A stretch of DNA of 64,000 bases. It comes from Xenophilus aerolatus. Its GTDB lineage: Bacteria > Pseudomonadota > Gammaproteobacteria > Burkholderiales > Burkholderiaceae_C. The notes beneath the pieces were generated by a model. That model was given only the letters and a program-made list of their open reading frames with translations. It was not told where the DNA came from and did not search any database. Below are positions 1 through 64,000 of the stretch, in pieces. The stretch covers positions 124,001 to 188,000 of the forward strand of contig JASCNX010000002.1 in assembly GCA_029968055.1 (NCBI GenBank). Reading direction: 5' to 3'. The position numbers and the translations under genes were made by a program. Numbering within the stretch: the stretch's first letter is position 1; every line of letters begins with the position of its first letter.

Positions 1-1
1 G

Positions 2-658
2 CTGGCCGCGATCTTCGGCTACGTGCTGGAGTGGGTGTTCTTCAGCTACCTCTACCAGCGCGACCACCTGCAGCAGGTGCTGATGACCTACGGCCTGATC
101 CTCGTCTTCGAGGAACTGCGCTCCATCCTGCTGGGCAACGACGTGCACGGCGTGAAGGTGCCGCCCTGGCTGGACGGCAGCTTCGCGCTGGGCGACGTGA
201 TGAGCTACCCCTGGTACCGCCTCTTCGCGTCGGCCGCCTGCATCGTGCTGGCGGCGGCGCTGTACTGGGTGGTCAACCGCACGCGCCTGGGCATGATGAT
301 CCGCGCCGGCGCAAGCAACCGCGACATGGTGCGCGGGCTGGGCATCGACATCCGCCGGCTGTACCGCATCGTGTTCGCGGGCGGCGTGGCGCTGGCGGCG
401 CTGGCCGGCATGATCTCGGCGCCCATGTCCTCGGTGTACCCCAACATGGGCGCGAGCGTGCTCATCATCTGCTTCGTGGTGGTGGTGATCGGCGGCATCG
501 GCTCCATCACCGGCGCGCTCATCGCCTCGCTGCTCGTGGGCTTCGTCGACACCTTCGGCAAGGTCTTCTTCGCCGAGATCAGCGGCATCGGCGTCTACGT
601 GCTGATGGCCGCGGTGCTGATCTGGCGGCCCGAGGGACTGATGGGGAGGCGCACGTGA
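2..658 (+). CDS. livH: Branched-chain amino acid ABC transporter permease LivH (5' end outside window)
   Basis: Inner-membrane permease of a high-affinity branched-chain amino acid (HAAT-type) importer. The frame is open from base 2, so the start and first part of the gene lie upstream. The visible 218 residues are hydrophobic, with the family's Gly/Ala-rich helices around IGGIGSITGALIAS and a C-terminal WRPEGLMGRR of the kind that ends LivH and LivM proteins. It is followed by livM, livG and livF on the same strand, so it is one half of the membrane channel. The periplasmic binding protein is not in the window and may lie upstream. The transported substrate cannot be read from sequence; leucine/isoleucine/valine is the family default, and amides or aromatic acids are possible. 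Confidence 0.93.
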   Translation: MAAIFGYVLEWVFFSYLYQRDHLQQVLMTYGLILVFEELRSILLGNDVHGVKVPPWLDGSFALGDVMSYPWYRLFASAACIVLAAALYWVVNRTRLGMMIRAGASNRDMVRGLGIDIRRLYRIVFAGGVALAALAGMISAPMSSVYPNMGASVLIICFVVVVIGGIGSITGALIASLLVGFVDTFGKVFFAEISGIGVYVLMAAVLIWRPEGLMGRRT

Positions 659-687
659 AGACGGATGCGGGTACGGGTACGGGTACC

Positions 688-792
688 GGACGCAGAGGAC
701 GCAAAGATTCCGCAGAGGTCGCAAAAGAAGACCTTCGAATTTGCTCGTCCCCCTTCTGCGTCTTCTGCGAAACCTTTGCGTCCTCTGCGTCC
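688..792. repeat. Inverted repeat of the CGCAGAGG type, copy 1
   Basis: The outer arms GGACGCAGAGGACGCAAAG (688-706) and its exact reverse complement (774-792) enclose a second, imperfect pair of CGCAGAGG/CTTCTGCG blocks, so the transcript could fold into a long hairpin. It lies in the livH-livM gap just before the livM start. A near-identical element lies at 16732-16845, and a lone partial block (TTTCGCAGAGGACGC) at about 13067. A short run of GGGTAC units sits immediately before it (about 669-686). It looks like a dispersed non-coding repeat rather than a terminator, as no T-tract follows. Confidence 0.8.
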
Positions 793-806
793 GGAAGTCC
801 GCATTC

Positions 807-1760
807 ATGAACCGCCTTTCCCTCGCGCTGCCGCTGCTGTGCGCCGTGGCCCTCGCGATCGCCGGCCCGATGCTCGGCGGCTACCTGTCCGACCTGGTCG
901 TCAAGGTGATGATCCTGTCGATCTTCGCGTTGAGCCTCGAGCTGCTGGTGGGCATGACCGGCCTCGTGAGCCTGGGCCATGCGGCCTTCTTCGGCATCGG
1001 CGCCTATGCGACGGTGCTGGCCTCGGGCAAGGACGGCGGCAACCTGCTGGTGGTGCTGGTGCTGTCCATGGGCGCGGCGGCGCTGTACGCGCTGGTCACG
1101 GGCGCGCTGAGCCTGCGGACCAGGGGCGTGTACTTCATCATGGTCACGCTGGCCTTCGCGCAGATGGCCTTCTTCGTCTTCCACGACACGCCGGTCGGCG
1201 GCGGCAGCGACGGCATCTACATGTACATCCGGCCGGCCATCGGGCCGATCGACCTGGAGAACCGCACGGTGCTGTTCTACGTGGTGCTGGCAGCGCTGGC
1301 GGGCACCTACGGGCTGCTGGCGCTCATCCGCCGCTCGCGCTTCGGCGCCGCGCTCGCGGGCATCCGCGTCAACGAGCAGCGCATGCGCGCGATGGGCTTT
1401 CCCACCTATGCCTACAAGCTCGCGGCTTTCGTGATCGCCGGCGCGCTCGCGGGCCTGGCGGGCTGCCTGGTCGCTTCGCGCGACGGCGTGGTCAACCCCG
1501 AGCTGCTGGCCTGGCACAACTCGGGCGAGGTGCTGCTGATGATCATCCTGGGTGGCCTGGGCCACCTGCGTGGCGCGGTGCTCGGCGCGGTGGCCTTCAC
1601 GCTGCTCAAGGAGCTGCTGTCGACCCATGCGCTGGTCGGGCCGCTGGCCGACCACTGGCAGCTGAGCCTGGGCATCGTCATCATCGTCTTCGTCGCGCTG
1701 CTGCCCAAGGGCCTGATCGGCATCGCGCAGCGCCTGTCGCCGCAGGGGGCTGCGCGATGA
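807..1760 (+). CDS. livM: Branched-chain amino acid ABC transporter permease LivM
   Basis: Second integral-membrane subunit of the importer, 317 residues, the usual LivM length. It has about nine or ten hydrophobic segments and the LivM signatures ELLVGMTGLVSLGHAAFFG (about residues 45-65) and a late NSGEVLLMIILGG. ATG 807 was chosen because the protein then begins with a typical short polar stretch and a first membrane helix. The frame is open further upstream, but that part is the CGCAGAGG repeat and encodes no membrane-like sequence. It overlaps livG by four bases (ATGA), indicating translational coupling. With LivH it forms the channel energised by LivG and LivF. Confidence 0.95.
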   Translation: MNRLSLALPLLCAVALAIAGPMLGGYLSDLVVKVMILSIFALSLELLVGMTGLVSLGHAAFFGIGAYATVLASGKDGGNLLVVLVLSMGAAALYALVTGALSLRTRGVYFIMVTLAFAQMAFFVFHDTPVGGGSDGIYMYIRPAIGPIDLENRTVLFYVVLAALAGTYGLLALIRRSRFGAALAGIRVNEQRMRAMGFPTYAYKLAAFVIAGALAGLAGCLVASRDGVVNPELLAWHNSGEVLLMIILGGLGHLRGAVLGAVAFTLLKELLSTHALVGPLADHWQLSLGIVIIVFVALLPKGLIGIAQRLSPQGAAR

Positions 1761-2503
1761 GCCGCTTCCTCCAGGTCGAGGGCCTCACGCGCCGCTTCGG
1801 CGGCCTGGTGGCCGTGAACACCGTCACGCTCGACCTGCACGTGGGCGAGGTGCATGCCGTCATCGGCACCAACGGCGCGGGCAAGTCGACGCTGATCAAC
1901 ATGCTCTCGGGCGAAATCGCCGCCTCGGCCGGGCGCGTCACGCTCGAAGGCGAGGACATCACCGCGCGCAGCCAGCCGCGGCGCGCGCTGGACGGCGTGG
2001 GCCGCAGCTACCAGCGCACCACCATCTTCCCGGAGTTCACGGTGCTGGAGAACTGCCGCCTCGCCGCGCAGGCCGCGCATCCGCGGCCGTGGGCGCTGTG
2101 GGAGTCGAGCCGCGGCTGCGCCACCAGCAACGCCGCCGCGCAAGCCGCCCTGGAGGCCACCGGCCTGCGCAGCGAGGCCGAACGCATCGCGGGCACGCTG
2201 AGCCACGGTGCCAAGCGCCAGCTGGAGGTCGCCATGTGCCTGGCCACGCGCCCGCGCGTATTGCTGCTCGACGAACCGCTGGCCGGCATGGGCGCCGAGG
2301 AGACCGACCGCATGCTGGGCCTGCTGGCGCAGCTCAAGGCCTCGCACGCCATCCTGCTGGTGGAGCACGACATGGACGCCGTGTTCCGCATCGCCGACCG
2401 CATCACCGTGATGGTCAACGGCGCCGTGATCGCGACCGGCGACCCGGCCGCGATCCGCACCAACCCCGACGTGCGCACGGCCTACCTCGGTGAAGAGCAT
2501 TGA
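1757..2503 (+). CDS. livG: Branched-chain amino acid ABC transporter ATPase LivG
   Basis: Cytoplasmic ATPase subunit, 248 residues. The motifs are in order: Walker A GTNGAGKST (about residues 36-44), Q-loop near RSYQRT, ABC signature in the LivG form LSHGAKRQLEVA, Walker B VLLLDEPLAGMG and the switch histidine in LLVEHDMD. The C-terminus follows the LivG pattern (ATGDPAAIRTNPDVRTAYLGE). Its ATG overlaps the livM stop. It pairs with LivF as the second ATPase. The internal segment between Q-loop and signature (ESSRGCATSNAAAQ) is ordinary for the family. Confidence 0.95.
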   Translation: MSRFLQVEGLTRRFGGLVAVNTVTLDLHVGEVHAVIGTNGAGKSTLINMLSGEIAASAGRVTLEGEDITARSQPRRALDGVGRSYQRTTIFPEFTVLENCRLAAQAAHPRPWALWESSRGCATSNAAAQAALEATGLRSEAERIAGTLSHGAKRQLEVAMCLATRPRVLLLDEPLAGMGAEETDRMLGLLAQLKASHAILLVEHDMDAVFRIADRITVMVNGAVIATGDPAAIRTNPDVRTAYLGEEH

Positions 2504-2565
2504 TCCGCGCCGTCATGGCCTCGACACCGATACCCGGCTTGAGCGCGTCATGAAATCGCCCACCC

Positions 2566-2625
2566 CCGTTCGGGCTGAGCCTGTCGAAGCCTTGCGCGGC
2601 GCTTCGACAAGCTCAGCGTGAACGG
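2566..2625. repeat. GTTCGGGCTGAGC palindromic repeat, copy 1
   Basis: A 60-bp palindrome with arms CCGTTCGGGCTGAGC (2566-2580) and GCTCAGCGTGAACGG (2611-2625), with TGTCGAAGC/GCTTCGACA inside. It sits in the livG-livF gap. A second full copy is at 14403-14461 and a half copy at about 14381-14396. Repeats of this core are common between genes in proteobacteria. A hairpin here could change the ratio of LivF to the other subunits, but that is not shown. Confidence 0.85.
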
Positions 2626-2665
2626 TTCCGGGCTGCCGTCCGGACCACCTGAAGAGACATCCGCC

Positions 2666-3367
2666 ATGCTCTCCATCCGCGACCTCAACACCTACTACGG
2701 CGACAGCCACATCCTGCGCGGCGTCGACGCCGATGTGCCCGCCGCTACCTCCGTCGGCCTGCTCGGCCGCAACGGCATGGGCAAGACCACCCTGATCCGC
2801 AGCGTGATGGGCTACGTGCGCCCGGCCTCCGGCCAGGTGCAGTGCGACGGCCGGCCCGTCACCGGCTGGGCGCCCGAGAAGATGGCGCGGCTGGGCATCG
2901 GCTACGTGCCCGAAGGCCGCGGCATCTTCCCCAACCTCACGGTGCGCGAGAACCTCGTCATGGCCGCGCGCCCCGGCACCGACGGCCGGCGCGACTGGAC
3001 CTTCGAGCGCGTGATGGCCACCTTTCCGCGCCTGGCGGAACGCCTCTCGCACGGCGGCCAGCAGCTCTCGGGCGGCGAGCAGCAGATGCTCTCCATCGGC
3101 CGCGCGCTCATGACCAACCCGCGGCTCATGATCCTCGACGAGGCCACCGAGGGCCTCGCGCCGCTGGTCGTCGCCGAGATCTGGCGCGTGATCGCCGAGA
3201 TCCGCGGCACCGGCATCGCCACCCTCATCGTGGACCGCGACTGGCACAAGGTGCTGCACCACACCGACCAGGCGGTGGTGATGGAGAAGGGCCGCATCGT
3301 GCTCGCCGGTGCGTCGGCCGAGCTGCTCGCGCAGCCGCAGGCGTTGGCGGAGCGGCTGGGCGTCTGA
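2666..3367 (+). CDS. livF: Branched-chain amino acid ABC transporter ATPase LivF
   Basis: Second ATPase subunit, 233 residues. It shows Walker A GRNGMGKTT, signature LSGGEQQMLSIGRAL and Walker B LMILDEATEGLAPLV, with the LivF hallmark GYVPEGRGIFPNLTVRENL. ATG 2666 was chosen over an in-frame GTG at 2618, because the family normally begins directly with the first beta strand (MLSIRDLNTYYG). The switch region reads LIVDRDWHKVLHHTD where most LivF proteins have VEQN, so this is a divergent LivF branch. It is separated from livG by 162 bp holding a palindromic repeat, but is very probably part of the same operon. Confidence 0.93.
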   Translation: MLSIRDLNTYYGDSHILRGVDADVPAATSVGLLGRNGMGKTTLIRSVMGYVRPASGQVQCDGRPVTGWAPEKMARLGIGYVPEGRGIFPNLTVRENLVMAARPGTDGRRDWTFERVMATFPRLAERLSHGGQQLSGGEQQMLSIGRALMTNPRLMILDEATEGLAPLVVAEIWRVIAEIRGTGIATLIVDRDWHKVLHHTDQAVVMEKGRIVLAGASAELLAQPQALAERLGV

Positions 3368-3419
3368 AGCGGCACAGTCCGTCGTGCGGTAGGCCACAGA
3401 CACGGCCGCACAATCGCGC

Positions 3420-4058
3420 ATGCCCTCGGAGCCCCCGATGCCACCCATGCCGCTCGTCGCCGTCCTCCGCCTGGCCTTCGGCCTGCTCGTGCTCGTCGCC
3501 ATCGGCTGGCAGCTGCGGCTGCACATCGGCCTGCACCTGAGCGTGCCCAACTTCTTCAGCTTCTTCACCAACATTTCGAACCTGTTCGCGGCCGGCGTGC
3601 TCATTGCCGCCGCGCTGCGCCAATGGACCGGTGCGACGCCCTCGGCGGCCTTCGACACCCTGCGTGCACTGGCGGCCACCTTCATGCTCGTGGTCGGCGT
3701 GGTGTTCGCCGTGCTGCTGCGTGACGTCGACCTCGGCGCGCTGCGGCCCTGGGTGAATTCGGTGCTGCACCACGTGATGCCCGTGGTGCTGGTGCTCGAT
3801 TGGCTGCTGTGGCCGCCGCGCCCCGCTGTCGGCTTCCGCCCCCTGCGCTGGGTGCTGGCGCTGGGTGTGCTGTACCTCGCGTACACGATGGTGCGCGGCG
3901 CGATGGTGGGCTGGTATCCCTACCCGTTCCTCAACCCGGCGAATGTGGGCGGGTACGGTGGCGTGGCGGTGTATGCCGCCGGCGTCGCGCTCACCTTCGT
4001 GCTTGGTGGGTGGGTGTTGATGGCGTGGGCGAATCGGCGCGTGCATTCGGCTCCATAG
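3420..4058 (+). CDS. Pr6Pr family integral membrane protein
   Basis: A 212-residue protein with about six predicted membrane segments. It carries family-type blocks: FFSFFTNISNLFAAGVLIA (residues about 40-60), a central LHHVMPVVLVLDWLLWPP and GWYPYPFLNP near 165. These match the FAR-17a/AIG1-like Pr6Pr group, whose bacterial members have no settled function. Closely spaced Met codons at the N-terminus (residues 1, 7, 10) leave the exact start open. It stands alone, 52 bp after livF, and could be read through from that operon. No catalytic role is claimed. Confidence 0.75.
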   Translation: MPSEPPMPPMPLVAVLRLAFGLLVLVAIGWQLRLHIGLHLSVPNFFSFFTNISNLFAAGVLIAAALRQWTGATPSAAFDTLRALAATFMLVVGVVFAVLLRDVDLGALRPWVNSVLHHVMPVVLVLDWLLWPPRPAVGFRPLRWVLALGVLYLAYTMVRGAMVGWYPYPFLNPANVGGYGGVAVYAAGVALTFVLGGWVLMAWANRRVHSAP

Positions 4059-4193
4059 GCTCCTGGCCCCGCCAGTTGCCGTCGGCCTGCAGCGCCCGCT
4101 ATCTGCGCGGTGCTCCCGTGTGGTTCACGGCAGCGAAGGTCTATTCGCCTTGCAGGCGAGTAGGAGTGCGCGCGACGCAGGGCCGCGCCGCGG

Positions 4194-4559
4194 TCAGCCG
4201 GGCGAGTGGCAGACGGCTTCGACGTTGTGCCCGTCCGGGTCGAGCACGAAGGCGCCGTAGTAGTTCGCGTGGTAGTGCGGCCGGATGCCCGGGGCGCCGT
4301 TGTCCTTGCCGCCCGCGGCGAGTGCGGCCGCATAAAAGGCGTCGACCTGCTCGCGGGTGTCGGCCACGAAGGCGAGGTGCAGATGCGCAGGCCGCTCCTT
4401 GGTCTCGGACATCCACAGCGACGGCTTGCCGTTGCGCCCCAGTCCCAAGCCGTAGGGGCCTTCCATCGCGATCTCGACGCCCAGCGGTTGGAGCGCTTGC
4501 AGGTAGAACGCCTTGCTCTCGGCCAGGTTCGTGACGCCGAAGCCTATGTGGTCGAACAT
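4194..4559 (-). CDS. VOC (glyoxalase/bleomycin-resistance fold) protein
   Basis: A 121-residue single-domain VOC protein. The start is MFDHIGFGVTNL, the first beta strand with the usual His. The second half has HLHLAFVADTREQVDAFYAAAL followed by YYGAFVLDPDGHNVEAVCH, the classic end of the fold with an acidic metal ligand in DPDGHNVEAV. The in-frame sequence upstream to 4643 has no family features and would run into the attC-like region. The substrate is unknown; glyoxalase, dioxygenase and antibiotic-binding roles all occur in the fold. Confidence 0.85.
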   Translation of the reverse strand: MFDHIGFGVTNLAESKAFYLQALQPLGVEIAMEGPYGLGLGRNGKPSLWMSETKERPAHLHLAFVADTREQVDAFYAAALAAGGKDNGAPGIRPHYHANYYGAFVLDPDGHNVEAVCHSPG

Positions 4560-4646
4560 CGTCTTCTGCTCAGATTGTGGTGGTGGGGAGATTGTGGCGT
4601 CGGCGGTTCGGCGGAGCGTGCGGCAGATCAACTTCAGCGACACCCG

Positions 4647-4710
4647 CTCACGACGCCCGAGGTCACCTCGGCCTTCGCGTTTGGGGCCGGAGCCTCAGGC
4701 GATGTTATGG
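4647..4710 (-). other. attC-like palindrome after the second cassette ORF
   Basis: Read on the minus strand, this begins with CCATAAC and a spaced inverted repeat follows: CGCCTGAGG-CTC-CGGCC pairs with GGCCGAGG-TGACCTC-GGGCG around a short CGCGAA loop. The opening CCATAA is complementary to the TTATGG at the upstream edge of the same gene segment (5474-5480). That relation is expected between the inverse core site and the start of an integron cassette. The distal core (about GTCGTGAGC) is degenerate. The call is structural; no integrase gene is in the window. Confidence 0.45.
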
Positions 4711-4827
4711 AGGGGCGGCAGTACAAAGCGAGCGAGCTCGTTGAGCAAGTCCGTCCGGCAGTCTTCCAGCGTGCCATAGGTGCACCTTGCGGCACATGGC
4801 CAGTGCTTGTCCGTGTCGAATGACATA

Positions 4828-5427
4828 CTAGGCCGCACCGAGACCCTTTCCATCGAAGGTTGGTTCCGTACGCGGATCGCTGAGTATCTCGCTGTCGCTC
4901 GCTCCCTCAGCGACTGCGCGCCTCCCAGCTTCCAACTGTTCTTCGTATGAAAGCGAAGGAAGATCAGGGAAAACCACTTGCAGGTTTGCGATCAGTTCGC
5001 CAGCAACGCTGGCGTCTAGTTTTTCGGAGTACTTGGCCAAGTACCAAAGCTGAAATACCTGAAGTTGAACGGGCGACCGCTTGTACAGCCGGATGTAGTC
5101 CTCGACTGCGAGGTAGAGCAGACCTTCCACATGAGTAGCTGTCAGAGGCGGCAGCTCCGCTTCTGCATCACGATCCGCATGCTTGAAGAAGTTCCTGTAG
5201 GGCGCATTGATGTAGTCCCACTTCAGGTCCTTACCCGAAGGAACGTTCTCCCGAGCCTGGACTGACATGCTTGAGACGCCTGCCCTAACGCATAGGACAT
5301 CAATGACTTCCCATGCATTCGCTCCGAGCGAATACACCGAGACCTCGTCGGCGCCAGCAAAGTACAAGTCAATCGCGGTCGCAAGCTGCCGGCGTGCCAC
5401 AGCGGACTTGGTCAGAGGCGCTCGCAT
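4828..5427 (-). CDS. Orphan protein, paralogue of the gene at 5578-6159
   Basis: A 199-residue soluble protein of unknown function. ATG 5427 (MRAPLTKSAVARRQLATAI) is preferred over an in-frame ATG 72 bases upstream, because the shared family begins at this point. Residues about 7-50 align with the neighbouring protein at 5578-6159 (shared pattern QL.TAI.L, then D.IS..SL..A, then a hydrophobic helix). It also has a NFFKHAD motif near residue 82. That motif and the helical pattern resemble helical toxin-like or HEPN-type folds, but no catalytic motif can be named. Codon use is less GC-rich than in the surrounding genes, consistent with transfer. It is flanked by attC-like palindromes. Confidence 0.7.
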   Translation of the reverse strand: MRAPLTKSAVARRQLATAIDLYFAGADEVSVYSLGANAWEVIDVLCVRAGVSSMSVQARENVPSGKDLKWDYINAPYRNFFKHADRDAEAELPPLTATHVEGLLYLAVEDYIRLYKRSPVQLQVFQLWYLAKYSEKLDASVAGELIANLQVVFPDLPSLSYEEQLEAGRRAVAEGASDSEILSDPRTEPTFDGKGLGAA

Positions 5428-5473
5428 TGTGTGCGGCCTACTTCGGAATTGACCGGCGCGCGCCGCTAGTGCG

Positions 5474-5549
5474 CCATAAGGCGTATGGCTTGTCCACACG
5501 CCCTGAGGTGCACTGCTGGCGCGTGTCCGCGTCTAACGACCTGTTAGAG
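5474..5549 (-). other. attC-like site between the two cassette ORFs
   Basis: Read on the minus strand, it starts CTCTAAC-AGGTC-GTTAGAC, the R''-spacer-L'' layout of integron attC sites. It ends 75 bp later at CTTATGG. The two ends fold back on each other imperfectly, with GACACGC opposite GCGTGTG in the stem. The first ten bases on this strand, GCGCTCTAAC, are the exact reverse complement of GTTAGAGCGC at the upstream edge of the same gene segment (6171-6180 on the minus strand). This core-to-inverse-core complementarity is diagnostic of a cassette that once circularised. Confidence 0.55.
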
Positions 5550-5577
5550 CGCTGGCGCACAACATCCATGAATGCGA

Positions 5578-6159
5578 TCACGCGCCCCCCTTCTCAGGCT
5601 TGAAAAGGTCCTGGTACTTCTTCGCGAACCGCGCCTCCATCTTCTTCACCTCCTCAGGACGCTCGGCGTAACGCGTCATCACCTTCTCTCCAGCCGGCTT
5701 CTCGTACGGCTCATTCTCCGTGATCCTCTCGCCGTCGTAGAACATCCAAGTCCACTGGAGCATGGCCTTGATGAAGGGCGGATGGTCTGCAACAAGAATG
5801 TGGTGATTCGCGATCGCCTTGAGGATTGCACCGAGTGCCGAAATGTCTAGATCTAGAGTGACTTCGTCGGGACCACCTTCGTCCATGTGCTTCAGATCAT
5901 TGATATTCAGCTTATCGTTAATGTGCTTCGCGTACTTCGCTTTAGCAGGCGTCTCACCTGAGAGTGCTTCTCGAACTCCCATTGCGTAGTCGGCGAACGG
6001 ATTTTTTCCTGCATTTAGTACAAGCCCGTGGAGGATGCCGTCAGCGGCACCTGCGAGTGAAATTGCGGAGATGCGGTCCCTGCGGCTGATGAAAAGCCCG
6101 ATCGCAGTTTCAAGCTGCTGCTGCGCGAGTGCTAGCTTCTTGTGCGTCGATTCAGCCAC
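5578..6159 (-). CDS. Orphan protein, paralogue of the gene at 4828-5427
   Basis: A 193-residue soluble protein of unknown function, starting at GTG 6159 (MAESTHKKLALAQQQLETAI) with an AGGAG-type ribosome binding site eight bases upstream. Residues 9-45 resemble the downstream neighbour (QLETAIGLF, then DRISAISLAGAADGIL). Beyond that the two diverge; this copy continues with a Lys/Asp-rich region ending FAKKYQDLFKPEKGGA. The composition is less GC-rich than its surroundings. The gene lies between a core-site-like GTTAGAG (6174-6180, minus strand) and the attC-like site at 5474-5549, as a cassette ORF would. Confidence 0.72.
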   Translation of the reverse strand: MAESTHKKLALAQQQLETAIGLFISRRDRISAISLAGAADGILHGLVLNAGKNPFADYAMGVREALSGETPAKAKYAKHINDKLNINDLKHMDEGGPDEVTLDLDISALGAILKAIANHHILVADHPPFIKAMLQWTWMFYDGERITENEPYEKPAGEKVMTRYAERPEEVKKMEARFAKKYQDLFKPEKGGA

Positions 6160-6588
6160 GGTGGTCTCCTGCGCTCTAACATGGTTCTAAGGTGAACGGG
6201 TTGCCGCGTAACCCTTCCTAGTGTCTCCCTAACACCGCCCAGCCAACCATCCCGAAACCCGCATGACTGCTGGCGTCGTGAATGATCGTGGATGGGTGCA
6301 TCCAGTACCAGAAGGCTGCTAAGAGCGGCTCCTTCCGTGGTGGGGTCGAAATGCCGCGCTCTGGACTGCAGTGCAATGCATCGGGTCGGCGGAGCGGATA
6401 CCTAGGGCGAATCCGCGCCAATCAACAGACACCGGCCTGACTTGCCTCGGTCGGCACCACCGTCTTTCAGTGCGATCGGATCGAATAGGCGAAAGACCTC
6501 GACCGTCAAGCAGATGCCAAGCCATCCCGCGTGTCGCGGAAATGCCCGCGCCACAATGCCCCCATCCCCCACCCAAGGACGACACCCC
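6160..6588. other. Gene-free stretch beside the cassette array
   Basis: No supported gene. On the minus strand at 6174-6240 there are GTTAGAG and GTTAGGG core-like motifs, with a small hairpin between them (GGGTT at 6198-6202, AACCC at 6210-6214). This looks like a degenerate recombination site preceding the first cassette ORF. The rest (6241-6588) holds only short, compositionally unconvincing frames and the probable promoter region of the GST gene. Confidence 0.4.
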
Positions 6589-7296
6589 ATGCCCATCCTC
6601 TCCGACTTCCCCATCACCAAGAAGTGGCCCGCTGCCCACCCCGAGCGCATCCAGTTGTATTCGCTGCCCACGCCCAACGGTGTGAAGGCGTCGATCATGC
6701 TGGAGGAGTGCGGGCTGCCTTACGAGGTGCACCGCGTGGACTTCGGCAAGAACGAGCAGCTCTCGCCCGAGTTCGTCTCGCTCAACCCCAACAACAAGAT
6801 CCCGGCCATGATCGATCCGGACGGGCCGGGCGGCGAGCCGCTGGCGCTGTTCGAGTCGGGCGCGATGCTGATGTACCTGGCGGACAAGACGGGCCGCTTC
6901 ATTCCCGCCGACGCGGCCGGGCGCTGGCACACGCTGCAGTGGGTGATGTTCCAGATGGGCGGCATCGGGCCGATGTTCGGGCAGCTGGGCTTCTTCCATA
7001 AGTTCGCCGGCAAGGACTACGAGGACAAGCGCCCGCGCGACCGCTACGTGGCCGAAAGCAAGCGCCTGCTGGGCGTGCTGGACAAGCACCTCGCGGGCCG
7101 CGACTGGATCATGGGCACGGAGTACACGGTGGCGGACATCGCAAGCTTCCCGTGGATCCGCAACCTGATCGGGTTCTACGAGGCGCGCGAGCTGGTGGGC
7201 TTCGACGAGTTCAAGAACGTGGCGCGTGTGCTCGCGGCCTTCGTGGCACGGCCGGCGGTGGAGCGGGGGCTGCAGATTCCGGCGGCGCCGAAGTAG
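6589..7296 (+). CDS. Glutathione S-transferase, YfcG/YghU type
   Basis: A 235-residue cytosolic GST-fold protein. The N-terminal thioredoxin-like domain carries PTPNGVKASIMLEECGLPYE (about residues 25-45) and NPNNKIPAMIDPDGPGG with ESGAMLMYLAD (about 80-105), the glutathione-binding features of the nu-class disulfide-bond oxidoreductases YfcG/YghU. The C-terminal helical domain includes WIMGTEYTVADIASFPWIRN. ATG 6589 gives the family's usual MPILSDFPITKKWPA opening; the longer open frame upstream has no family sequence. The role is probably thiol-disulfide or peroxide metabolism; the substrate is not determinable. Confidence 0.9.
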   Translation: MPILSDFPITKKWPAAHPERIQLYSLPTPNGVKASIMLEECGLPYEVHRVDFGKNEQLSPEFVSLNPNNKIPAMIDPDGPGGEPLALFESGAMLMYLADKTGRFIPADAAGRWHTLQWVMFQMGGIGPMFGQLGFFHKFAGKDYEDKRPRDRYVAESKRLLGVLDKHLAGRDWIMGTEYTVADIASFPWIRNLIGFYEARELVGFDEFKNVARVLAAFVARPAVERGLQIPAAPK

Positions 7297-7409
7297 TCAT
7301 GGTCGAAGGGTGAGGGCTGGGGGACGCAGCCCCTCACCCGGCCTATCCCCCAGGGGGAGAGGAGCAAGACATTCGGGCGAGGTCGACCGGCGGCTGCGGG
7401 GTCGGCCCG

Positions 7410-8393
7410 ATGCGCAGACGCAGCACGCGGCGCACACTGGCACGTCCCCTCCCCGCTTCAGGAGCCCCCGTGGCTGTTGCCCCTCGTGCCCGCCCGCAGG
7501 ATTTTTTCACCGACGCCCAATGGCAGGCGCTCACGGCGCGCTCGTCGTGGCGCGGGCTGTGGTTGATCGCGCACTGCTGGGGCGTGATCGCGCTGGCCAT
7601 CGCGATGGGCGTGCTGTGGCCGATGACGATTCCGCTGGCGGTGCTGATCGTCGGGGCGCGGCAGCTGGGCCTGTTCATCCTGATGCACGACGCGGCGCAT
7701 GCGGTGCTGCACCGCAACCGGCGCGTGAACGACTGGGTGGGCGAATGGCTGTGCTCGCCGACGATCACGGCCTACCGGCCCTACCACCTGCAGCACCACC
7801 GCTTCGTGCAGCAGACCGAGGACCCGGACCTGGTGCTGTCGGCGCCCTTCCCGATCACGCGCGCGTCGCTGTGGCGCAAGGTGGCGCGCGACCTCACAGG
7901 CCAGACCTTCTGGAAGCAGCGCTTCGGCCATTACGGCGAGGCGCTGCGCGCGCGGCCCGCGGGCACGCCGTGGGCGCCGGTGCTGCGGGCCGAGCTGCGC
8001 AAGGACCGGCGCTTCCTGATCGCCAACGGCCTCGGGCTGGCGGCCTTCTCGGTCGCCGGCCTGGGGTGGGCCTGGGTGCTGATGTGGCTGCTGCCGATGG
8101 CGACCTGGCTGCCGCTGGTGAGCCGCGTGCGCAACATCGCCGAGCACGCCCTGATTGCGCAGAACGAGGCCGACCCGCTGCGCCAGGCACGCACCACGCA
8201 CGCGGGCTGGGTCGAACGCGCACTGGTCGCGCCCTACTGGGTCAACTACCACTGCGAACACCACATGTTCACGGCGATCCCGTGCTGGAACCTGCCGAAG
8301 GCGCACCGGCTGCTGCGGGATGGCGGCGTGCTGCCGCGCCTGGCGACCGAGCCGGGCTATGCCGCGCTGCTGCGCCGTGCGGCGCCGGCCTGA
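7410..8393 (+). CDS. Membrane fatty acid desaturase
   Basis: A di-iron membrane desaturase/hydroxylase-fold protein, 327 residues. The three histidine boxes are present: HDAAH (93-97), HLQHH (126-130) and HCEHH (281-285), separated by hydrophobic helix pairs (about 52-90 and 203-240). The order and spacing fit a fatty acid desaturase acting on acyl chains in the inner membrane with electrons from a ferredoxin-like partner. The start is uncertain: ATG 7410 yields a basic, Arg-rich leader, and an in-frame GTG near 7470 (VAVAPRARPQ) would also serve. No electron-transfer partner is adjacent. Confidence 0.88.
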   Translation: MRRRSTRRTLARPLPASGAPVAVAPRARPQDFFTDAQWQALTARSSWRGLWLIAHCWGVIALAIAMGVLWPMTIPLAVLIVGARQLGLFILMHDAAHAVLHRNRRVNDWVGEWLCSPTITAYRPYHLQHHRFVQQTEDPDLVLSAPFPITRASLWRKVARDLTGQTFWKQRFGHYGEALRARPAGTPWAPVLRAELRKDRRFLIANGLGLAAFSVAGLGWAWVLMWLLPMATWLPLVSRVRNIAEHALIAQNEADPLRQARTTHAGWVERALVAPYWVNYHCEHHMFTAIPCWNLPKAHRLLRDGGVLPRLATEPGYAALLRRAAPA

Positions 8394-8575
8394 GGCGCCG
8401 GATCCTCGTCTCGTCATCACCTCATCTCGTCATCACGCACGCGTACGCCCGGCCCGCCGGCTCGTGCAGGCCGCATGAGGCACTGTCCTGCATGCCGGAT
8501 GCAAGGCGTCTGCTGTGCGCCGGCCGCTGCACGCGCAAGCTGGTGCCATCGTCAACGGAAGCAAGGAGCCAAGCG

Positions 8576-8755
8576 ATGGCCGATGACCTGAGCAATGCCG
8601 GCGCGCAGGACCGCAGCCGGATCAACGTGAACGAACCCCACGAGGTGCGCTACTGGACGCAGCGCTTCGGCGTGACCGAACAGGCGCTGCGCATGGCCGT
8701 GGAGCAGGTCGGCGTGTCGGTGGACGCCGTGGCCACCCACCTCGGCAAGCGCTGA
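8576..8755 (+). CDS. Small DUF3606 protein
   Basis: A 59-residue protein with the DUF3606 pattern: RSRINVNEPHEVRYWTQRFG, then TEQALRMAVEQVGVSVDAVATHLGK. ATG 8576 is preceded by AAGGAGCC at good spacing. The family is common in proteobacteria, often near stress genes, and its function is unknown. It probably forms a small helical bundle. It stands alone between the desaturase and a convergent membrane-protein gene. Confidence 0.85.
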   Translation: MADDLSNAGAQDRSRINVNEPHEVRYWTQRFGVTEQALRMAVEQVGVSVDAVATHLGKR

Positions 8756-8812
8756 GCCCCATGCAGCGGTGCGTCCGCAGACCGCGGGTGCGCCGAGGAA
8801 GCCGCCGGGCGT

Positions 8813-9235
8813 TCAGGGACTGAGCGCGATGAGGCTCCACACGATCGCGACCAGCTGCGCGATGTTGATGAGGATGGCCCACACGTGGAGCTTTCGGAAA
8901 CCCGGGATCGCCTCCATGAAGTCGCCCTGGATGCGCGTGCCCAGCGCGTCCATGCTGGGGATCACGCGGCGGCGCAGCAACACGGCGACCAGCGCCAGCG
9001 TGGCCGCGCCGCAGGCCACGCCCGGGTGGCCTGCCACGGCGTAGCTCAACGCGGTGGCACTGGCCGTGATGAACGCGGCGCGGTAGTAGACGTTGAAGAA
9101 GCCGCGCACGAAGCGCGCGTCCAGCGGCGTGTCGTGCCGCAGGATGAGCAGCGGGATCGCGCCCATGATGAAGTAGGCGGTGGTGACGAGCAGCGCCACC
9201 GTGAAGAACAGCGCGGCAATGATGGCAGCGGACAT
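8813..9235 (-). CDS. Small integral membrane protein, four helices
   Basis: A 140-residue protein beginning MSAAIIAALFFTVALLVTTA. It has four clear hydrophobic segments (about 4-30, 52-72, 74-95 and 118-138) and a polar loop with RRRVIPSMDALGTRIQGDF between helices 3 and 4. I do not recognise a named family. ATG 9235 was chosen because it places the first helix at the N-terminus; an in-frame ATG at 9274 adds only a Pro/Arg-rich tail. It lies just downstream of the putA 3' end on the same strand and could be read through from it. Confidence 0.65.
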   Translation of the reverse strand: MSAAIIAALFFTVALLVTTAYFIMGAIPLLILRHDTPLDARFVRGFFNVYYRAAFITASATALSYAVAGHPGVACGAATLALVAVLLRRRVIPSMDALGTRIQGDFMEAIPGFRKLHVWAILINIAQLVAIVWSLIALSP

Positions 9236-9323
9236 GGCAGGCACCCCCGAGTCGGCCCGTGGCGGCGGGCGCAACAGTCTATGCCTCGGCGCCGCGCGCG
9301 GCCAGCCTGCCGCCGGCCGCGCT

Positions 9324-12300
9324 TCAACCGATCGTCATGAGGTGCGCATTGCCGCCGGCCGCGGCGGTGTTGACGCTGAGGCTGCGCTCCAGCAGCAGCC
9401 GGTCGAGCACGATGGCCCTGTCGCCGGGCGCCAGGCCCTGCACGCCGACGATGGCGCCGGGCCGCGCGGCCACCGCTTCGCAGACCGCACGCAGCGCATC
9501 GGGGCTGCCGTGGTGCAGCACGGCGTCGAACGCCGTCGCGTCGCTGTCGCGCCAGCCGGGGGTGAAGGCGATGTGCTGCCGCGCCTCGGCCGGCAGCGCG
9601 GCGTGCAACGCACGGGCCGGCGCCGAGTCCGGCCACAGCGCGCGTGAGCCGACGGCCAGCACCGCGGCCAGTTGAGTGAGGCGGTCGCCGTCGTCGTGGG
9701 CCAGGCAGAGCACGGCATGCCGGCCTTCGAGACGATAGAGGTTGCGCTCGCCGGTGGGCCCCGGCAGCTCGCGCTGCACGCCGGCCGCGGAGGCAGTGGC
9801 GAAGCGATCGCACAGCGCCGCGTCGCCGCGCTGCTGCGCACGGCACCACGCCGCAAGGGCCTGCAAGGCAGGGCGCGCGGGCGGCGCATCGACGCCCGTC
9901 CCGTCACCCTGCGGCGGCAGCGGCGTGGCGAGGGGGCGGTGCGCAAGCAGGCGGTACAGGTACAGCGGCCCGCCGGCCTTGGGCCCCGTGCCCGACAGGC
10001 CTTCACCGCCGAAGGGCTGCACGCCGACCACGGCACCGACCATGTTGCGGTTGACGTAGAGGTTGCCCACCTGCGCCCGCGCGGCGACGCGCTCGATGGT
10101 CTCGTCGATGCGCGAGTGCACGCCCATCGTGAGGCCGTAGCCGGTGGCGTTGATGCGTTGGAGCAGCGTGTCGAGCCCCGCGCGCGCGAAGCGCAGCACG
10201 TGCAGCACGGGGCCGAAGACCTCCTTCTCGAGGCGCTCGATGCCGTCGATCTCGATGAGCGTGGGCGGCACGAAGGTGCTGCGGGCGGCATCGGGGCGCG
10301 CATCGCGCGCGGCCTGGAAGACGGGGAAGCCGGCCGCGCGCATCGCCTCGATGTGGGCCAGCAAGGCCTGCTGCGCCTCGGCGTCGATGACCGGGCCGAC
10401 GTCGGTCGCGAGCCGATCGGGCGCGCCGAGGGTGAGCTCGGCCATGGCGCCGCGCAGCATGGCCAGCAGGCGCTCGGCCACGTCGTCCTGCACGCAGAGC
10501 ACGCGCAGTGCCGAGCAGCGCTGGCCCGCGCTGTCGAAGGCCGAGGCCACCACGTCGGCGACCACCTGCTCGACCAGCGCGGAGGAGTCGACCACCATCG
10601 CGTTCTGCCCGCCGGTTTCGGCGATCAAAGGTACGGGCTGGCCGTGGTCGCCCAGGCGGCCGGCCAGCGCGCGCTGCAGCAGCCGCGCAACCTGCGTGGA
10701 GCCGGTGAAGAGCACGCCCTGCACGCGTGCGTCGGCCACCAGCGCGGCGCCCACGGTCTCGCCGGGGCCGGGCAGCAGTTGGAGTGCGCCGGGCGGCACG
10801 CCGGCCGCATGCATCAGGCGCACCGCCTCGGCCGCGACCAGCGGCGTCTGCTCGGCCGGCTTGGCCAGCACGGTGTTGCCGGCCGCAAGGGCCGCCGCGA
10901 CCTGGCCGGTGAAGATGGCCAGCGGGAAGTTCCACGGGCTGATGCACACCACGGGGCCGAGCGGCCGGTGCGTGGCGTTGTCGAAGCCGGCGCGCAGCTG
11001 CGCCGCGTCGTAGCGCAGGAAGTCGACCGCCTCGCGCACCTCGGCCACGGCGTTGGCGAGCGTCTTGCCGGCCTCGCGTACGAGCAGGTCGAGCAGGCGG
11101 GGCATACTGGCTTCGAAGGCGTCGGCGGCGCGTTCGAGGATGGCGGCGCGGTCTGCAGGCGGCATGGCGCGCCAGCCCTCGAAGGCGGCTAGCGCGGCGC
11201 CGGCCGCGGGTGGCACATCGTCGGCCGTGGCGTCCTCTACCTCGCCCACGATGTCGTCGTGATTCGCGGGGTTGCACACCGGGCGCGCGCCGTGGGCAGC
11301 GACGGGCGTGGCAAGCAGGGGCGCGGCATGCGCGGGCTGCGCGGCGCTCTCGCGCAACGCGACGGCCAGCTCGGCCAGCACGGGTTCGCTCGCGAGGTCG
11401 AGGCCCTGCGAGTTGATGCGCTGCGGGTAGAGCGCGCGCGGCATCGGGATGCGCGGATGCGGCAGGCCCAGGGCGCCCTCCTCGCGTGCCTGCATCTCCA
11501 CGGCCTGCACCGGGTCGACGATCAGCGCGTCGATCGACAGGCTGCGGTCGGCCACGCGGTTGACGAAGGAGGTGTTGGCGCCGTTCTCCAGCAGGCGCCG
11601 CACCAGGTAGGCCAGCAGCGTCTCGTGCGTGCCCACGGGCGCATAGATGCGGCACGGGCGGTTCAGCCCCTGCGCGCCCACGACCTGCTCGTACAGCGGC
11701 TCGCCCATGCCGTGCAGGCACTGGAACTCGTAGCAGCCTTCGTGGAAGTCGGGGCCGGCGAGCTGCACGATGGCCGCCACCGTGTGCGCGTTGTGGGTGG
11801 CGAACTGCGGGAACACCGCGTCGGGCGCCGCGAGCAGCCTGCGGGCGCAGGCGATGTAGGCCAGGTCGGTGTGCGCCTTGCGCGTGTAGACCGGGTAGCC
11901 GGCCAGGCCGTCGACCTGGGCGCGCTTGATCTCGCTGTCCCAGTAGGCGCCCTTGACCAGCCGCACCATGAGCCGGTGGCCGCTGCGACGGCCCAGGTCG
12001 ACGAGCCAGTCGATGACGTGCGGGCAGCGCTTCTGGTAGGCCTGGATGACGAAGCCGATGCCGTGCCAGCCCGCCAGCGACGGCTCGTGGCACAGGCGCT
12101 CCAGCAGGTCGAGCGAGAGCTCGAGCCGGTCGGCCTCCTCGGCATCGATGTTCAGGCCGATGTCGTGGCCGCGCGCGCGTTCGGCCAGCGCGCGCAGGCG
12201 CGGGTAGAGCGCGTCCATGACGCGCTCGCGCTGCGCGCGGTTGTAGCGCGGGTGCAGGGCCGAGAGCTTGATCGAGATGCCCGGCCCGCCGACCACGCTC

Positions 12301-13031
12301 GTACCGGCCGAGGCGGCGCCGATGGCGTCGATGGCCGCCTCGTAGGCCGCGAGGTAGTGCCGTGCATCGGCATCGGTGAGGGCCGCCTCGCCCAGCATGT
12401 CGTACGAGTAGCGAAAGCCCCGTGCCTCCTGCCGCCGGGCGTTGACCAGCGCCTGGGCAATGGTTTCGCCGGTGACGAACTGCTCGCCCATGATGCGCAT
12501 GGCCATGTCCACGCCCTTGCGGATCAGCGGCTCGCCGCCGCGCGCCAGCACCCGGCCCAGCGCGCCCCCGAGCGCGCCTTCGTTGTGGGTGGCGACCAGC
12601 TTGCCCGTGAGCATGAGGCCCCAGGTGGCGGCATTGACGAACAGCGAGGGGCTGCGGCCCACGTGCGCCTGCCAGTCGCCAGGGCCCAGCTTGTCGCGGA
12701 TGAGCGCGTCGCGCGTCGCACGATCGGGAATGCGCAGCAGCGCCTCGGCCAGGCACATGAGTGCCACGCCCTCCTGCGAGGACAGCGAGTAGGCCTGCAG
12801 CAGCCCCTGCACCAGCCCGGCCTTGCCGACCTGCGGGTGCGCACGCAGGCCCTCCGCCAGGCGCCGGGCGAGTGCGTGGGCGGCTTGCGCCTGCTCGGGG
12901 GAGAGGCGCGCTTCGGGCAGCAGTGCGGCGACCTGTTCGGGCTCGGGTCGGCGGCAGGCGGCGGAGATGGCGGCGCGCAGCGGGTGCTGGGTTTGCACCT
13001 GCAAATCGAACAGGGCGGGGTCGACGGTCAT
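9324..13031 (-). CDS. putA: Bifunctional proline dehydrogenase / glutamate-semialdehyde dehydrogenase PutA
   Basis: Oxidises proline to glutamate in two steps: an FAD-dependent proline dehydrogenase barrel (about residues 180-480) and an NAD-dependent P5C dehydrogenase (about 560-1030). The second contains IAETGGQNAMVV and the catalytic cysteine Cys839 in SAGQRCSALRV. At 1235 residues it is longer than minimal PutA, with a C-terminal extra domain, but it starts at MTVDPALFDLQVQ and lacks the N-terminal ribbon-helix-helix that makes enterobacterial PutA a repressor. Control therefore probably rests with the divergent Lrp-type gene at 13132. It acts at the inner-membrane face, passing electrons to quinone. 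Confidence 0.96.
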   Translation of the reverse strand: MTVDPALFDLQVQTQHPLRAAISAACRRPEPEQVAALLPEARLSPEQAQAAHALARRLAEGLRAHPQVGKAGLVQGLLQAYSLSSQEGVALMCLAEALLRIPDRATRDALIRDKLGPGDWQAHVGRSPSLFVNAATWGLMLTGKLVATHNEGALGGALGRVLARGGEPLIRKGVDMAMRIMGEQFVTGETIAQALVNARRQEARGFRYSYDMLGEAALTDADARHYLAAYEAAIDAIGAASAGTSVVGGPGISIKLSALHPRYNRAQRERVMDALYPRLRALAERARGHDIGLNIDAEEADRLELSLDLLERLCHEPSLAGWHGIGFVIQAYQKRCPHVIDWLVDLGRRSGHRLMVRLVKGAYWDSEIKRAQVDGLAGYPVYTRKAHTDLAYIACARRLLAAPDAVFPQFATHNAHTVAAIVQLAGPDFHEGCYEFQCLHGMGEPLYEQVVGAQGLNRPCRIYAPVGTHETLLAYLVRRLLENGANTSFVNRVADRSLSIDALIVDPVQAVEMQAREEGALGLPHPRIPMPRALYPQRINSQGLDLASEPVLAELAVALRESAAQPAHAAPLLATPVAAHGARPVCNPANHDDIVGEVEDATADDVPPAAGAALAAFEGWRAMPPADRAAILERAADAFEASMPRLLDLLVREAGKTLANAVAEVREAVDFLRYDAAQLRAGFDNATHRPLGPVVCISPWNFPLAIFTGQVAAALAAGNTVLAKPAEQTPLVAAEAVRLMHAAGVPPGALQLLPGPGETVGAALVADARVQGVLFTGSTQVARLLQRALAGRLGDHGQPVPLIAETGGQNAMVVDSSALVEQVVADVVASAFDSAGQRCSALRVLCVQDDVAERLLAMLRGAMAELTLGAPDRLATDVGPVIDAEAQQALLAHIEAMRAAGFPVFQAARDARPDAARSTFVPPTLIEIDGIERLEKEVFGPVLHVLRFARAGLDTLLQRINATGYGLTMGVHSRIDETIERVAARAQVGNLYVNRNMVGAVVGVQPFGGEGLSGTGPKAGGPLYLYRLLAHRPLATPLPPQGDGTGVDAPPARPALQALAAWCRAQQRGDAALCDRFATASAAGVQRELPGPTGERNLYRLEGRHAVLCLAHDDGDRLTQLAAVLAVGSRALWPDSAPARALHAALPAEARQHIAFTPGWRDSDATAFDAVLHHGSPDALRAVCEAVAARPGAIVGVQGLAPGDRAIVLDRLLLERSLSVNTAAAGGNAHLMTIG

Positions 13032-13084
13032 GGCGGCGAAGCAATGGGTGGGAATTGCTCGATGATTTCGCAGAGGACGCCGAA

Positions 13085-13097
13085 TTTCCGGTCGAAA
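13085..13097. promoter_or_regulatory. Palindrome in the putA-lrp divergent promoter region
   Basis: TTTC-CGGTC-GAAA lies in the 100-bp gap between putA and the divergent Lrp-type regulator, in a local AT-rich patch. A dyad there is where an Lrp/PutR protein would control both genes. The assignment rests on position and symmetry only; more dyads may exist in the same gap. Confidence 0.35.
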
Positions 13098-13131
13098 ATG
13101 TGCCGGTTCGCCGAACGAATCACTACCGACC

Positions 13132-13602
13132 ATGGCCGACCTCGACCGTCTCGATTTGCGCATCCTGGCTGCCCTGCAGGCCGACGGCCGGCTGCCGAAC
13201 GTGAAGCTCGCCGAGACGGTGGGGCTGTCGCCCACCGCGGCACTGGCGCGCGTGCAGCGCCTCACGCAGGAGGGCTACATCCTGGGCTACGAAGCGCGGC
13301 TCAACCCCGCCAAGCTGGGTGCGGGCATGCTGGTCTTCGTCGAGGTGCTGCTGGTCCGCACGACGCCCAACGTGTTCGACCAGTTCAAGGCCGCGGTGCA
13401 GACGCGCCCGGAGATCCTGGAATGCCACATGGTGGCCGGCGGCTTCGACTACCTGCTCAAGACGCGCAGCGCCGATATGGAGGACTACCGCCGCTTTGCG
13501 GGCTCGGTGCTGTGGCAGCTGCCCGGGGTGCGCGAGACGCGGACGTACGCGGTGATGGAGGAGGTGAAGACCTCCTCGCGGCTGCACCTGCCCGGGGTGT
13601 GA
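13132..13602 (+). CDS. Lrp/AsnC family regulator, probably of putA
   Basis: A 156-residue Lrp-type protein. It has an N-terminal winged helix (LDRLDLRILAALQADGR, then KLAETVGLSPTAALARVQRL; residues about 3-50) and a C-terminal RAM sensing domain (ARLNPAKLGAGMLVFVEV, then VMEEVKTSSRL). It is divergent from putA with a 100-bp shared control region. In Alphaproteobacteria and related species, Lrp-type PutR activates putA in response to proline; the same role is inferred here. A proline-binding function is not shown by the sequence itself. Confidence 0.93.
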   Translation: MADLDRLDLRILAALQADGRLPNVKLAETVGLSPTAALARVQRLTQEGYILGYEARLNPAKLGAGMLVFVEVLLVRTTPNVFDQFKAAVQTRPEILECHMVAGGFDYLLKTRSADMEDYRRFAGSVLWQLPGVRETRTYAVMEEVKTSSRLHLPGV

Positions 13603-13609
13603 AGGCCGT

Positions 13610-13972
13610 TCAACGCAGCCCGAAGCGCGCCAGCCGGCGCCGCGGCGAGTGGCTGCGCTGCCAGGCGCCGTAGGCCCACCAGGCCACCGCACCGAGGCCG
13701 ATGACGGCCGATGACGCGAGCGCCACCGGTGCGGGTCGGCGCCACGCCGGACGCTCCTCGACGCCGGCGGCCGGCTGTTGGGTGCGCGGCGCCGCAGTAG
13801 GCGGTTCGCTCACGGTGACGGAGACGGGATCGCTGGCCGGGAAGGACTCGGCGATGCCCTGGTCGAGGGTGTTGTCGTCGGGCTGCGGCATGGGTGCGCT
13901 GGCGACCCTCTCGGCCTGCGCGGGGTGCTCCGAAGTGGGGAAGGCGAATGCGTTGGGGGACCGGTCGGTCAT
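13610..13972 (-). CDS. Small protein with FPASDP motif and C-terminal membrane helix
   Basis: A 120-residue protein. The centre holds DNTLDQGIAESFPASDPVSVTV, a motif seen in many small uncharacterised proteobacterial proteins. A Pro/Arg-rich linker follows, then one hydrophobic segment (PVALASSAVIGLGAVAWWAY, about 83-102) and a basic tail. That suggests a single-pass protein with a long N-terminal soluble part. ATG 13972 fits the motif-containing region. It is convergent with the Lrp gene, with stops eight bases apart. Function unknown. Confidence 0.65.
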   Translation of the reverse strand: MTDRSPNAFAFPTSEHPAQAERVASAPMPQPDDNTLDQGIAESFPASDPVSVTVSEPPTAAPRTQQPAAGVEERPAWRRPAPVALASSAVIGLGAVAWWAYGAWQRSHSPRRRLARFGLR

Positions 13973-14205
13973 GGTGGGGCTCCTGTTCGACGTCGATGGC
14001 AAGGGACTCGTACACGCTGCATCCAAGGGATCGCGTGACCTGTGGGATGAGCCTGGGATGCGGGTAGGAGCGGGCGCACGCTGCGGGCGCTGTTTCTTCC
14101 GGGCTGGGGGCTTTGGGGGACTTTGGAACAGGGGGCTCTGGTTCTGGCAGCGGCTGGTGGATCGGCCGGCATGACGGGCGGGGGCGCTGGCGGCGGCCGC
14201 GGGCC

Positions 14206-14319
14206 TGCGTTCTCCGGCGCAGGCTCGCGCTGGCTGGCGTGCGGTGCTGCGTGTGTGCTCGCCTGGAATCGACGTGCTTGAGGGACTGCACGGCGCCGCG
14301 AATGGCGCCTGCGCCCGCA
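14206..14319 (+). repeat. 114-bp inverted repeat, left arm
   Basis: This arm matches the reverse complement of 14592-14705. The first 27 bases (from TGCGTTCTCCGGCGCAGG) are identical, about 37 bases are diverged, then CGACGTGCTTG is shared, and after a few mismatches the last 34 bases, including CTGCACGGCGCCGCGAATGG, are identical. Both arms are exactly 114 bp. The pattern of conserved ends and a variable middle suggests conserved structure or recombination rather than a recent duplication. Confidence 0.8.
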
Positions 14320-14402
14320 GGCCCACGACCACCGCCCTGAACCTGCGCGCTTCACTTCCCTGGCTGTTTGATGCCCATGCCCGTTCGCGCTGAGCCCCAT
14401 TC

Positions 14403-14461
14403 CCGTTCGCGCTGAGCTTGTCGAAGCGCTGCGCAGGCTTCGACAAGCTCAGCCCGAACGG
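14403..14461. repeat. GTTCGGGCTGAGC palindromic repeat, copy 2
   Basis: Arms CCGTTCGCGCTGAGCTTG and CAAGCTCAGCCCGAACGG enclose TCGAAGC/GCTTCGA. It is the same family as 2566-2625. A half copy (CCGTTCGCGCTGAGC, 14381-14395) precedes it directly, so the locus carries one and a half copies. It lies midway between the arms of the 114-bp inverted repeat. Confidence 0.85.
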
Positions 14462-14591
14462 CCTTGGAAGAACCAAAGGGGCACGGGTAGAGCAAGGGTA
14501 GAGCACGGGCAGAGAAGAGCAAGACCCACCCTAAACACACCCGTCCCGTGCCGGCCGATCACCTCCACCGTCCAGGCCGGTGGTGCCGGTG

Positions 14592-14705
14592 TGCGGGCGC
14601 AGGCGCCATTCGCGGCGCCGTGCAGTGCCCCAAGCACGTCGATGGACAGCGAGCACCCAGTCCGCACGACAAGCCGGTCAGCGCGAGCCTGCGCCGGAGA
14701 ACGCA
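14592..14705 (-). repeat. 114-bp inverted repeat, right arm
   Basis: Reverse-complement partner of 14206-14319; the arms are separated by 272 bp. The region downstream of this arm up to the AsmA gene (14706-14815) is non-coding and of similar composition, so the full element may be longer on this side. Confidence 0.8.
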
Positions 14706-14815
14706 TACCGGCGCCGCCGGCCGGGTTCAGGCCCGCAGCGCTCATGCCACCGAAAGTCTGGCCGCCGAGCAGAGCACCCCAGCCAACCCAACCAGCAGTT
14801 CGTAGGCGAAAAAGC

Positions 14816-16198
14816 TCAGCGCGAATTGGACTGGCTGCGACGCGCTGCCTTCTTGGCCGGCGCATCCTCACTGCCGAACAGGCGTTCCAGCTTCTGCCCG
14901 ATGCGCGCACCGATGGCGGTGCCCACACCGGGCAGCACCGCGCTGCCGGCCGCCGCACCGGCCAGCGCGCCGCCGGTCAGCGACAGCTCGGGCTTGTCGA
15001 GCGTGCCGCCGAGCTTGAGCGGGAAACCCACCACGCCGTCGACCAGGTCCACCGCCACGTCACCCTGCAGCCGGCGGTTGAGCACCCGCACGTCGCCGCT
15101 GGCCGTGAGGACGCCCGAACGCGCGCGCAGGTCGATGTAGTGGAGCGCGATCCCGTCCTCGGTCGACTGCGTGTCGAGCGTGCCGGTCAGCTCGTCCAGC
15201 ACCGTCTGGCCCTCGCGCTGTGTGCCGGCCGTGCTCACCGTGCGGGCCAGGTCGAAGCGGCGCAGCGTGGCGGGGTGCACCTTGAAGCGCGTGCGCGTGT
15301 GCAGGCTGCGCGCCAGCTCGCCCACATGTTCGCCGCTCGCCTCCAGCGTCGTCTCGCCGGACATGCGGCCGGCCACGGCCGAATGGCGGCCGAAGGCGCC
15401 GGTGAGCGCCTCCAGGTCGATGTCCTTGGGGGCCAGCCGGGCCGTGACGCGCATGCCGCCATCGGGCCCGGTCGCCAGTGTGGCGTCGCCGTCCCAGGTG
15501 CCACCACCCACCTCCACCGCGACGCGCCAGCGCTCGGTGCCCACGTCGCCGCGGCCGGCGCTGTCGTCGATCACCTCGCCGTCCCGCACGAGGCGGGCGC
15601 GCGCCGGGGGCGACACCCCCGGCCGCTCGATCTGCAGTTCACGCGGGCGCCAGCGGCTGCCGAACTCGACCTCGCCGTCGTAGGCCAGGCCGATGCCCCG
15701 GCGGTCGATCCACGATACGTCGCTGAAGCGCACCGAATGCACAGGAATGTCGGCCAGCGTCCAGCTGGACGAGGCGGGCGGATCGTCGGCCTGCTTCTCG
15801 CGGCCGCGGAAGGCCCGCACCGACGCGCGCGGCAGCACCAGGCCCTCCACCTCCAGGCCCGAAATCTCGATGCGGCGCTGCAGCAGCGAACGCCACTGCG
15901 GGTACACCGCCACGCGGCGCAAGGTGATCGGCTGCGGCTGCTGCGTAGCCACGTCGCGGAATTCGATCACCGGCACCGGACGCAACGCCCAGCGGGCGTT
16001 CCCGATGGTCAGCGGGACGCCGAAGCGCCGCTCGAACTCCTGCGCGGTGCGCCGCGCCACCTCGTCGTCGTCGGGCAGCCAGGCGAGCAGCGCCAGCACC
16101 GCCAGGACCCCGGCGACGAGCAGGCCCAGGCCGCCCCAGGCCAGCCAACGGGCGGGGCGGCGTCTGCGGGCCGGCGAGGGCGCGGCGGGTGCATCCAT
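14816..16198 (-). CDS. AsmA-like envelope protein
   Basis: A 460-residue protein with an Arg-rich cytoplasmic start, one membrane helix (WLAWGGLGLLVAGVLAVLALLAW, about 17-40) and a long periplasmic part made of beta-strand repeats. It shows the AsmA/TamB-like features: VARRTAQEFERRFGVPLTIG after the helix, ISGLEVEGLVLPRA, and a C-terminal VDGVVGFPLKLGGTLDKPEL. AsmA-like proteins are thought to form hydrophobic grooves for phospholipid movement to the outer membrane. The C-terminus ends in a basic AKKAARRSQSNSR tail. Confidence 0.8.
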   Translation of the reverse strand: MDAPAAPSPARRRRPARWLAWGGLGLLVAGVLAVLALLAWLPDDDEVARRTAQEFERRFGVPLTIGNARWALRPVPVIEFRDVATQQPQPITLRRVAVYPQWRSLLQRRIEISGLEVEGLVLPRASVRAFRGREKQADDPPASSSWTLADIPVHSVRFSDVSWIDRRGIGLAYDGEVEFGSRWRPRELQIERPGVSPPARARLVRDGEVIDDSAGRGDVGTERWRVAVEVGGGTWDGDATLATGPDGGMRVTARLAPKDIDLEALTGAFGRHSAVAGRMSGETTLEASGEHVGELARSLHTRTRFKVHPATLRRFDLARTVSTAGTQREGQTVLDELTGTLDTQSTEDGIALHYIDLRARSGVLTASGDVRVLNRRLQGDVAVDLVDGVVGFPLKLGGTLDKPELSLTGGALAGAAAGSAVLPGVGTAIGARIGQKLERLFGSEDAPAKKAARRSQSNSR

Positions 16199-16300
16199 GC
16201 GGCGCAGCTTAGACGCTGGCGCGACGCCCGCCTGTCAGTCGCCGTCGCTATAGTTCCGGGCCGCCGGCGCCGCGCCGGACCTTCCCCCTTGGAGACCTGC

Positions 16301-16720
16301 ATGCGCATCTGGAAGAAAGACGTGTCCGTCGAAGAACTCACCCGCAGCCACGAGAAGACCGCGGTCGACCGGCTGGGCATCGAGTTCCTGGAGGTTGGCG
16401 ACGACTTCATCCGCGCCCGGGTGCCGGTGGACGAGCGCACGGTGCAGCCCTTCCGCATCCTGCACGGCGGGGTGTCGGTGGTGCTGGCCGAAACGCTGGG
16501 CTCCTGCGGCGCGCACTACTCGGCGCCCGAAGGCCACCGCGCGGTGGGCCTGGACATCAACGCCAACCACATCCGCTCGGCCAGCAGCGGCTGGGTGACC
16601 GGCACCGCGCGCGCGGTGCACATCGGCCGCACCACCCAGGTGTGGCAGATCGACATGACCAACGACGCCGGCCAGCTGACCTGCGTGTCGCGCATCACGA
16701 TGGCGGTGCTGCAGGGCTGA
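16301..16720 (+). CDS. Hotdog-fold acyl-CoA thioesterase (MenI/PaaI type)
   Basis: A 139-residue single hotdog domain. It begins MRIWKKDVSVEELTRS and holds the conserved FRILHGGVSVVLAETLGS (about 48-66) with the HGG helix of PaaI/MenI-type thioesterases, then a GLDINANHIRSA strand. ATG 16301 has GGAGA upstream. Such enzymes hydrolyse hydroxynaphthoyl- or phenylacetyl-type CoA esters or act broadly. No pathway partner is adjacent, so the substrate stays open. A CGCAGAGG-type inverted repeat follows the gene. Confidence 0.9.
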   Translation: MRIWKKDVSVEELTRSHEKTAVDRLGIEFLEVGDDFIRARVPVDERTVQPFRILHGGVSVVLAETLGSCGAHYSAPEGHRAVGLDINANHIRSASSGWVTGTARAVHIGRTTQVWQIDMTNDAGQLTCVSRITMAVLQG

Positions 16721-16731
16721 TCGAATACGGA

Positions 16732-16845
16732 CAGCCGAACGCAGAGGGCGCAGAGGTCACGCAAAGGGCGCAGAAGAACAGCCAAACTTTTGAATGGCTT
16801 TTTCTGCGCCCTTTGCGAAACCTTCGCGCCCTCTGCGTTCGGCTG
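16732..16845. repeat. Inverted repeat of the CGCAGAGG type, copy 2
   Basis: Arms begin CAGCCGAACGCAGAGGGCGC (from 16732) and end with the matching CTCTGCGTTCGGCTG (to 16845). Inner blocks GGGCGCAGAAGAA and TTTTTCTGCGCCC pair next, making a nearly continuous 114-bp hairpin. It is the same architecture as copy 1 at 688-792 and again sits just ahead of a transporter gene. The AT-rich loop (about 16780-16800) ends in a T-run, so a terminator role for the thioesterase gene is possible. Confidence 0.8.
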
Positions 16846-16890
16846 CCCGATCCCGCTTTCTCTACATCCAACAACACACAGGAGACATCC

Positions 16891-18174
16891 ATGGGCCTTT
16901 TCAGCTGGCGCGAAGTCGCCATGACCCCCGGCGCCGTCGTGGCGCCCGACGAGCGGCTGCCGTGGCCGCAGACCGCGGCGATGGGCGTGCAGCACGTCAT
17001 CGCGATGTTCGGCGCCACGGTGCTGGCACCGATCCTGATGGGCTTCAATCCCAACATCGCGATCCTGATGAGCGGCATCGGCACGCTGATCTTCTTTCTC
17101 GTCACTGGCGGTCGCGTGCCCAGCTACCTCGGCTCGAGCTTCGCCTTCATCGGCGTGGTGATCGCCGCCAGCGGCTATGCGGGCAAGGGGCCGAACGGCA
17201 ACCTGGCGGTGGCGCTGGGCGGCATCGTGGCCTGCGGGGTGGTCTACATCCTCATCGGCGCCATCGTGCAGGCCGTCGGCACAGGCTGGATCGAGCGCTT
17301 CATGCCGCCGGTGGTCACCGGCGCGGTGGTGGCGGTGATCGGCCTGAACCTCGCGCAGGTGCCGATCAAGAACATGGCGCCGACCAACTTCGATGCCTGG
17401 ATGCAGGCCGTGACCTTCCTGTGCGTGGGCATCGTCGCGGTGTTCACCCGCGGCATGGTGCAGCGCCTCCTGATCCTCATCGGGCTCATCCTCGCGAGCA
17501 TCGTCTACGCGGTGCTGACCAACGGCATGGGCCTGGGCAAGCCGATGGACTTCTCGGGGATCGCCGCAGCCGCCTGGTTCGGCGCGCCGACCTTCACCAC
17601 GCCGGTGTTCGAAGGCAACGCCATGCTGCTGATCGCACCGGTGGCGGTCATCCTCGTGGCCGAGAACCTGGGCCACCTCAAGGCCGTGACGGCCATGACC
17701 GGCCGCAACCTCGACCCGCTGATCGGCCGCGCCTTCATCGGCGACGGCATCGCCACCGTGGTGAGCGGCTCGGCCGGTGGCACGGGCGTCACCACCTACG
17801 CCGAGAACATCGGCGTGATGGCCGCGACGCGCATCTACTCGACGGCGGTGTTCGTGGTCGCCGCGCTGATCGCACTGCTGCTGGGCTTCTCGCCGAAGTT
17901 CGGCGCGCTGATCCAGGCCATCCCGCTGCCGGTGATGGGCGGCGTGAGCATCGTGGTGTTCGGCCTCATCGCGGTGGCGGGCGCCAAGATCTGGGTCGAC
18001 AACCGGGTCGACTTCTCGCAGAACCGCAACCTCATCGTCGCCGCGATCACACTGATCCTCGGCACCGGCGACTTCACGCTCAGGTTCGGCCAGTTCGCCC
18101 TGGGCGGCATCGGCACCGCCACCTTCGGCGCGATCATCCTGTGGGCGCTGCTGGGGCGGTCGAAGAACGCCTGA
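16891..18174 (+). CDS. NCS2 family uracil/pyrimidine permease
   Basis: Inner-membrane nucleobase:cation symporter, 427 residues, about 14 hydrophobic segments in the 7+7 inverted-repeat UraA fold. Diagnostic sites are VLVAENLGHLKAV (the Glu of the first substrate-binding motif) and GGTGVTTYAENIGVMAATR (the second), which match UraA/PyrP/RutG more closely than xanthine permeases. ATG 16891 has AGGAGA eight bases upstream. It is monocistronic, between a palindromic repeat and a strong terminator. Uracil is the most likely substrate; thymine is possible. Confidence 0.93.
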   Translation: MGLFSWREVAMTPGAVVAPDERLPWPQTAAMGVQHVIAMFGATVLAPILMGFNPNIAILMSGIGTLIFFLVTGGRVPSYLGSSFAFIGVVIAASGYAGKGPNGNLAVALGGIVACGVVYILIGAIVQAVGTGWIERFMPPVVTGAVVAVIGLNLAQVPIKNMAPTNFDAWMQAVTFLCVGIVAVFTRGMVQRLLILIGLILASIVYAVLTNGMGLGKPMDFSGIAAAAWFGAPTFTTPVFEGNAMLLIAPVAVILVAENLGHLKAVTAMTGRNLDPLIGRAFIGDGIATVVSGSAGGTGVTTYAENIGVMAATRIYSTAVFVVAALIALLLGFSPKFGALIQAIPLPVMGGVSIVVFGLIAVAGAKIWVDNRVDFSQNRNLIVAAITLILGTGDFTLRFGQFALGGIGTATFGAIILWALLGRSKNA

Positions 18175-18212
18175 AGGCCCGCCAGGACGCTGGTCCCCTT
18201 TGATCGCCGAGA

Positions 18213-18247
18213 GCGCCCGCCGGCATGACGCCGGCGGGCGCTTTTTT
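18213..18247 (+). terminator. Rho-independent terminator after the uracil permease
   Basis: A perfect 12-bp stem, GCGCCCGCCGGC (18213-18224) with its complement (18230-18241), a five-base loop and six T residues (18242-18247). It lies 38 bp after the permease stop. Confidence 0.93.
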
Positions 18248-18291
18248 CTTCAGGCTGCCGGTCGAAGCACTGGCCGGCACACGCCATGCGG

Positions 18292-18326
18292 CAAAGAAAA
18301 AGGCGCGCCGCCGGGTGGCGGTGCGC
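18292..18326 (-). terminator. Rho-independent terminator after the WS/DGAT gene
   Basis: On the minus strand, GGCGCACCGCC pairs with GGCGGCGCGCC around a short loop, followed by TTTTTCTTTG. It is 25 bp beyond the acyltransferase stop and convergent with the permease terminator, so the two genes are well insulated. Confidence 0.9.
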
Positions 18327-18350
18327 CTTGATGGGCGACGCGGCGGTGGG

Positions 18351-20009
18351 TCAGCCTGCGGTGGCGGCCTTGCGCTTGCGGGCTGGCTTGGCCGGCGCCG
18401 TCTTGCCGGCGGGCGCCTTGGCCGCCGCTCGTGCGGGGGCGGCGGCCTTGCGCGGCGCCGAGGCCGTGGCCTTCTTGGCGGCCGGCGCCTTGCGTGCGGC
18501 GGTCTTCTTGGCCGCGGGCGCAGGTGCTTCGGCGACCGGCGGCGCGGCCGACGCGGCCTGGGCGGCCGGCTTGGCGGCGCCCGCCACAGCGGGCACCTTC
18601 TGCATCAGGTCCATGAGCTTCCTGTGCTCGGCCAGCATGTAGTCGCCGATCTCGGTGATGTCGGGCACCGCGCGGCGGCAGGCGATCAGGCCGTAGTCCA
18701 TGCGGCCGTTGTAGCTCTGCACGGTGACGTTGAGCGCCATGCCCTGGCTGGCGATCGAGACCGGGTAGTAGCAGGTGACCAGCGCACCGGCGAAGTACAT
18801 CGGGAACGGCGCGCCGGCCACGTTGGAGATGGCCACGTTGGCCATGGGCGGCAGGACGTTGACCAGGCCCGAGCGACCCACCATGGACGCCATGCCCGAC
18901 ATCAGCCAGGGCGCGCCGAACATGGGGAAGTCGTCGAGCACGACGGCCTTGAACTTGTTCATGGTCGACTTCGACTGCGTCGACGACCGGTGGATGGCCT
19001 TCATGCGCTCCAGCGGGTCCTTGATGTCGCTGGCCAGGCTCACGAGGATCATGCTGGCCTGGTTGTTGGCGGTGTCGTCGCCGGCCTCGCGCAGGCTCAC
19101 GGGCACGCCGGCCACGAGCGACTTGTCGGGCAGTTCGTTGCTGTCCTTGAGGTAGCTGCGCAGCGCCCCCGAGACGGTGGCCATGACCACGTCGTTGAGC
19201 GTGACGCCGAAGTACCTGGCGATCGCCTTGGTTTCGGCCAGCGGGATGGTGCGGCCGGCGAAGCTGCGCTGGTTGGTGATCGAGACGTTGAAGGGCGTGC
19301 GCGGCGCCGTGAGATCGAAGCGCTTGGCCAGCGTCTTGGCGTCGGCCGGCCCCGACTCGGCGGACGGCGTGGCCAGCGAACCCAGTGCCTTGCCCAGCGC
19401 CGGCAGCATCTTGTAGAGCTTGACGTACTGTGCGGCGGTGTTGCGGAACGCAGCCGTCGCCAGTTCGGCCATGCCCATCTGGTAGCCGCTGCGGCGCGGC
19501 TTGTCGCGCGGCGGCTTGACGACGCGGCCCGTGGGCTCGAGGTCGAAGATGGCCTTGCCGACCTCGACGCCGGCCTGGCCGTCGATGCCCGCGTGGTGCA
19601 CCTTGGTGTAGAGCGCCACGTCGCCGCTTTGCAGGCCGTCGATGATGTAGAACTCCCACATCGGGCGGCTGCGGTCGATCAGCGACGAATGCAGGCGCGC
19701 CACGTACTGCTGCAGCTGCCGGTTGGTGCCGGGCTTGGGCAGCGTGATGTGGCGCACGTGGTAGTCGATGTCGATGTCGTCGTCGTCCACCCACACGGGG
19801 TTGGACAGATCGAAAGGCATGAGCGCCAGCTTGCGGGTGAAGACGTCGGCCAGGTGGATGCGGCTGGCCATGAAGGCCTTGGCGTCTTCATAGAAGTCGC
19901 CCTTGTAGCCCTTGGGGAGCTCCAGCACGTTCAGCGAACCGACGTGCATGGGCATCTCCGGGGTCTCGAAATGCAGGAATGTGGCGTCCAGGCCGCTCAA
20001 ATGCTTCAC
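18351..20009 (-). CDS. Wax ester synthase / diacylglycerol acyltransferase (WS/DGAT)
   Basis: Transfers fatty acyl-CoA to alcohols or diacylglycerol to make storage lipid. The catalytic motif HHAGIDG is at residues 138-144, with the family's MKHLSGLDATFLHFET start and the late PFPMYFAGALVTCYYPVS and NGRMDYGLIACRRA blocks. The start is GTG 20009 with GGAGG seven bases upstream. At 552 residues it is about 80 longer than usual: the last 85 residues are an Ala/Lys/Pro-rich tail with repeated AKKTAARKAP-like units resembling histone H1. The tail may bind DNA or a lipid-body surface. The same cell makes PHA (phasin at 24133). Confidence 0.92.
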   Translation of the reverse strand: MKHLSGLDATFLHFETPEMPMHVGSLNVLELPKGYKGDFYEDAKAFMASRIHLADVFTRKLALMPFDLSNPVWVDDDDIDIDYHVRHITLPKPGTNRQLQQYVARLHSSLIDRSRPMWEFYIIDGLQSGDVALYTKVHHAGIDGQAGVEVGKAIFDLEPTGRVVKPPRDKPRRSGYQMGMAELATAAFRNTAAQYVKLYKMLPALGKALGSLATPSAESGPADAKTLAKRFDLTAPRTPFNVSITNQRSFAGRTIPLAETKAIARYFGVTLNDVVMATVSGALRSYLKDSNELPDKSLVAGVPVSLREAGDDTANNQASMILVSLASDIKDPLERMKAIHRSSTQSKSTMNKFKAVVLDDFPMFGAPWLMSGMASMVGRSGLVNVLPPMANVAISNVAGAPFPMYFAGALVTCYYPVSIASQGMALNVTVQSYNGRMDYGLIACRRAVPDITEIGDYMLAEHRKLMDLMQKVPAVAGAAKPAAQAASAAPPVAEAPAPAAKKTAARKAPAAKKATASAPRKAAAPARAAAKAPAGKTAPAKPARKRKAATAG

Positions 20010-20044
20010 GCTATGCCTCCTATCTTGGTGTTTGTGTGTGTCGG

Positions 20045-20080
20045 AAAAGAAAAGGCGCCCGGGCCGGGCCCGCACGCGCC
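20045..20080 (-). terminator. Terminator-like hairpin in the WS/DGAT 5' leader
   Basis: On the minus strand, a GC-only stem (GGCGC...GCGCC, with internal GGGCCC/GGGCCC pairing) is followed by TTTTCTTTT, 35 bases upstream of the acyltransferase GTG. The only gene further upstream (minC) runs the other way. The hairpin therefore lies in the leader of this gene and could act as an attenuator. Confidence 0.55.
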
Positions 20081-20300
20081 TTGCTTTGTACCGCGGCCCG
20101 CGAGCGGGCCACCCCCTCGGAAACGCCGAGACCGGACGGGCCCGCTGCCTGCCCCGGGCAGGTGAAACGGCATGCAACAGCTGTGCGCCGGGAGGGCGCG
20201 GCCACGCTGCAGCGGGCTCGCGTCCACCGCTGCGCCGTTAGACTCGGGCGCTGAACGCCGACGGCGATCCCCTCTTCTCTCCTCCCCTTCCGATTTGTCG

Positions 20301-21056
20301 ATGACCGATGCTTCCGCGGCGCGCACCCAGGCGGTGTTCGAATTCAAGAGCGCGACGCTGCCCCTGATCGCGGTGATCCTCAAGACGGCCGACCTGGCCG
20401 TGCTGACCGGGGCGCTCGACGCCCAGCTGGCCGACTCGCCCGACTTCTTCGAGCAGGAGCCGGTGGTGATCGACCTGTCGCAGCTGCCGGCGGACGGCTC
20501 GGCCGAGGCCATCGATTTCGTGAAGTTGCGCGCGATCCTCGCGCGGCACCAGACGCAGCCCGTGGCCGTGCGTGGTGCGACCGAGGGCCAGTCGGCCGCG
20601 GCCCGCGCAGCCGGCCTGGCGATCGCCGCCATGCCGGTGTCGCCGCCGGCCCGTCCGCCCGCCCCCACCGAGGCACCCAGCCCCGCGCCGCAGATCGTGC
20701 GCGAGGTGCAGGTGCCGCAGGGCGGCACGCTGCTGATCGACCGGCCGCTGCGCTCGGGCCAGCAGGTGTACGCGCGCGGTGGCGACGTGATCGTGACCGA
20801 GGTGGTGAACTTCGGCGCCGAGGTGATCGCCGACGGCCACGTGCATGTGTACGCGCCGCTGCGCGGCAAGGCGATCGCGGGCGCGCGCGGCAACGCCGAG
20901 GCGCGCATCTTCACCACCTGCCTGGAAGCGCAACTGGTGGCGATCGCCGGCATCTACCGCACGGCCGAAGTCGCACTGCCCGAGCGGGTGGCCGGCAAGG
21001 CGGCGCAGATCCGGCTGCTGGACGACAAACTCGTGATGGAGCCGATCGCCGGCTGA
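20301..21056 (+). CDS. minC: Septum site-determining protein MinC
   Basis: Inhibitor of FtsZ assembly, 251 residues in two domains. The N-terminal FtsZ-inhibiting domain (AVFEFKSATLPLIAVILKTADLAVL, about 10-110) is joined by a Pro-rich linker to a C-terminal beta-helix that binds MinD (RSGQQVYARGGDVIVTEVVNFGAEVIADG, then APLRGKAIAGARG). First gene of minCDE; minD follows after 67 bp. With MinD and MinE it blocks division at the poles. ATG 20301 gives the usual short lead-in. Confidence 0.97.
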   Translation: MTDASAARTQAVFEFKSATLPLIAVILKTADLAVLTGALDAQLADSPDFFEQEPVVIDLSQLPADGSAEAIDFVKLRAILARHQTQPVAVRGATEGQSAAARAAGLAIAAMPVSPPARPPAPTEAPSPAPQIVREVQVPQGGTLLIDRPLRSGQQVYARGGDVIVTEVVNFGAEVIADGHVHVYAPLRGKAIAGARGNAEARIFTTCLEAQLVAIAGIYRTAEVALPERVAGKAAQIRLLDDKLVMEPIAG

Positions 21057-21123
21057 CGCCGGCGGCGACCCTCGCACCCCGACATTCGATTCGAACGTAG
21101 ACGAGAGAAAAAGGATTCAGGCA

Positions 21124-21939
21124 ATGGCCAAAATCGTGGTGGTGACCTCGGGCAAGGGCGGCGTCGGCAAGACGACGACCAGCGCGAGCTTTTCGTCCGG
21201 GCTCGCATTGGCCGGCAAGAAGACGGCGGTGATCGACTTCGACGTCGGTCTGCGCAACCTGGACCTCATCATGGGCTGCGAGCGCCGCGTGGTGTACGAC
21301 CTGATCAACGTGATCCAGGGCGAGGCCAACCTCAAGCAGGCGCTGATCAAGGACAAGCAGTGCGAGAACCTCTTCGTGCTGGCCGCCTCGCAGACGCGCG
21401 ACAAGGAAGCGCTGACGCAGGAGGGCGTCGAGAAGGTCCTCAAGGACCTGCAGGAGATGGACTTCGACTACATCGTCTGCGACTCGCCCGCCGGCATCGA
21501 GACCGGCGCGCTGATGGCGATGCACTTCGCCGACGAGGCCCTCGTGGTGACCAACCCCGAAGTGAGCTCGGTGCGCGACTCCGACCGCATCCTGGGCATG
21601 CTCAGCAGCAAGACGAAACGCGCGAAGGACGGCGGCGAGCCGATCAAGGAGCACCTGCTCATCACGCGCTACAACCCGAACCGCGTGGCCGACGGGCAGA
21701 TGCTGTCGCTGGAAGACATCCAGGACATCCTGCGCATCAAGCTGATCGGGGTGATTCCCGAGTCGGAGTCGGTGCTGCAGGCCTCCAACCAGGGCGTGCC
21801 GGCCATCCACGACAAGGACACCGAAGTCGCCCAGGCCTACCAGGACGTGGTGGCGCGCTTCCTGGGCGAGGACCGGCCCATGCGCTTCATCGAGGCGGAG
21901 AAGCCCGGCTTCTTCAAGCGCCTGTTCGGCGGGAGGTGA
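21124..21939 (+). CDS. minD: Septum site-determining ATPase MinD
   Basis: Membrane-associated ParA-type ATPase, 271 residues. The deviant Walker A KGGVGKTT is at residues 11-18, with the switch regions [21 protein letters not shown] and [15 protein letters not shown], and a C-terminal amphipathic membrane-targeting helix ([12 protein letters not shown]). It recruits MinC to the membrane and oscillates with MinE. An AAAAAGG-type ribosome binding site precedes ATG 21124. minE starts five bases after the stop. Confidence 0.98.
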
Positions 21940-21944
21940 GCCGC

Positions 21945-22214
21945 ATGTCCTTTCTCTCCTTTCTGCTCGGCGAGAAGAAGAAGACGGCCAGCGTGGCCAA
22001 GGAGCGGCTGCAGATCATCCTGGCGCACGAGCGCACCAGTCTCTCGGCCAAGCGGCCCGACTACCTGGCCGACCTGCAGCGCGAACTGGTGGCGGTGATC
22101 TCCAAGTACGTGTCGATCCAGCCCGAGGACATCAAGGTGAATCTCGAACGCCAGGACGACCTGGAAGTGCTCGAGGTCAAGATCGAGCTGCCCGAGGCCG
22201 CGCCCGCGCGCTGA
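21945..22214 (+). CDS. minE: Cell division topological specificity factor MinE
   Basis: An 89-residue protein: N-terminal membrane/MinD-interacting segment ([30 protein letters not shown], residues 1-30) and C-terminal dimerisation domain ([40 protein letters not shown]). It stimulates MinD ATPase and drives the pole-to-pole oscillation. Last gene of the min operon, preceded by GGGAGGTGAGCC, which overlaps the minD stop. Confidence 0.97.
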
Positions 22215-22240
22215 GGCCGCGGCCGTGCCGCGCCTCGCCC

Positions 22241-23149
22241 TCAATCGCCCGCGACGAAGGCCGCAACCGCCTCCAGCACCGCCGCTTCCTTGAGGATGCG
22301 GCGGTGGCCCCAGCCATCGGTCGCCACCAGGCGTGCGCCGGGGATGGCGTCGCGAAACGCCTCGCCGTCGGCGAAGGCGTTCACCCGGTCCGTGCGGTCG
22401 TGCACCACCAGCGTGGGCTGCGCGATGCGCCTGCCCACCGCCGCGGGCTCGAATTGCGGCATCACGATGCCTTCGCGCGATTCGATGAGCCGCTGCATTG
22501 CGGCGCGCGTGCGCTCGCGCAGCCCGAAGACCTGCGCGAAGTAGCGGGTGTAGTCGACCGGCGAGGCGGGCGGTGCCAGCAGCACGAGCCGCTGGGCCGG
22601 CAACCCCTGGCTGGCGGCCTGCGCCAGCGCGTTGGCACCCAGCGAATGCGCGACCACCGCGTGGAAGCCGGCGCCCGTGTCGTGCCGATGGCGCGCCGCC
22701 ACGTAGCCGATGGCGCGCGTGAACTGCGCGAGGTTGCTGGTGCCGCCGCCGCTGCGCCCGTGCGCCGGCATCTCCAGCAGCACCGAGCGCAGGCCCCGCG
22801 CCGCCAGTGCCGCAGCCAGCGGCAGCATCTGGCCCGCGTGGCCGCCCCAGCCGTGCACGAGCAGCACCGTGGGGGCGTCGGCCGGCAGCGCATCGGCCAT
22901 GGCGTGGTAGAGGCCCAGACGGCCCTGTTCGAAGGGCTGCAGCCGGTGTTGCCAGTGTGCGCCGGGCGTGTGCCGGCGCTGCAGCCAGGCAGGCGGCAGC
23001 GGAGTGCCGAAGACCCGCGCCGCGATGCGCACACCCAGTGCGGGCCACAGGCGCTGCGTGGCACCGAGGCCCAGGCGCAGCGCGCGCACCAGCGGATTGG
23101 CGCCGTAGAAGCCGGACCCGGCGGCATGGGGGACGGTGGTGCTGCTCAT
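22241..23149 (-). CDS. Alpha/beta hydrolase
   Basis: A 302-residue serine hydrolase of the alpha/beta fold. It has the oxyanion block VLLVHGWGGHAGQM (about 95-108), nucleophile elbow VVAHSLGANALA with Ser in A-H-S-L-G, the acid in VVHDRTDRVNAF and the final His in GWGHRRILKE. ATG 23149 (MSSTTVPHAAGSG) was chosen; an in-frame ATG 132 bases upstream adds unlikely sequence that overlaps the small gene at 23166. Substrate unknown; lipase, esterase or lysophospholipase activities occur in the family. Confidence 0.85.
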   Translation of the reverse strand: MSSTTVPHAAGSGFYGANPLVRALRLGLGATQRLWPALGVRIAARVFGTPLPPAWLQRRHTPGAHWQHRLQPFEQGRLGLYHAMADALPADAPTVLLVHGWGGHAGQMLPLAAALAARGLRSVLLEMPAHGRSGGGTSNLAQFTRAIGYVAARHRHDTGAGFHAVVAHSLGANALAQAASQGLPAQRLVLLAPPASPVDYTRYFAQVFGLRERTRAAMQRLIESREGIVMPQFEPAAVGRRIAQPTLVVHDRTDRVNAFADGEAFRDAIPGARLVATDGWGHRRILKEAAVLEAVAAFVAGD

Positions 23150-23165
23150 CTCGGGCGCTCCACGC

Positions 23166-23291
23166 TCAGTACCAGACCCAGTCCTGGTTGCTGCGGGGCA
23201 ACTGCCGCAATGAGCCCCGGCCTGCAAGGCCGGCAGCGACAATGGCCGCTGCGACAAGCAGTCCGGCAAGCAAGGCAACAAGAATTGGCAT
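23166..23291 (-). CDS. 41-residue single-pass membrane protein
   Basis: A small ORF with an almost continuous helix at the N-terminus (MPILVALLAGLLVAAAIVAA), then a short basic/polar tail GRGSLRQLPRSNQDWVWY. It starts at ATG 23291 with AAGGAG seven bases upstream, which is strong support for such a short gene. A dyad GCAC-N4-GTGC lies just upstream (23307-23322) and recurs before the neighbouring tetR. The conserved-looking aromatic end (DWVWY) suggests a real peptide of the envelope. It ends 16 bp before the hydrolase start and may be cotranscribed with it. Confidence 0.6.
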   Translation of the reverse strand: MPILVALLAGLLVAAAIVAAGLAGRGSLRQLPRSNQDWVWY

Positions 23292-23306
23292 GGCGGGCTC
23301 CTTTTA

Positions 23307-23322
23307 TCGCACGTGTGTGCGA
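23307..23322. promoter_or_regulatory. GCAC-N4-GTGC dyad upstream of the small membrane protein
   Basis: TCGCAC-GTGT-GTGCGA is a perfect six-base inverted repeat 16 bp before the ATG of the 41-residue gene. The same GCAC-N4-GTGC core occurs at 24002-24013, directly before tetR. Two matching sites flanking the regulator gene suggest it is the TetR operator, repressing both the small gene and itself. Confidence 0.5.
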
Positions 23323-23384
23323 AATTGATTTGTGAGGGGGCGATGGAAGAAGGGCTGCATGTCAGGGGATGGGCGGCCGCGCGC

Positions 23385-23987
23385 TCAGGCGCGGTAGCTG
23401 TCGAGCAGGCGCCGCCAGGTCGCGCTCGCGCGCTCGGCGGCCCGGGGGTCGCGCAGGAAGCGCGCGTCGTGCAGCAGCGTCATGGCCAGGCCGTTGATCT
23501 CGCTGACGAACTGGGCGGCGTCGGTGCCGGCACGCAGCTCGCCGGTCTCGACCGCCTGCAGCACCGTGCGGCGCAGCGCAGCGCGCCAGCGCACGACCTC
23601 CTCGAGCAGCAGCTGGCGCAACTCGCCTTCGCGGTCGTCGAGCTCGAACGCGCCGGCGACGTAGATGCAGCCCGTGTGGACTTCGACGTCGCGCATGCGC
23701 ACGATCCACCGCCGCACGATTTCCTCGAGCCGGGCCAGGCCCTTGGGCTGCTGCATCGCCGGCACGAACACGTCGGCCAGGAAACGACGGCCGTACTCCT
23801 CAATCACCGCCTTCTGCAGGGCTTCGCGCGAGCCGACGCGCGAGAACACCCCGCTCTTGGACAGGTCGAGCCGGTCGGCCACGCGCTGCAGGGTGATGGC
23901 CTCCAACCCCTCGGCCGCCGCGAGGTCGACCGCGGCGCCGACGATGGCGGCACGGGTCAGCTCGCTTTTCTGCGTCTTGGCGTCCAT
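23385..23987 (-). CDS. TetR family transcriptional regulator
   Basis: A 200-residue TetR-type repressor. The N-terminal helix-turn-helix domain (ELTRAAIVGAAVDLAAAEGLEAITLQRVADRL then SKSGVFSRVGSREALQKAVI, about 8-60) is typical. The ligand domain contains VEVHTGCIYVAGAFELDDREGELRQ, as in the TetR group near fatty acid and solvent-tolerance genes. ATG 23987 was chosen; an ATG three codons upstream (23996) is equally possible. Its own promoter carries the 24002-24013 dyad, and a phasin gene diverges from it. Confidence 0.88.
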   Translation of the reverse strand: MDAKTQKSELTRAAIVGAAVDLAAAEGLEAITLQRVADRLDLSKSGVFSRVGSREALQKAVIEEYGRRFLADVFVPAMQQPKGLARLEEIVRRWIVRMRDVEVHTGCIYVAGAFELDDREGELRQLLLEEVVRWRAALRRTVLQAVETGELRAGTDAAQFVSEINGLAMTLLHDARFLRDPRAAERASATWRRLLDSYRA

Positions 23988-24001
23988 GCGCCGCATTTTG
24001 C

Positions 24002-24013
24002 GCACGATCGTGC
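24002..24013. promoter_or_regulatory. GCAC-GATC-GTGC dyad upstream of tetR
   Basis: A perfect 12-base palindrome, GCACGATCGTGC, 15 bases upstream of the tetR ATG. It shares the GCAC-N4-GTGC core with 23307-23322 and is a probable autoregulatory operator. It might also affect the divergent phasin promoter. Confidence 0.5.
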
Positions 24014-24132
24014 TAAATGGCAAGAGGCTTTGAGCCGTGCGGCTTGCGGCGTATCGTGCACGGGCACCGCGTGCCCCGGGATGGCCGCGGCGCACCTTCC
24101 TTGTCCTCATCCACCATCAGGAGACATCGCCC

Positions 24133-24624
24133 ATGGCCACACGCAAGACGAGCGGCGCAGACACGAGCACCGGACTGCCCGACCCCGCAGCCATCCAGGA
24201 GGCGTTTGCGCAGTCCTTCAAGGGCATCACCGACCGCATGCAGAACCTTAACCTCACGGGCAGTGCGGCGACGCTGCTGGAGAGCGGCCGCAAGGACATC
24301 GAGGCGCTGGTGGAAGCCAACAAGCGCTCCTACCAGGGCCTGCAGACGGTGGTGCAGCGCCAGACCGAGATGCTGCGCAGCTCGATCACCGAGTGGCAGG
24401 GTGCCATGCAGGGCATGCAGGGGCAGGACATGAGCGCCAACCTCGCCAAGCTCGACGAAATGGGGAAGGCGGCCTTCCAGCAGGCGCTCAACGACATCCG
24501 CGAGCTGGCCGACGTGGCCGCCAAGTCGCAGGCCGAGGCCTTCGAGATCGTGCGCAAGCGCGTGAGCGACAACGTGGAGCAGGTGACGCAGCTGCTGCAG
24601 CAGGGCGGCACCGGCAAGAAGTAG
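24133..24624 (+). CDS. Phasin family protein
   Basis: A 163-residue, almost wholly helical protein that coats polyhydroxyalkanoate granules. Family sequence includes SGRKDIEALVEANKRSYQGLQ (about 50-70), then MQGMQGQDMSANLAKLDEMGKAAFQQALNDIRELADVAAKSQAEAFEIVRKRV. Coiled-coil heptads cover most of its length. ATG 24133 follows a GGAGAC ribosome binding site. Its presence implies PHA storage in this organism, although no PHA synthase lies in the window. Confidence 0.88.
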   Translation: MATRKTSGADTSTGLPDPAAIQEAFAQSFKGITDRMQNLNLTGSAATLLESGRKDIEALVEANKRSYQGLQTVVQRQTEMLRSSITEWQGAMQGMQGQDMSANLAKLDEMGKAAFQQALNDIRELADVAAKSQAEAFEIVRKRVSDNVEQVTQLLQQGGTGKK

Positions 24625-24675
24625 CCGGCCGGCCGATGGCCCGGCGCCTCCGCTGGCGCCGGCGTGCGGGCCGCC

Positions 24676-25071
24676 TCAGCGCGGCCGCAGCAGCTTGCCG
24701 GTGGACGACGCGCGCGCCAGCGTGCGGCCGTCGGCGGCCAGCAGATCCGCTTCGAGGAACACCACGCTGCCGCCCCAGCGCAGCACGCGTGCCTCGCCCT
24801 CGACGGGCGCCACGCCCACGCGGTCGAGGAAGCTCACCTTGAGCTCGAGCGTCGCCAGGCCGGTGCCCGGCTCGCGCGCCGCCACGGCGAAGGCCATCGC
24901 GTTGTCGAGCCAGGCCGTGATGAAGCCGCCCTGCACGATGGTGCCGTTGGTGTGCGCGAACTCGGGCCGCGGCGCGAAGCGCACCCGCGCGATGCCGGCG
25001 GGGTCGCTGGCGAGCAGGCGGTCGAAGCCGATCGCGTGGAGCAGCGGGTGGGCGTCCTTTTCGATGTCCAT
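24676..25071 (-). CDS. PaaI-type thioesterase
   Basis: A 131-residue hotdog domain beginning MDIEKDAHPLLHAIGFDRLL. The PaaI signature is EFAHTNGTIVQGGFITAWLDNAMAFAVAA (about 37-65), followed by LELKVSFLDRVGV and the closing strand GRTLARASSTGKLLRP. The in-frame extension beyond ATG 25071 overlaps the promoter region of the divergent DUF2164 gene and has no domain sequence. The substrate is probably an acyl- or aryl-CoA; identity unknown. Confidence 0.87.
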   Translation of the reverse strand: MDIEKDAHPLLHAIGFDRLLASDPAGIARVRFAPRPEFAHTNGTIVQGGFITAWLDNAMAFAVAAREPGTGLATLELKVSFLDRVGVAPVEGEARVLRWGGSVVFLEADLLAADGRTLARASSTGKLLRPR

Positions 25072-25203
25072 GGCGTGGGGTACGGCAAGCGTCGGCAGTG
25101 CGGCGCCGCAGGATAGCCGCGACGGTGCGGCCGGCGCTGTCGCCTCGGCGCAGCGGTCTACGATGGCGGCCTCACCCGCCCTCACCCGCCGTAGGAGGCC
25201 GCA

Positions 25204-25488
25204 TTGCCCATCGAACTGCCCAAGGAGGCCCGCGCCGCGGCCGTCCAGTCCATCGAGCGCTACTTCGACGAGGAGTTGCAGCAGCGCATCGGCAACATCC
25301 AGGCCGGCGCGCTGCTGAACTTCTTCCTGCAGGAGATCGGGCCCAGCGTCTACAACGCCGCCGTGGCCGACGCCCAGGAGCGCATGCTGGGGCGGGTGCA
25401 GGAACTCGACATCGACTGCCACGAGGACGAGTTCGGCTTCTGGAAAGGGCGCGGCCCGCAGGCCGCGCCCGGCAGTCGCCGGCGCTGA
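25204..25488 (+). CDS. DUF2164 family protein
   Basis: A 94-residue protein starting at TTG 25204, preceded by AGGAGG at nine bases, which decides the start. Family sequence: MPIELPKEARAAAVQSIERYFDEEL, then IGNIQAGALLNFFLQEIGPSVYNAAVADAQERM. The family is widespread and uncharacterised. The last 20 residues are basic and Pro/Arg-rich and probably disordered. Confidence 0.88.
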   Translation: MPIELPKEARAAAVQSIERYFDEELQQRIGNIQAGALLNFFLQEIGPSVYNAAVADAQERMLGRVQELDIDCHEDEFGFWKGRGPQAAPGSRRR

Positions 25489-25501
25489 GCGCCCGGTCCG
25501 G

Positions 25502-25960
25502 TCACTGGCCGGCCACGATGGCGGCGATCAGGCCGCCGGCGATCGCGCCCAGTACGAAGTCGCCGTTGATCTGCATCCACTGGTAGCCCGAGGGCGGCGC
25601 CTGCAGGTGGCGCGCACGCCAGTCGGTGACGACGTACTGCGGCGCACGGTAGCTGGCCGGCACGTAGCCGCCGCGGTGCCACTGCGCATGCGGGCGGGGC
25701 GGGCCCGGCCGGACGTCGCGGCGATCGTCGCGATCCCAGCGCTCCTGGCGCTCCCAGCGGTCGGCACGGTCGCGCCGGTCATGGTCGCGCTCATAGCGTT
25801 GGCTCTGGTCCCAGCGCGGGCCGGGGCCGTCCCCCCGGCCCGGGAAGCCCTGGGCCATGGCGCCACCGGCCAGGGTGAGGGCCAGCGTCGCCGCGAGGAC
25901 GCGCGCGCCGCGGCGAGTGCGGGTGGACGGGGTGCTGGGGGTGGTGGGGCTGTGCTTCAT
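25502..25960 (-). CDS. RcnB-like periplasmic protein
   Basis: A 152-residue secreted protein with an N-terminal signal peptide (VLAATLALTLAGGAMAQ, cleavage about residue 36) and a middle of alternating Arg/Asp/Trp repeats (RYERDHDRRDRADRWERQERWDR). It ends with the RcnB-type end PQYVVTDWRARHLQAPPSGYQWMQINGDFVLGAIAGGLI. RcnB in enterobacteria affects nickel/cobalt homeostasis, but most homologues of this length are uncharacterised. A strong ribosome binding site is not obvious. ATG 25960 opens the signal peptide. Confidence 0.8.
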   Translation of the reverse strand: MKHSPTTPSTPSTRTRRGARVLAATLALTLAGGAMAQGFPGRGDGPGPRWDQSQRYERDHDRRDRADRWERQERWDRDDRRDVRPGPPRPHAQWHRGGYVPASYRAPQYVVTDWRARHLQAPPSGYQWMQINGDFVLGAIAGGLIAAIVAGQ

Positions 25961-26103
25961 GGCGACTCCTTCTGTGTGTGAAACCATGGCTCCCATGCTG
26001 CGGGCCGCATGTGTCGCGGCCGCCCGGCGCCGATGAGCGCCGAATGAAGGATGTAAGCGCCCGTGAAGACGGGGCGAATGCCTAGGCGCGGCGGCTGGCG
26101 CAG

Positions 26104-26126
26104 AAAAAAGCCCGCGGGGAGCGGGC
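26104..26126 (-). terminator. Rho-independent terminator downstream of ridA
   Basis: On the minus strand, stem GCCCGC/GCGGGC with a five-base loop, followed by TTTTTT (26109-26104). It lies between the ridA-like gene and the RcnB-like gene, both on the minus strand. RcnB must therefore have its own promoter in 25961-26103. Confidence 0.8.
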
Positions 26127-26309
26127 CGAAGAACCTTGGGTTCGAGAAGAGACGTTGCGCCGGATCGTTCTGGTCTGGTGGCGCTTCCCCTTGAAGCGTC
26201 GATGCGTGACGGCCCCACTGTGGCACGAGCGGCGCTCCGCAAGCGTGACATAGTTGGCAATCACTCTGTCCTGTTGGTGAACAAATGTCACCAGCAGGGC
26301 TCACGGGGT

Positions 26310-26699
26310 TCAACCGCCCTTCCGCAGTCGGGCCGTGGCCTCGATCTCGATGCGCATGCGTGGGTCGGCCAGGCCGGCCGAGATCATCATCGCCGCCGGG
26401 CGCACCGCGCCGAACCAGCGGCGCAGCACCGGCCAGCAGGCCGGGAATTCGGCCGCGTCGGGCAGCACATAGGTCACGCGCACCACGTCGGCCATCGACG
26501 CGCCGGCCTCGCGCAGCGCCGAGTCGATGTTCTTCAGGCACTGCTCGGCCTGGGCCACCACGTCGTCGGCGATGGTCATCGTGGCGTAGTCGAAACCGGT
26601 GGTGCCGGAGACGAAGACCCAGTCACCGTCGACCACCGCGCGGGAATAGCCGATCTCCTCCTCGAAGGTGGAGCCGGAACTGATGAGGCGCCGGGTCAT
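26310..26699 (-). CDS. RidA/YjgF family protein
   Basis: A 129-residue RidA-fold protein (MTRRLISSGSTFEEEIGYSRAVVDGDWVFVSGTTGFD, then QAEQCLKNIDSALREAGASMADVVRVTYVLPDAAEF). RidA proteins deaminate reactive enamine intermediates from amino acid metabolism. This copy has ADPRMRIEIEATA near the end, where canonical RidA has a similar strand with the catalytic Arg/Glu. The opening TRRLISSGSTFEEE marks the Rid branch seen near amino acid catabolism rather than RidA itself. It is followed closely upstream by a secreted-protein gene on the same strand. Confidence 0.87.
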   Translation of the reverse strand: MTRRLISSGSTFEEEIGYSRAVVDGDWVFVSGTTGFDYATMTIADDVVAQAEQCLKNIDSALREAGASMADVVRVTYVLPDAAEFPACWPVLRRWFGAVRPAAMMISAGLADPRMRIEIEATARLRKGG

Positions 26700-26704
26700 G
26701 GCAC

Positions 26705-27064
26705 TCAGGGCGCGTTGCCCTGCGGCCCCACGGGCGGGGGCGCCGCACGCCCGCTGGAGCCCGGCGCGAGCTTGCGCCCGAAGGCCTCGCCCACGTTGCG
26801 CACCGGCCGGCTGGCCGCTTCGGAACCGCGCTGGATGCCGCGCCGCGCTGCATCGTCGGCATGCCCGATGCCGCGGCCCGCGGCGTCGGTGCCGCGCTGC
26901 ACGCCCGTGGTCGCCCTGTCGTGCGGCTTCTTGAGCGTGTTCGCGGGCCGCGTGGGCGGCGGGTTGTTGGCGTTGGCGCCTTGCGCCTGGGCCAGGCCGG
27001 CCGCCGCGAAGGCCATCGCGGCGACGCCGGCGTTCAGGGCGCGCAAGGAAGGTCGGAAGGGCAT
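26705..27064 (-). CDS. Secreted hypothetical protein
   Basis: A 119-residue protein with a signal peptide (RALNAGVAAMAFAAAGLAQAQG, cleavage about 28). The polar, Arg/Pro/Gly-rich mature part contains the repeat-like RGTDAAGRGIGHADDAARRGIQRGSEAASRP. No domain recognised; it is probably disordered in the periplasm. ATG 27064 places the signal peptide at the N-terminus. The gene sits five bases upstream of the RidA-like gene and is probably cotranscribed with it. Confidence 0.6.
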   Translation of the reverse strand: MPFRPSLRALNAGVAAMAFAAAGLAQAQGANANNPPPTRPANTLKKPHDRATTGVQRGTDAAGRGIGHADDAARRGIQRGSEAASRPVRNVGEAFGRKLAPGSSGRAAPPPVGPQGNAP

Positions 27065-27111
27065 CGGTGAAGGTCTCCTGCGGGTGGCGGTCCCCGCAGG
27101 GCATCGCCGTT

Positions 27112-27999
27112 TCACACGGCCGGCTTGTCGCTCGGCGTCTGGATGTTGTCCTTGAGCTCCTGGTTCATCGGCAGGCCGATGGCCTGGTTCTTGGGCGGGA
27201 TCGGGCCCATGAACCACTTGTTGTAGAGCTTCTCGAACTCGCCGGATTTCATCATGCCGGTGATCACGCCGTCGACCAGCGCCTTGAACTTGGGATCGTC
27301 CTTGCGCAGCATGCAGGCATAGGGCTCCACCTGCAGCGCGTCGCCCACCACGTCGAGCGATGCCGGGTCCTTCGCGTTGGCCTTGAGGCCGAAGAGCAGG
27401 ATGTCGTCCATCGGGAAGGCCGAGGCGCGGTCGGTCTCGACCAGCAGCAGCGCGTCGGCATGGTCCTTGGTACCGATGACGTCGAGGTCGAGCTTCTTCT
27501 CGTCGTTGTACTTGCGCACGACCAGCATGTTGGTGGTGCCGGTGGTGATGGCCACCTTCTTGCCCTTGAGGTCGGCCCAGTTCTTGATGCCCGAGCTCTT
27601 CTTCACCAGCAGGCGCGTGCCGGTGTAGAAGTGGTTGATGGCGAAGTCGACCTCCTTGCCACGGGCGGTGTTGTTGGTGGTCGAGCCGCACTCCAGGTCG
27701 ATGGTGCCGTTGGAGAGCAGCGGGATGCGGTTCTGCGATGTCACGGCCATCCAGCCGACTTCGAGGTTCGGCTTGCCGGTCTGCTTCTTCACCGCGGCCA
27801 CGACGGCATTGGCGATGTCGACCGCGAAGCCGATCGGCTTGCCCGGCGCCTCGAGGTAGCTGAAGGGCACCGAGGATTCGCGGTACGCCAGCGTGATCTT
27901 GTTCGCCTCGGCCACCTTGGCCAGCGTGTCGGCCGCCTGGGCCCCAGTGGCGGCCAGCGCGGCCAGCAGCACGGCGGAAGAAAGAACGGAGAGCTTCAT
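27112..27999 (-). CDS. Periplasmic amino acid-binding protein (glutamate/aspartate type)
   Basis: A 295-residue family-3 solute-binding protein with signal peptide (MKLSVLSSAVLLAALAATGAQA) and the GltI-like core: LAYRESSVPFSYLEAPGKPIGFAVDI, then ECGSTTNNTARGKEVDFAINHFYTGTRLLV. The EPYACMLRKDDPKFK segment also fits glutamate/aspartate binding. ATG 27999 has AAAGGTGCCC upstream; an in-frame GTG two codons earlier is less likely. No permease or ATPase genes are adjacent, so it may serve a transporter encoded elsewhere. Confidence 0.9.
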   Translation of the reverse strand: MKLSVLSSAVLLAALAATGAQAADTLAKVAEANKITLAYRESSVPFSYLEAPGKPIGFAVDIANAVVAAVKKQTGKPNLEVGWMAVTSQNRIPLLSNGTIDLECGSTTNNTARGKEVDFAINHFYTGTRLLVKKSSGIKNWADLKGKKVAITTGTTNMLVVRKYNDEKKLDLDVIGTKDHADALLLVETDRASAFPMDDILLFGLKANAKDPASLDVVGDALQVEPYACMLRKDDPKFKALVDGVITGMMKSGEFEKLYNKWFMGPIPPKNQAIGLPMNQELKDNIQTPSDKPAV

Positions 28000-28305
28000 G
28001 GGCACCTTTCTGGGAAATGGAGCGGGTGGACGATGGCCTCTCTAGCAAGGCGCCGGCCAGTGTGGCAGCGGCCGGCTCGGCGGGAGCATTCCTTTTTGCC
28101 CGGCGGCCATGCCCAAAGCTTATGGAGCGCCACGCCCGCACGGGCCGCCCGTGCGCGGCCCATTACCTCGCGGCATGGGTGCGGGTGCTATCGGCATTTT
28201 CCAGAACGTGACCTGCGCCTTAGAGTGGGCGAATGCTCAGGCGGCGACGACCCGCACGCCTGATCGACACCCGCAACCGCCCTTCCCCTTCCCGCTTCCT
28301 CCAAC
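28000..28305. other. Divergent promoter region, no gene
   Basis: The 306 bp between the binding-protein gene (minus) and the DadA-like gene (plus) hold no convincing ORF. They must contain both promoters. I saw no clear operator pair or terminator. Confidence 0.5.
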
Positions 28306-29547
28306 ATGCACATCTGCGTGCTCGGCGCCGGCATCGTGGGCCTCGCCACGGCCTGGGAACTGCACCGCCAGGGCCACGACATCACGGTGGTCGACCGCGC
28401 CCTGCCCGGCAGCGGCACCAGCAGCGGCAACGGCGCGCAGCTGAGCTATTCCTACGTTGCACCGCTGGCCGATGCCTCGATCTGGGCGCAGCTGCCGCAC
28501 TTGCTGCTGGCGGCCGATTCGCCGCTCAAGCTGCGGCCGCAGCTCGACCCGCAGCAGTGGCGCTGGGGCGTCGAGTTCCTGGCCGCCTGCAACGCCGGCA
28601 CCGCCGCTGCGACCACGAAGCGCCTGCTCGCGCTGGCCGCACGCAGCCGCGAAGGTTTCGAGGCGATGCGCGCCGAACTCGCGCCCGACTGCGACTTCTC
28701 GGCCACCGGCAAGCTGGTGCTGTACCGCAGCGCCGCCGGCGTCGAGGCCACGCGCCGCCAGGTCGAACTGCAGCGCGCGCTGGGCGCCCCCGCACAGACG
28801 ATCGTCACGCCGGAGGAGTGCGCCGCGCTGGAGCCCGCCCTTGCCGGCTACCACCGCGAGATCGCCGGCGGCGTGCACACGCCGAGCGAATGCGCGGCCG
28901 ACTGCTTGAAGGTCTGTCAGGCGCTCGCGTCTGCGCTGGCGGCACGCGGCGTGCGCTTCGTGCTGGGCCATGCGGTGCAGGCCTTCGATCGCCAGGGCCG
29001 CGACATCGCGGCGGTGCAGACCGAAGCCGGCCCTGTCGCCGCCGACGCGTTCGTGATGGCGTTGGGCACGGCCTCGGCCCGCTTCGGCCGCCAGCTCGGC
29101 GCGCATGTGCCGGTGTATCCGCTCAAGGGCTACAGCATCACCGTGCCGGTCGACGCCGCCCCCGGCGCCGCGCCGCGCGTGAGCGTGACCGACAGTGCTC
29201 GCAAGACCGTCTTCGCGCGCCTGGGCGACCGGCTGCGCGTGGCCGGGATGGCCGAGCTGGTGGGTGAAGATGCACGCATCCCGAAGGACCGCATCGACGC
29301 GCTGATCGAAGCGACGAAGGCCGTCTTCCCGCGCGCCGCGCGCGACTTCGACGCACCCGAGCCCTGGACCGGCATGCGCCCCGCGACACCCAAGGGCACG
29401 CCGCTCGTCGGCGTCCTGCCCGGCGCGCCGCGCAACCTGCTGTTCAACACGGGGCATGGGGCGCTAGGGTTCACGCTGGCGTTCGGGACGGCGCGCGAAG
29501 TCGCGGCGCGGCTGCCTTCGGTACACGCGCGGCCGTCGATGCCGTGA
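28306..29547 (+). CDS. D-amino acid dehydrogenase, DadA-like
   Basis: A 413-residue FAD-dependent enzyme that oxidises D-amino acids to 2-oxo acids, passing electrons to the respiratory chain. It has the Rossmann dinucleotide motif VLGAGIVGLATAWELHRQGHD (residues 5-25), DadA-type SSGNGAQLSYSYVAPLADAS (about 46-65), and the late TPWTGMRPATPKGTPLVG-like segment with a GHGALGFTLAFGTA end that closes the FAD site. No alanine racemase is adjacent, so it is not the classical dadAX operon. Relatives also oxidise other amines; D-alanine is the default. Confidence 0.9.
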   Translation: MHICVLGAGIVGLATAWELHRQGHDITVVDRALPGSGTSSGNGAQLSYSYVAPLADASIWAQLPHLLLAADSPLKLRPQLDPQQWRWGVEFLAACNAGTAAATTKRLLALAARSREGFEAMRAELAPDCDFSATGKLVLYRSAAGVEATRRQVELQRALGAPAQTIVTPEECAALEPALAGYHREIAGGVHTPSECAADCLKVCQALASALAARGVRFVLGHAVQAFDRQGRDIAAVQTEAGPVAADAFVMALGTASARFGRQLGAHVPVYPLKGYSITVPVDAAPGAAPRVSVTDSARKTVFARLGDRLRVAGMAELVGEDARIPKDRIDALIEATKAVFPRAARDFDAPEPWTGMRPATPKGTPLVGVLPGAPRNLLFNTGHGALGFTLAFGTAREVAARLPSVHARPSMP

Positions 29548-29664
29548 AACGCCGGGACTTCGCATCGCCGGGGATCCTCCGGTTCGGCGTTGCCACGGAG
29601 AGACCGCGGACATCACGGTGCAAACCAGCCAAGCGTCTTCATTCGCAGAGTCCTCAGTGCCTCG

Positions 29665-31074
29665 TCAAAGGGCGGGGTGAAGGTCGCGGACACCACTGGC
29701 CGACTCCAGCAGTGCGGCGGCGTGCAGCAGGGTGGCTTCGCCCAGCCACGTCGACACCAATTGCACACCGATCGGCATGCCGTCGCGGCTGGTGCCGAAT
29801 CGCATCGACATGCCAGGCAAGCCTGTCAGGTTCAACGGAACCGTTGATCCTTGCAGATAGGTGGCATCGACCTTCTGGCCGTTGATGATGAACTCGGAGA
29901 GGCCGTGCTTTTGCGCCGGTATCGGCTGCACTGGCGTGAGCAGCAGGTCAAAACGCTCGAAGTACTCGGCGAAGCCGTCTTTCAGTCGCTCGGCCGCCTG
30001 CTCGGCCGCGACGTAGTCCGTCATCGACGTGTCGGGCAGGGCAAGCATGGTCTTCGCCATCAGGTAGAGCTCATCGCTGTGGCGGCCTCGGGTGGCTTCT
30101 GCAAAGGCGGGCTTCATCTCCATCACGTGGAGACGGTTGAAGACATCGAGCGCAAAGTCTCGTTCCAGGGCCGGAATCCGTACCGGCTCCACGGTGGCGC
30201 CCAAGCGCTTGAAGGCGTCGGCTGCCGCGACCACTGTCGACGCGACTTCGGGGTCGATCGGTCCGAAGCCGGGTTCAACCAGCCAGCCCACGCGCAGCGG
30301 TCGCGAAGGCGTGAAGCGCGTCGAGCCATCGAACGCGCCCGCGCCGGAAGAAAACGCGTCCGCCCCGTCCGGACCCGCCATCAGCGAATAGGCCAATGCG
30401 ACATCGCGGACGCTGCGCGCCATCGGTCCGACGTGCCAGAAGCGGCGCGGAGCACGCGGCCAGATGCCCGTCATGGGCACACGTCCGTGCGTGGCCTTCA
30501 ACGATGTGATGCCGGTCTGCGCTGCCGGGCCGCGGACGGAAATCGCCAGGTCGGTGCCCAGGCCCAGCGGCGACATGCCGGCTGCGATGGCAGCCGACTC
30601 GCCGCCGCTCGAACCGCCGGGAGTGCGCTCGAGATTCCACGGGTTGTTCGTGCGACCCGAGAGCAGGTTGTCGCTCTCGATCCAGTACGAAAACTCGGGA
30701 AGGTTGGTCTTCGCGAGCAGGATGCCGCCCGCGGCCTTCAGGCGCGCAACGCTGGTGGCATCCGCATCCGGCGTGCGGCCCTTGAAGATTGGCGAGCCGC
30801 GCTGCGTCGGCACGCCCGCGGTGTCGATCGAATCCTTGACCGTGAAGGGCACACCGTGCAACGGACCCAGCTCGCCGCCTTTCATGACGGATGCTTCGGC
30901 TGCCCTGGCCGCAGCCAGCGCACTGTCTGCGACGGTGACGATGGCGTTGACGCGCGCGTCGACGGCTTCGATGCGATCGAGGTGCGCCTGGATGACCTCG
31001 ACGGGGGATACCTCACGGGTGCGGATGAGTTCGGCCAGACGCGTCGCGTCGAAATGGATGAGATCAGAAATCAT
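29665..31074 (-). CDS. Amidase signature family hydrolase
   Basis: A 469-residue Ser-cisSer-Lys hydrolase. The catalytic Lys80 (PFTVKDS), cis-Ser155 (TPGGSSGGESAA) and nucleophile Ser179 (GTDLAISVRGPAAQTG) are all present. The usual GGSIR before the nucleophile is changed to AISVR, so the oxyanion loop differs from the type enzymes. The substrate is unknown; amidase, GatA-like and aryl-acylamidase members all exist. The gene diverges from a TetR regulator, and the 163-bp gap carries two identical-core palindromes, so substrate-induced expression is likely. Confidence 0.9.
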   Translation of the reverse strand: MISDLIHFDATRLAELIRTREVSPVEVIQAHLDRIEAVDARVNAIVTVADSALAAARAAEASVMKGGELGPLHGVPFTVKDSIDTAGVPTQRGSPIFKGRTPDADATSVARLKAAGGILLAKTNLPEFSYWIESDNLLSGRTNNPWNLERTPGGSSGGESAAIAAGMSPLGLGTDLAISVRGPAAQTGITSLKATHGRVPMTGIWPRAPRRFWHVGPMARSVRDVALAYSLMAGPDGADAFSSGAGAFDGSTRFTPSRPLRVGWLVEPGFGPIDPEVASTVVAAADAFKRLGATVEPVRIPALERDFALDVFNRLHVMEMKPAFAEATRGRHSDELYLMAKTMLALPDTSMTDYVAAEQAAERLKDGFAEYFERFDLLLTPVQPIPAQKHGLSEFIINGQKVDATYLQGSTVPLNLTGLPGMSMRFGTSRDGMPIGVQLVSTWLGEATLLHAAALLESASGVRDLHPAL

Positions 31075-31083
31075 GGAAAGCCT

Positions 31084-31101
31084 CTATCTGCCAGTTGGTA
31101 G
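31084..31101. promoter_or_regulatory. Operator site 1 in the amidase-tetR region
   Basis: CTATCTGCCAGTTGGTAG, an imperfect dyad (CTATC/GGTAG) 10 bases upstream of the amidase ATG. It is nearly identical to the site at 31141-31158 (one base differs). Confidence 0.65.
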
Positions 31102-31140
31102 GCATCGGATCGTAGGCATGTCCGGGAAAAGGGTCAACAA

Positions 31141-31158
31141 CTATCTGCCAGTTGATAG
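31141..31158. promoter_or_regulatory. Operator site 2 in the amidase-tetR region
   Basis: CTATCTGCCAGTTGATAG, with perfect outer arms CTATC/GATAG. It lies 57 bases from site 1, in the same orientation, between the divergent amidase and TetR-family genes. A near-invariant 18-bp pair in such a gap is the expected signature of the local regulator's binding sites. Confidence 0.7.
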
Positions 31159-31236
31159 AAAACGTGCAGCGGGCTAAGATTGCATGCGTCAGCGCATATT
31201 GATTGACGGAACAACGCGCTTCAAAAAGAACAGTCT

Positions 31237-31812
31237 GTGGGCACCAACTCTCGAGAAACCATACTGGCCGCAGCCAGGCAGACCGCGCAGTTGCACGGTT
31301 ACAGTGGCTTGAACTTCCGTGACCTCGCACGTGATGTAGGGATCAAGAGCGCGAGCATTCACTACTACTTTCCGAGCAAAGCCGATTTGGGAGCGGCCGT
31401 TGCGCGCCGCTATTGGGAGGACAACGCGGCAGCCCTGGACGCGATGTCGGACGAGTTCAAGGACCCGCTGCAGTGCCTGCAGGGTTACCCGGATCGCTTC
31501 CGCCAGTCGCTCGCGAACGAAAACCGTCTTTGCCTGTCCAGCTTCATGGCGGCGGAATACGACGATCTGCCGGAGACCGTCAAAGCGGAAGTGCAGGCCT
31601 TCGCCGACGTCAATATCGCGTGGCTGAGCAAAGTGCTGGTGGCTGCGGGTGTTGTCCCCGCCGAGGACAGCGAGGCGCGCGCACGCGCCATCTTTGCGGC
31701 AGTGGCGGGTGCGCAGCTCATCGCCCGCAGCCGCTCCGATATCTCGCTGTACGACGCCATGATCGACAGCTACCGAGCGGCGGGCCTTTTCGGGCGCATT
31801 GCTACCTCTTGA
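31237..31812 (+). CDS. TetR/AcrR family regulator of the amidase locus
   Basis: A 191-residue TetR-type protein starting at GTG 31237. The helix-turn-helix domain (SRETILAAARQTAQLHGYSGLNFRDLARDVGIKSASIHYYFPSKADLGAAV, about 5-55) is classic. The C-terminal domain has CLSSFMAAEYDDLPETVKAEVQAFADVNIAWL, close to the AcrR/TetR_C group with a conserved Cys near residue 88. It is divergent from the amidase and very probably binds the paired 18-bp sites in between. Confidence 0.9.
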   Translation: MGTNSRETILAAARQTAQLHGYSGLNFRDLARDVGIKSASIHYYFPSKADLGAAVARRYWEDNAAALDAMSDEFKDPLQCLQGYPDRFRQSLANENRLCLSSFMAAEYDDLPETVKAEVQAFADVNIAWLSKVLVAAGVVPAEDSEARARAIFAAVAGAQLIARSRSDISLYDAMIDSYRAAGLFGRIATS

Positions 31813-31887
31813 AGGGCATGCCGGGACCGCTCGAACCCAAGCGTTGGCCCCTGTAGCTGACGACTTGGCGCCTGCTTCGACAAGACC

Positions 31888-32793
31888 TCAAAGCCGCGAT
31901 CCGGCCAGCACCTGCTGCACACACCGCAGCATGCTTCTCACCGCCACCGACTCCCTCCCCTCGGCAGGCCGCAGAGCACGCACCGGCACGGGCACCTCGG
32001 GCTGCAGCGCCAGCACGTCGACTTTCGCTGCATCGGCCGACAGGGCCGTGCAGCCGTCGACGAGCGCGATGCCCAGGCCGTGCTGCGCCATGGCGAGCGC
32101 GGCGTGGTACGTCTGCACGGTGATCACGGCCTGCAGGCCCACGCCGGCTTCGCGGCAGGCCTGGCTCAGGCTCAGGCCGACCGGGTCGCGGGCGTCGAGG
32201 GCGATGACCGGGACGTCGCCCAGCGCGGCCAGGTCGACAACGCCCGTGCGCACCACGGCAGGCGGCAGCAGGCCCTTGGGCGCGACGCAGACCATGCGGC
32301 TGTCGGCCAGGGTCTCGTGCGTGAGGCCGGGCGGCACGATGGGGCTGAAGGCCAAGCCGATGTCGGCCTCGCGCAGGAGCAGCTTCGAGACGATCTGCGG
32401 CGTGTGCAGCGCCTCGACGTGGATGGCGACCTGGGGATGCTTCTTGCGGAAGGCGACCAGCGCGCGTGGCAACACCTCGTGCGTGAGCGCCATCACGGCC
32501 AGGATGCGCAGCTCCTGCGTCGCGCCGTCGGCCTGCCGCAGGTTGGCGGCCAGGCGCTGCACCTCGTCGAGCTGGGCGAACAGGCGCTCGATGTGCGGAT
32601 ACAGCGCCTGCGCCTCGCTGGTGGGCAAGAGGCGCCCCTTGGCGCGGCGGAACAGCGCGAAACCCAACTGCAGCTCGGCATGCTGCAGGGTGCGGCTGAC
32701 GGCCGGCTGCGTGACGTTGATGAGCCGCGCCGCGGCGCTCACGCTGCCGGTGAGCATGACGGCGTTGAAGACCTCGATGTGGCGCAGGCGCAT
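31888..32793 (-). CDS. LysR family transcriptional regulator
   Basis: A 301-residue LysR-type regulator: N-terminal winged helix MRLRHIEVFNAVMLTGSVSAAARLINVTQPAVSRTLQHAE (1-40) and the co-inducer-binding domain with LALTHEVLPRAL-like segments (about 92-300). ATG 32793 (MRLRHIEVF) matches the usual start; an in-frame ATG 36 bases upstream is less likely. It lies 8 bp after the cobalamin adenosyltransferase gene on the same strand. The target is unknown, since it is not divergent from any gene here. Confidence 0.9.
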   Translation of the reverse strand: MRLRHIEVFNAVMLTGSVSAAARLINVTQPAVSRTLQHAELQLGFALFRRAKGRLLPTSEAQALYPHIERLFAQLDEVQRLAANLRQADGATQELRILAVMALTHEVLPRALVAFRKKHPQVAIHVEALHTPQIVSKLLLREADIGLAFSPIVPPGLTHETLADSRMVCVAPKGLLPPAVVRTGVVDLAALGDVPVIALDARDPVGLSLSQACREAGVGLQAVITVQTYHAALAMAQHGLGIALVDGCTALSADAAKVDVLALQPEVPVPVRALRPAEGRESVAVRSMLRCVQQVLAGSRL

Positions 32794-32800
32794 GCGGCGG

Positions 32801-33379
32801 TCAGTCGTCCGCGGCGGAGGCGGCGGCACGCGCCATGCGCTCGCTCTTCCAGTAGACGTCGTCGCCGCCGTCCATGCGGTTGAGCACGCGGGCGAGCACG
32901 AAGAGCAGGTCGCTCAGTCGGTTCAGGTACTGGCGCAGGCCGTCGTTGAGCGGCTCTTCGCCGCCCAGCGCGACCACGGCGCGCTCGGCCCGTCGCGCCA
33001 CGGTGCGGCACACATGCGCCTGCGAAGCCGCGCGCGTGCCGGCCGGCAGGATGAATTCCGCCAGGCGCGGCAGGGTTGCGTTGTGGTCGGCCAGGGCCTG
33101 GTCGAGCTGCAGCAGCGCCTCGGGCTTGAGCAGCGTGTAGCCGGGCATGGACAGCTCGCCGCCGAGGTTGAAGAGCTGGTGCTGCACGTCGACGAGCAGT
33201 TCGCGCACCGCCTCGGGCAGCGACTCGCACAGCAGCAGGCCGAGGTGCGAGTTGAGTTCGTCCACGTCACCCAGGGCGTGCACGCGCAGGTGGCTCTTGG
33301 GCACGCGGGTGTTGTCTCCCAGGCCGGTGGTGCCGTCGTCGCCGGTGCGGGTGGCGATCTGTGTGAGTCGGTTGCCCAT
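32801..33379 (-). CDS. Cob(I)yrinic acid a,c-diamide adenosyltransferase, PduO type
   Basis: Makes adenosylcobalamin from cob(I)alamin and ATP. The 192-residue protein has the PduO N-terminal ATP-binding motif TRTGDDGTTGLGDNTRVPKS (about 10-29), then LGDVDELNSHLGLLLCE and the helical VCRTVARRAERAVVALG with NRLSDLLFVLARVLN. All are hallmarks of the ATR family. The start at ATG 33379 is supported by the family length. The adenosylcobalamin-dependent enzyme that uses it is not in the window. The following LysR gene is probably cotranscribed. Confidence 0.93.
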   Translation of the reverse strand: MGNRLTQIATRTGDDGTTGLGDNTRVPKSHLRVHALGDVDELNSHLGLLLCESLPEAVRELLVDVQHQLFNLGGELSMPGYTLLKPEALLQLDQALADHNATLPRLAEFILPAGTRAASQAHVCRTVARRAERAVVALGGEEPLNDGLRQYLNRLSDLLFVLARVLNRMDGGDDVYWKSERMARAAASAADD

Positions 33380-33498
33380 GGAGGTGCTGCCTTGTGGTGA
33401 TGGATCGTCGGGGCGCCACGCGGCGCCCATCCGTTGCAGAATGGTAGACCGCTTCCCTCACGAACCCGGCTGCGCCCGCGCGGCGCCGGAGACCGCCC

Positions 33499-34926
33499 AT
33501 GAATGCCCCCGCTTCCCTCGCCCACGTGACGCCCGAGATCGCCGTGCGCGACGTGCCCGACGCCCTGATCCAGGCCCTGCAGCAACGCTTCGGCGCGCAG
33601 TGCTCCACGGCGATGGCGGTGCGCACGCAGCACGGGCGCGACGAGTCGGCCTTCACCGAGGTGCCGCCGCCCGCGGCCGTGGTCTTTGCCGAGAGCACGC
33701 AGGACGTCGCCGATGCCGTGAAGCTCGCGAGCCAGTACGCGGTGCCGGTGATTCCTTTCGGCGTGGGCTCCTCGCTCGAAGGCCACCTGCTGGCGGTGCA
33801 GGGCGGCATCAGCATCGACGTCTCGCGCATGAACAAGGTGCTCTCGGTCAACGCAGACGACCTGACGGTGACGGTGCAGCCCGGCGTGACGCGCAAGCAG
33901 CTCAACGAGGAGATCAAGAGCACGGGCCTGTTCTTCCCCATCGATCCGGGCGCCGACGCGTCGATCGGCGGCATGACGGCCACCCGCGCCAGCGGCACGA
34001 ACGCGGTGCGCTACGGCACCATGCGCGAGAACGTGCTGGCGCTCGAGGTGGTGACGGCCAGCGGCGAGGTGATCCGCACCGGCACGCGCGCGAAGAAGTC
34101 CTCGGCCGGCTACGACCTGACGCGGCTGTTCGTGGGCAGCGAGGGCACGCTGGGCGTGGTCACGGAGATCACGCTGCGCATCTTCCCGCTGCCCGAGGCC
34201 GTGTCGGCCGCGATCTGCTCCTTCCCGAGCATCGAGGCGGCCGTGCGCACGACGATCGAGATCATCCAGCTGGGCGTGCCGATCGCCCGGGTGGAGCTGA
34301 TCGACGTGAACACCGTGCGCATGGTCAACGCCTACAGCAAGCTCACCCTGCGTGAAGAACCCATGCTGCTGATGGAGTTCCACGGTTCGCCCGCGGGCGT
34401 GAAGGAACAGGCCGAGGTGGTGCAGGAACTGGCCAGCGGCCACGGAGGCAATGCCTTCGAATGGGCCAGCACGCCCGAGGAGCGCACGCGCCTGTGGACC
34501 GCCCGGCACAACAGCTACTTCGCGGCCATCGCCTCGCGCCCCGGCTGCCGGGCCATCAGCACCGACACCTGCGTGCCGATCTCCCGCCTCGCCGACTGCC
34601 TGCTCGAATCGGTGGCCGAGGTCGATGCCAGCGGCATCCCCTACTTCCTCGTCGGCCACGTGGGCGACGGCAACTTCCACTTCGGCTACCTCATCGACCC
34701 GGACGATGCGCAGGAGCGCGCCCAGGCCGAGCAGCTCAACCACGCGCTGGTGGCGCGCGCCATCGCACTGGAAGGCACCTGCACCGGCGAACACGGCGTG
34801 GGGCTGCACAAGATGGGCTTCCTGGTCGACGAGGCCGGCGCCGGGGCGATCGACATGATGCGCACCATCAAGCGCGCGCTCGACCCGAAGAACATCATGA
34901 ACCCGGGCAAGATCTTCGCCCTTTGA
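33499..34926 (+). CDS. FAD-linked D-2-hydroxyacid dehydrogenase (D-lactate/GlcD type)
   Basis: A 475-residue flavoenzyme of the FAD-binding type-4 class. The N-terminal FAD domain (VIPFGVGSSLEGHLLAVQGGISIDVSRMNKVLSV, then SIGGMTATRASGTNAVRYGTMRENV; about 85-185) is joined to a C-terminal oxidase domain (LVGHVGDGNFHFGYLIDPDD, then GTCTGEHGVGLHKMGFL). The His cluster matches D-lactate dehydrogenase/GlcD homologues that oxidise D-lactate, glycolate or D-2-hydroxyglutarate. No adjacent iron-sulfur partner is present, favouring a stand-alone D-lactate dehydrogenase. Confidence 0.9.
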   Translation: MNAPASLAHVTPEIAVRDVPDALIQALQQRFGAQCSTAMAVRTQHGRDESAFTEVPPPAAVVFAESTQDVADAVKLASQYAVPVIPFGVGSSLEGHLLAVQGGISIDVSRMNKVLSVNADDLTVTVQPGVTRKQLNEEIKSTGLFFPIDPGADASIGGMTATRASGTNAVRYGTMRENVLALEVVTASGEVIRTGTRAKKSSAGYDLTRLFVGSEGTLGVVTEITLRIFPLPEAVSAAICSFPSIEAAVRTTIEIIQLGVPIARVELIDVNTVRMVNAYSKLTLREEPMLLMEFHGSPAGVKEQAEVVQELASGHGGNAFEWASTPEERTRLWTARHNSYFAAIASRPGCRAISTDTCVPISRLADCLLESVAEVDASGIPYFLVGHVGDGNFHFGYLIDPDDAQERAQAEQLNHALVARAIALEGTCTGEHGVGLHKMGFLVDEAGAGAIDMMRTIKRALDPKNIMNPGKIFAL

Positions 34927-34957
34927 GGCGATCGGTCGGGTCGCTGGGGCCCCATTG

Positions 34958-34985
34958 AAAAAGCCCGGCAGCGCCGGGCTTTTTC
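34958..34985. terminator. Bidirectional terminator between the dehydrogenase and the CsgG-like gene
   Basis: AGCCCGGC (34962-34969) and GCCGGGCT (34973-34980) form an eight-base perfect stem with a three-base loop. It is flanked by AAAAA on one side and TTTTT on the other. It can stop both the plus-strand dehydrogenase and the minus-strand CsgG-like gene that converge here. Confidence 0.92.
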
Positions 34986-35003
34986 GTTGTCGGCCGTACC
35001 GAC

Positions 35004-35897
35004 TCAGCGACGACGGCGCGTGGGCTGTTCGCTCGGCGCCGAGGTCTGCGACGGTGCGGCGCCGCCGTCCACGCCCAGCCGGCCGCCGCCGCCCAGGCCC
35101 TGCCCGCGCACAGTCTGGGCCTTGTAGTTGCGCAGCGAAACGACGAGCTGGTTGTACGAGTCCATGAAGGCGGCTGCGATGACCTTGCCCTGCGGCGTGC
35201 GCGAGTAGCCGCCGATGCTGCCGGCCGCGCCTGCGCCGGCCACGCCGAGGAAACCGCCGAAGTCGGTCTTGGAGGCGCTGCCTTCCGACACGCCGATCTG
35301 GACGCCGGAACGGTTGTCGATCAGCGTCAGCATGGTGCTGGCTTCCTTGGTCTGCAGGGCACCGCCCACGGCACCGAGCAGCGCGCTGTAGCGGCCGCGG
35401 TTGGCGATGCCGCCCAGACCGGCGCCGATGCCGCCGGCGTCGCTGTTGTTGATGATGACTTCGGGCGAGATGCCGTAGTCGGAAGCGACCATCTGGCCCT
35501 TGCCGAAGTTGCTGCCGGCGCGCATTTCGCCCGACTGCATGATGGCGCGCTCGCGGTTCATGGCGTTCATGCCCGCGGCGCCGCGCTCGACGACGACGAA
35601 GCAGTTGGACTGCTGGATCAGCAGGCGCAACAGCGTGGAGGTGGGCGGCAGCTTGTACTCGCCGGTGATGATGGTGTACCAGCCGGCCGACTGGTTCTCG
35701 ATCAGCGAGACGGTGCCCAACGGCGATTCGCAGCGTTCCAGCGCGCTGCTGGCGTTGGCGGAGGCGGTACCGGCCGCGCTGCCCGTGGCGACCGTCTTGG
35801 CCGACTGGCTGCCCATCTGCATGTCCGTGGTCTGGCAGCCGGCGAGTGCGAGCACGCCCGCCAAGGCGGCTGCGAGGGGAATTCTGGCGAAGGTCAT
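35004..35897 (-). CDS. CsgG/HfaB family lipoprotein
   Basis: A 297-residue outer-membrane-directed lipoprotein. The signal ends LAGVLALAGC (lipobox cysteine about residue 20). The mature part contains the CsgG-like core LLRLLIQQSNCFVVVERGAAGMNAMNRERAIMQSGEMRAGSNFGKGQMVASDYG. CsgG in curli systems forms an outer-membrane pore; homologues without curli genes serve unknown export or envelope roles. No curli subunit genes are nearby. ATG 35897 (MTFARIPLAAAL) is the signal-peptide start. A Gln/Pro/Arg-rich C-terminal tail follows. Confidence 0.85.
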   Translation of the reverse strand: MTFARIPLAAALAGVLALAGCQTTDMQMGSQSAKTVATGSAAGTASANASSALERCESPLGTVSLIENQSAGWYTIITGEYKLPPTSTLLRLLIQQSNCFVVVERGAAGMNAMNRERAIMQSGEMRAGSNFGKGQMVASDYGISPEVIINNSDAGGIGAGLGGIANRGRYSALLGAVGGALQTKEASTMLTLIDNRSGVQIGVSEGSASKTDFGGFLGVAGAGAAGSIGGYSRTPQGKVIAAAFMDSYNQLVVSLRNYKAQTVRGQGLGGGGRLGVDGGAAPSQTSAPSEQPTRRRR

Positions 35898-36018
35898 AGG
35901 GTCGGCCCTGACAAGTTGCAACAATCTGAGAGGATAGCGCGAAACGATTGCGTGACCATTCATCAAAAGGCGGGGGGCCCGCAGCGAGTCCGGCCCCCAC
36001 GCCGGCCTCGCGCGCCTT

Positions 36019-36981
36019 TTAGCCGGTGCTGCCGCGCAGCCGGTCGATGAGCCCGTTGAGCGCCTCCAGCGAACCGAAGTGGATCGCCAGCTCGCCGCTC
36101 TCCTCCACCTTGCCGCCCCGCTTGCTGCGCTTCTTGATGCGCACCTCGACCTCGGCCGTCAGCAGATCGGCCAGCTCTTCTTCCACACGCTGCAGGTCAC
36201 GCGACTTCTCCGGTGCGCCGCGGCGCACCGGGGCGGTGAGGTTGAATTCGGCCGCCAGCTTCTTGACCAGCGACTCGGCCTCGCGCACCGACAGCTTCTT
36301 CGCCACGATCTGGTTGGCCGCCGTGATCTGCGTCGCCCGGTCCAGCGCCAGCAGCGCGCGCGCATGGCCCATGTCGACGTCGCCGGCCATCAGCAGGCCC
36401 TGCACCGGCTCCGCCAGGTTGAGCAGGCGCAGCAGGTTGCTGGCCGCACTGCGCGAGCGGCCCACGGCCTGCGCCGCCGCCTCGTGCGTGAGGCCGAATT
36501 CGTTCACCAGCCGCTGCAGGCCCTGCGCTTCCTCGAGCGGGTTCAGGTCTTCGCGCTGGATGTTCTCGATCAGCGACATGGCCGCGGCGGCCTCGTTGGG
36601 CACGTCGCGCACCAGCACCGGCACGTCGGCCAGGCCGGCCAGCCGCGCAGCGCGGAAGCGCCGCTCGCCCGCGATGATTTCGAAGGGCGCGTTCTTCGCT
36701 GCAGCCTGCTCGGCATCGAGGCGGCGAACGAGGATCGGCTGCATGATCCCTTGCGCCTTGATGCTCTCGGCCAGCTCGTACAAGGCGCCCTCGTCCATGC
36801 GGGTGCGGGGCTGGTACACGCCGGGCACCATCTGGTCGAGCGCCAAGGTGCTGGGATTGCGGTCGCGGCCGGCCGGGGCGCCCGCGCCCTCGCCTTCGTC
36901 GCTGTCGCGCGATGTGCCCGCCGCGGGGCCGAGCAGGGCTTCGAGTCCGCGGCCGAGGCCCTTGGGTTTCTTGGTGGCCAT
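36019..36981 (-). CDS. parB: Chromosome partitioning protein ParB
   Basis: Site-specific DNA-binding CTPase, 320 residues. In order: the ParA-activating start KPKGLGRGLEALLG, the N-terminal CTPase/ParB domain (YQPRTRMDEGALYELAESIKAQG, then the box II GERRFRAARLAGL), the central helix-turn-helix (AQAVGRSRSAASNLLRLLNL) and the C-terminal dimerisation domain. It binds the two parS sites at 39239 and 40296. It overlaps the 36981-37541 hydrolase gene by an ATGA-type junction, and is read with that gene and parA. Confidence 0.96.
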   Translation of the reverse strand: MATKKPKGLGRGLEALLGPAAGTSRDSDEGEGAGAPAGRDRNPSTLALDQMVPGVYQPRTRMDEGALYELAESIKAQGIMQPILVRRLDAEQAAAKNAPFEIIAGERRFRAARLAGLADVPVLVRDVPNEAAAAMSLIENIQREDLNPLEEAQGLQRLVNEFGLTHEAAAQAVGRSRSAASNLLRLLNLAEPVQGLLMAGDVDMGHARALLALDRATQITAANQIVAKKLSVREAESLVKKLAAEFNLTAPVRRGAPEKSRDLQRVEEELADLLTAEVEVRIKKRSKRGGKVEESGELAIHFGSLEALNGLIDRLRGSTG

Positions 36982-37541
36982 CAGGGGGTCTTCGTGGTTT
37001 CGGGGTTCATCAGTTCGCGCAGCAGCGCGCGGCCTTCGGGCCAGTCGCCCAGGCCCGAGTCGGCGTTGACGTGGCCGCGCGCGCCCAGGTCGACGAAGCG
37101 CGCGCCCCAATCGGCCGCCAGGCCGCGGGCGCGCCCGGCGCTGCAATACGGGTCGTCGGTCGAGCCGACCAGGATCGCGGGGAACGGCAGGCGCTGGCGC
37201 GCGATGGGTGCCCAGCCGGGGATCTGCTGGCGCAGGTCGTCGCGCTCCAGGTCGCCGGGCGCCACGAGCAGTGCGCCCACGACCCGGTCGGTGTGGCGCG
37301 AATGCGCGGCCCAGGCGGCGACCAGCAGGCAGCCCATGCTGTGGGCCGCGAAGACGACCCGGCCCTGGGCGGCCAGCACCGCCTCCTCGAGCTGCGCCGA
37401 CCAGTCGCCGCGCAGCGGGCGCATCCAGTCGTGCTGCTGCACGCGCCGGTCGCCGTGCAGCGCCTCCCACCGGGTCTGCCAATGGCCGGGGCCGCTGTTT
37501 TGCCAGCCGGGAAGCAGGAGAACCTCGGGGGATGGACTCAT
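36981..37541 (-). CDS. RBBP9/YdeN-type alpha/beta hydrolase between parA and parB
   Basis: A 186-residue hydrolase of the RBBP9/YdeN group. It starts SPEVLLLPGWQNSGPGHWQTRWE, has the nucleophile elbow AAHSMGCLLVAAW and ends in a GARGHVNADSGLGDW His block. Proteins of this family are small serine hydrolases of unclear substrate. Its position between parA and parB, with the four-base overlap to parB, is a feature of beta-proteobacterial par clusters and suggests co-expression. No partition function is implied by sequence. Confidence 0.9.
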   Translation of the reverse strand: MSPSPEVLLLPGWQNSGPGHWQTRWEALHGDRRVQQHDWMRPLRGDWSAQLEEAVLAAQGRVVFAAHSMGCLLVAAWAAHSRHTDRVVGALLVAPGDLERDDLRQQIPGWAPIARQRLPFPAILVGSTDDPYCSAGRARGLAADWGARFVDLGARGHVNADSGLGDWPEGRALLRELMNPETTKTP

Positions 37542-37543
37542 TT

Positions 37544-37560
37544 GCTATTCTTTTGATAGC
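37544..37560. repeat. GCTAT-N7-ATAGC short palindrome, copy 1
   Basis: GCTATTCTTTTGATAGC, a five-base palindrome in the gap between the hydrolase start and the parA stop. The same TTGCTAT...GATAGCT pattern recurs at 41930-41946 in the opposite orientation. Short palindromes like these recur between genes in related genomes (recalled, not checked). Confidence 0.6.
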
Positions 37561-37583
37561 TTGTCACGCAAGCATGGCGGGCG

Positions 37584-38465
37584 CTACGGGCTGCTTTCGT
37601 CCGCAATACCGGATGCGGCGGGCGTTGCGGCCGGCACCACGGGCGGCGCGGCGACGGGCGGGGCCGGCTGCGCGAAGGCGCTGGCCGGCGGCATCTTCTT
37701 GACCAGTTCCTCGGCAAACGCGATGAAGGCCTGGCTGCCGCGTGCGGAGGGGTCGAACACCACGCCCGGCAGGCCATAGCTCGGCGCCTCGGCCAGGCGC
37801 ACGTTGCGCGGGATCACGGTGTCGAAGACCTTGTCGCCGAAGTGCGCCTTGAGCTGCTCGCTGACCTGCTGCTGAAGCGTGATGCGCGGGTCGAACATGA
37901 CGCGCAGCAGGCCGATGATCTGCAGGTTCTTGTTGAGGTTGGCATGCACCTGCTTGATTGTGTTGACCAGGTCGGTGAGCCCCTCGAGCGCGAAGTACTC
38001 GCACTGCATGGGCACGATCACGCCATGGGCGGCGCACAGGCCGTTGAGCGTCAGCAGGCTGAGGCTGGGCGGGCAGTCGATCAGGATGAAGTCGTACTCG
38101 GCGCCCACGCCGGCCAGCGCGGTGCGCAGGCGCTTCTCGCGGCGGTCAAGCGCGACCATCTCGACCTCGGCCCCGGCCAGTTCGCGGTTGGCGGCCAGCA
38201 CGTCGTAGGCTGCGCCGGCTTCCACCAGCTTGTCGGGGCGGATGCGCGTCTCGGCGACCGAGGCGGATTCGAGCAGCACGTCGTACACGGTGAGTTCGGC
38301 CTCGCGCTTGTCGACGCCCGAACCCATCGTGGCATTGCCCTGCGGGTCGAGATCGACCATCAGCACGCGCTGGCCGACCTTGGCCAACCCGGCGGCGAGG
38401 TTCACGGTGGTGGTGGTCTTGCCGACCCCGCCCTTCTGGTTGGCGATACAGAAAATCTTGGCCAT
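37584..38465 (-). CDS. parA: Chromosome partitioning ATPase ParA
   Basis: A 293-residue Walker-type ATPase with the deviant P-loop KGGVGKTT at residues 11-18, the VDLDPQGNATMGSG switch and Walker B-like DFILIDCPPSLSLLTL. It positions the ParB-parS complex and so the replication origin region. It is read with the hydrolase and parB downstream. The C-terminal 40 residues are Ala/Pro-rich and longer than in minimal ParA proteins. Confidence 0.97.
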   Translation of the reverse strand: MAKIFCIANQKGGVGKTTTTVNLAAGLAKVGQRVLMVDLDPQGNATMGSGVDKREAELTVYDVLLESASVAETRIRPDKLVEAGAAYDVLAANRELAGAEVEMVALDRREKRLRTALAGVGAEYDFILIDCPPSLSLLTLNGLCAAHGVIVPMQCEYFALEGLTDLVNTIKQVHANLNKNLQIIGLLRVMFDPRITLQQQVSEQLKAHFGDKVFDTVIPRNVRLAEAPSYGLPGVVFDPSARGSQAFIAFAEELVKKMPPASAFAQPAPPVAAPPVVPAATPAASGIADESSP

Positions 38466-38469
38466 GGGG

Positions 38470-39084
38470 TCACTGGCTCAGGGCGAGCTTGAGGCCGAAG
38501 CCGACCAGCAGGGTGCCGGCGATCTTCTCCAACGCGCCTGAGACTTTGGGATTGGCGCGGATGCGCTCGGCGAAGAAGTGCGTCAGCGTGATGGAGGTCA
38601 GACAGTAGGCCAGCGTGATGGCGGCAACGGTGGCGGCCATCACGGCAAAAGTCACGACGCCCTGGTGCCGCGCCGGATCGATGAACAACGGGAAGAAAGC
38701 CATGTAGAACACGATGGCCTTGGGGTTCAGCAGCGTGATGAGAAAGGACTGGCGAAGGTAGTGCCGCGGCTGGATCCGCAGCACCGGCCCGGCGCCCGGC
38801 TTGGCGCGCAGCATCTTGAGCCCCATCCACCCAAGGTATGCAGCGCCGAGCCACTGGGCCAGGTGAAAGGCCGTGGGGTACGCCGCCAGCAGGGCCGCCA
38901 CGCCGGCCACTGCCGACCACATCAGGACCTGGTCGCCCAGGATCACCCCCAGCGTGGAACCCAAGCCACCGCGCAGGCCGCCCTTGCCGGTCGAGGTGAT
39001 CAGGGCGAGGTTGCCCGGCCCGGGGATGAGCAGGAAGACGATGATGGCGACGACGAAGGCGCCGTAGTCCGCGATGCCGAACAT
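38470..39084 (-). CDS. LysE family exporter
   Basis: A 204-residue inner-membrane protein with six hydrophobic segments and the LysE/RhtB signature FLLIPGPGNLALITSTGKGGLRGGLGSTLGVILGDQVLMWSAVAG (about 17-60). Family members export amino acids such as lysine, threonine or homoserine lactones; the substrate is not predictable. It lies immediately before parA with a four-base gap and after rsmG on the same strand, a common Comamonadaceae arrangement. Confidence 0.9.
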   Translation of the reverse strand: MFGIADYGAFVVAIIVFLLIPGPGNLALITSTGKGGLRGGLGSTLGVILGDQVLMWSAVAGVAALLAAYPTAFHLAQWLGAAYLGWMGLKMLRAKPGAGPVLRIQPRHYLRQSFLITLLNPKAIVFYMAFFPLFIDPARHQGVVTFAVMAATVAAITLAYCLTSITLTHFFAERIRANPKVSGALEKIAGTLLVGFGLKLALSQ

Positions 39085-39174
39085 GAAGGAAGCCGCGCTG
39101 GGCCAGGAAGGGGAAGGCGACGAGTCTAAGTCAGTACGGCGTGATGGGCGCTGTCGGGCGCACGCCGCGCGGCC

Positions 39175-39807
39175 TCATTCGCCGCTTTTCCTTGCCCAGA
39201 CGATGCAACGCTCTGCGTCGAGCCCTGGAACTTCCAGTTGTTCCACGTGAAACACATCGACGGCCGGATTCAGTGCCTGAATCTCTTCCGTTGGCACCTT
39301 GCCCTTCATTGCCATCCACACACCGTCTTTGGCCAACAGGTGGCCCGATCCGGCGACGAAGTCGGCGAGCGATGCAAAGGCGCGCGAACTGATCGCCTCG
39401 TACTCACCTTGCAGGGACTCCACCCGCGCGTGGACGCCCCGAAGATTGGGCAACTTCAGTTCACCGGCGACCTGCTGCACGAAGGCCATCTTCTTGGCGA
39501 CGGCATCGAGGCAACTCACCGCGATGTCGGGCCGCATGATGGCAATCACCACTCCTGGCAGGCCGGCGCCCGCGCCGACGTCCAGCAGGCGGGTCGTGCC
39601 TGGCCGCTGCCGCGTCAGGGGCCCGATGGCCGCCAGGCTGTCGAGCAGGTGGTGCGTCCGCACGCTGGCTTCGTCCCGCAAGGCCGTGAGGTTGTAGACC
39701 TTGTTCCATTTCAGGATCAGCGCACCGTAAGCCTCCAGCTGCTCGATCTGCTGCGCGCTCGGCGCCAGGCCCAGCGCACGAGCGCCCTCCTCCAGCCCGA
39801 TCGTCAT
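39175..39807 (-). CDS. rsmG: 16S rRNA (guanine(527)-N7)-methyltransferase RsmG
   Basis: A 210-residue SAM-dependent methyltransferase with [22 protein letters not shown] as its SAM motif (about 73-95) and the family N-terminal [19 protein letters not shown] block. It modifies m7G527 of 16S rRNA. It overlaps mnmG by four bases. The gene carries a parS site (39239-39254) within its 3' part. Confidence 0.95.
39239..39254. promoter_or_regulatory. parS centromere site inside rsmG
   Basis: TGTTCCACGTGAAACA matches the conserved 16-bp parS consensus TGTTNCACGTGAAACA exactly. ParB loads here. It lies within the coding region of rsmG. Confidence 0.95.
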
Positions 39808-41747
39808 GCGGTCGCCGACTCGGTCGCGGAAGTCTGGAAAGCTTTGTAGCCGCCCTTGCGCAAATGGATCATGAGCAGCGATATGGCGGCCGGCGTGATA
39901 CCCGAGATGCGCGAGGCCTGGCCCAGCGTCTCCGGCCGGTGCTTGGCCAGCTTCTGGCGCGCTTCGATGCTCAGCGCCTGAACCTGCAGATAGTCCAACT
40001 CCGTCGGCAGGCGCAGGTTTTCGTAGGTGGCAGCGCGCTGCACTTCGTCATGCTGGCGGTCGATGTAGCCGCTGTATTTGGCGGCGATTTCCACCTGCTC
40101 CACCGCATCGGCGGCCAGCGACTGCTCGGGCGCGTACTTGCCGCCGTCCAGCGACAGCAGCGCCTCGTAGCTCACGCCGGGTCGGCGCAACAGGTCGCCG
40201 AGGTTGTATTCGTGCTCGATGGCCTTGCCAAGCACACGCTCGGACTCGCTCGCCGGCAAATTGCGCGGGTTCACCCAGGTCGACTTCAAGCGCTCTGTTT
40301 CACGTGAAACAGCGTCGCGCTTGCGGCTGAAAGCGTCCCAGCGCGCGTCATCGACCAAGCCCAGACGCCGACCAGCCTCGGTCAGCCGCATATCGGCATT
40401 GTCTTCGCGCAGCTGGAGCCGGAACTCGGCGCGACTGGTGAACATGCGGTAGGGCTCGGTCACGCCCTTGGTGATCAGGTCGTCGACCAGCACGCCCAGA
40501 TAAGCCTCGTCGCGCCGGGGCACCCAGGCCGATTCGCCCCGGCACTGCAACGCGGCGTTGATGCCGGCAAACAGGCCCTGCGCCGCTGCCTCTTCGTAAC
40601 CGGTGGTGCCGTTGATCTGCCCGGCGAAGAACAAGCCCTGGATCGCGCGCGTCTCGAAGCTGCTCTTGAGACCGCGCGGATCGAAGTAGTCGTACTCGAT
40701 GGCATAGCCCGGCCGCAGAATGTGGGCGTTCTCCAGCCCCGGCATCGATCGCACCAGCGCGTACTGGATGTCGAAGGGCAAGCTGGTCGAGATGCCGTTC
40801 GGGTAGTACTCGTTCGTCGTCAGCCCTTCGGGCTCCAGGAAGATCTGGTGGCTGTCCTTGTCGGCGAAGCGGTTGATCTTGTCTTCGACGCTCGGGCAGT
40901 AGCGCGGTCCCACCCCGTCGATCTTCCCTGTGAACATCGGGCTGCGGTCGAAGCCCGAGCGGATGATCTCGTGCGTGCGGGCGTTCGTGTGGGTGATCCA
41001 GCAGGGCATCTGCTCGGGATGCATGTCGGCGCGGCCCATGAAGCTGAACACCGGCATCTGGGCGGTCGCGCCGCCGGGCATGCCATCGCCCGGCTGCTCG
41101 GTGCACTTCGAGAAGTCGATGGTGCGGCCGTCCAGACGAGGCGGCGTGCCGGTCTTCAGCCGCCCTTGCGGCAGCTTCAGCTCCTTCAGCCGCGCCGACA
41201 GGCTCACGGCCGGCGGGTCACCCGCCCTGCCCGCTTGGTAGTTGTCCAGGCCCACGTGAATGCGACCGTCCAGGAAGGTGCCGGCCGTCAGCACCACCGC
41301 GCGGGCCCGGAAGGCAATGCCCACCTGCGTCACCGCGCCCACCACGCGGTCGCCCTCCACCATCAGGTCGTCCACGGCCTGCTGGAAGAGCATCAGGTTC
41401 GGCTGGTTTTCCAGCCGGCGGCGGATCGCTGCCTTGTAAAGAACGCGGTCGGCCTGCGCGCGCGTGGCGCGCACGGCCGGGCCCTTGCTCGAGTTGAGGA
41501 TGCGGAACTGGATGCCCGCCTCGTCCGTCGCGATGGCCGTGGCGCCGCCGAGCGCGTCGACTTCCTTGACCAGATGCCCCTTGCCGATGCCGCCGATCGA
41601 CGGGTTGCAGCTCATCTGTCCCAGCGTTTCGATGTTGTGGGTCAGCAGCAGCGTCTTCGCGCCCATGCGCGCCGACGCGAGCGCGGCCTCGGTGCCGGCA
41701 TGGCCACCACCGACGACGATGACGTCGAATTCTTCCGGGTACAGCAT
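39804..41747 (-). CDS. mnmG: tRNA uridine-5-carboxymethylaminomethyl(34) enzyme MnmG
   Basis: A 647-residue FAD enzyme that forms cmnm5U34 in tRNA together with MnmE. It has the dinucleotide motif [19 protein letters not shown] (about 9-27), [22 protein letters not shown], and the C-terminal helical tail ending [22 protein letters not shown]. It is the first gene of mnmG-rsmG, near the origin in many bacteria, and contains the second parS site (40296-40311). Confidence 0.97.
40296..40311. promoter_or_regulatory. parS centromere site inside mnmG
   Basis: TGTTTCACGTGAAACA is a perfect 16-bp palindrome and the optimal parS sequence. It is 1.06 kb from the parS in rsmG; both lie in coding sequence of the origin-proximal mnmG-rsmG pair. 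Confidence 0.96.
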
Positions 41748-41929
41748 GGTCAGGGTCGCGCAGTGGCCCGTCCGGCGGCGGACCCGCGCAGGCGGCCGCC
41801 ATCACTGCGTCGTTCAGAGGAGGAAAGGGCGTCGATTTTATTCGCCGCCGGCCTCACCTGCTCAAAATATGGGCATCCGCGTTCCAGGCGCGGCACCCTG
41901 CCGCAGTGCGCGCCGGCACTGCGTGATCA

Positions 41930-41946
41930 GCTATCAAAAATATAGC
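41930..41946. repeat. GCTAT-N7-ATAGC short palindrome, copy 2
   Basis: GCTATCAAAAATATAGC in the mnmG-transglutaminase gap, the same family as 37544-37560 but inverted. Its 3' context (ATAGCAAT) mirrors the 5' context of copy 1 (TTTGCTAT). Confidence 0.6.
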
Positions 41947-41963
41947 AATCCGTGGCGGGGCGT

Positions 41964-42887
41964 TCAGTCGCTCAGCGGTACCGTCTGCACCGGTGGCGGA
42001 TCGCACACCGGCGAGGTGCCGGCGGCCACCGGAACGGGCTTCTCGATGCCCACCACGATGCCGCTGGGCTCGGGCGGACGCGGTGCCGGAATCGCCTCGT
42101 TCTGCTTCTCGCGCACCACGATTTCCTTTCTGGTCATGGCGACCGGTCCGAAGATCGTGCAGAAGGCCACGTCCTTGGCGTCGCGTCCCGTGCCGACGCG
42201 CACCAGCCGGTCCACCGGCGCCATCCGCGTGGCGTCGAAGAGCACCCAGCGCCCGCCGATCCAGGCCTCGAAGACGGCATGGAAATCCTGCGGCGGCTCG
42301 TCGAACCAGACGTAGCCCACCACCAGCCGCGCCGGAATGTTCAATGCGCGGCAGAAGGTGATGCCCAGGTGCGCGAAGTCGCGGCACACGCCGGCGCGGG
42401 CCACGAACACCTCCTGCGCCGTGGTGGTCGAGTCGCTGCTGCCGGGCTGGTAACACAGGCTGTCGTGGATCCAGTCGACGATGGCCTGCACGCGGCCGAT
42501 GCCCGGCGGCAGGTCGCCGAAGAGCTGCTGCGCCGCCCGTGCCATGACGTCCGACTCGCAATAGCGCGTCGGCATGAGGTAGTGCATCAGCGCGTCGGGC
42601 ACCTGGTTGACCGGCGCCTCGGCCAGCTCGGCCGGCAGGCTCACCGGCGCACGCTGCACGCTGGCGCGGTAGCGGATGGTCAGCGGTCCCGGCTGGGCGT
42701 CGAAGCGCACGAAGCGATTGCCGCTGTTGTCGTCGCTGTAGTGATGCAGCGCGACCGGTGGTTCGACCTGCAGCGACTCGCTGAGGATCGACTGCGAGGC
42801 GCAATGCCCCGCTTCGATGTTCAGCAGCAGGTGCGACGGCGCCGTGACCTTGTAGTCGAGAACGGCATCGATGTGCGATTCATGCAT
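41964..42887 (-). CDS. Transglutaminase-like cysteine protease
   Basis: A 307-residue protein of the bacterial transglutaminase-like protease group. The predicted triad is Cys168 (ARAGVCRDFAHLG), His203 (DFHAVFEAW) and Asp218 (VLFDATR). The N-terminal 100 residues have the beta-rich IRYRASVQRAPVS lead-in common in this family, and the C-terminus has a Pro-rich tail. No signal peptide is evident. Substrate unknown; family members act on peptide or amide bonds. Confidence 0.9.
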   Translation of the reverse strand: MHESHIDAVLDYKVTAPSHLLLNIEAGHCASQSILSESLQVEPPVALHHYSDDNSGNRFVRFDAQPGPLTIRYRASVQRAPVSLPAELAEAPVNQVPDALMHYLMPTRYCESDVMARAAQQLFGDLPPGIGRVQAIVDWIHDSLCYQPGSSDSTTTAQEVFVARAGVCRDFAHLGITFCRALNIPARLVVGYVWFDEPPQDFHAVFEAWIGGRWVLFDATRMAPVDRLVRVGTGRDAKDVAFCTIFGPVAMTRKEIVVREKQNEAIPAPRPPEPSGIVVGIEKPVPVAAGTSPVCDPPPVQTVPLSD

Positions 42888-42965
42888 GACTGCCTGCGCG
42901 CCGTGGGCTGCGCAGCCTCCCTGACAGAGATCCGGAAAAATGGGTTGAGGGATGCCGGGCGCGGC

Positions 42966-43148
42966 TCAGGCCAGCGTCGGCAGCGGCAAGGGCCCGCGCC
43001 GCCCGCGGCGGCGTTCGGGCAACTGCCAGTTGGATTGGGTCACGTGCAGCACCCGCACCACCTGGTGGGCGGGCGACTGCAGCAACTGGCCGAGCGGGCG
43101 AACGCGCGGCCAGCGCAGGAAGCGGTGCGCGGTGTCGGTCGCGGGCAC
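42966..43148 (-). CDS. Possible small basic protein
   Basis: A 60-codon frame starting at GTG 43148, two bases after the stop of the DUF1328 gene, reading MPATDTAHRFLRWPRVRPLG, then HVTQSNWQLPERRRGRRGPLPLPTLA. The mix of aromatic and basic residues is more protein-like than neighbouring shadow frames, but no ribosome binding site or family supports it. Low confidence. Confidence 0.25.
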   Translation of the reverse strand: MPATDTAHRFLRWPRVRPLGQLLQSPAHQVVRVLHVTQSNWQLPERRRGRRGPLPLPTLA

Positions 43149-43150
43149 GG

Positions 43151-43336
43151 TCAATCCAGCGCCTTGCGCGCCGCGCCGATGCCCAGCGCGGCCAGCACCA
43201 GGAACACCACGGCCAACAGCAGGAACAGGCCGAACAGCACCTTGGCGATGCCGGCAGCGCCCGCGGCCACACCGCCGAAGCCGAGGGCACCGGCCACCAG
43301 CGAGATCAGCGCAAAAATGATGGCGTACTTCAACAT
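43151..43336 (-). CDS. DUF1328 small membrane protein
   Basis: A 61-residue protein with two hydrophobic helices: [52 protein letters not shown]. This is the DUF1328 (YtjA-like) family, widespread and stress-associated in many bacteria. ATG 43336 has AGGAGC upstream. It is monocistronic. Confidence 0.9.
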
Positions 43337-43618
43337 GGGAAGCTCCTTGAAAAGAGGCGGCATCCGGATGCAGAGTGCGTCCTGGCTGCCAGGATCCGGA
43401 GCTTAGAAAAGCCATCCCGTGCCCCCGGACGGCGTGCCCCGCATGGCCCCGTAGGACAAGCTCGCGCAGCCTTGCCGCCCGAACGGCCCGCGGCTGTCGG
43501 GCGCGGCGCATGGCGCGGCGCGAACGGCTACATTCGCTGCGGACGCCGGCTCCGGCCGGCTTCGCATCCCCGCACCCGCCCGTCGACGACATCCAACGAA
43601 ACCTGGAGTTCTTTCACC

Positions 43619-44227
43619 ATGAAGCTGTACTACTCCCCCGGAGCCTGTTCCCTCTCGCCCCACATCGCACTGCAGGAAGCCGGTCTCGCCTTCGAGCCGG
43701 TGATGGCCAGCACCAAGAGCCACAAGCTGCAGGACGGCACCGACTACTACGGCATCAACCCGCTGGGCTACGTGCCGCTGCTGGAGCTGGACGACGGCAC
43801 CACGCTGCGCGAAGGCCCGGCCATCGTGCAGTACATCGCCGACCTCGCGCCCACCAAGAACCTCGCCCCTGCCAACGGCACGCTGCAGCGCTACCGCCTG
43901 CAGGAATGGCTGACCTTCATCGGCACCGAGATCCACAAGGGCTTCAGCCCCCTCTTCAACCCGGCCATGCCCGAGGAGGCGAAGACGATCGCGAAGGACA
44001 AGCTGAACTCGCGCTACCAGTGGCTCGACAAGCAGCTCGAGGGCCGCGAGTTCCTCATGGGCGAGCACTTCAGCGTCGCCGACGGCTACCTGTTCACCGT
44101 CACCAACTGGGCCAAGCCCACCGGCGTCGACCTCTCGCCCTACCCCAACGTGCTGGCCTGGCACGCACGCATCGGCCAGCGCCCCGCGGTGCAGGCGGCC
44201 ATGAAGGCCGAAGGCCTGGTCAAGTAA
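43619..44227 (+). CDS. Beta-class glutathione S-transferase
   Basis: A 202-residue GST beginning MKLYYSPGACSLSPHIALQEAG, with Cys10 of the beta class in SPGACS, then PLGYVPLLELDDGTTLREGPAIVQYIAD (about 52-80) and the helical VADGYLFTVTNWAKPTGV. Beta-class GSTs detoxify or reduce xenobiotics and disulfides. ATG 43619 is directly at the family start. The operon partner is not evident; the photolyase gene runs the other way. Confidence 0.93.
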   Translation: MKLYYSPGACSLSPHIALQEAGLAFEPVMASTKSHKLQDGTDYYGINPLGYVPLLELDDGTTLREGPAIVQYIADLAPTKNLAPANGTLQRYRLQEWLTFIGTEIHKGFSPLFNPAMPEEAKTIAKDKLNSRYQWLDKQLEGREFLMGEHFSVADGYLFTVTNWAKPTGVDLSPYPNVLAWHARIGQRPAVQAAMKAEGLVK

Positions 44228-44245
44228 GCCAAACCGGCAACGCCC

Positions 44246-45790
44246 TCACAGCGCCTGCGGGTCGTCCCGCATCCGCTGGGCGGTGCGGCGCAGTGCGGCA
44301 ACCTCGTCGGCGCCGAAGCGCTGCAGGTTCTTCACCATCATCACGGTGCGCGGATTGCCCTCGAGCATGCGGGCATGCCGCGCGACGAAGTCCCAGTACA
44401 TCACCGTCATCGGGCAGGCGGCCTCACCGCTGCGCTCGGCCGGCCGGTAGCGGCAGCCGTCGCAGTAGTTGCTCATGCGCCGGATGTAGGCGCCGCCGGC
44501 CGCGTAGGGCTTGGTGACGAAGCGGGCCCCGTCCGCATACAGCGACATTCCCAGCGTGTTGGGCGCCTCCACCCACTCCACGGCGTCGACATACACCGCC
44601 AGGTACCACGCGTGCACCTGCGCCGGTTCCACGCCGAAGGTGAGCGCGAAGTTGCCCGTGACCATCAGCCGCTGGATGTGGTGCGCATAGCCCGTGCGCA
44701 GCGTCTGGCCGATGGCCTGGCGCATGCAGTTCATGTGCACCTCGCCCGTCCAGTACCACGCGGGCAGCGGTGCGTCGTGCCGCAGCGCGTTGGCCTGCAG
44801 CAGCTTGGGCATGCGCCACCAGTAGACGCCGCGCATGAACTCGCGCCAGCCGAGGATCTGGCGCACGAAGCCCTCGACGGCCTCGATGGGTGCACGGCCC
44901 GCCTCGTGCTCGGCCACCGCGGCGGCGATCACCTCGCGCGGATCGAGCAGCTTGAGGTTGAGCGACGACGAAATGAGCCCGTGGTACAGGAAGGGCTCGT
45001 CCTGCCACATCGCGTCCTGGAAGCGGCCGAAGTCCTGCAGCCGCTCGGCCATGAAGGCCGCCAGCGCATGCAGCGCCTGGTCGCGGGTCACCGGCCAGTC
45101 GAAGCCCTCGGCGCTGCCGTAGTGGTCGCCGAAATGCGTTTCCACATCGGCCAGCACCTCGCGCGTGATCGCGTCCGGCGCAAAGGACGGCGGGCGCGGC
45201 AGCATCCCCGGGCCGGCGCGGCCGAAGGCGCCGCGGTTGTCATGGTCGAAGTTCCACTGCCCGCCGGTGGGGCCGCCCTCGGCATCGATCAGCACGCCGT
45301 GCTGCTGGCGCATGCGGCGGTAGAAGGCCTCCATCACCAGGCGCGTCTTGCCGCGTGCGTGGTCGGCGAACTCGGCGCGCGAGGCCATGAAGTGCAGGTC
45401 GTCGCGCACGTCCAGCCGCACGCCGGCCTGCGCACAGGTGTCGGCCATCGCCTGCTCGAGGCGCCACTCGCCGGCCTCGGTCATGACCACCGCTTCGGGC
45501 CGCTCGCGCGCCAGGGCGTCGGCCAGCGCGTCCGCGATGCCGGTGAAGCGGTGCGTGCCGATGCGCAGGTACCGCAGCGGCCAGCCCCGCTCGCGCAGCA
45601 GCTCGGCGACATGCCGCATCGCCGACAGGAAGAGCGCGGTGCGCATCTTCGTGCTCGGCACATGCTCCGATTCCTCGCGCGCCTCGACCATCAACACCGC
45701 GTCGTGCGCCGGGTCGAAGCCCTCGAAGGCCACGTTCTGCAGGCTCAGCTGGTCGCCCAGCACCAGCACCAGGCGACGCAGGCGCGTCAT
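44246..45790 (-). CDS. Iron-sulfur (6-4) photolyase / FeS-BCP cryptochrome
   Basis: A 514-residue flavoprotein of the PhrB-type bacterial (6-4) photolyase group. The N-terminal Rossmann-like part (LVLVLGDQLSLQNVAFEGFDPAHDAVLMVEAREES) and the C-terminal FAD domain with AFMAERLQDFGRFQDAMW, WREFMRGVYWW and MVTGNFALTFGVEPAQVHAWYL are typical. Four cysteines near the end (MNCMRQ, YCDGCRYRP, ACPM) supply the [4Fe-4S] ligands. It repairs (6-4) photoproducts. It overlaps the MFS gene by four bases (ATGA), so the two are coupled. Confidence 0.93.
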   Translation of the reverse strand: MTRLRRLVLVLGDQLSLQNVAFEGFDPAHDAVLMVEAREESEHVPSTKMRTALFLSAMRHVAELLRERGWPLRYLRIGTHRFTGIADALADALARERPEAVVMTEAGEWRLEQAMADTCAQAGVRLDVRDDLHFMASRAEFADHARGKTRLVMEAFYRRMRQQHGVLIDAEGGPTGGQWNFDHDNRGAFGRAGPGMLPRPPSFAPDAITREVLADVETHFGDHYGSAEGFDWPVTRDQALHALAAFMAERLQDFGRFQDAMWQDEPFLYHGLISSSLNLKLLDPREVIAAAVAEHEAGRAPIEAVEGFVRQILGWREFMRGVYWWRMPKLLQANALRHDAPLPAWYWTGEVHMNCMRQAIGQTLRTGYAHHIQRLMVTGNFALTFGVEPAQVHAWYLAVYVDAVEWVEAPNTLGMSLYADGARFVTKPYAAGGAYIRRMSNYCDGCRYRPAERSGEAACPMTVMYWDFVARHARMLEGNPRTVMMVKNLQRFGADEVAALRRTAQRMRDDPQAL

Positions 45791-47007
45791 GCCAGCGCTT
45801 TCTGCCGCCAGGCCAGGGCGGCGCCCAGCCACAGTGCCAGCGCCGAGGCGACCAGCCCGCGGGCCAGCCCGCCCGGGCCGTCGGCGATCCAGCCGACCAC
45901 CGTGGGCCCGACGATCTGCCCGAGCGCGAACAGGATGGTGAAGGCGCTGATGCCCGCGGCCCACTGCGCGGGCGGCAGGTTGTGCCGCACCAGCGCGGTG
46001 GTCGATGCCACCACCGACAGGAACACGGCGCCGAAGAGCAGCCCCGACACCAGCGCCACCGGCCACGCCGGGCTGAGCACCGGCAGCAGTGTCGCCACGC
46101 CCAGCAGTGCATTGAGCAGGGCCTGCGGCTCGCCGCCGCGCCAGCGGCCCAGCACGCCGGCCCACAGCCGCGACGAGGCCAGCACCGCCACGCCCAGCAG
46201 CGCGTAGAAGAGCGTGAGCTGCGGCGCGCTCGCGCCGCCCGTGCGCAGCAGCGCGATCACGAAGGTCATGTAGCCGATGTAGCCGGCGCCGAAGCACAGG
46301 TACCCCGCCATCGCCCAGCCCAGGCGGCGCAGCGGCACCGCGGCATCCGGCGACGTCGGCCCACCCGCACCGGGCGCCGGCGCGACCGGCAAGGCGCGGG
46401 CCGTCGCGGCCAGCACGACCGTCGCGGCCAGACTCGCGACGGCCAGGCCCCACCAGGCCCAGCGCCAGGCGTGCGCACCGGCGGCGCCCCAGGCCAACAG
46501 CGGCGGCACACCCAGGGCCGACACCACGATGCCCAGCCCGGTGCCGCCGTAGTACAGCCCGAGCAGGAAGCCCGACTGCGCGGGGTGCTCGGCCGCAAGC
46601 CGCGCGGCCAGCAGGCCCCCGGCCACGAAGACCCAGGCGCTCGCGACGCCCGCCAACAGGCGCTGCACCAGCAGCGCCGGGGCGCCGGTGAAGAAGCCGC
46701 TGGCGGCCATGAACACGCTCGCCAGCACGGCGCCGGCGACCAGCAGCCGGCCCGCGCCCCAGCGCCGCATGAGCGCCGGGGTGCACAGGGCGCCCAGCAG
46801 GTAGCCCAGCGCGTTGGCGGTGTTCATGCCGCCCGCCAGGGCATAGCTCCATCCCAGGTCCTGGCGCATCGGCGGCAGCAGCAGGCCGTAGGCGAAGCGC
46901 GTGATGCCCAGCGACACGGCGGCCCCCATCGAGAGCCCGAGCGCCAGCAGCAGGGACCGCGCGGTGGACGTTTGCGCGGCGGCGGAGGTGTCGGGCACGG
47001 TGCTCAT
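45787..47007 (-). CDS. YbfB/YjiJ family MFS transporter
   Basis: A 406-residue major facilitator with about 12 hydrophobic segments and the YbfB/YjiJ signature SMGAAVSLGITRFAYGLLLPPMRQDLGWSYALAGGMNTANALGYLLGAL (about 28-75). The substrate is unknown. ATG 47007 (MSTVPDTS) was chosen; an in-frame ATG 63 bases upstream overlaps the divergent OYE promoter region. It is upstream of and overlaps the photolyase. Confidence 0.87.
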   Translation of the reverse strand: MSTVPDTSAAAQTSTARSLLLALGLSMGAAVSLGITRFAYGLLLPPMRQDLGWSYALAGGMNTANALGYLLGALCTPALMRRWGAGRLLVAGAVLASVFMAASGFFTGAPALLVQRLLAGVASAWVFVAGGLLAARLAAEHPAQSGFLLGLYYGGTGLGIVVSALGVPPLLAWGAAGAHAWRWAWWGLAVASLAATVVLAATARALPVAPAPGAGGPTSPDAAVPLRRLGWAMAGYLCFGAGYIGYMTFVIALLRTGGASAPQLTLFYALLGVAVLASSRLWAGVLGRWRGGEPQALLNALLGVATLLPVLSPAWPVALVSGLLFGAVFLSVVASTTALVRHNLPPAQWAAGISAFTILFALGQIVGPTVVGWIADGPGGLARGLVASALALWLGAALAWRQKALA

Positions 47008-47202
47008 GGGGGTCGGCGCATTCTGCGCCGCCTTGCACGCGCCGCCTGTCGGATGGGTGCCTAGCAACAAAACGGCAACCCCGCTGCCACAAGGCCGTGC
47101 CGCGTGGCGTACGCTGCGCGACGGAGGGTCCCGGCACGTCGCCTGCGTGCCGGGTCGCCCCGAAGACCCACAACAACCTCAGCGACGAAAGGCTTCACGC
47201 CC

Positions 47203-48306
47203 ATGCCCACCCTTTTCGACCCGGTCCAGGCCGGCGACCTGCACCTGAAGAACCGCATCGTGATGGCGCCGCTCACGCGCAACCGCTCGCCCAACGCCAT
47301 CCCGCGCGACATCACCGCCACCTACTACGCGCAACGCGCCGACGCCGGCCTGCTCATCACCGAAGCCACCGCCATCAGCCACCAGGGCCAGGGTTATGCC
47401 GACGTGCCGGGCCTGTACGGCACCGAGCAGCTCGACGGCTGGAAGAAGGTCACCGCCGCCGTGCATGCCAAGGGCGGCAAGATCGTCACGCAGCTCTGGC
47501 ACGTCGGCCGCGTCTCGCACACCGAGCTGCAGCCCGACGGCGGCGCGCCGGTCGCGCCCTCGGCCATCACGGCCAAGACGAAGACGGTGCTCATCAAGGA
47601 CGGCGTGCCCACTTTCGTCGAGACCTCGCACCCGCGCGCATTGCGTGCCGACGAGCTGCCCGGCATCGTCCACACCTACGCCGCCGCCGCGCGCAATGCC
47701 GTCGAGACGGCCGGCTTCGACGGCGTCGAGATCCATGGCGCCAACGGCTACCTGCTCGACCAGTTCCTCAAGGACGGCAGCAACCACCGCACCGACGACT
47801 ACGGCGGCTCCATCGAGAACCGCGCGCGCCTGCTGCTGGAGGTCACGCGCGCCGTCGCCGACGCCGTGGGCCACGGCAAGGTGGGCATCCGCCTGTCGCC
47901 CGTCACGCCGGCCAACGACGTGGTCGACAGCGCCCCGCAGCCGCTCTTCGAGTACGTGGTGAAGCAGCTGGCGCAGCTCGGCCTGGCCTACCTCCACATC
48001 ATCGAAGGCGCGACCGGCGGCCCGCGCGAGATTCCCGACCGGCCCTTCGACTACGACGCCCTCAAGAAGACCTACCGCGAGGCCGGCGGCCGTGCCGCCT
48101 GGATGGTGAACAACGGCTACGACCTGCCCATGGCCGAGACCGCCGTGAAGGAAGGCGACGACCTGGTCGCCTTCGGCAAGCCCTTCATCGCCAACCCCGA
48201 CCTGGTGCGCCGCATCCGCGAAGGCGCGCCGTGGAACGAGGTGGACAAGGCCACGCTCTACGGCGGTGGCGAGAAGGGCTACACCGACTACCCGACGCTC
48301 GCCTGA
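47203..48306 (+). CDS. Old yellow enzyme family ene-reductase (NemA-like)
   Basis: A 367-residue NADH:flavin oxidoreductase. Family features: PLTRNRSPNAIPRDITATYYAQRADAGLLITEATAIS (about 23-58), QLWHVGRVSHT, GVEIHGANGYLLDQFLKDGSNHRTDDYGGSIENRARLLLEV (about 180-220) and the C-terminal PFIANPDLVRRI. The HGAN active-site pair (His/Asn) of N-ethylmaleimide reductases is present. It reduces activated C=C bonds or nitrate esters. A tautomerase follows after 32 bp in the same operon. Confidence 0.94.
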   Translation: MPTLFDPVQAGDLHLKNRIVMAPLTRNRSPNAIPRDITATYYAQRADAGLLITEATAISHQGQGYADVPGLYGTEQLDGWKKVTAAVHAKGGKIVTQLWHVGRVSHTELQPDGGAPVAPSAITAKTKTVLIKDGVPTFVETSHPRALRADELPGIVHTYAAAARNAVETAGFDGVEIHGANGYLLDQFLKDGSNHRTDDYGGSIENRARLLLEVTRAVADAVGHGKVGIRLSPVTPANDVVDSAPQPLFEYVVKQLAQLGLAYLHIIEGATGGPREIPDRPFDYDALKKTYREAGGRAAWMVNNGYDLPMAETAVKEGDDLVAFGKPFIANPDLVRRIREGAPWNEVDKATLYGGGEKGYTDYPTLA

Positions 48307-48338
48307 GCGCCGCGCGTCGGTTCCCTGAAGGTCCGCCC

Positions 48339-48734
48339 ATGCCCTACCTGCAGCTCGATGTCGCCGGCCCCTACCCCGCCGCGACCAAGCAGCGGCTGGC
48401 CGAGGCGATGAGCCGGACCTACGCACGCATGATGTCGGTCGACATCCGCCGCATCACCGTCGCCGTGCGCAAGCTGGGCGACGGTGGGCTGTGGCGCATC
48501 GCCACCGAAGGCGAGCCGCCGGTGCCCGTCGCCATCCTCATGCTGGACATCCGCGCGGGCCGCCCGGCCGAACTGCGCATGCAGGTGGCACAGGCCCTGT
48601 GCGCCCACTGCATCGAGCTGCTCGGCCTGCGCGAGGACCGGCTCAACGTCGAGTTCACGCAGCACAGCGGCGACGAGATGTACCACCCGGCGCTGGGTGG
48701 CTTCAGCCCCGACTGGACGCCGGATGAGCGCTGA
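48339..48734 (+). CDS. Tautomerase family protein
   Basis: A 131-residue tautomerase-fold protein with Pro2 (MPYLQLDVAGPY) as the probable catalytic N-terminal proline after Met removal. It has the family VDIRRITVAVRKLGDGG and LNVEFTQHSGDEMYHPALGG segments. It is longer than 4-oxalocrotonate tautomerase, closer to the fused type. It lies in an operon with the ene-reductase, so both may act on the same unsaturated compound. Substrate unknown. Confidence 0.85.
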   Translation: MPYLQLDVAGPYPAATKQRLAEAMSRTYARMMSVDIRRITVAVRKLGDGGLWRIATEGEPPVPVAILMLDIRAGRPAELRMQVAQALCAHCIELLGLREDRLNVEFTQHSGDEMYHPALGGFSPDWTPDER

Positions 48735-48796
48735 TGGCACCAGCCTTGCGCGACACCCGGCATGCCCGCGCATCGCCGAACCGCGAAAAAGGGCGT

Positions 48797-50122
48797 TCAC
48801 TGCAAGCGCTGGGAGAGAAACTCGATCGCCTCGGAGTTGCGAAAGTAGCTGCAGTGGTGCGTGCCGGATGAATCTCGCAGAAGCCGGAAGTCACTGCTTG
48901 CGATGCTGATGGCCGGCCCTAGCTCGCTCATCGCGCTCGTGTCCACGACCAGATCGTTCGGCTGTCCGAAGATGACCTCTGCACCGTAGTACTTGGCCTG
49001 GTCCGTCAGGTTGGAAAACCGTTCCCAGAACTTCCAGATCGGTTGGCGCACCGCATCGGGCTTGAACTGCACGCCGACGCCTGCATACGATGCCGAGCCC
49101 GGCAGCGGAAAGAGGCGAGACAGCTCGATGTTGTTTCCGACCCGGCTCTGCGACATCAAACCCGGGACCAAGCCGACCACGGCGTCGGGGATCGGCAGGC
49201 CTGCCCCGACATGCAGCGCCTTGCCCAGCACACTCGCCAGCCCTGCGGCACCCATGGCAAGCGGCATGGCGGGCGGGAAGGCCATGGCCGTGCCCTTGGC
49301 AAGCATCGACAACGCATCGGCGACGTTGGCCAGCAAGTCCAGCGCCTCGCGCAGTCGCGCCGGTGATGCCAGGCTCGTGCCCGTGAGCGGCGAACCGACG
49401 AAGACAACCTGCTCGACCGGCAAGCTGCCCATCCTCAACGCCCAGCACACCACCAGGCCGCCGCGGCTGTGCGCAACGATGTCGACTTTGGCGTTCAGCG
49501 GCTCCAGGGCCTGGCGCAGCGCCAACGCATTGAGCCAGGCCGACTCGGACAGCGTGGCATGGTCGAATGCGAGCACTGCAGCATAGGGACCCTGGGTCCC
49601 CTTGGGCCCGCCGACCCAGCGCTCGAAGAGCTTGCGCCCCGCCTCCGTGGACCGGAGCTCGGCGTCGTACATCTCGCTGCGGCTGAACGTGCCGTGCACC
49701 AGCAGCAGCACGCGACCTTTGAATGCCTCGAGTTCGCCTGGCTTCAAGGCCCGCCACCCCGTTTCGCTCCAGCAGCGCAGGCCACGATTCGGGTTCAGTC
49801 GTTCGTCCAACGCCACCAGCGCGTCGGTGATCTGATTGCGCCCCAGGGGCGGAAACTCGATCCGCTGCACCACATCGCCGGGGGCTGTTCCGATCGAACG
49901 CCAAGCGCGCCGTCCCTGGTGCAGTTGCTGTTCGGCCGGCCGCCAGACCCAGCGCAGCACGCCGTCGTCGCGAACGAGCTCCACGGCCTCTCGCCCGTCG
50001 TCCCGCTCGGCTGCGAAGCCGCGCCGACGACGAACCTGCATGGGCGAACGCGCCTCTTGCCCGGTTGGCATCGGCTGCGTCAATGCCTGCCCGACGGCAG
50101 ACCACAGTGCCGTGTCGTTCAT
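48797..50122 (-). CDS. Alpha/beta hydrolase paired with a CHAT/transglutaminase-like protein
   Basis: A 441-residue lipase-like hydrolase. The core starts GRVLLLVHGTFSRSEMYDAELR (about 130-150), the nucleophile Ser219 sits in VDIVAHSRGGLVVCWALR, and the late PNDLVVDTSAMSEL and GTHHCSYF blocks supply the acid and His. The N-terminal 120 residues are Arg-rich and lack a signal peptide. The start ATG overlaps the stop of the large upstream gene by four bases (ATGA), so the two are made together. Family members with the same VDTSAMSEL/THHCSYF pattern accompany CHAT-type and effector genes in conflict systems. Confidence 0.85.
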   Translation of the reverse strand: MNDTALWSAVGQALTQPMPTGQEARSPMQVRRRRGFAAERDDGREAVELVRDDGVLRWVWRPAEQQLHQGRRAWRSIGTAPGDVVQRIEFPPLGRNQITDALVALDERLNPNRGLRCWSETGWRALKPGELEAFKGRVLLLVHGTFSRSEMYDAELRSTEAGRKLFERWVGGPKGTQGPYAAVLAFDHATLSESAWLNALALRQALEPLNAKVDIVAHSRGGLVVCWALRMGSLPVEQVVFVGSPLTGTSLASPARLREALDLLANVADALSMLAKGTAMAFPPAMPLAMGAAGLASVLGKALHVGAGLPIPDAVVGLVPGLMSQSRVGNNIELSRLFPLPGSASYAGVGVQFKPDAVRQPIWKFWERFSNLTDQAKYYGAEVIFGQPNDLVVDTSAMSELGPAISIASSDFRLLRDSSGTHHCSYFRNSEAIEFLSQRLQ

Positions 50123-52596
50123 GGCGTTTCCTCGCGAATGGGCAGTGGTGTCACGTATTCGGTACGGGCCGTGACGATCTCGAGCATCGAGTCGAAATCC
50201 CGCTTCTCGCTCAGTGCCTGCACGCCGGCCTCGATGGCCTCTGCAAAGCCGCAGTGCTCGGTGAGGCGCACTGTTTCGATGGGCACCAGCTTGCGTTCGC
50301 GAATCCATCGCCTCACCTCGCGCCAGCTCGCCTTGCCCGTGTGCCACGCCACCACCTGCGCATTCGCCACGCTGTTCTCGGTGGCTGAGGCTTCCACGAT
50401 TTCCTTGAAGTTGTCGGCGGCCAGCTCGAAGTACTCGTCGCGGTACGTGCTGTGCCGCCACCAACCGGGCAGTGCATGGCCATCCAGCAGAAACACCACC
50501 GGATAGATGTCTACCAGCTCCAGGCAGGACGCGAAGAGCAGCGCCAGATCGATGCAGGTGCCCGCCTTGTGCGCAAGCACCGTGCTCGGCATGCGCAGGC
50601 GCTGGGAGTCGAGACCGCCGCTGTAGGACGGAGGCGGATTGATGTAGCCAAGCCGCCAGTCGTGCAGCAAGGTCGCCCAGACGGCTTCTACCTGGAGGTC
50701 GACACCCCGCAGCGTGGACTCGTCGTTGGCCGTTGCCAGTTGGTAGCCCTCGAAGCCGGCAGACGGCGAGTCGCGCAGGACGCGCACGTATCTCTGTGCT
50801 GCAGCGACGGCGCCCACGACCGCCGAGTCGCGCGGCTGCACGAAGCTGGGCAGCCAACGGCCGTCGCGCTGGTTGTCGCGCCATTGGTCCACCGGGAGCA
50901 GACGCAAGCGATGCGAGTCGCTGTACAGGACCTGGTCGCCTTGCAGCACCTCGACACGCAGGCTGCTGCTGATGGCCTCGCGGGCCGCACGCGCCACGCT
51001 GGCAGTGAGAGGAACGTGGATGACATCGGTGAGTGCCACGCGTTTGTGTTTCATCTGCACCTGGCGCTTGAAGCAAGCCGTTTCCAGACCCATGTGCACG
51101 GCGACCTCGACATCCACGCGCAAGTCGTCGTCGGGGCGGTCGCACTCGAGAATGAAGCGCTCGAACATCGGCTGGGCGTTGTGCAAGACCGCGTAGTTCA
51201 GCTCCGTCAAAGGCTTCACATCTACCCGCACGCGTTGCGCGGTGCCAGGCGTCGATGGGGTGGGACCGGTGTTCCTGGCCGGAGCGGTCCCGCCAAGAAT
51301 GGGCGCACCCGCCCACAACGTGATGCCCGTGGCGTCCACGGACTCGGGGAGCTCGCGCACTGCGGCCCACATGCGCCGGAAGGCCTCGGGCAGGTTCCAT
51401 CCAGTGGCGACCAGCTCGGTCCATATGGCGGCATGGACCCATTCGGCCAATGAGTCGTCGAAAGCGTCCTGAAAACCTACGGAGGCAAGCGCGGCACGTT
51501 CGGCCACGACCATGGGCGCCACCCGAGCCGCTGTATTCCAGAGGTTGAAGCTCACGAGATAGGCCACATGCCGGGAGGCCAGGAGATGCTGCGCGAGCGT
51601 CCGGGCACTGACAAGCCGCGGATAGCTTCGATTGCCGGCCTCGGCGGACGTTGCCTCTCCGGCAGAGTCGCTTGTGGGGTCGGAGCGCAGCATGACGCCA
51701 TCCACCATCAGACCCCGGGCCGACAGCACGGTGTCCACCAGGACTAACCTCTGGGTGCGCGCGGTGGGTTTGCCCTTGGGCAAAGGCATGTCCACCTGGA
51801 CGAGTGCCTCGTCGCCCACATACAGACGCAGTTCACGCAGACCCTGATGGCTGTCGAGGCCGGAGAAATGGATCAATTGAGGGCGCAGGACGGCCACCGT
51901 GCTGCGCAAGTCCTCCAATGTGGGGTACACCAGGTCGTGCCACTCGGCATTGGCAGGAAGCGCGGAACGCAAGCGTGCGCGTTCGCGCTCCAGATCCCAA
52001 TGCTCACGCAGTTCGGGCGGCAGGCATTCAACGAACAGGGCCCGAACCCCGCCAAAGAACAGTGTCGCGGGGTCGGGCTCGGGCGAGGTCCAGGCCGTCT
52101 GCACCTGCAGTTCGCGCATGACGGTGAGCGCCATCGCTCGCGTGCTGCCATCGGCTTTGGCAGGTGCGTCCATCCGTGATTGGTTCTCAGCCTGACGCCG
52201 AAGGCGACGCTCCCGGGTGGCTGCGGACAGAACGTATTCCCATGGGAATATCCGCGACTCCCAGTGCATTTCCTCCTGACCGGTGTACGGGATTCGCACC
52301 ACGACCTCGGCGCTGTCCACGATGTCGTCGAGTTCAAGTGCACCGATGCCGATCTCCTGCAGAGCAACGCGCGCCTCTTCTTCATTGCGTTCGCGGGCCC
52401 GGCTTCCTCCCACCCAACGCTTGCGCGAGCGCAGCTTGTACGTCCAGCGCATCGCCTCCTCGGCGATGACGGACTGGGCACGAGCATCCGGCGTGTCCTC
52501 TGGCATGTGAAGTGGCCAGCCTTTGAGCTGACGGTGCGTTGCCAAACGAACTTCATTGATTGGCTCTTCCCAGGGTGCGTTTGCTTTCGCCGGCAT
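50119..52596 (-). CDS. Large protein with degenerate CHAT-like region and transglutaminase-like domain
   Basis: An 825-residue protein with no signal peptide. Residues about 140-420 show a CHAT/caspase-like layout: LFVECLPPELREHWDLERERARL, then the His243 block PQLIHFSGLDSHQG. The strand that should hold the catalytic Cys reads LVSFNLWNTAARVAP and has none. Residues about 640-800 carry a full transglutaminase-like triad: Cys681 (GTCIDLALLFASCLEL), His707 (LLDGHALPGWW) and Glu774 (KLVPIETVRL). ATG 52596 has GGAGG seven bases upstream. It is read with the overlapping hydrolase gene. Function not established; the arrangement resembles conflict-type systems. Confidence 0.75.
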   Translation of the reverse strand: MPAKANAPWEEPINEVRLATHRQLKGWPLHMPEDTPDARAQSVIAEEAMRWTYKLRSRKRWVGGSRARERNEEEARVALQEIGIGALELDDIVDSAEVVVRIPYTGQEEMHWESRIFPWEYVLSAATRERRLRRQAENQSRMDAPAKADGSTRAMALTVMRELQVQTAWTSPEPDPATLFFGGVRALFVECLPPELREHWDLERERARLRSALPANAEWHDLVYPTLEDLRSTVAVLRPQLIHFSGLDSHQGLRELRLYVGDEALVQVDMPLPKGKPTARTQRLVLVDTVLSARGLMVDGVMLRSDPTSDSAGEATSAEAGNRSYPRLVSARTLAQHLLASRHVAYLVSFNLWNTAARVAPMVVAERAALASVGFQDAFDDSLAEWVHAAIWTELVATGWNLPEAFRRMWAAVRELPESVDATGITLWAGAPILGGTAPARNTGPTPSTPGTAQRVRVDVKPLTELNYAVLHNAQPMFERFILECDRPDDDLRVDVEVAVHMGLETACFKRQVQMKHKRVALTDVIHVPLTASVARAAREAISSSLRVEVLQGDQVLYSDSHRLRLLPVDQWRDNQRDGRWLPSFVQPRDSAVVGAVAAAQRYVRVLRDSPSAGFEGYQLATANDESTLRGVDLQVEAVWATLLHDWRLGYINPPPSYSGGLDSQRLRMPSTVLAHKAGTCIDLALLFASCLELVDIYPVVFLLDGHALPGWWRHSTYRDEYFELAADNFKEIVEASATENSVANAQVVAWHTGKASWREVRRWIRERKLVPIETVRLTEHCGFAEAIEAGVQALSEKRDFDSMLEIVTARTEYVTPLPIREETP

Positions 52597-52752
52597 TGCC
52601 GCCTCCATGGTTGCGTTCAACACGCGCTGTCGCATGACAGATACTCGCGATTGCGCGCAGCGTAGTCCCGTGACCAGCGTTTGGACATCCACCAGGTTGG
52701 CGAGCATCTTGGCCCGGCCGCAAACCGATGCCCGCCTGCGATCATCGGCCCC

Positions 52753-53103
52753 ATGACCGATGCCCTGCTCCGCTTCGGCGGCACCCTGCTGCTCTTCGTT
52801 GTCACCGCCGTGGCCGAGATCGTGGGCTGCTACCTGCCCTGGCTGTGGCTGCGCAAGGGCGGCCCGCCGTGGCTGCTGCTGCCGGCCGCGCTGAGCCTCG
52901 CGCTCTTCGCCTGGCTGCTCACGCTGCACCCGCAGGCCGCAGGGCGCGTGTACGCCGCGTATGGCGGCGTCTACATCGCCGTGGCGCTGGGCTGGCTGTG
53001 GGCCGTGGAAGGCATCGCGCCGACGCGCTGGGACCTGATCGGCGCCGGGGTGGCGCTGGCGGGCATGGCGATCATCATGCTGGCACCGCGCGCAGGCGCC
53101 TGA
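52753..53103 (+). CDS. YnfA/UPF0060 family membrane protein
   Basis: A 116-residue protein with four hydrophobic helices. It contains [46 protein letters not shown] and [24 protein letters not shown], both YnfA signatures. YnfA proteins belong to the small multidrug resistance superfamily by fold. ATG 52753 is at the family start. It is divergent from the CHAT-like operon. Confidence 0.92.
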
Positions 53104-53157
53104 TCGTCCGGGGGAGCGTCGGGCCCGAGCGCCCGAGGCGTCCACGGCCCCGTCGCC

Positions 53158-54576
53158 TCAACCCTTCGCGAAGACCAGCTCCACGCGCAACCCACCCTGC
53201 GGCCCGGCCGTGGCCAGCGACAGCGGCGCCCTCAGCAGCTGCGCATAGCGCGCCACGATGGCCAGCCCCAGGCCCGCGCCCTGCCCGAGCTTCTGCCCGT
53301 CGGGGCCCTGCGCCCAGCGCTGCATCAGGTCGCGCTGCGCCGCCTCGGGAATGCCCGGCCCGTCGTCCACCACCGCCAGCGTGCAATGCGTGGGCGTGGC
53401 GGCCAGTTCCAGCGTGATGGTCTTGCCGCCGTAGCGCAGCGCGTTGTCGATCAGGTTGTCGAGGATGCCCTCGATCAGGCCGGCGTCCGCCAGCACGGTG
53501 AAGTCCTGCGCTTCGCCTTCGTCCAGGCCGCGCGCGCCCAGGTCAACGCCGCGGGCGTCGGCCTTGGCCAGGTGGCGCAGCACGGTGTCGCCGACCAGCG
53601 CGTCGAGGCGCACCGGCTCGCGCTGGAGCACCGCGTCGCTCTCGTCGGCCAGCGCCAGCGCCAGCAGCTGGTCGACCAGGTGGCTGGCGCGCGCCTCGCT
53701 GGCGGCAATGCGCTGCAGCTGTTCGCGCCACACGCCGGGCGCGGGGTTGGCCAGGCCGTAGTCGGCCAGCGCCCGGATGCCGGCCAACGGCGTGCGCAGC
53801 TCGTGCGCCACGTTGCCCGCGAACTCGCGCTGCGAGCGCACGCTGCGATCCAGCCGCTCGAAGAGGTCGTTCACCGCCTCGCCCACGCGCTCGATCTCGC
53901 GCGCCGTCGGCGGCACGGCGACCGGCGACAGGTCGCTCGCGTCCCGGTGCGCCAGCGTGGTCTGCAGCGCGGCCAGCGGCGCCAGGTCGCGCGCGATGCC
54001 GCGCCACAGCCACACGGCCAGCAGCGTCAGCAGCAGCACCTGCGGCAAGGTGGCGTACAGCAGCACGCGGCCGGCCAGCGCACCGCGCGTGACGGTGGTG
54101 TGCGCCACCACCACGCGGTAGTCGCCGGGCCGGTCCTGCACCTGATGGCGCAGCGTCACGGCACGCACGTCGTGGCCGTCGAGGAGGAATTCGGAGAAAT
54201 GGAAGGCCTCGCCCGGCGCCGGCGCCACGGCCGGCATCGGCGTGCCGGCCAGCTGCCGGCCGTCGGGCCGCACGACGCCGAAGTACACCTTCTCGGCGCG
54301 GTCGAACAGCGCCGCGGTCAGCTCGCGCGGCGTGAGCTGCAGCGCCACCTCGCCGTCCGGGTTGGGCCGCACGTTGGAGGCGATCGAATAGGCGTCGTCG
54401 AGCAGCGCGCGGTCGAAGGCCTGCTGCGTGAAGTAGCTCGCCACCATGAAGGTGACGACGGTGCCGGCCAGCCAGGTGAGCGCCAGCGGCAGCATCACGT
54501 GCCGCAGCACCCGCGCACGCAGCGAGGGCGAAGCGCGCCTGGCCGCGCCCGTGGCTGCGGCGTGCGGCCCGCTCAA
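53158..54576 (-). CDS. Sensor histidine kinase, TctE type
   Basis: A 472-residue kinase. An N-terminal membrane helix (LPLALTWLAGTVVTFMVASYF) and a periplasmic 2CSK_N-like segment with DDAYSIASNVRPNPDGEVALQLTPRELTAALFDRAEKVYFGV are followed by a second helix and HAMP. The H-box is FAGNVAHELRTPLAGIRAL, with N-box LIDNALRYGG and G-boxes DDGPGIPEA and GAGLGLAIV. The start is placed at TTG 54576, overlapping the response-regulator stop (TTGA). An ATG at 54495 would omit the first basic residues. The layout matches TctE, which senses tricarboxylates. Its partner is the gene at 54573-55265. Confidence 0.88.
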   Translation of the reverse strand: MSGPHAAATGAARRASPSLRARVLRHVMLPLALTWLAGTVVTFMVASYFTQQAFDRALLDDAYSIASNVRPNPDGEVALQLTPRELTAALFDRAEKVYFGVVRPDGRQLAGTPMPAVAPAPGEAFHFSEFLLDGHDVRAVTLRHQVQDRPGDYRVVVAHTTVTRGALAGRVLLYATLPQVLLLTLLAVWLWRGIARDLAPLAALQTTLAHRDASDLSPVAVPPTAREIERVGEAVNDLFERLDRSVRSQREFAGNVAHELRTPLAGIRALADYGLANPAPGVWREQLQRIAASEARASHLVDQLLALALADESDAVLQREPVRLDALVGDTVLRHLAKADARGVDLGARGLDEGEAQDFTVLADAGLIEGILDNLIDNALRYGGKTITLELAATPTHCTLAVVDDGPGIPEAAQRDLMQRWAQGPDGQKLGQGAGLGLAIVARYAQLLRAPLSLATAGPQGGLRVELVFAKG

Positions 54577-55265
54577 GCGGCTTCCGCCTCCAGCAGGTAG
54601 CCGATCCCGCGCAGCGTGCGGATGGCCGCGCCGCTGCCGACCAGCTTCTTGCGCAGGCGCGAGATGAAGGCCTCCAGCGCGTTGTCGCCCAGCGACTCGT
54701 CGAAGTTCGACAGCTTGTCGGACAGCGTTCGCTTGCTCACCGCATGGCCGGGCGGGCTCATCAGTTCCCACAGCACCTCGAACTCGCGCGCCGGCAGGTC
54801 CAGGGGCGCACCGCCGACCGAGAAGCGGCGCGCCTTGCGGTCCAGCTTGAGCTGGCCCAGCAGCGCCACGTCGTCGGTGCCCTGCGCACGGCGGGCCAGC
54901 GCGCGCAGGCGGGCCTCCACCTCGGCCAGGTCGAAAGGCTTGCCCAGGTAGTCGTCGGCGCCCGCGTCGAGGCCGGCAATGCGTTCCTCGGTGCGGTCGC
55001 GTGCAGTGAGCACCAGCACCGGCGTGCGGTCGCCGCGGCTGCGCGCCTGGCGCAGCACCGTCAGGCCGCTGCCCATGCCGCTGCCCGGCTGCGATCGGGC
55101 GGGCAGGTTCAGGTCCAGCAGCACCACGTCGAAGGGCTGCACGCGCCAGAGGTGGTCGGCGTCTTCCACGCTCTGGGCCAGGTCCACGCGGTGCCCCGCA
55201 TCGCCCAGGCTGCGCAGCATCACGTCGCGCAGCACGGCATCGTCTTCGACCAGGAGGATTCGCAT
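54573..55265 (-). CDS. OmpR-family response regulator, TctD type
   Basis: A 230-residue regulator: receiver domain with Asp in VVLLDLNLPARSQPGSGMG (about 52-70) and Lys near DYLGKPF, then the winged-helix output domain (PGHAVSKRTLSDKLSNFDESLGDNALEAFISRLRKKL) with the final GYLLEAEAA. It is the upstream partner of the TctE-like kinase, overlapping it by four bases. ATG 55265 (MRILLVEDDAVLRDVM) is the correct start; a TTG nine bases upstream is in frame but unlikely. The target genes are not in the window; TctD usually controls a tripartite tricarboxylate transporter. Confidence 0.92.
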   Translation of the reverse strand: MRILLVEDDAVLRDVMLRSLGDAGHRVDLAQSVEDADHLWRVQPFDVVLLDLNLPARSQPGSGMGSGLTVLRQARSRGDRTPVLVLTARDRTEERIAGLDAGADDYLGKPFDLAEVEARLRALARRAQGTDDVALLGQLKLDRKARRFSVGGAPLDLPAREFEVLWELMSPPGHAVSKRTLSDKLSNFDESLGDNALEAFISRLRKKLVGSGAAIRTLRGIGYLLEAEAA

Positions 55266-55516
55266 AAGAGGCAATCGAGCGGAAGGAAAGGAGGACAGGA
55301 AGGACGCGCGCCAGGCATTGTGCGGCGGCGCCCACGCCGCCCCGACACTAGCAGGAGCGGCCTTGGCCCCACAAGCGGGACGTCAGGCGCGGGTCAGCGC
55401 CCCGGGGCCACGAGGCCCGAAGCCGGCCGCGCGATGCGCAGGCGGACTACACCGCGCGTCACGCGCGCGGCGTACAACACCAGCGCCCCGTTTCCCCACC
55501 CCCTCCGAGGCCCGCC

Positions 55517-55777
55517 GTGACCACCCCGACCTACCACACCCTGGCCCGCATCCTCACGCAGGACTTCCGCTGCCCGCCCGACGCGATCCGGCCCGAGAGC
55601 GGCTTCGGCGAGCTGGGCCTGGACAACAGCGGCCGCCGCATCGATTTCGTCTGCGCGGCCGAAGACGCGCTGCGCCTGCGCATTCCCGACGAGCCGCTGG
55701 CCACGCCCACGGCCTGGACGTTGGGCGGCATGTGCACCGTGATCGACGAGGTGATGGCGCGGGACGGCGCCCGCTGA
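55517..55777 (+). CDS. Acyl carrier protein-like, altered active-site motif
   Basis: An 86-residue ACP-fold protein from GTG 55517: four-helix pattern with TYHTLARILTQDFRCPPDAIRPESGFGELGLDNSGRRIDFVCAAEDALRLRIPDEPLATP. At the phosphopantetheine position it reads LGLDNSGRR, where typical ACPs have LGLDSLD, so the usual Ser is replaced by Asn and the next residue is Ser with an inserted GRR. Unless Ser37 is used instead, it may not be a carrier. No synthase genes are adjacent. Confidence 0.75.
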   Translation: MTTPTYHTLARILTQDFRCPPDAIRPESGFGELGLDNSGRRIDFVCAAEDALRLRIPDEPLATPTAWTLGGMCTVIDEVMARDGAR

Positions 55778-55851
55778 CGCGCCGACACTTTGCATGCAGC
55801 GGCCAACGCCGCACGCGCCCCGGCCGGGCGACGATGCGTTAGAAAGCGGCC

Positions 55852-56220
55852 ATGCCACTGCATGCCGCCATCCCCATCCTGCGCATCTTCGACGACGCCA
55901 AGGCGCGCGAGTTCTATGTCGGTTTCCTCGGCTTCCGGATCGACTGGGAGCACCGCTTCGAGCCTGCGCTGCCGCTGTACCTGCAGGTCTCGCGCGACGG
56001 CTGCGTGCTGCACCTGTCCGAACACCACGGCGACGCCTGCCCCGGCGCGGCCCTGCGGATCGCCTGCGACGACATCGATGGCTTCCATGCCGAGCTGACG
56101 GCCAGGCAGTACGGCTATGCGCGGCCGGGCATCGAGCAAACGGCGTGGGCCACGCGCGAAGTCACGGTGCGCGATCCGTTCGGCAACCGGTTGACCTTCA
56201 CCCAGGCTGCGGTTGCATAA
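55852..56220 (+). CDS. Glyoxalase/bleomycin-resistance family protein
   Basis: A 122-residue VOC protein of the Ble-like type. It has the PILRIFDDAKAREFYVGFLGFRIDWEHRF start, DGCVLHLSEHHGDACPGAALRI (about 50-70) and RDPFGNRLTFTQ near the end. Proteins of this pattern without a resistance context are common in soil bacteria. ATG 55852 matches the family start. It stands between the ACP-like gene and a convergent GNAT gene. Confidence 0.9.
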   Translation: MPLHAAIPILRIFDDAKAREFYVGFLGFRIDWEHRFEPALPLYLQVSRDGCVLHLSEHHGDACPGAALRIACDDIDGFHAELTARQYGYARPGIEQTAWATREVTVRDPFGNRLTFTQAAVA

Positions 56221-56254
56221 GCCCGCGGGGGCATCGCTTATCCGACGCAGCCGT

Positions 56255-56659
56255 TCAGCGACGGCGCAGTTCCATCGCATCGGCGGACGGCACGAACCCC
56301 AGCTTCGCAAAGAAGTCAGGCGCCCCCGTCCGTCCAGCGCGCAGGACCCAGGTGATGCGCAGGTCCGCCCCGACGATGTGTTGCACCAATGCGCGCCCGA
56401 CGCCCTGCCGACGCCAGGGCTGGGCGACGACCACCATCGACAAATAGCCGTTCGACAGGCCGTCCGTGATGGCGCGGGCAAAGCCGGCCACCTGACCGTC
56501 AACCGTTGCCACCGCGGTGCGATGCGACGACTGAACGAGCCGTCGCAGGTCCTCGGCGCTGTCGATGCGATGGCCCCAACCGTTGTCGACGAGGACTTGG
56601 TAAACGCCTGCCAGGTCGGAAACGACGAAATCGCGAAGCTGCACCCTGTGTGCGTTCAT
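56255..56659 (-). CDS. GNAT family N-acetyltransferase
   Basis: A 134-residue GNAT protein: beta4-alpha3 acetyl-CoA loop VVAQPWRRQGVGRALVQHIVGADL (about 76-99, with RRQGVG as the Q/R-x-x-G-x-G/A motif) and DFFAKLGFVPSADAMELRRR at the end. ATG 56659 (MNAHRVQLRDFVVSDLAGVYQVL) is the family start. Substrate unknown. A YunG-like gene follows upstream on the same strand. Confidence 0.9.
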   Translation of the reverse strand: MNAHRVQLRDFVVSDLAGVYQVLVDNGWGHRIDSAEDLRRLVQSSHRTAVATVDGQVAGFARAITDGLSNGYLSMVVVAQPWRRQGVGRALVQHIVGADLRITWVLRAGRTGAPDFFAKLGFVPSADAMELRRR

Positions 56660-56704
56660 GGCCGAATCAACCTGTTCGCGGCAATTCCCAAGGCGCCCCG
56701 GCCA

Positions 56705-57070
56705 CTACAGAATGCTCGCCATTCGTTCCTTGATGAGGGCGTACTTTTCCACCGACGTGTCAGCGAGCGCCGTCTCGCGCGACGAGAGCGTGTCGTCATA
56801 GGGTATCGGCTCCCGAAACTGGCTCACGGTCAAGTCCCACCTCACGCCGTCGATCCGGTTGTAGAAATGCGTTCCACCCGACGTCCTGGTGCTCAAGACA
56901 TCGCCGCCGAAGCAATCCTGCACGACCAACGACGTGATGCTGCAATGGTTCTGCGCCGGGTTCGATAGCGACCAGGCGCCGGTCGGACTCGCCGTGTCCG
57001 CCGCCCAGACGCGGGAGATGGCTCGGTACAGGTCGATGGGCGTCGAGAACGGTGGGATGGTCGAGGACAT
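56705..57070 (-). CDS. YunG-like protein
   Basis: A 121-residue protein matching the YunG pattern: IDLYRAISRVWAADTASPTGAWSLSNPAQNHCSITSLVVQDCFGGDVLSTRTSGGTHFYNRIDGVRWDLTVSQF. The family is small, widespread in Firmicutes and some proteobacteria, and uncharacterised. The fold is probably a papain-like or transglutaminase-type one with the conserved NHC and HFYNRIDG. ATG 57070 (MSSTIPPFSTPID) was chosen; the in-frame ATG at 57175 adds an unlikely 35 residues. Confidence 0.8.
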   Translation of the reverse strand: MSSTIPPFSTPIDLYRAISRVWAADTASPTGAWSLSNPAQNHCSITSLVVQDCFGGDVLSTRTSGGTHFYNRIDGVRWDLTVSQFREPIPYDDTLSSRETALADTSVEKYALIKERMASIL

Positions 57071-57341
57071 GGCGTTTGCCGTGAGAGTCGGGTTGCTGCT
57101 CGTGGGCCGGCTGCGCAAATTCCCGATCCGCACGCACGGCAGAGCTCGCAGCGATTCTGCACCGGCAAGTGCCATGGTCGGCTTGGCCGTTGCCCGACCA
57201 GACGTCCCCGCACCCACCCACAACCTCGGGATAACACTGCCCGCCCTGTCGGCTGACTGACAGCTTCGGTGCCTACGATGGCCCCTCACCGCCATCGACG
57301 GCAAGGCCCGTCGCCGCAACGATCTGCCCAGGAGACCGACC

Positions 57342-58145
57342 ATGAACCGATTGCTCTGGACCCGCCGCGCCGCCCTGTCGCTGGCGAGCGCCGCCCTGCT
57401 TGCCGCCTGCGGCGGCATGGCCCCCAAGCCCGCCGACACCGAGATCGTGATGATGACCTCGGGGGGCTTCGCCGCCGCATCGGACGAGCTCAAGCCCGGC
57501 TTCGAGCGCAGCACCGGCTACCGGGTGAAGACGGTGTACGGCTCCTCGATGGGCGGCGCCAGCGACTCGATCCCAAGCCGGCTGGCGCGCAACGAACCCG
57601 TGGACGTGGTGATCCTCGCCCGCTCGTCGCTCGACCAGCTCGTGGCGCAGGGCAAGGTGGTGCCCGGCAGCCAGGTGGACATCGTGCATTCGCTGATCGG
57701 CTTCGCGGTGAAGAAGGGCGCGCCCAAGCCCGACATCAGCACGCCCGAGGCGGTGAAGCGCGCGCTGCTCGCGGCGCCGTCGATCGCCTACTCGGCCAGT
57801 GCCAGCGGCACCTACTACGAGACCGAGATGCTCAAGAACCTGGGCATCGAGGCCGAGGTCAAGCCCAAGAGCAAGCGCATCCTGAGCGAGCGCGTGGCCA
57901 CGGTGGTGGCGCGCGGCGATGCGGCCCTCGGGCTGCAGCAGGTCAGCGAGCTGATCCCGATCCCGGGCGCGGACTTCGTCGGCGTGCTGCCGCCGCCGCT
58001 GCAGCGCGTGACGGTGTTCTCGGCCGGCATCTCGACGAGCTCGAAGAACCCCGAGGCGGCACGCGCCCTCATCCGCTACTACATCTCGGCCGACGCCGCG
58101 CCGACGATCCGCAAAGCGGGGCTCGAACCGGCACCGGTGAAATAA
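57342..58145 (+). CDS. ModA-like substrate-binding lipoprotein
   Basis: A 267-residue bacterial extracellular solute-binding protein. The signal ends LLAACGG (lipobox). The mature part has MMTSGGFAAASDELKPGFERSTGYRVKTVYGSSMGGASDSIPSRLARNEPVDVVILARSSLDQLVAQGKV, the molybdate/anion-binding type-II PBP pattern. ATG 57342 has AGGAGA upstream. No ABC permease or ATPase is adjacent, so it may be an orphan binding protein; homologues like this are often annotated as ModA domain proteins of unknown ligand. Confidence 0.85.
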   Translation: MNRLLWTRRAALSLASAALLAACGGMAPKPADTEIVMMTSGGFAAASDELKPGFERSTGYRVKTVYGSSMGGASDSIPSRLARNEPVDVVILARSSLDQLVAQGKVVPGSQVDIVHSLIGFAVKKGAPKPDISTPEAVKRALLAAPSIAYSASASGTYYETEMLKNLGIEAEVKPKSKRILSERVATVVARGDAALGLQQVSELIPIPGADFVGVLPPPLQRVTVFSAGISTSSKNPEAARALIRYYISADAAPTIRKAGLEPAPVK

Positions 58146-58228
58146 AAGCACCCCCCATGCGGCTTCGCTGCGCTCGCCGGCTGGTGGGCTGCGTTTTATG
58201 CCAATTGACTTGCAGCGGGCGCCAGCAG

Positions 58229-60523
58229 CTACGAATTCGATGGCGAGCGCTTCGGCTTCCAGCGCCGCAACAGCAGTGCGTTGGCCATCACGCTCACGCT
58301 CGACGCCGCCATCGCCGCCCCGGCCACCACAGGGCTGAGTACGCCCAGGGCCGCGAAGGGGATGCCGACCACGTTGTAGGCGAAGGCCCAGAACAGGTTC
58401 TGCCGGATCTTGCGCACGGTGCGGTGCGACAGCGTCAGCGCATCGCCGACCAGGGCCAGGTCGCCGCGCATCAGCGTGATGCCGGCCGCCTCCATCGCCA
58501 CGTCGGTGCCGTTGGCCATGGCCATGCCGACGTCGGCGGCAGCGAGTGCGGGCGCGTCGTTGGCGCCGTCGCCCACCATCGCGACGACGTGGCGATCGCC
58601 ATGCTTCAGTTCGGCCACCACCCTCGCCTTGTCGCCCGGCAGCACCTGCGCCCGGACGTCGGCAGGGTCGATGCCCACGCGCTGCGCCACGGCGCGTGCG
58701 GCCGCCGGGTTGTCGCCGGAGATCATCACCACGCGCAGGCCCGCCGCGCGCAGTCGGGCCACGGCCTCGGCCGCACCGGGCTTGGGCTCGTCGCTGAAGG
58801 CCAGCAGCGCCTCGGCGCGCGGCGCGGGGTCGAAGGCCAGCAGCACCGACACCGACGCGCCCTCGCGCAGGAAGCTTTCGGCGCGCGCCAGGTCGACGGC
58901 GACGCCCAGCTCCTCGCACCAGCGCAGGCTGGCGATGGCTCGGCGCACGCCCTCCACGCGGCCCTGCACGCCGCGGCCGGGCACGTTCTCCACCGCCTCG
59001 GCCGGCGGCGGTGCCAGGTGCTCGGCCTGCGCGGCCTGCACCACCGCGCGCGCCAGGGGGTGTTCGCTGCCGGCCTGCAGCGCCGCAGCCACCTGCAAGG
59101 CGCGCGCGCGGGCAGGCGCATCGTCGTGCACGGCCAGCGGCACCAGCGCACGCAGCACCGGCTCGCCACGCGTCAGCGTGCCGGTCTTGTCGAAGGCGAC
59201 GGTATCGACGCGGTGGGCGGTCTCCAGCGCCCGTGCGTCCTTGACCAGGATGCCGTGCCGCGCCGCCACGCCGGTGCCGGCCATCACGGCCACCGGCGTC
59301 GCCAGCCCGAGCGCACAGGGGCAGGCGATGACCAGCACCGCCACCGCATGCACCAGCGCCGTCTCCAGCCCCGCCCCGTACCAGCCCCAGGCCAGCCCGG
59401 TGAGGAGCGCGACGACCAGCACCGCCGGCACGAAGACGGCGGCCACGCGGTCGACCAGCTGCTGGATCGGTGCCTTGGCGGCCTGCGCATCCTCGACCAG
59501 GCGGATGATGCGGGCCAGCACGCTCTCGGCGCCCGTGGCCGTGACCTCGGCCACCAGCCGGCCATCGCCGTTGACCGAACCGCCCGTCAGCCGGTCGCCC
59601 GCCGCCTTGGCCACCGGCAGCGGCTCGCCGGTGAGCATCGATTCGTTGACGGCCGATTGCCCCTCGACCACGCGCGCGTCGGCCGGCACGCGCTCGTTGG
59701 GCCGCACCACCAGCAGGTCGCCCACGCGCAGTTCGGCCACCGGCACCTCGGTCTCTTCCACCTGCGGGCCGCGCTGGCGGCGCAGGTGCGCCACCTCGGG
59801 CCGCAATTGCTGCAGCGCCCGGATGGCGGCCGTGGCCTGCCGCTTGGCCCGCGTTTCCAGCCACTTGCCCAGCCGCACCAGCGCGATCACCACGGCCGAG
59901 GCCTCGAAGTACAGGTGCGGCTGGCCATGGCCCGCGTGCGGGCCAGCCGCCCAGCGCCACCACAGCCACAGCGACAGGCCGAAGGCCGCACTGGTGCCCA
60001 GCGCCACCAGCAGGTCCATGTTGCCGGTGCCGGCGCGCGCCGCATGCCAGCCGGCGCGGTAGAAGCGCGCCCCGAGCCAGAACTGCACCGGCGCGGCAAG
60101 CAGCAGCTGCACCCATGGCGGCAGCGTCGGATCGAGGCCGAAGGGCATGGCCAGCATCGGCAGCAGCAGCGGCAGGCACAGCAGCAGGCCGATCGCGACC
60201 GGCCCGACGCCCGCCCACGGCGACACCGCTTCCTCGGCCGCGGCGACGGCGGCGCGCGGCGCATAGCCGGCATCGCGCACGGCGCGGCTCAGGCGCGCAC
60301 GCAGCGCCTCGGACGCCTCGCCATCGGCCGGCGTGGCCTGCACGCGCGCGCTTTCGGTGGCGAGGTTGACGCTGGCGGCCGACACGCCCGGCACTTTCTG
60401 CAGCGCGCGCTCCACCCGCGACACGCAGGACGCGCAGGTCATGCCCTCGATGCCGAGGTCGAGCGTGAGCGGCGCCGACGGCATCGCGCGGGTGGTCGGG
60501 GAATGGGTGATCGGGACATCCAT
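58229..60523 (-). CDS. copA: Copper-exporting P-type ATPase CopA
   Basis: A 764-residue P1B-type ATPase. An N-terminal metal-binding domain with GMTCASC (Cys30/Cys33) is followed by eight membrane helices and the CPC site in [26 protein letters not shown] (phosphorylated Asp) and [30 protein letters not shown]. It exports Cu(I). The start ATG 60523 sits almost directly at the transcription start predicted by the CueR-type promoter (60531-60561), so the mRNA may be leaderless. copZ and cueR are divergent. Confidence 0.94.
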
Positions 60524-60530
60524 GGGACGA

Positions 60531-60561
60531 AGCCTGAGGCCTGACATCATGGCAAGGTCAA
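60531..60561 (-). promoter_or_regulatory. CueR-type promoter for copA
   Basis: On the minus strand: -35 TTGACC (60561-60556), 19-bp spacer containing CTTGCCATGATG, -10 CAGGCT (60536-60531). A 19-bp spacer is the hallmark of MerR/CueR-activated promoters. The half-dyad ACCTTGCC is present, but the second half is poorly conserved. Only eight bases separate the -10 from the copA ATG. Confidence 0.75.
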
Positions 60562-60608
60562 GCCCCCGCTGCCGGCGAGGTCGGTCCGGGGCCTGAGCGC
60601 GCGGACGC

Positions 60609-60639
60609 TTGACCTTGCCATGATGGAAAGGTTCAGACT
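60609..60639 (+). promoter_or_regulatory. CueR-type promoter for copZ-cueR
   Basis: -35 TTGACC (60609-60614), 19-bp spacer with the dyad ACCTTGCC-N5-GGAAAGGT (one mismatch from perfect), -10 CAGACT (60634-60639). It is the classic distorted-spacer CueR operator and shares GCTTGACCTTGCCATGATG with the copA promoter on the other strand. The copZ ATG is 37 bases downstream. Confidence 0.85.
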
Positions 60640-60675
60640 CTTCCACTGACACTGAACCAAGAAAGGAAATACGCC

Positions 60676-60888
60676 ATGAGCCAGAAATTCCAGGTCGAAG
60701 GCATGAGCTGCCAGCACTGCGTCCAGTCGGTGCAGAACGCGGTGTGGACGGTGGACCCGAAGGCCCAGGTCACCGTCGACCTGCCCACCGGCCATGTCGA
60801 CGTGCTGAGCGCCCAGCCCCGCAAGGACCTGGTCGCCGCCATCGAGGAGGCCGGCTACCGGGTACAGGGCGGGAACGACGCGGCCTGA
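60676..60888 (+). CDS. copZ: Copper chaperone CopZ
   Basis: A 70-residue HMA-domain chaperone with the metal motif GMSCQHC (Cys12/Cys15) and ending [16 protein letters not shown]. It carries Cu(I) to CopA. ATG 60676 has an AGGAAAT-type ribosome binding site. It is first in the copZ-cueR operon under the CueR promoter at 60609. Confidence 0.95.
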
Positions 60889-60898
60889 GCGCCCGGCC

Positions 60899-61318
60899 AT
60901 GAACACCCCTGCGCCGGTGGCCATCGGCACCGCGGCCGAACGCTCGGGCGTGTCGGCGCGCATGGTGCGCCACTACGAAGGGCTGGGCCTGCTGCCCGCG
61001 GTGGCCCGCACCGAGGCCGGCTACCGCCAGTACACCGCGGCCGACATCCACACGCTGCGCTTCATCAAGCGCGCCCGCGACCTCGGCTTCTCCATGGACG
61101 AGATCGCCGAACTCGTCGGCCTGTGGCACAACCGCCGCCGCGCGAGCGCCAGCGTCAAGCGCATCGCAAAGAAGCATCTGGACGACCTGGAATCGCGCAT
61201 CGCCGGCTTGCAGGCCATGCAGCGCACCTTGTCGCACCTCGTCCATTGCTGCCACGGCGACGGCAGGCCGGACTGCCCCATCCTCGACGACCTGGCCGGC
61301 GGCACGCCGGCGCCCTGA
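60899..61318 (+). CDS. cueR: Cu(I)-responsive MerR-type regulator CueR
   Basis: A 139-residue MerR-family regulator: winged helix IGTAAERSGVSARMVRHYEGLGLL (about 9-32), dimerisation helix and the C-terminal metal loop with Cys118 and Cys126 (CHGDGRPDCP), the same eight-residue spacing as CueR Cys112/Cys120. It responds to Cu(I), Ag(I) or Au(I) and activates copA and copZ. It is ten bases after copZ and is probably autoregulated from the same promoter. Confidence 0.94.
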   Translation: MNTPAPVAIGTAAERSGVSARMVRHYEGLGLLPAVARTEAGYRQYTAADIHTLRFIKRARDLGFSMDEIAELVGLWHNRRRASASVKRIAKKHLDDLESRIAGLQAMQRTLSHLVHCCHGDGRPDCPILDDLAGGTPAP

Positions 61319-61389
61319 GACACCGCCCCGCGGGCCGCAACGGCCCGCCTTGGCGTTGAGCGGCCTGCTAGCGGCCGCGCACGTCCTCC

Positions 61390-61830
61390 GTCTCCCGCGT
61401 CTTCCTCATCCCCCTCGGGTTCTCCCCACAAAGCTTGGATAACTTTGTGGGCAACTCATGCACTTTGTTGTAAAGCTTTCGCAAGCTGTTGATTTATAAG
61501 GAGAAACAACAGTCTGCCACTTTTTTGTGCAGTGCACATTTCCGGCGGCGTGCCCGCCTTTCCCAGATTTCCGACGGCCTGTCAAAGGACAACTCTGGGG
61601 AGAATTTCCGCACAAGCGGGGCCTTATCCACAGGCCGGAGGCCCCGCTCGAGGTTGTTCGCCCGGCGGCGACAGCACGGACGCATGGGTGCGCACAGGGG
61701 TTGAGGCCCTGCAAGGCACTGTCGCCATTGGAAAAAACAGGCCTGTCCACAGCGGGGGCCGGCCCTTAGCTACTACTACTAATCTGAAATAGAAGACATA
61801 AGAGTGAATGCAAGGGGACAGCACCGTTGG
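61390..61830. other. Probable chromosomal replication origin (oriC)
   Basis: In an otherwise gene-free, locally AT-richer 633-bp stretch: an exact DnaA box TTATCCACA (61624-61632), a second box TGTCCACA (61744-61751), a GC-rich block GCGGGGGCCGGCCC (61752-61765) and the trio run CTACTACTACTAAT (61770-61783). An AT-rich patch follows. Box, GC block and DnaA trio in that order is the basal unwinding element of bacterial origins. Inverted box-like motifs (GGATAACTTTGTGG near 61437, GTGGGCAAC at 61447) and a DUE-like AT patch (61480-61530) add support. No dnaA gene is adjacent. Confidence 0.7.
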
Positions 61831-61951
61831 AAAAAAAGGCCGGGCCCGTTGCAGACGTGGGGTCCCGGGCGCCCAAAAGAAAAGGCCGACGGGTGCCGGC
61901 CTAAAGGAGGTGATGGGAAGAAGTTCGGCGGCTGGAGGCCGTCAGCGTGGC

Positions 61952-62959
61952 TCAGGCGCCGCGCACCAGCGCCATCACTTTTGCCGCATCCAGCGTCCTG
62001 GCCTGGGCCTGCATGTCCGGCAGGTAGCGCGACTGCAGCGTCTGCGCTTCCTGCACCACGCCCGCGAAGGCGTCTTTGAGCGTTTGCGCCGACAGCTGCC
62101 GCCCGCCGGCGTAGTAGCGCTTGGCCACATGGCCCAGCGCGTAGGTGCTGGCGAAGCTCATGCCCGAGCTCACGGCCTGCCGGCCCACGCCGCGCAGGAG
62201 CCCGCCGCCGACCTTGCCCAGCAGCCCGCCGAGCAGCTTGCGGCCTGCCTGCTCCAGGTACTGCGAGGTCAGGCCCACGCCGACGGTGGCCAGGAAATCC
62301 TTGATGTGGCCCTTGTCGAGCTCGTAGCCGTGGGCTTTGCCGACGCCGTACACCAGCTTCATCTGCAGCGGGATGATGGCCAGCGTGGACAAGGTCTCGG
62401 GCAGCAGCTCCAGGGCGCCGTTGAGGATCGACGCGCGCAGGATCTGCGCATCCAGCGCCGCCTCGTCGACCTCGGCCGCAGCCGGGGCGGGGGCCGTGGC
62501 CGGCAGGGATGCCGGCACCGGCACCGGGCCGGCCTGCACGGTGCCGATGCCGCTCAGCATGGCCTCCACCTCGGCGTTGTGCGCAAGGGGCGCCTCGGCC
62601 ACGGCCCGGGCCTGCTGGGCGAATTGCGCCGCCGGGCCGTCGGCCAGGCCCAGGGCACCCTGCAGTTCGGCCAGGAAGGCCTGTTCCGGCCCGCTCTGGG
62701 CGCCGTCGGCGTCGCAGACGCACACCGCCATCTCGTAGGCGAGCTGGCGCGCCTGCGGGCTCTGCAGGCCGGCCACGGCGTCGGCCAGCGAAACGCGCTT
62801 CATCAGCACGTCCTGGTACAGGCCCGAGAGGTCGCCGGCCTGGGCCAGCCCGTCGGCAATGCGGCGCACCTCGTCGCGCTCGCGGGCGTGTTTCTCGCCG
62901 TCGACGAAAGCGGCCATGAGGCAGAGGGTGACGATGCTGCGCGAATCCTGGGGTGTCAT
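61952..62959 (-). CDS. TerB-like protein with C-terminal DUF697-type region
   Basis: A 335-residue protein. The first 100 residues match the TerB-like helical bundle (SIVTLCLMAAFVDGEKHARERDEVRRIADGL, then MAVCVCDADGAQSGPEQAFLAELQGALGL). An Ala/Pro linker follows. Residues about 180-335 form a hydrophobic domain with ALELLPETLSTLAIIPLQMKLVYGVGKAHGYEL and repeated Gly-rich helices (LLGGLLGKVGGGLLRGVGRQAV), suggestive of DUF697-like membrane association. Function unknown. ATG 62959 is chosen by the family start; it borders the oriC-like region. Confidence 0.75.
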   Translation of the reverse strand: MTPQDSRSIVTLCLMAAFVDGEKHARERDEVRRIADGLAQAGDLSGLYQDVLMKRVSLADAVAGLQSPQARQLAYEMAVCVCDADGAQSGPEQAFLAELQGALGLADGPAAQFAQQARAVAEAPLAHNAEVEAMLSGIGTVQAGPVPVPASLPATAPAPAAAEVDEAALDAQILRASILNGALELLPETLSTLAIIPLQMKLVYGVGKAHGYELDKGHIKDFLATVGVGLTSQYLEQAGRKLLGGLLGKVGGGLLRGVGRQAVSSGMSFASTYALGHVAKRYYAGGRQLSAQTLKDAFAGVVQEAQTLQSRYLPDMQAQARTLDAAKVMALVRGA

Positions 62960-63148
62960 GCGGAAGCTCCTGAGGAAAGTGGAAATCGGATAGGGAATCG
63001 GATGCGGAATGGCAACAGCTTGCGGCCGCGGGGTCGCCGGCGGGCCCGTCAACCTCAATTACGTATTGAATACTTTCAGGCTACAAGCCACAATGCGAAC
63101 CCGCTCTGCCGTCTCATCCACCCCCTTTTTGCTCTTCGGAGAACGCCG

Positions 63149-63973
63149 TTGTTCGCTGCCGAAGCCCTGCACGACGCCCCCTTCCTCGGCTGGTTGAGGA
63201 CCTTGCTCGACATGCCGCCGCTGCGGCAGTGGCGCAAGTGGCTGTATCGGCGCCGCTTCCTCGACAACCCGGGCGACAGCCTCTTCATGGGCCGCTACCC
63301 GAGCTTCGAGGCGGCGTCGGCCGACCTGCCGTCCAGCCTGCCCGAGCCGATCGGGGGCGAGATCGTGCTGGGCCTGGAACGCAGCACCCAGGTGCGGCCC
63401 GACGACTACCCGCTGCTCTTCTGGCTGGGCCGCTCCTTCGACATCGGCCTGCGCACGGTGTTCGAGTTGGGGGGGCATGTGGGCATCAAGTACTACGCCT
63501 TCCGCCGCGTGCTGCCGCTGCCCGACGGCCTGCGCTGGACCGTGTGGGACCTGCCGCCGGTGGTCGAGCGCGGGACCGAGCTGGCCGCCATCCGCGCGCC
63601 CGAGGGCATGCTGCGCTTCACCACCGAGCTGGGCGAAGCGAGCGGCAGCGACATCCTGCTGGCGTCGGGCTCGCTGCCCTACTTTCCCGAGCGCCTGTCC
63701 GAGATCCTGGGCGAACTGCCGGCCAAGCCGCGGCGCATCCTGCTCAACGCAATCGCCGTGCACCCGAGCGAGACCTTCTACACCGTCAACAGCCTCACGC
63801 TGGCCTTCCGCGCCTACCGCATCCAGGCCTGGGAAGAGCTGCAGAACGAGCTCGAGGCCGCGGGCTACATGCGCCGCGATGTCTGGCGGAACGACGGCCA
63901 GCCGATCGAGGTGCCCTTCGAGCGCGATGGCGACCAGGTCTATTACGTCGGTGGCTGCTACGACTTGAGATAA
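63149..63973 (+). CDS. TIGR04325-type methyltransferase
   Basis: A 274-residue SAM-binding protein. The pattern is that of the TIGR04325 family: VFELGGHVGIKYYAFRRVL (the SAM-binding region, about 112-130), FTTELGEASGSDILLASGSLPYF (about 150-172) and PRRILLNAIAVHPSETFYTVNSLTLAFRAYRIQAWEEL. The family is found near cell-surface polysaccharide genes and other loci. The start is placed at TTG 63149 (MFAAEALHDAPFLGW); ATG 63212 would keep the domain and is an alternative. The substrate is unknown. Confidence 0.75.
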   Translation: MFAAEALHDAPFLGWLRTLLDMPPLRQWRKWLYRRRFLDNPGDSLFMGRYPSFEAASADLPSSLPEPIGGEIVLGLERSTQVRPDDYPLLFWLGRSFDIGLRTVFELGGHVGIKYYAFRRVLPLPDGLRWTVWDLPPVVERGTELAAIRAPEGMLRFTTELGEASGSDILLASGSLPYFPERLSEILGELPAKPRRILLNAIAVHPSETFYTVNSLTLAFRAYRIQAWEELQNELEAAGYMRRDVWRNDGQPIEVPFERDGDQVYYVGGCYDLR

Positions 63974-64000
63974 CCCACCCCCGTTTCGTCCGTGCTTCGC

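What the first reader, a model, noticed from the sequence alone, without database searches (positions are those of the whole stretch)
61390..61830. Probable oriC with DnaA box, GC block and DnaA-trio, not next to dnaA
TTATCCACA and TGTCCACA boxes are followed by a GC-rich block and then CTACTACTACTAAT, the box/GC/trio order of the basal unwinding element of bacterial origins. mnmG, rsmG, parA and parB and two exact parS sites lie 20-25 kb away, as is usual near oriC. The neighbouring genes are cueR and a TerB-like gene, not dnaA, so origin and dnaA may be separated here.
Basis: partly seen in the sequence, partly recalled or inferred. Interest (0 to 1): 0.72.

Follow-up and report, generated by a model that had tools for sequence, protein, structure and literature searches.

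The report
Replication origin moved away from dnaA
This stretch is very probably where the chromosome of this Xenophilus bacterium starts copying itself; relatives carry the same sequence module beside the dnaA gene, far from it, at both places, or in several copies, so the start site appears to have duplicated and moved during evolution.

Summary
An exact TTATCCACA (61624-61632), CTGTCCACA (61743-61751), a GC-rich spacer and CTACTACTACTAAT (61770-61783) lie in a ~380-bp intergenic module, present once in this 5.12-Mb Xenophilus genome. dnaA is 58 kb away; its upstream region has two boxes and no box-plus-trio. The module is conserved in 15 of 15 genus genomes (own included); a profile of its right half matches 381 of 399 family genomes. 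Of 56 near-complete genomes, 19 have a module within 2.5 kb of dnaA (dnaN seen beside it in the 12 loci held), the usual oriC place; 37 have it only 14-299 kb away. Two genomes have both. In 18 of 18 displaced genomes with an exact parS (27 searched), parS is nearer the module than dnaA. 27 of 56 genomes have two or three modules; one Xenophilus has four, two Variovorax five (three full, two partial). Best reading: this is oriC, which left the dnaA-dnaN gap, probably by duplication and loss. Weak points: this genome's skew turns at neither site, trios are degenerate in part of the genus, replication was not measured. New variant of a known kind; whether spaced copies both fire is open.

The parts
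61418..61800 (+). conserved oriC module (whole)
   Evidence: conserved in 15 of 15 genus genomes, own included, in 1-4 tandem copies
61588..61797 (+). right half modelled as profile R1 (box, box, GC spacer, trio)
   Evidence: 381 of 399 family genomes
61420..61428 (+). DnaA-box-like TTCTCCCCA (2 mismatches)
   Evidence: CCCC core conserved
61434..61442 (-). DnaA-box-like TTATCCAAG (2 mismatches)
   Evidence: block GGATAAC largely conserved on +
61446..61454 (-). DnaA-box-like TTGCCCACA (2 mismatches)
   Evidence: block TGTGGGCAA largely conserved on +
61482..61494 (-). IHF-like site AATCAACAGCTTG (consensus WATCAANNNNTTR recalled)
   Evidence: 23 of 26 genus modules, 0.35% of shuffled modules
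61580..61601 (+). conserved block TGTCAAAGGACAACTCTGGGGA, overlapping a minus-strand box-like site at 61596
61624..61632 (+). exact DnaA box TTATCCACA
61743..61751 (+). DnaA box CTGTCCACA next to the unwinding element
   Evidence: TCCACA nearly invariant in A2
61752..61769 (+). GC-rich spacer ending in TTAG
61770..61783 (+). DnaA-trio-like CTACTACTACTAAT
60899..61318 (+). MerR/CueR-type regulator, left neighbour (present beside the module in 15 of 15 genus loci)
61952..63058 (-). TerB/DUF533-like gene, right neighbour here
39239..39254 (+). parS with one mismatch to TGTTTCACGTGAAACA
40296..40311 (+). exact palindromic parS
37584..38465 (-). parA (recognised by reading the translation)
39804..41747 (-). 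mnmG (recognised by reading the translation)
39175..39807 (-). rsmG (recognised by reading the translation)

Best explanation
The site is the chromosomal oriC of this Xenophilus genome. Proposed working: DnaA binds the box array, IHF bends the left half, and DnaA loads from the CTGTCCACA box across the GC spacer onto one strand of the CTACTACTACTA trio, which melts and receives the helicase. Shown here: the sequence elements, the near-constant length of the box-to-trio half, their conservation and their company (parS). Inferred: DnaA and IHF binding, melting and firing. The module is homologous to the one directly before dnaN in other genera. The likely history, inferred, is duplication to a distant site followed by loss of the dnaA-dnaN copy, with further tandem duplication in some lineages.
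For: Module conserved in 15 of 15 genus genomes, own included, and 381 of 399 family genomes (genomes that trained the profile match by construction). The right half is 207-211 bp long in all 40 aligned modules. In 12 of the 27 other-genus modules aligned the dnaN start (MIVLK...) follows within about 25 bp (loci L032-L058). Of 56 near-complete genomes, 19 have a module within 2.5 kb of dnaA and 37 only 14-299 kb away. G145 and G283 have both; their dnaN-side copies resemble each other (69%) more than each resembles its own far copy (58%). parS is nearer the module (2-44 kb) than dnaA (51-324 kb) in 18 of 18 genomes with the exact site, of 27 searched. Own genome: single R1 match and single box+trio pattern match. 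Upstream of dnaA: two boxes only in this genome and no box+trio in 460 kb of its contig except at the module; none in 26 assessable of 28 loci of relatives. Skew: in G003 cumulative GC skew is lowest in the 20-kb bin that begins at the modules, 211 kb past dnaA; in G085 it goes on falling past dnaA, is low from 240 to 400 kb and rises after the modules. In 20 displaced genomes GC skew is more positive between module and dnaA than beyond the module in 15 of 20 (p 0.036); GGGNAGGG 91:72 inside against 27:48 beyond (Fisher p 0.005).
Against: In this genome the GC and GGGNAGGG cumulative skews turn at about C2:280-320 kb, about 100 kb or more from the module and nearer to dnaA; within the window cumulative skew peaks near 40 kb. 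In G003 the third-position and GGGNAGGG sums go on falling to about 960-980 kb, 80-100 kb past the modules; in G085 the lowest GC sum is at 240-260 kb (-1845), the modules' bin being -1822. Inside-interval skew alone does not differ from zero (13 of 20 positive, p 0.15), nor beyond alone (12 of 20 negative, p 0.19). The first perfect trio starts 18 bp after the box, over the <=16 bp used in PMC8287927 unless TTA at 61766 is counted. Only 11 of 26 genus module copies have three perfect YTA triplets in a row after the box; 22 of 26 fit a looser trio. The backwards control of the box+trio pattern has one genome hit too. No replication or binding data.
Confidence: 0.9

Rival explanations
1. The module is a DnaA-titrating or DnaA-reactivating site (datA or DARS like), a remnant or copy of oriC, and the true origin is upstream of dnaA.
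For: DnaA boxes do lie upstream of dnaA (two in this genome; at least one in 26 of 28 loci of relatives). Some genomes keep a dnaN-side copy and a far copy. Skew in this genome turns nearer dnaA than the module.
Against: No box+trio upstream of dnaA in this genome or in the 26 assessable of 28 loci. The module keeps the unwinding element and is the only R1 match in this genome. parS lies nearer to it than to dnaA in 18 of 18.
Confidence: 0.06
2. The conserved block is a regulatory or small-RNA region for the cueR or terB neighbours rather than an origin.
For: Intergenic, conserved, beside cueR in 15 of 15 genus loci.
Against: No Rfam match in the window at gathering scores. The same block occurs before dnaN in other genera. 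Conservation is of DnaA boxes and trio at near-constant spacing.
Confidence: 0.02

Closest known systems
dnaA-adjacent bacterial oriC with basal unwinding system, BUS (B. subtilis type; PMC8287927, passages seen)
   Same: DnaA box, GC-rich spacer and DnaA-trio in the same order; homologous modules in this family lie between dnaA and dnaN
   Different: here 58 kb from dnaA, in one copy; relatives have tandem, spaced or inverted copies
E. coli oriC, separated from dnaA (separation noted in PMC8287927; distance of about 44 kb beside mnmG is recalled)
   Same: oriC and dnaA apart; an IHF-like site within the origin
   Different: here a clear trio, different neighbours (cueR, terB), and a relocation inside one family of Burkholderiales
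putative double origins in DoriC (Gao 2015, PMC4403523, part 1 of 2 read), including Ralstonia pickettii 12D
   Same: two candidate oriC on one bacterial chromosome
   Different: there separate predictions from boxes, neighbouring genes and skew; here the copies are homologous over about 200 bp and recur across many genera

Membership tests
bacterial chromosomal oriC with BUS | cluster of DnaA boxes in an intergenic region | tested here: met
   1 exact and 5 two-mismatch boxes, top-scoring cluster of 136 kb
bacterial chromosomal oriC with BUS | DnaA box, spacer, then at least three DnaA-trios | tested here: met
   61743-61783; spacer 18 bp to the first perfect trio, 14 bp to a preceding TTA; cut-off in PMC8287927 is 16 bp; degenerate trios in part of the genus
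bacterial chromosomal oriC with BUS | homology to origins of relatives at the canonical place | tested here: met
   same module directly before dnaN; 19 of 56 within 2.5 kb of dnaA
bacterial chromosomal oriC with BUS | GC-skew minimum at the site | tested here: inconclusive
   roughly fits the module in G003, G085 and a 20-genome test; not in this genome
bacterial chromosomal oriC with BUS | chromosomal parS close by | tested here: met
   21 kb here; nearer than dnaA in 18 of 18 displaced genomes with the exact site, 27 searched
bacterial chromosomal oriC with BUS | DnaA binding, unwinding and replication start | not testable with these tools
   needs marker frequency, footprinting, plasmid replication
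datA/DARS-type DnaA-binding site | DnaA boxes without an unwinding element (recalled definition) | tested here: not met
   a trio accompanies the boxes here and in most aligned relatives

The most novel reading that the evidence does not exclude
Some chromosomes of this family naturally use two or more homologous oriC modules, either tandem arrays of up to five or inverted copies 20-46 kb apart (G175, G322, G380, G283, G145), so that initiation is shared among several start sites on one bacterial chromosome.
Probability: 0.25. Interest if true: 0.9.

Novelty: new variant of a known kind. Interest (0 to 1): 0.72.

Why it matters
Origins are usually treated as sitting next to dnaA or in one fixed place per lineage. 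Here one family shows the module before dnaN, genomes with both a dnaN copy and a far copy, and genomes with only far copies, so how an origin moves can be studied step by step. [quoted passage not shown] By inference, records rotated to dnaA, and growth-rate estimates that assume the origin is at dnaA, can be off by up to 300 kb in this family.

Tried and rejected
Rfam search of the window: no match at gathering scores. Counting boxes alone: not above chance. Skew in this genome: turns at neither dnaA nor the module; reported as against. Third-position skew and ORF orientation in the same call were too noisy to use. One search aligned minus-strand loci unturned and was replaced. One search used a wrong frame for the window protein and was replaced. 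Clustering by flanking ORFs chained through antisense ORFs, so no count of relocation sites is drawn from it. Tree of 96 modules (of the 106 matches; L029, short and identical rows dropped), weakly supported: 6 label changes with two mislabelled loci (L105, L114), 5 after relabelling by dnaN match (L105 still counted as far although dnaA is in its locus); far modules as one clade not clearly rejected (p-AU 0.0504), so the number of moves stays open (about one to five). Order survey: 27 of 150 genomes match, 4 of them of this family, the other 23 weakly. Paper searches: among the titles listed (lists are capped: 20 of 81, 20 of 204, 15 of 104, 30 of 52, 1 of 1, 5 of 5, 10 of 114, 4 of 4) none is on displaced or repeated oriC in Comamonadaceae; only listings were seen except PMC8287927 and PMC6323995 (passages) and PMC4403523 (part 1 of 2). 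Subscription papers and DoriC itself were not searched.

Full report
Setting. The window is G000:C2:124001-188000 of a 5.12-Mb genome in 11 contigs. The exact species is not known.

Observation. Box number alone is chance level, but the cluster scores highest in the 136 kb scanned. Between cueR (60899-61318) and a TerB/DUF533 gene (61952-63058, minus) lies a module of about 380 bp. dnaA is at C2:243632-245014, with dnaN 62 bp downstream and rpmH on the other side (read from the sequence). That is 58 kb from the module, and the 62-bp dnaA-dnaN gap has no room for one.

Conservation. A DNA search finds the region in 15 of 15 genus genomes, own included. Alignment of 26 module copies from those 15 shows recurring elements: CCCC, GGATAACTTTGTGGGCAA, TTGTAA, TTGAT (an IHF-like site in 23 of 26), TCAAAG-ACAA--TGGGGA, a TTATCCACA-type box (exact TTATCCACA in 24 of 26), a second TCCACA and, in most, a trio. 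Copy number from the copies aligned: one in seven genomes, two in six, three in G001 and four in G014, at roughly 500-680 bp spacing. Not all copies are complete: G014d and G001a lack the trio, G014b has a broken one; 11 of 26 have three perfect YTA triplets in a row, 22 of 26 a looser trio; R1 scores G014 at three copies, not four.

Family. A sequence-only profile of the right half (R1, 210 positions, from 40 aligned modules) matches 381 of 399 family genomes, 345 of 350 good ones and 135 of 141 genera (training genomes match by construction). In the order survey 27 of 150 genomes match; the 23 outside the family do so weakly (at most 47.6 bits). Two of them (G438, G482) have the match 1.3-1.5 kb from the start of a single contig, a place typical of dnaA (not checked further).

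Place. I took the 53 genomes with one or two contigs, plus G145, G175 and G177, 56 of 399, all already known to match. R1 and dnaA were mapped in each. 19 have a module within 2.5 kb of dnaA, with dnaN found in the locus in the 12 of these 19 whose loci I held; 37 have modules only 14-299 kb away (G266, G134, G268 and G086 measured round the circle with approximate sizes). Where the module precedes dnaN, the start codon follows within about 25 bp in the cases I looked at. 27 of the 56 have two or three modules. G145 and G283 hold one copy at dnaN and another 24.5 and 28.7 kb away. Their two dnaN copies are 69% alike, while each is 58% like its own far partner; the far copy of G145 is, of the four compared, closest to that of this window (62%). 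This suggests that the duplication is older than these genera. G175, G322 and G380 have two far copies in opposite directions 20-46 kb apart. In named records, 38 of 80 terB loci carry a module within the fetched flank, and Variovorax sp. UMC13 and V. boronicumulans Xaverov 112 have five each, three full and two partial.

Is it the origin? Three tests beyond motif reading. First, homology with the canonical place, above. Second, parS: of 27 displaced genomes that I chose, 18 have the exact palindrome; in all 18 it is nearer the nearest module (2-44 kb, median 19 kb) than dnaA (51-324 kb, median 141 kb). These 18 come from nine genera, so they are not 18 independent events. Third, skew. In G003 cumulative GC skew is lowest just past the modules, though two other sums go on falling for 80-100 kb; in G085 it is low from 240 to 400 kb and rises after the modules; in neither does it turn at dnaA. 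Twenty displaced genomes chosen for long dnaA-module intervals favour the module modestly. This genome's own skew does not, turning about 100 kb beyond the module. The alternative place upstream of dnaA has two boxes here and no box+trio; in 28 loci of relatives, two not assessable because cut at a contig end and one with only 96 bp upstream, none has one.

Reading. This is oriC. Within the family it has left the dnaA-dnaN gap, and the two-copy genomes suggest duplication first and loss second. A tree of 96 modules needs about five changes of place, but is too weak to fix the number. Whether extra copies fire, or only one does, cannot be told from sequence.

Known or new. Separation of oriC from dnaA is known in E. 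coli (PMC8287927, passages) and reported for a cyanobacterium (PMC6323995, passages). Double origins have been proposed from predictions, with the statement that there is no evidence of two functional origins on one bacterial chromosome (PMC4403523, part 1 of 2). The searches listed under Tried and rejected, with their capped lists, showed no paper on this family's origin. I rate it a new variant of a known kind.

Noticed in passing
window 37000-43000: Cumulative GC skew of the window peaks near 40 kb, beside mnmG/rsmG/parAB and parS, the opposite turn from that expected at an origin.
   Followed up: partly
L059-L086, upstream of dnaA: A DnaA box (TGTGGATAA or TGTGGACAA on the dnaA strand) lies about 26-117 bp upstream of the first in-frame ATG of dnaA in 26 of 28 loci, the other two being cut at a contig end; probably the autoregulatory box.
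   Followed up: partly
window 61710-61737 and 61809-61836: Imperfect 28-bp direct repeat (71%) on both sides of the trio, ending in GGAAAAAA.
   Followed up: no
G014, C2, C4, C6, C8, C10: Twelve weak Bac_DnaA matches in 314-aa frames, 11 of them with the same score, perhaps IstB-like helper proteins of a multiplied insertion sequence (the identity is a guess).
   Followed up: no
L280: A MAG contig titled Bordetella parapertussis carries a terB gene 61% identical to the Comamonadaceae one, perhaps a wrong label.
   Followed up: no
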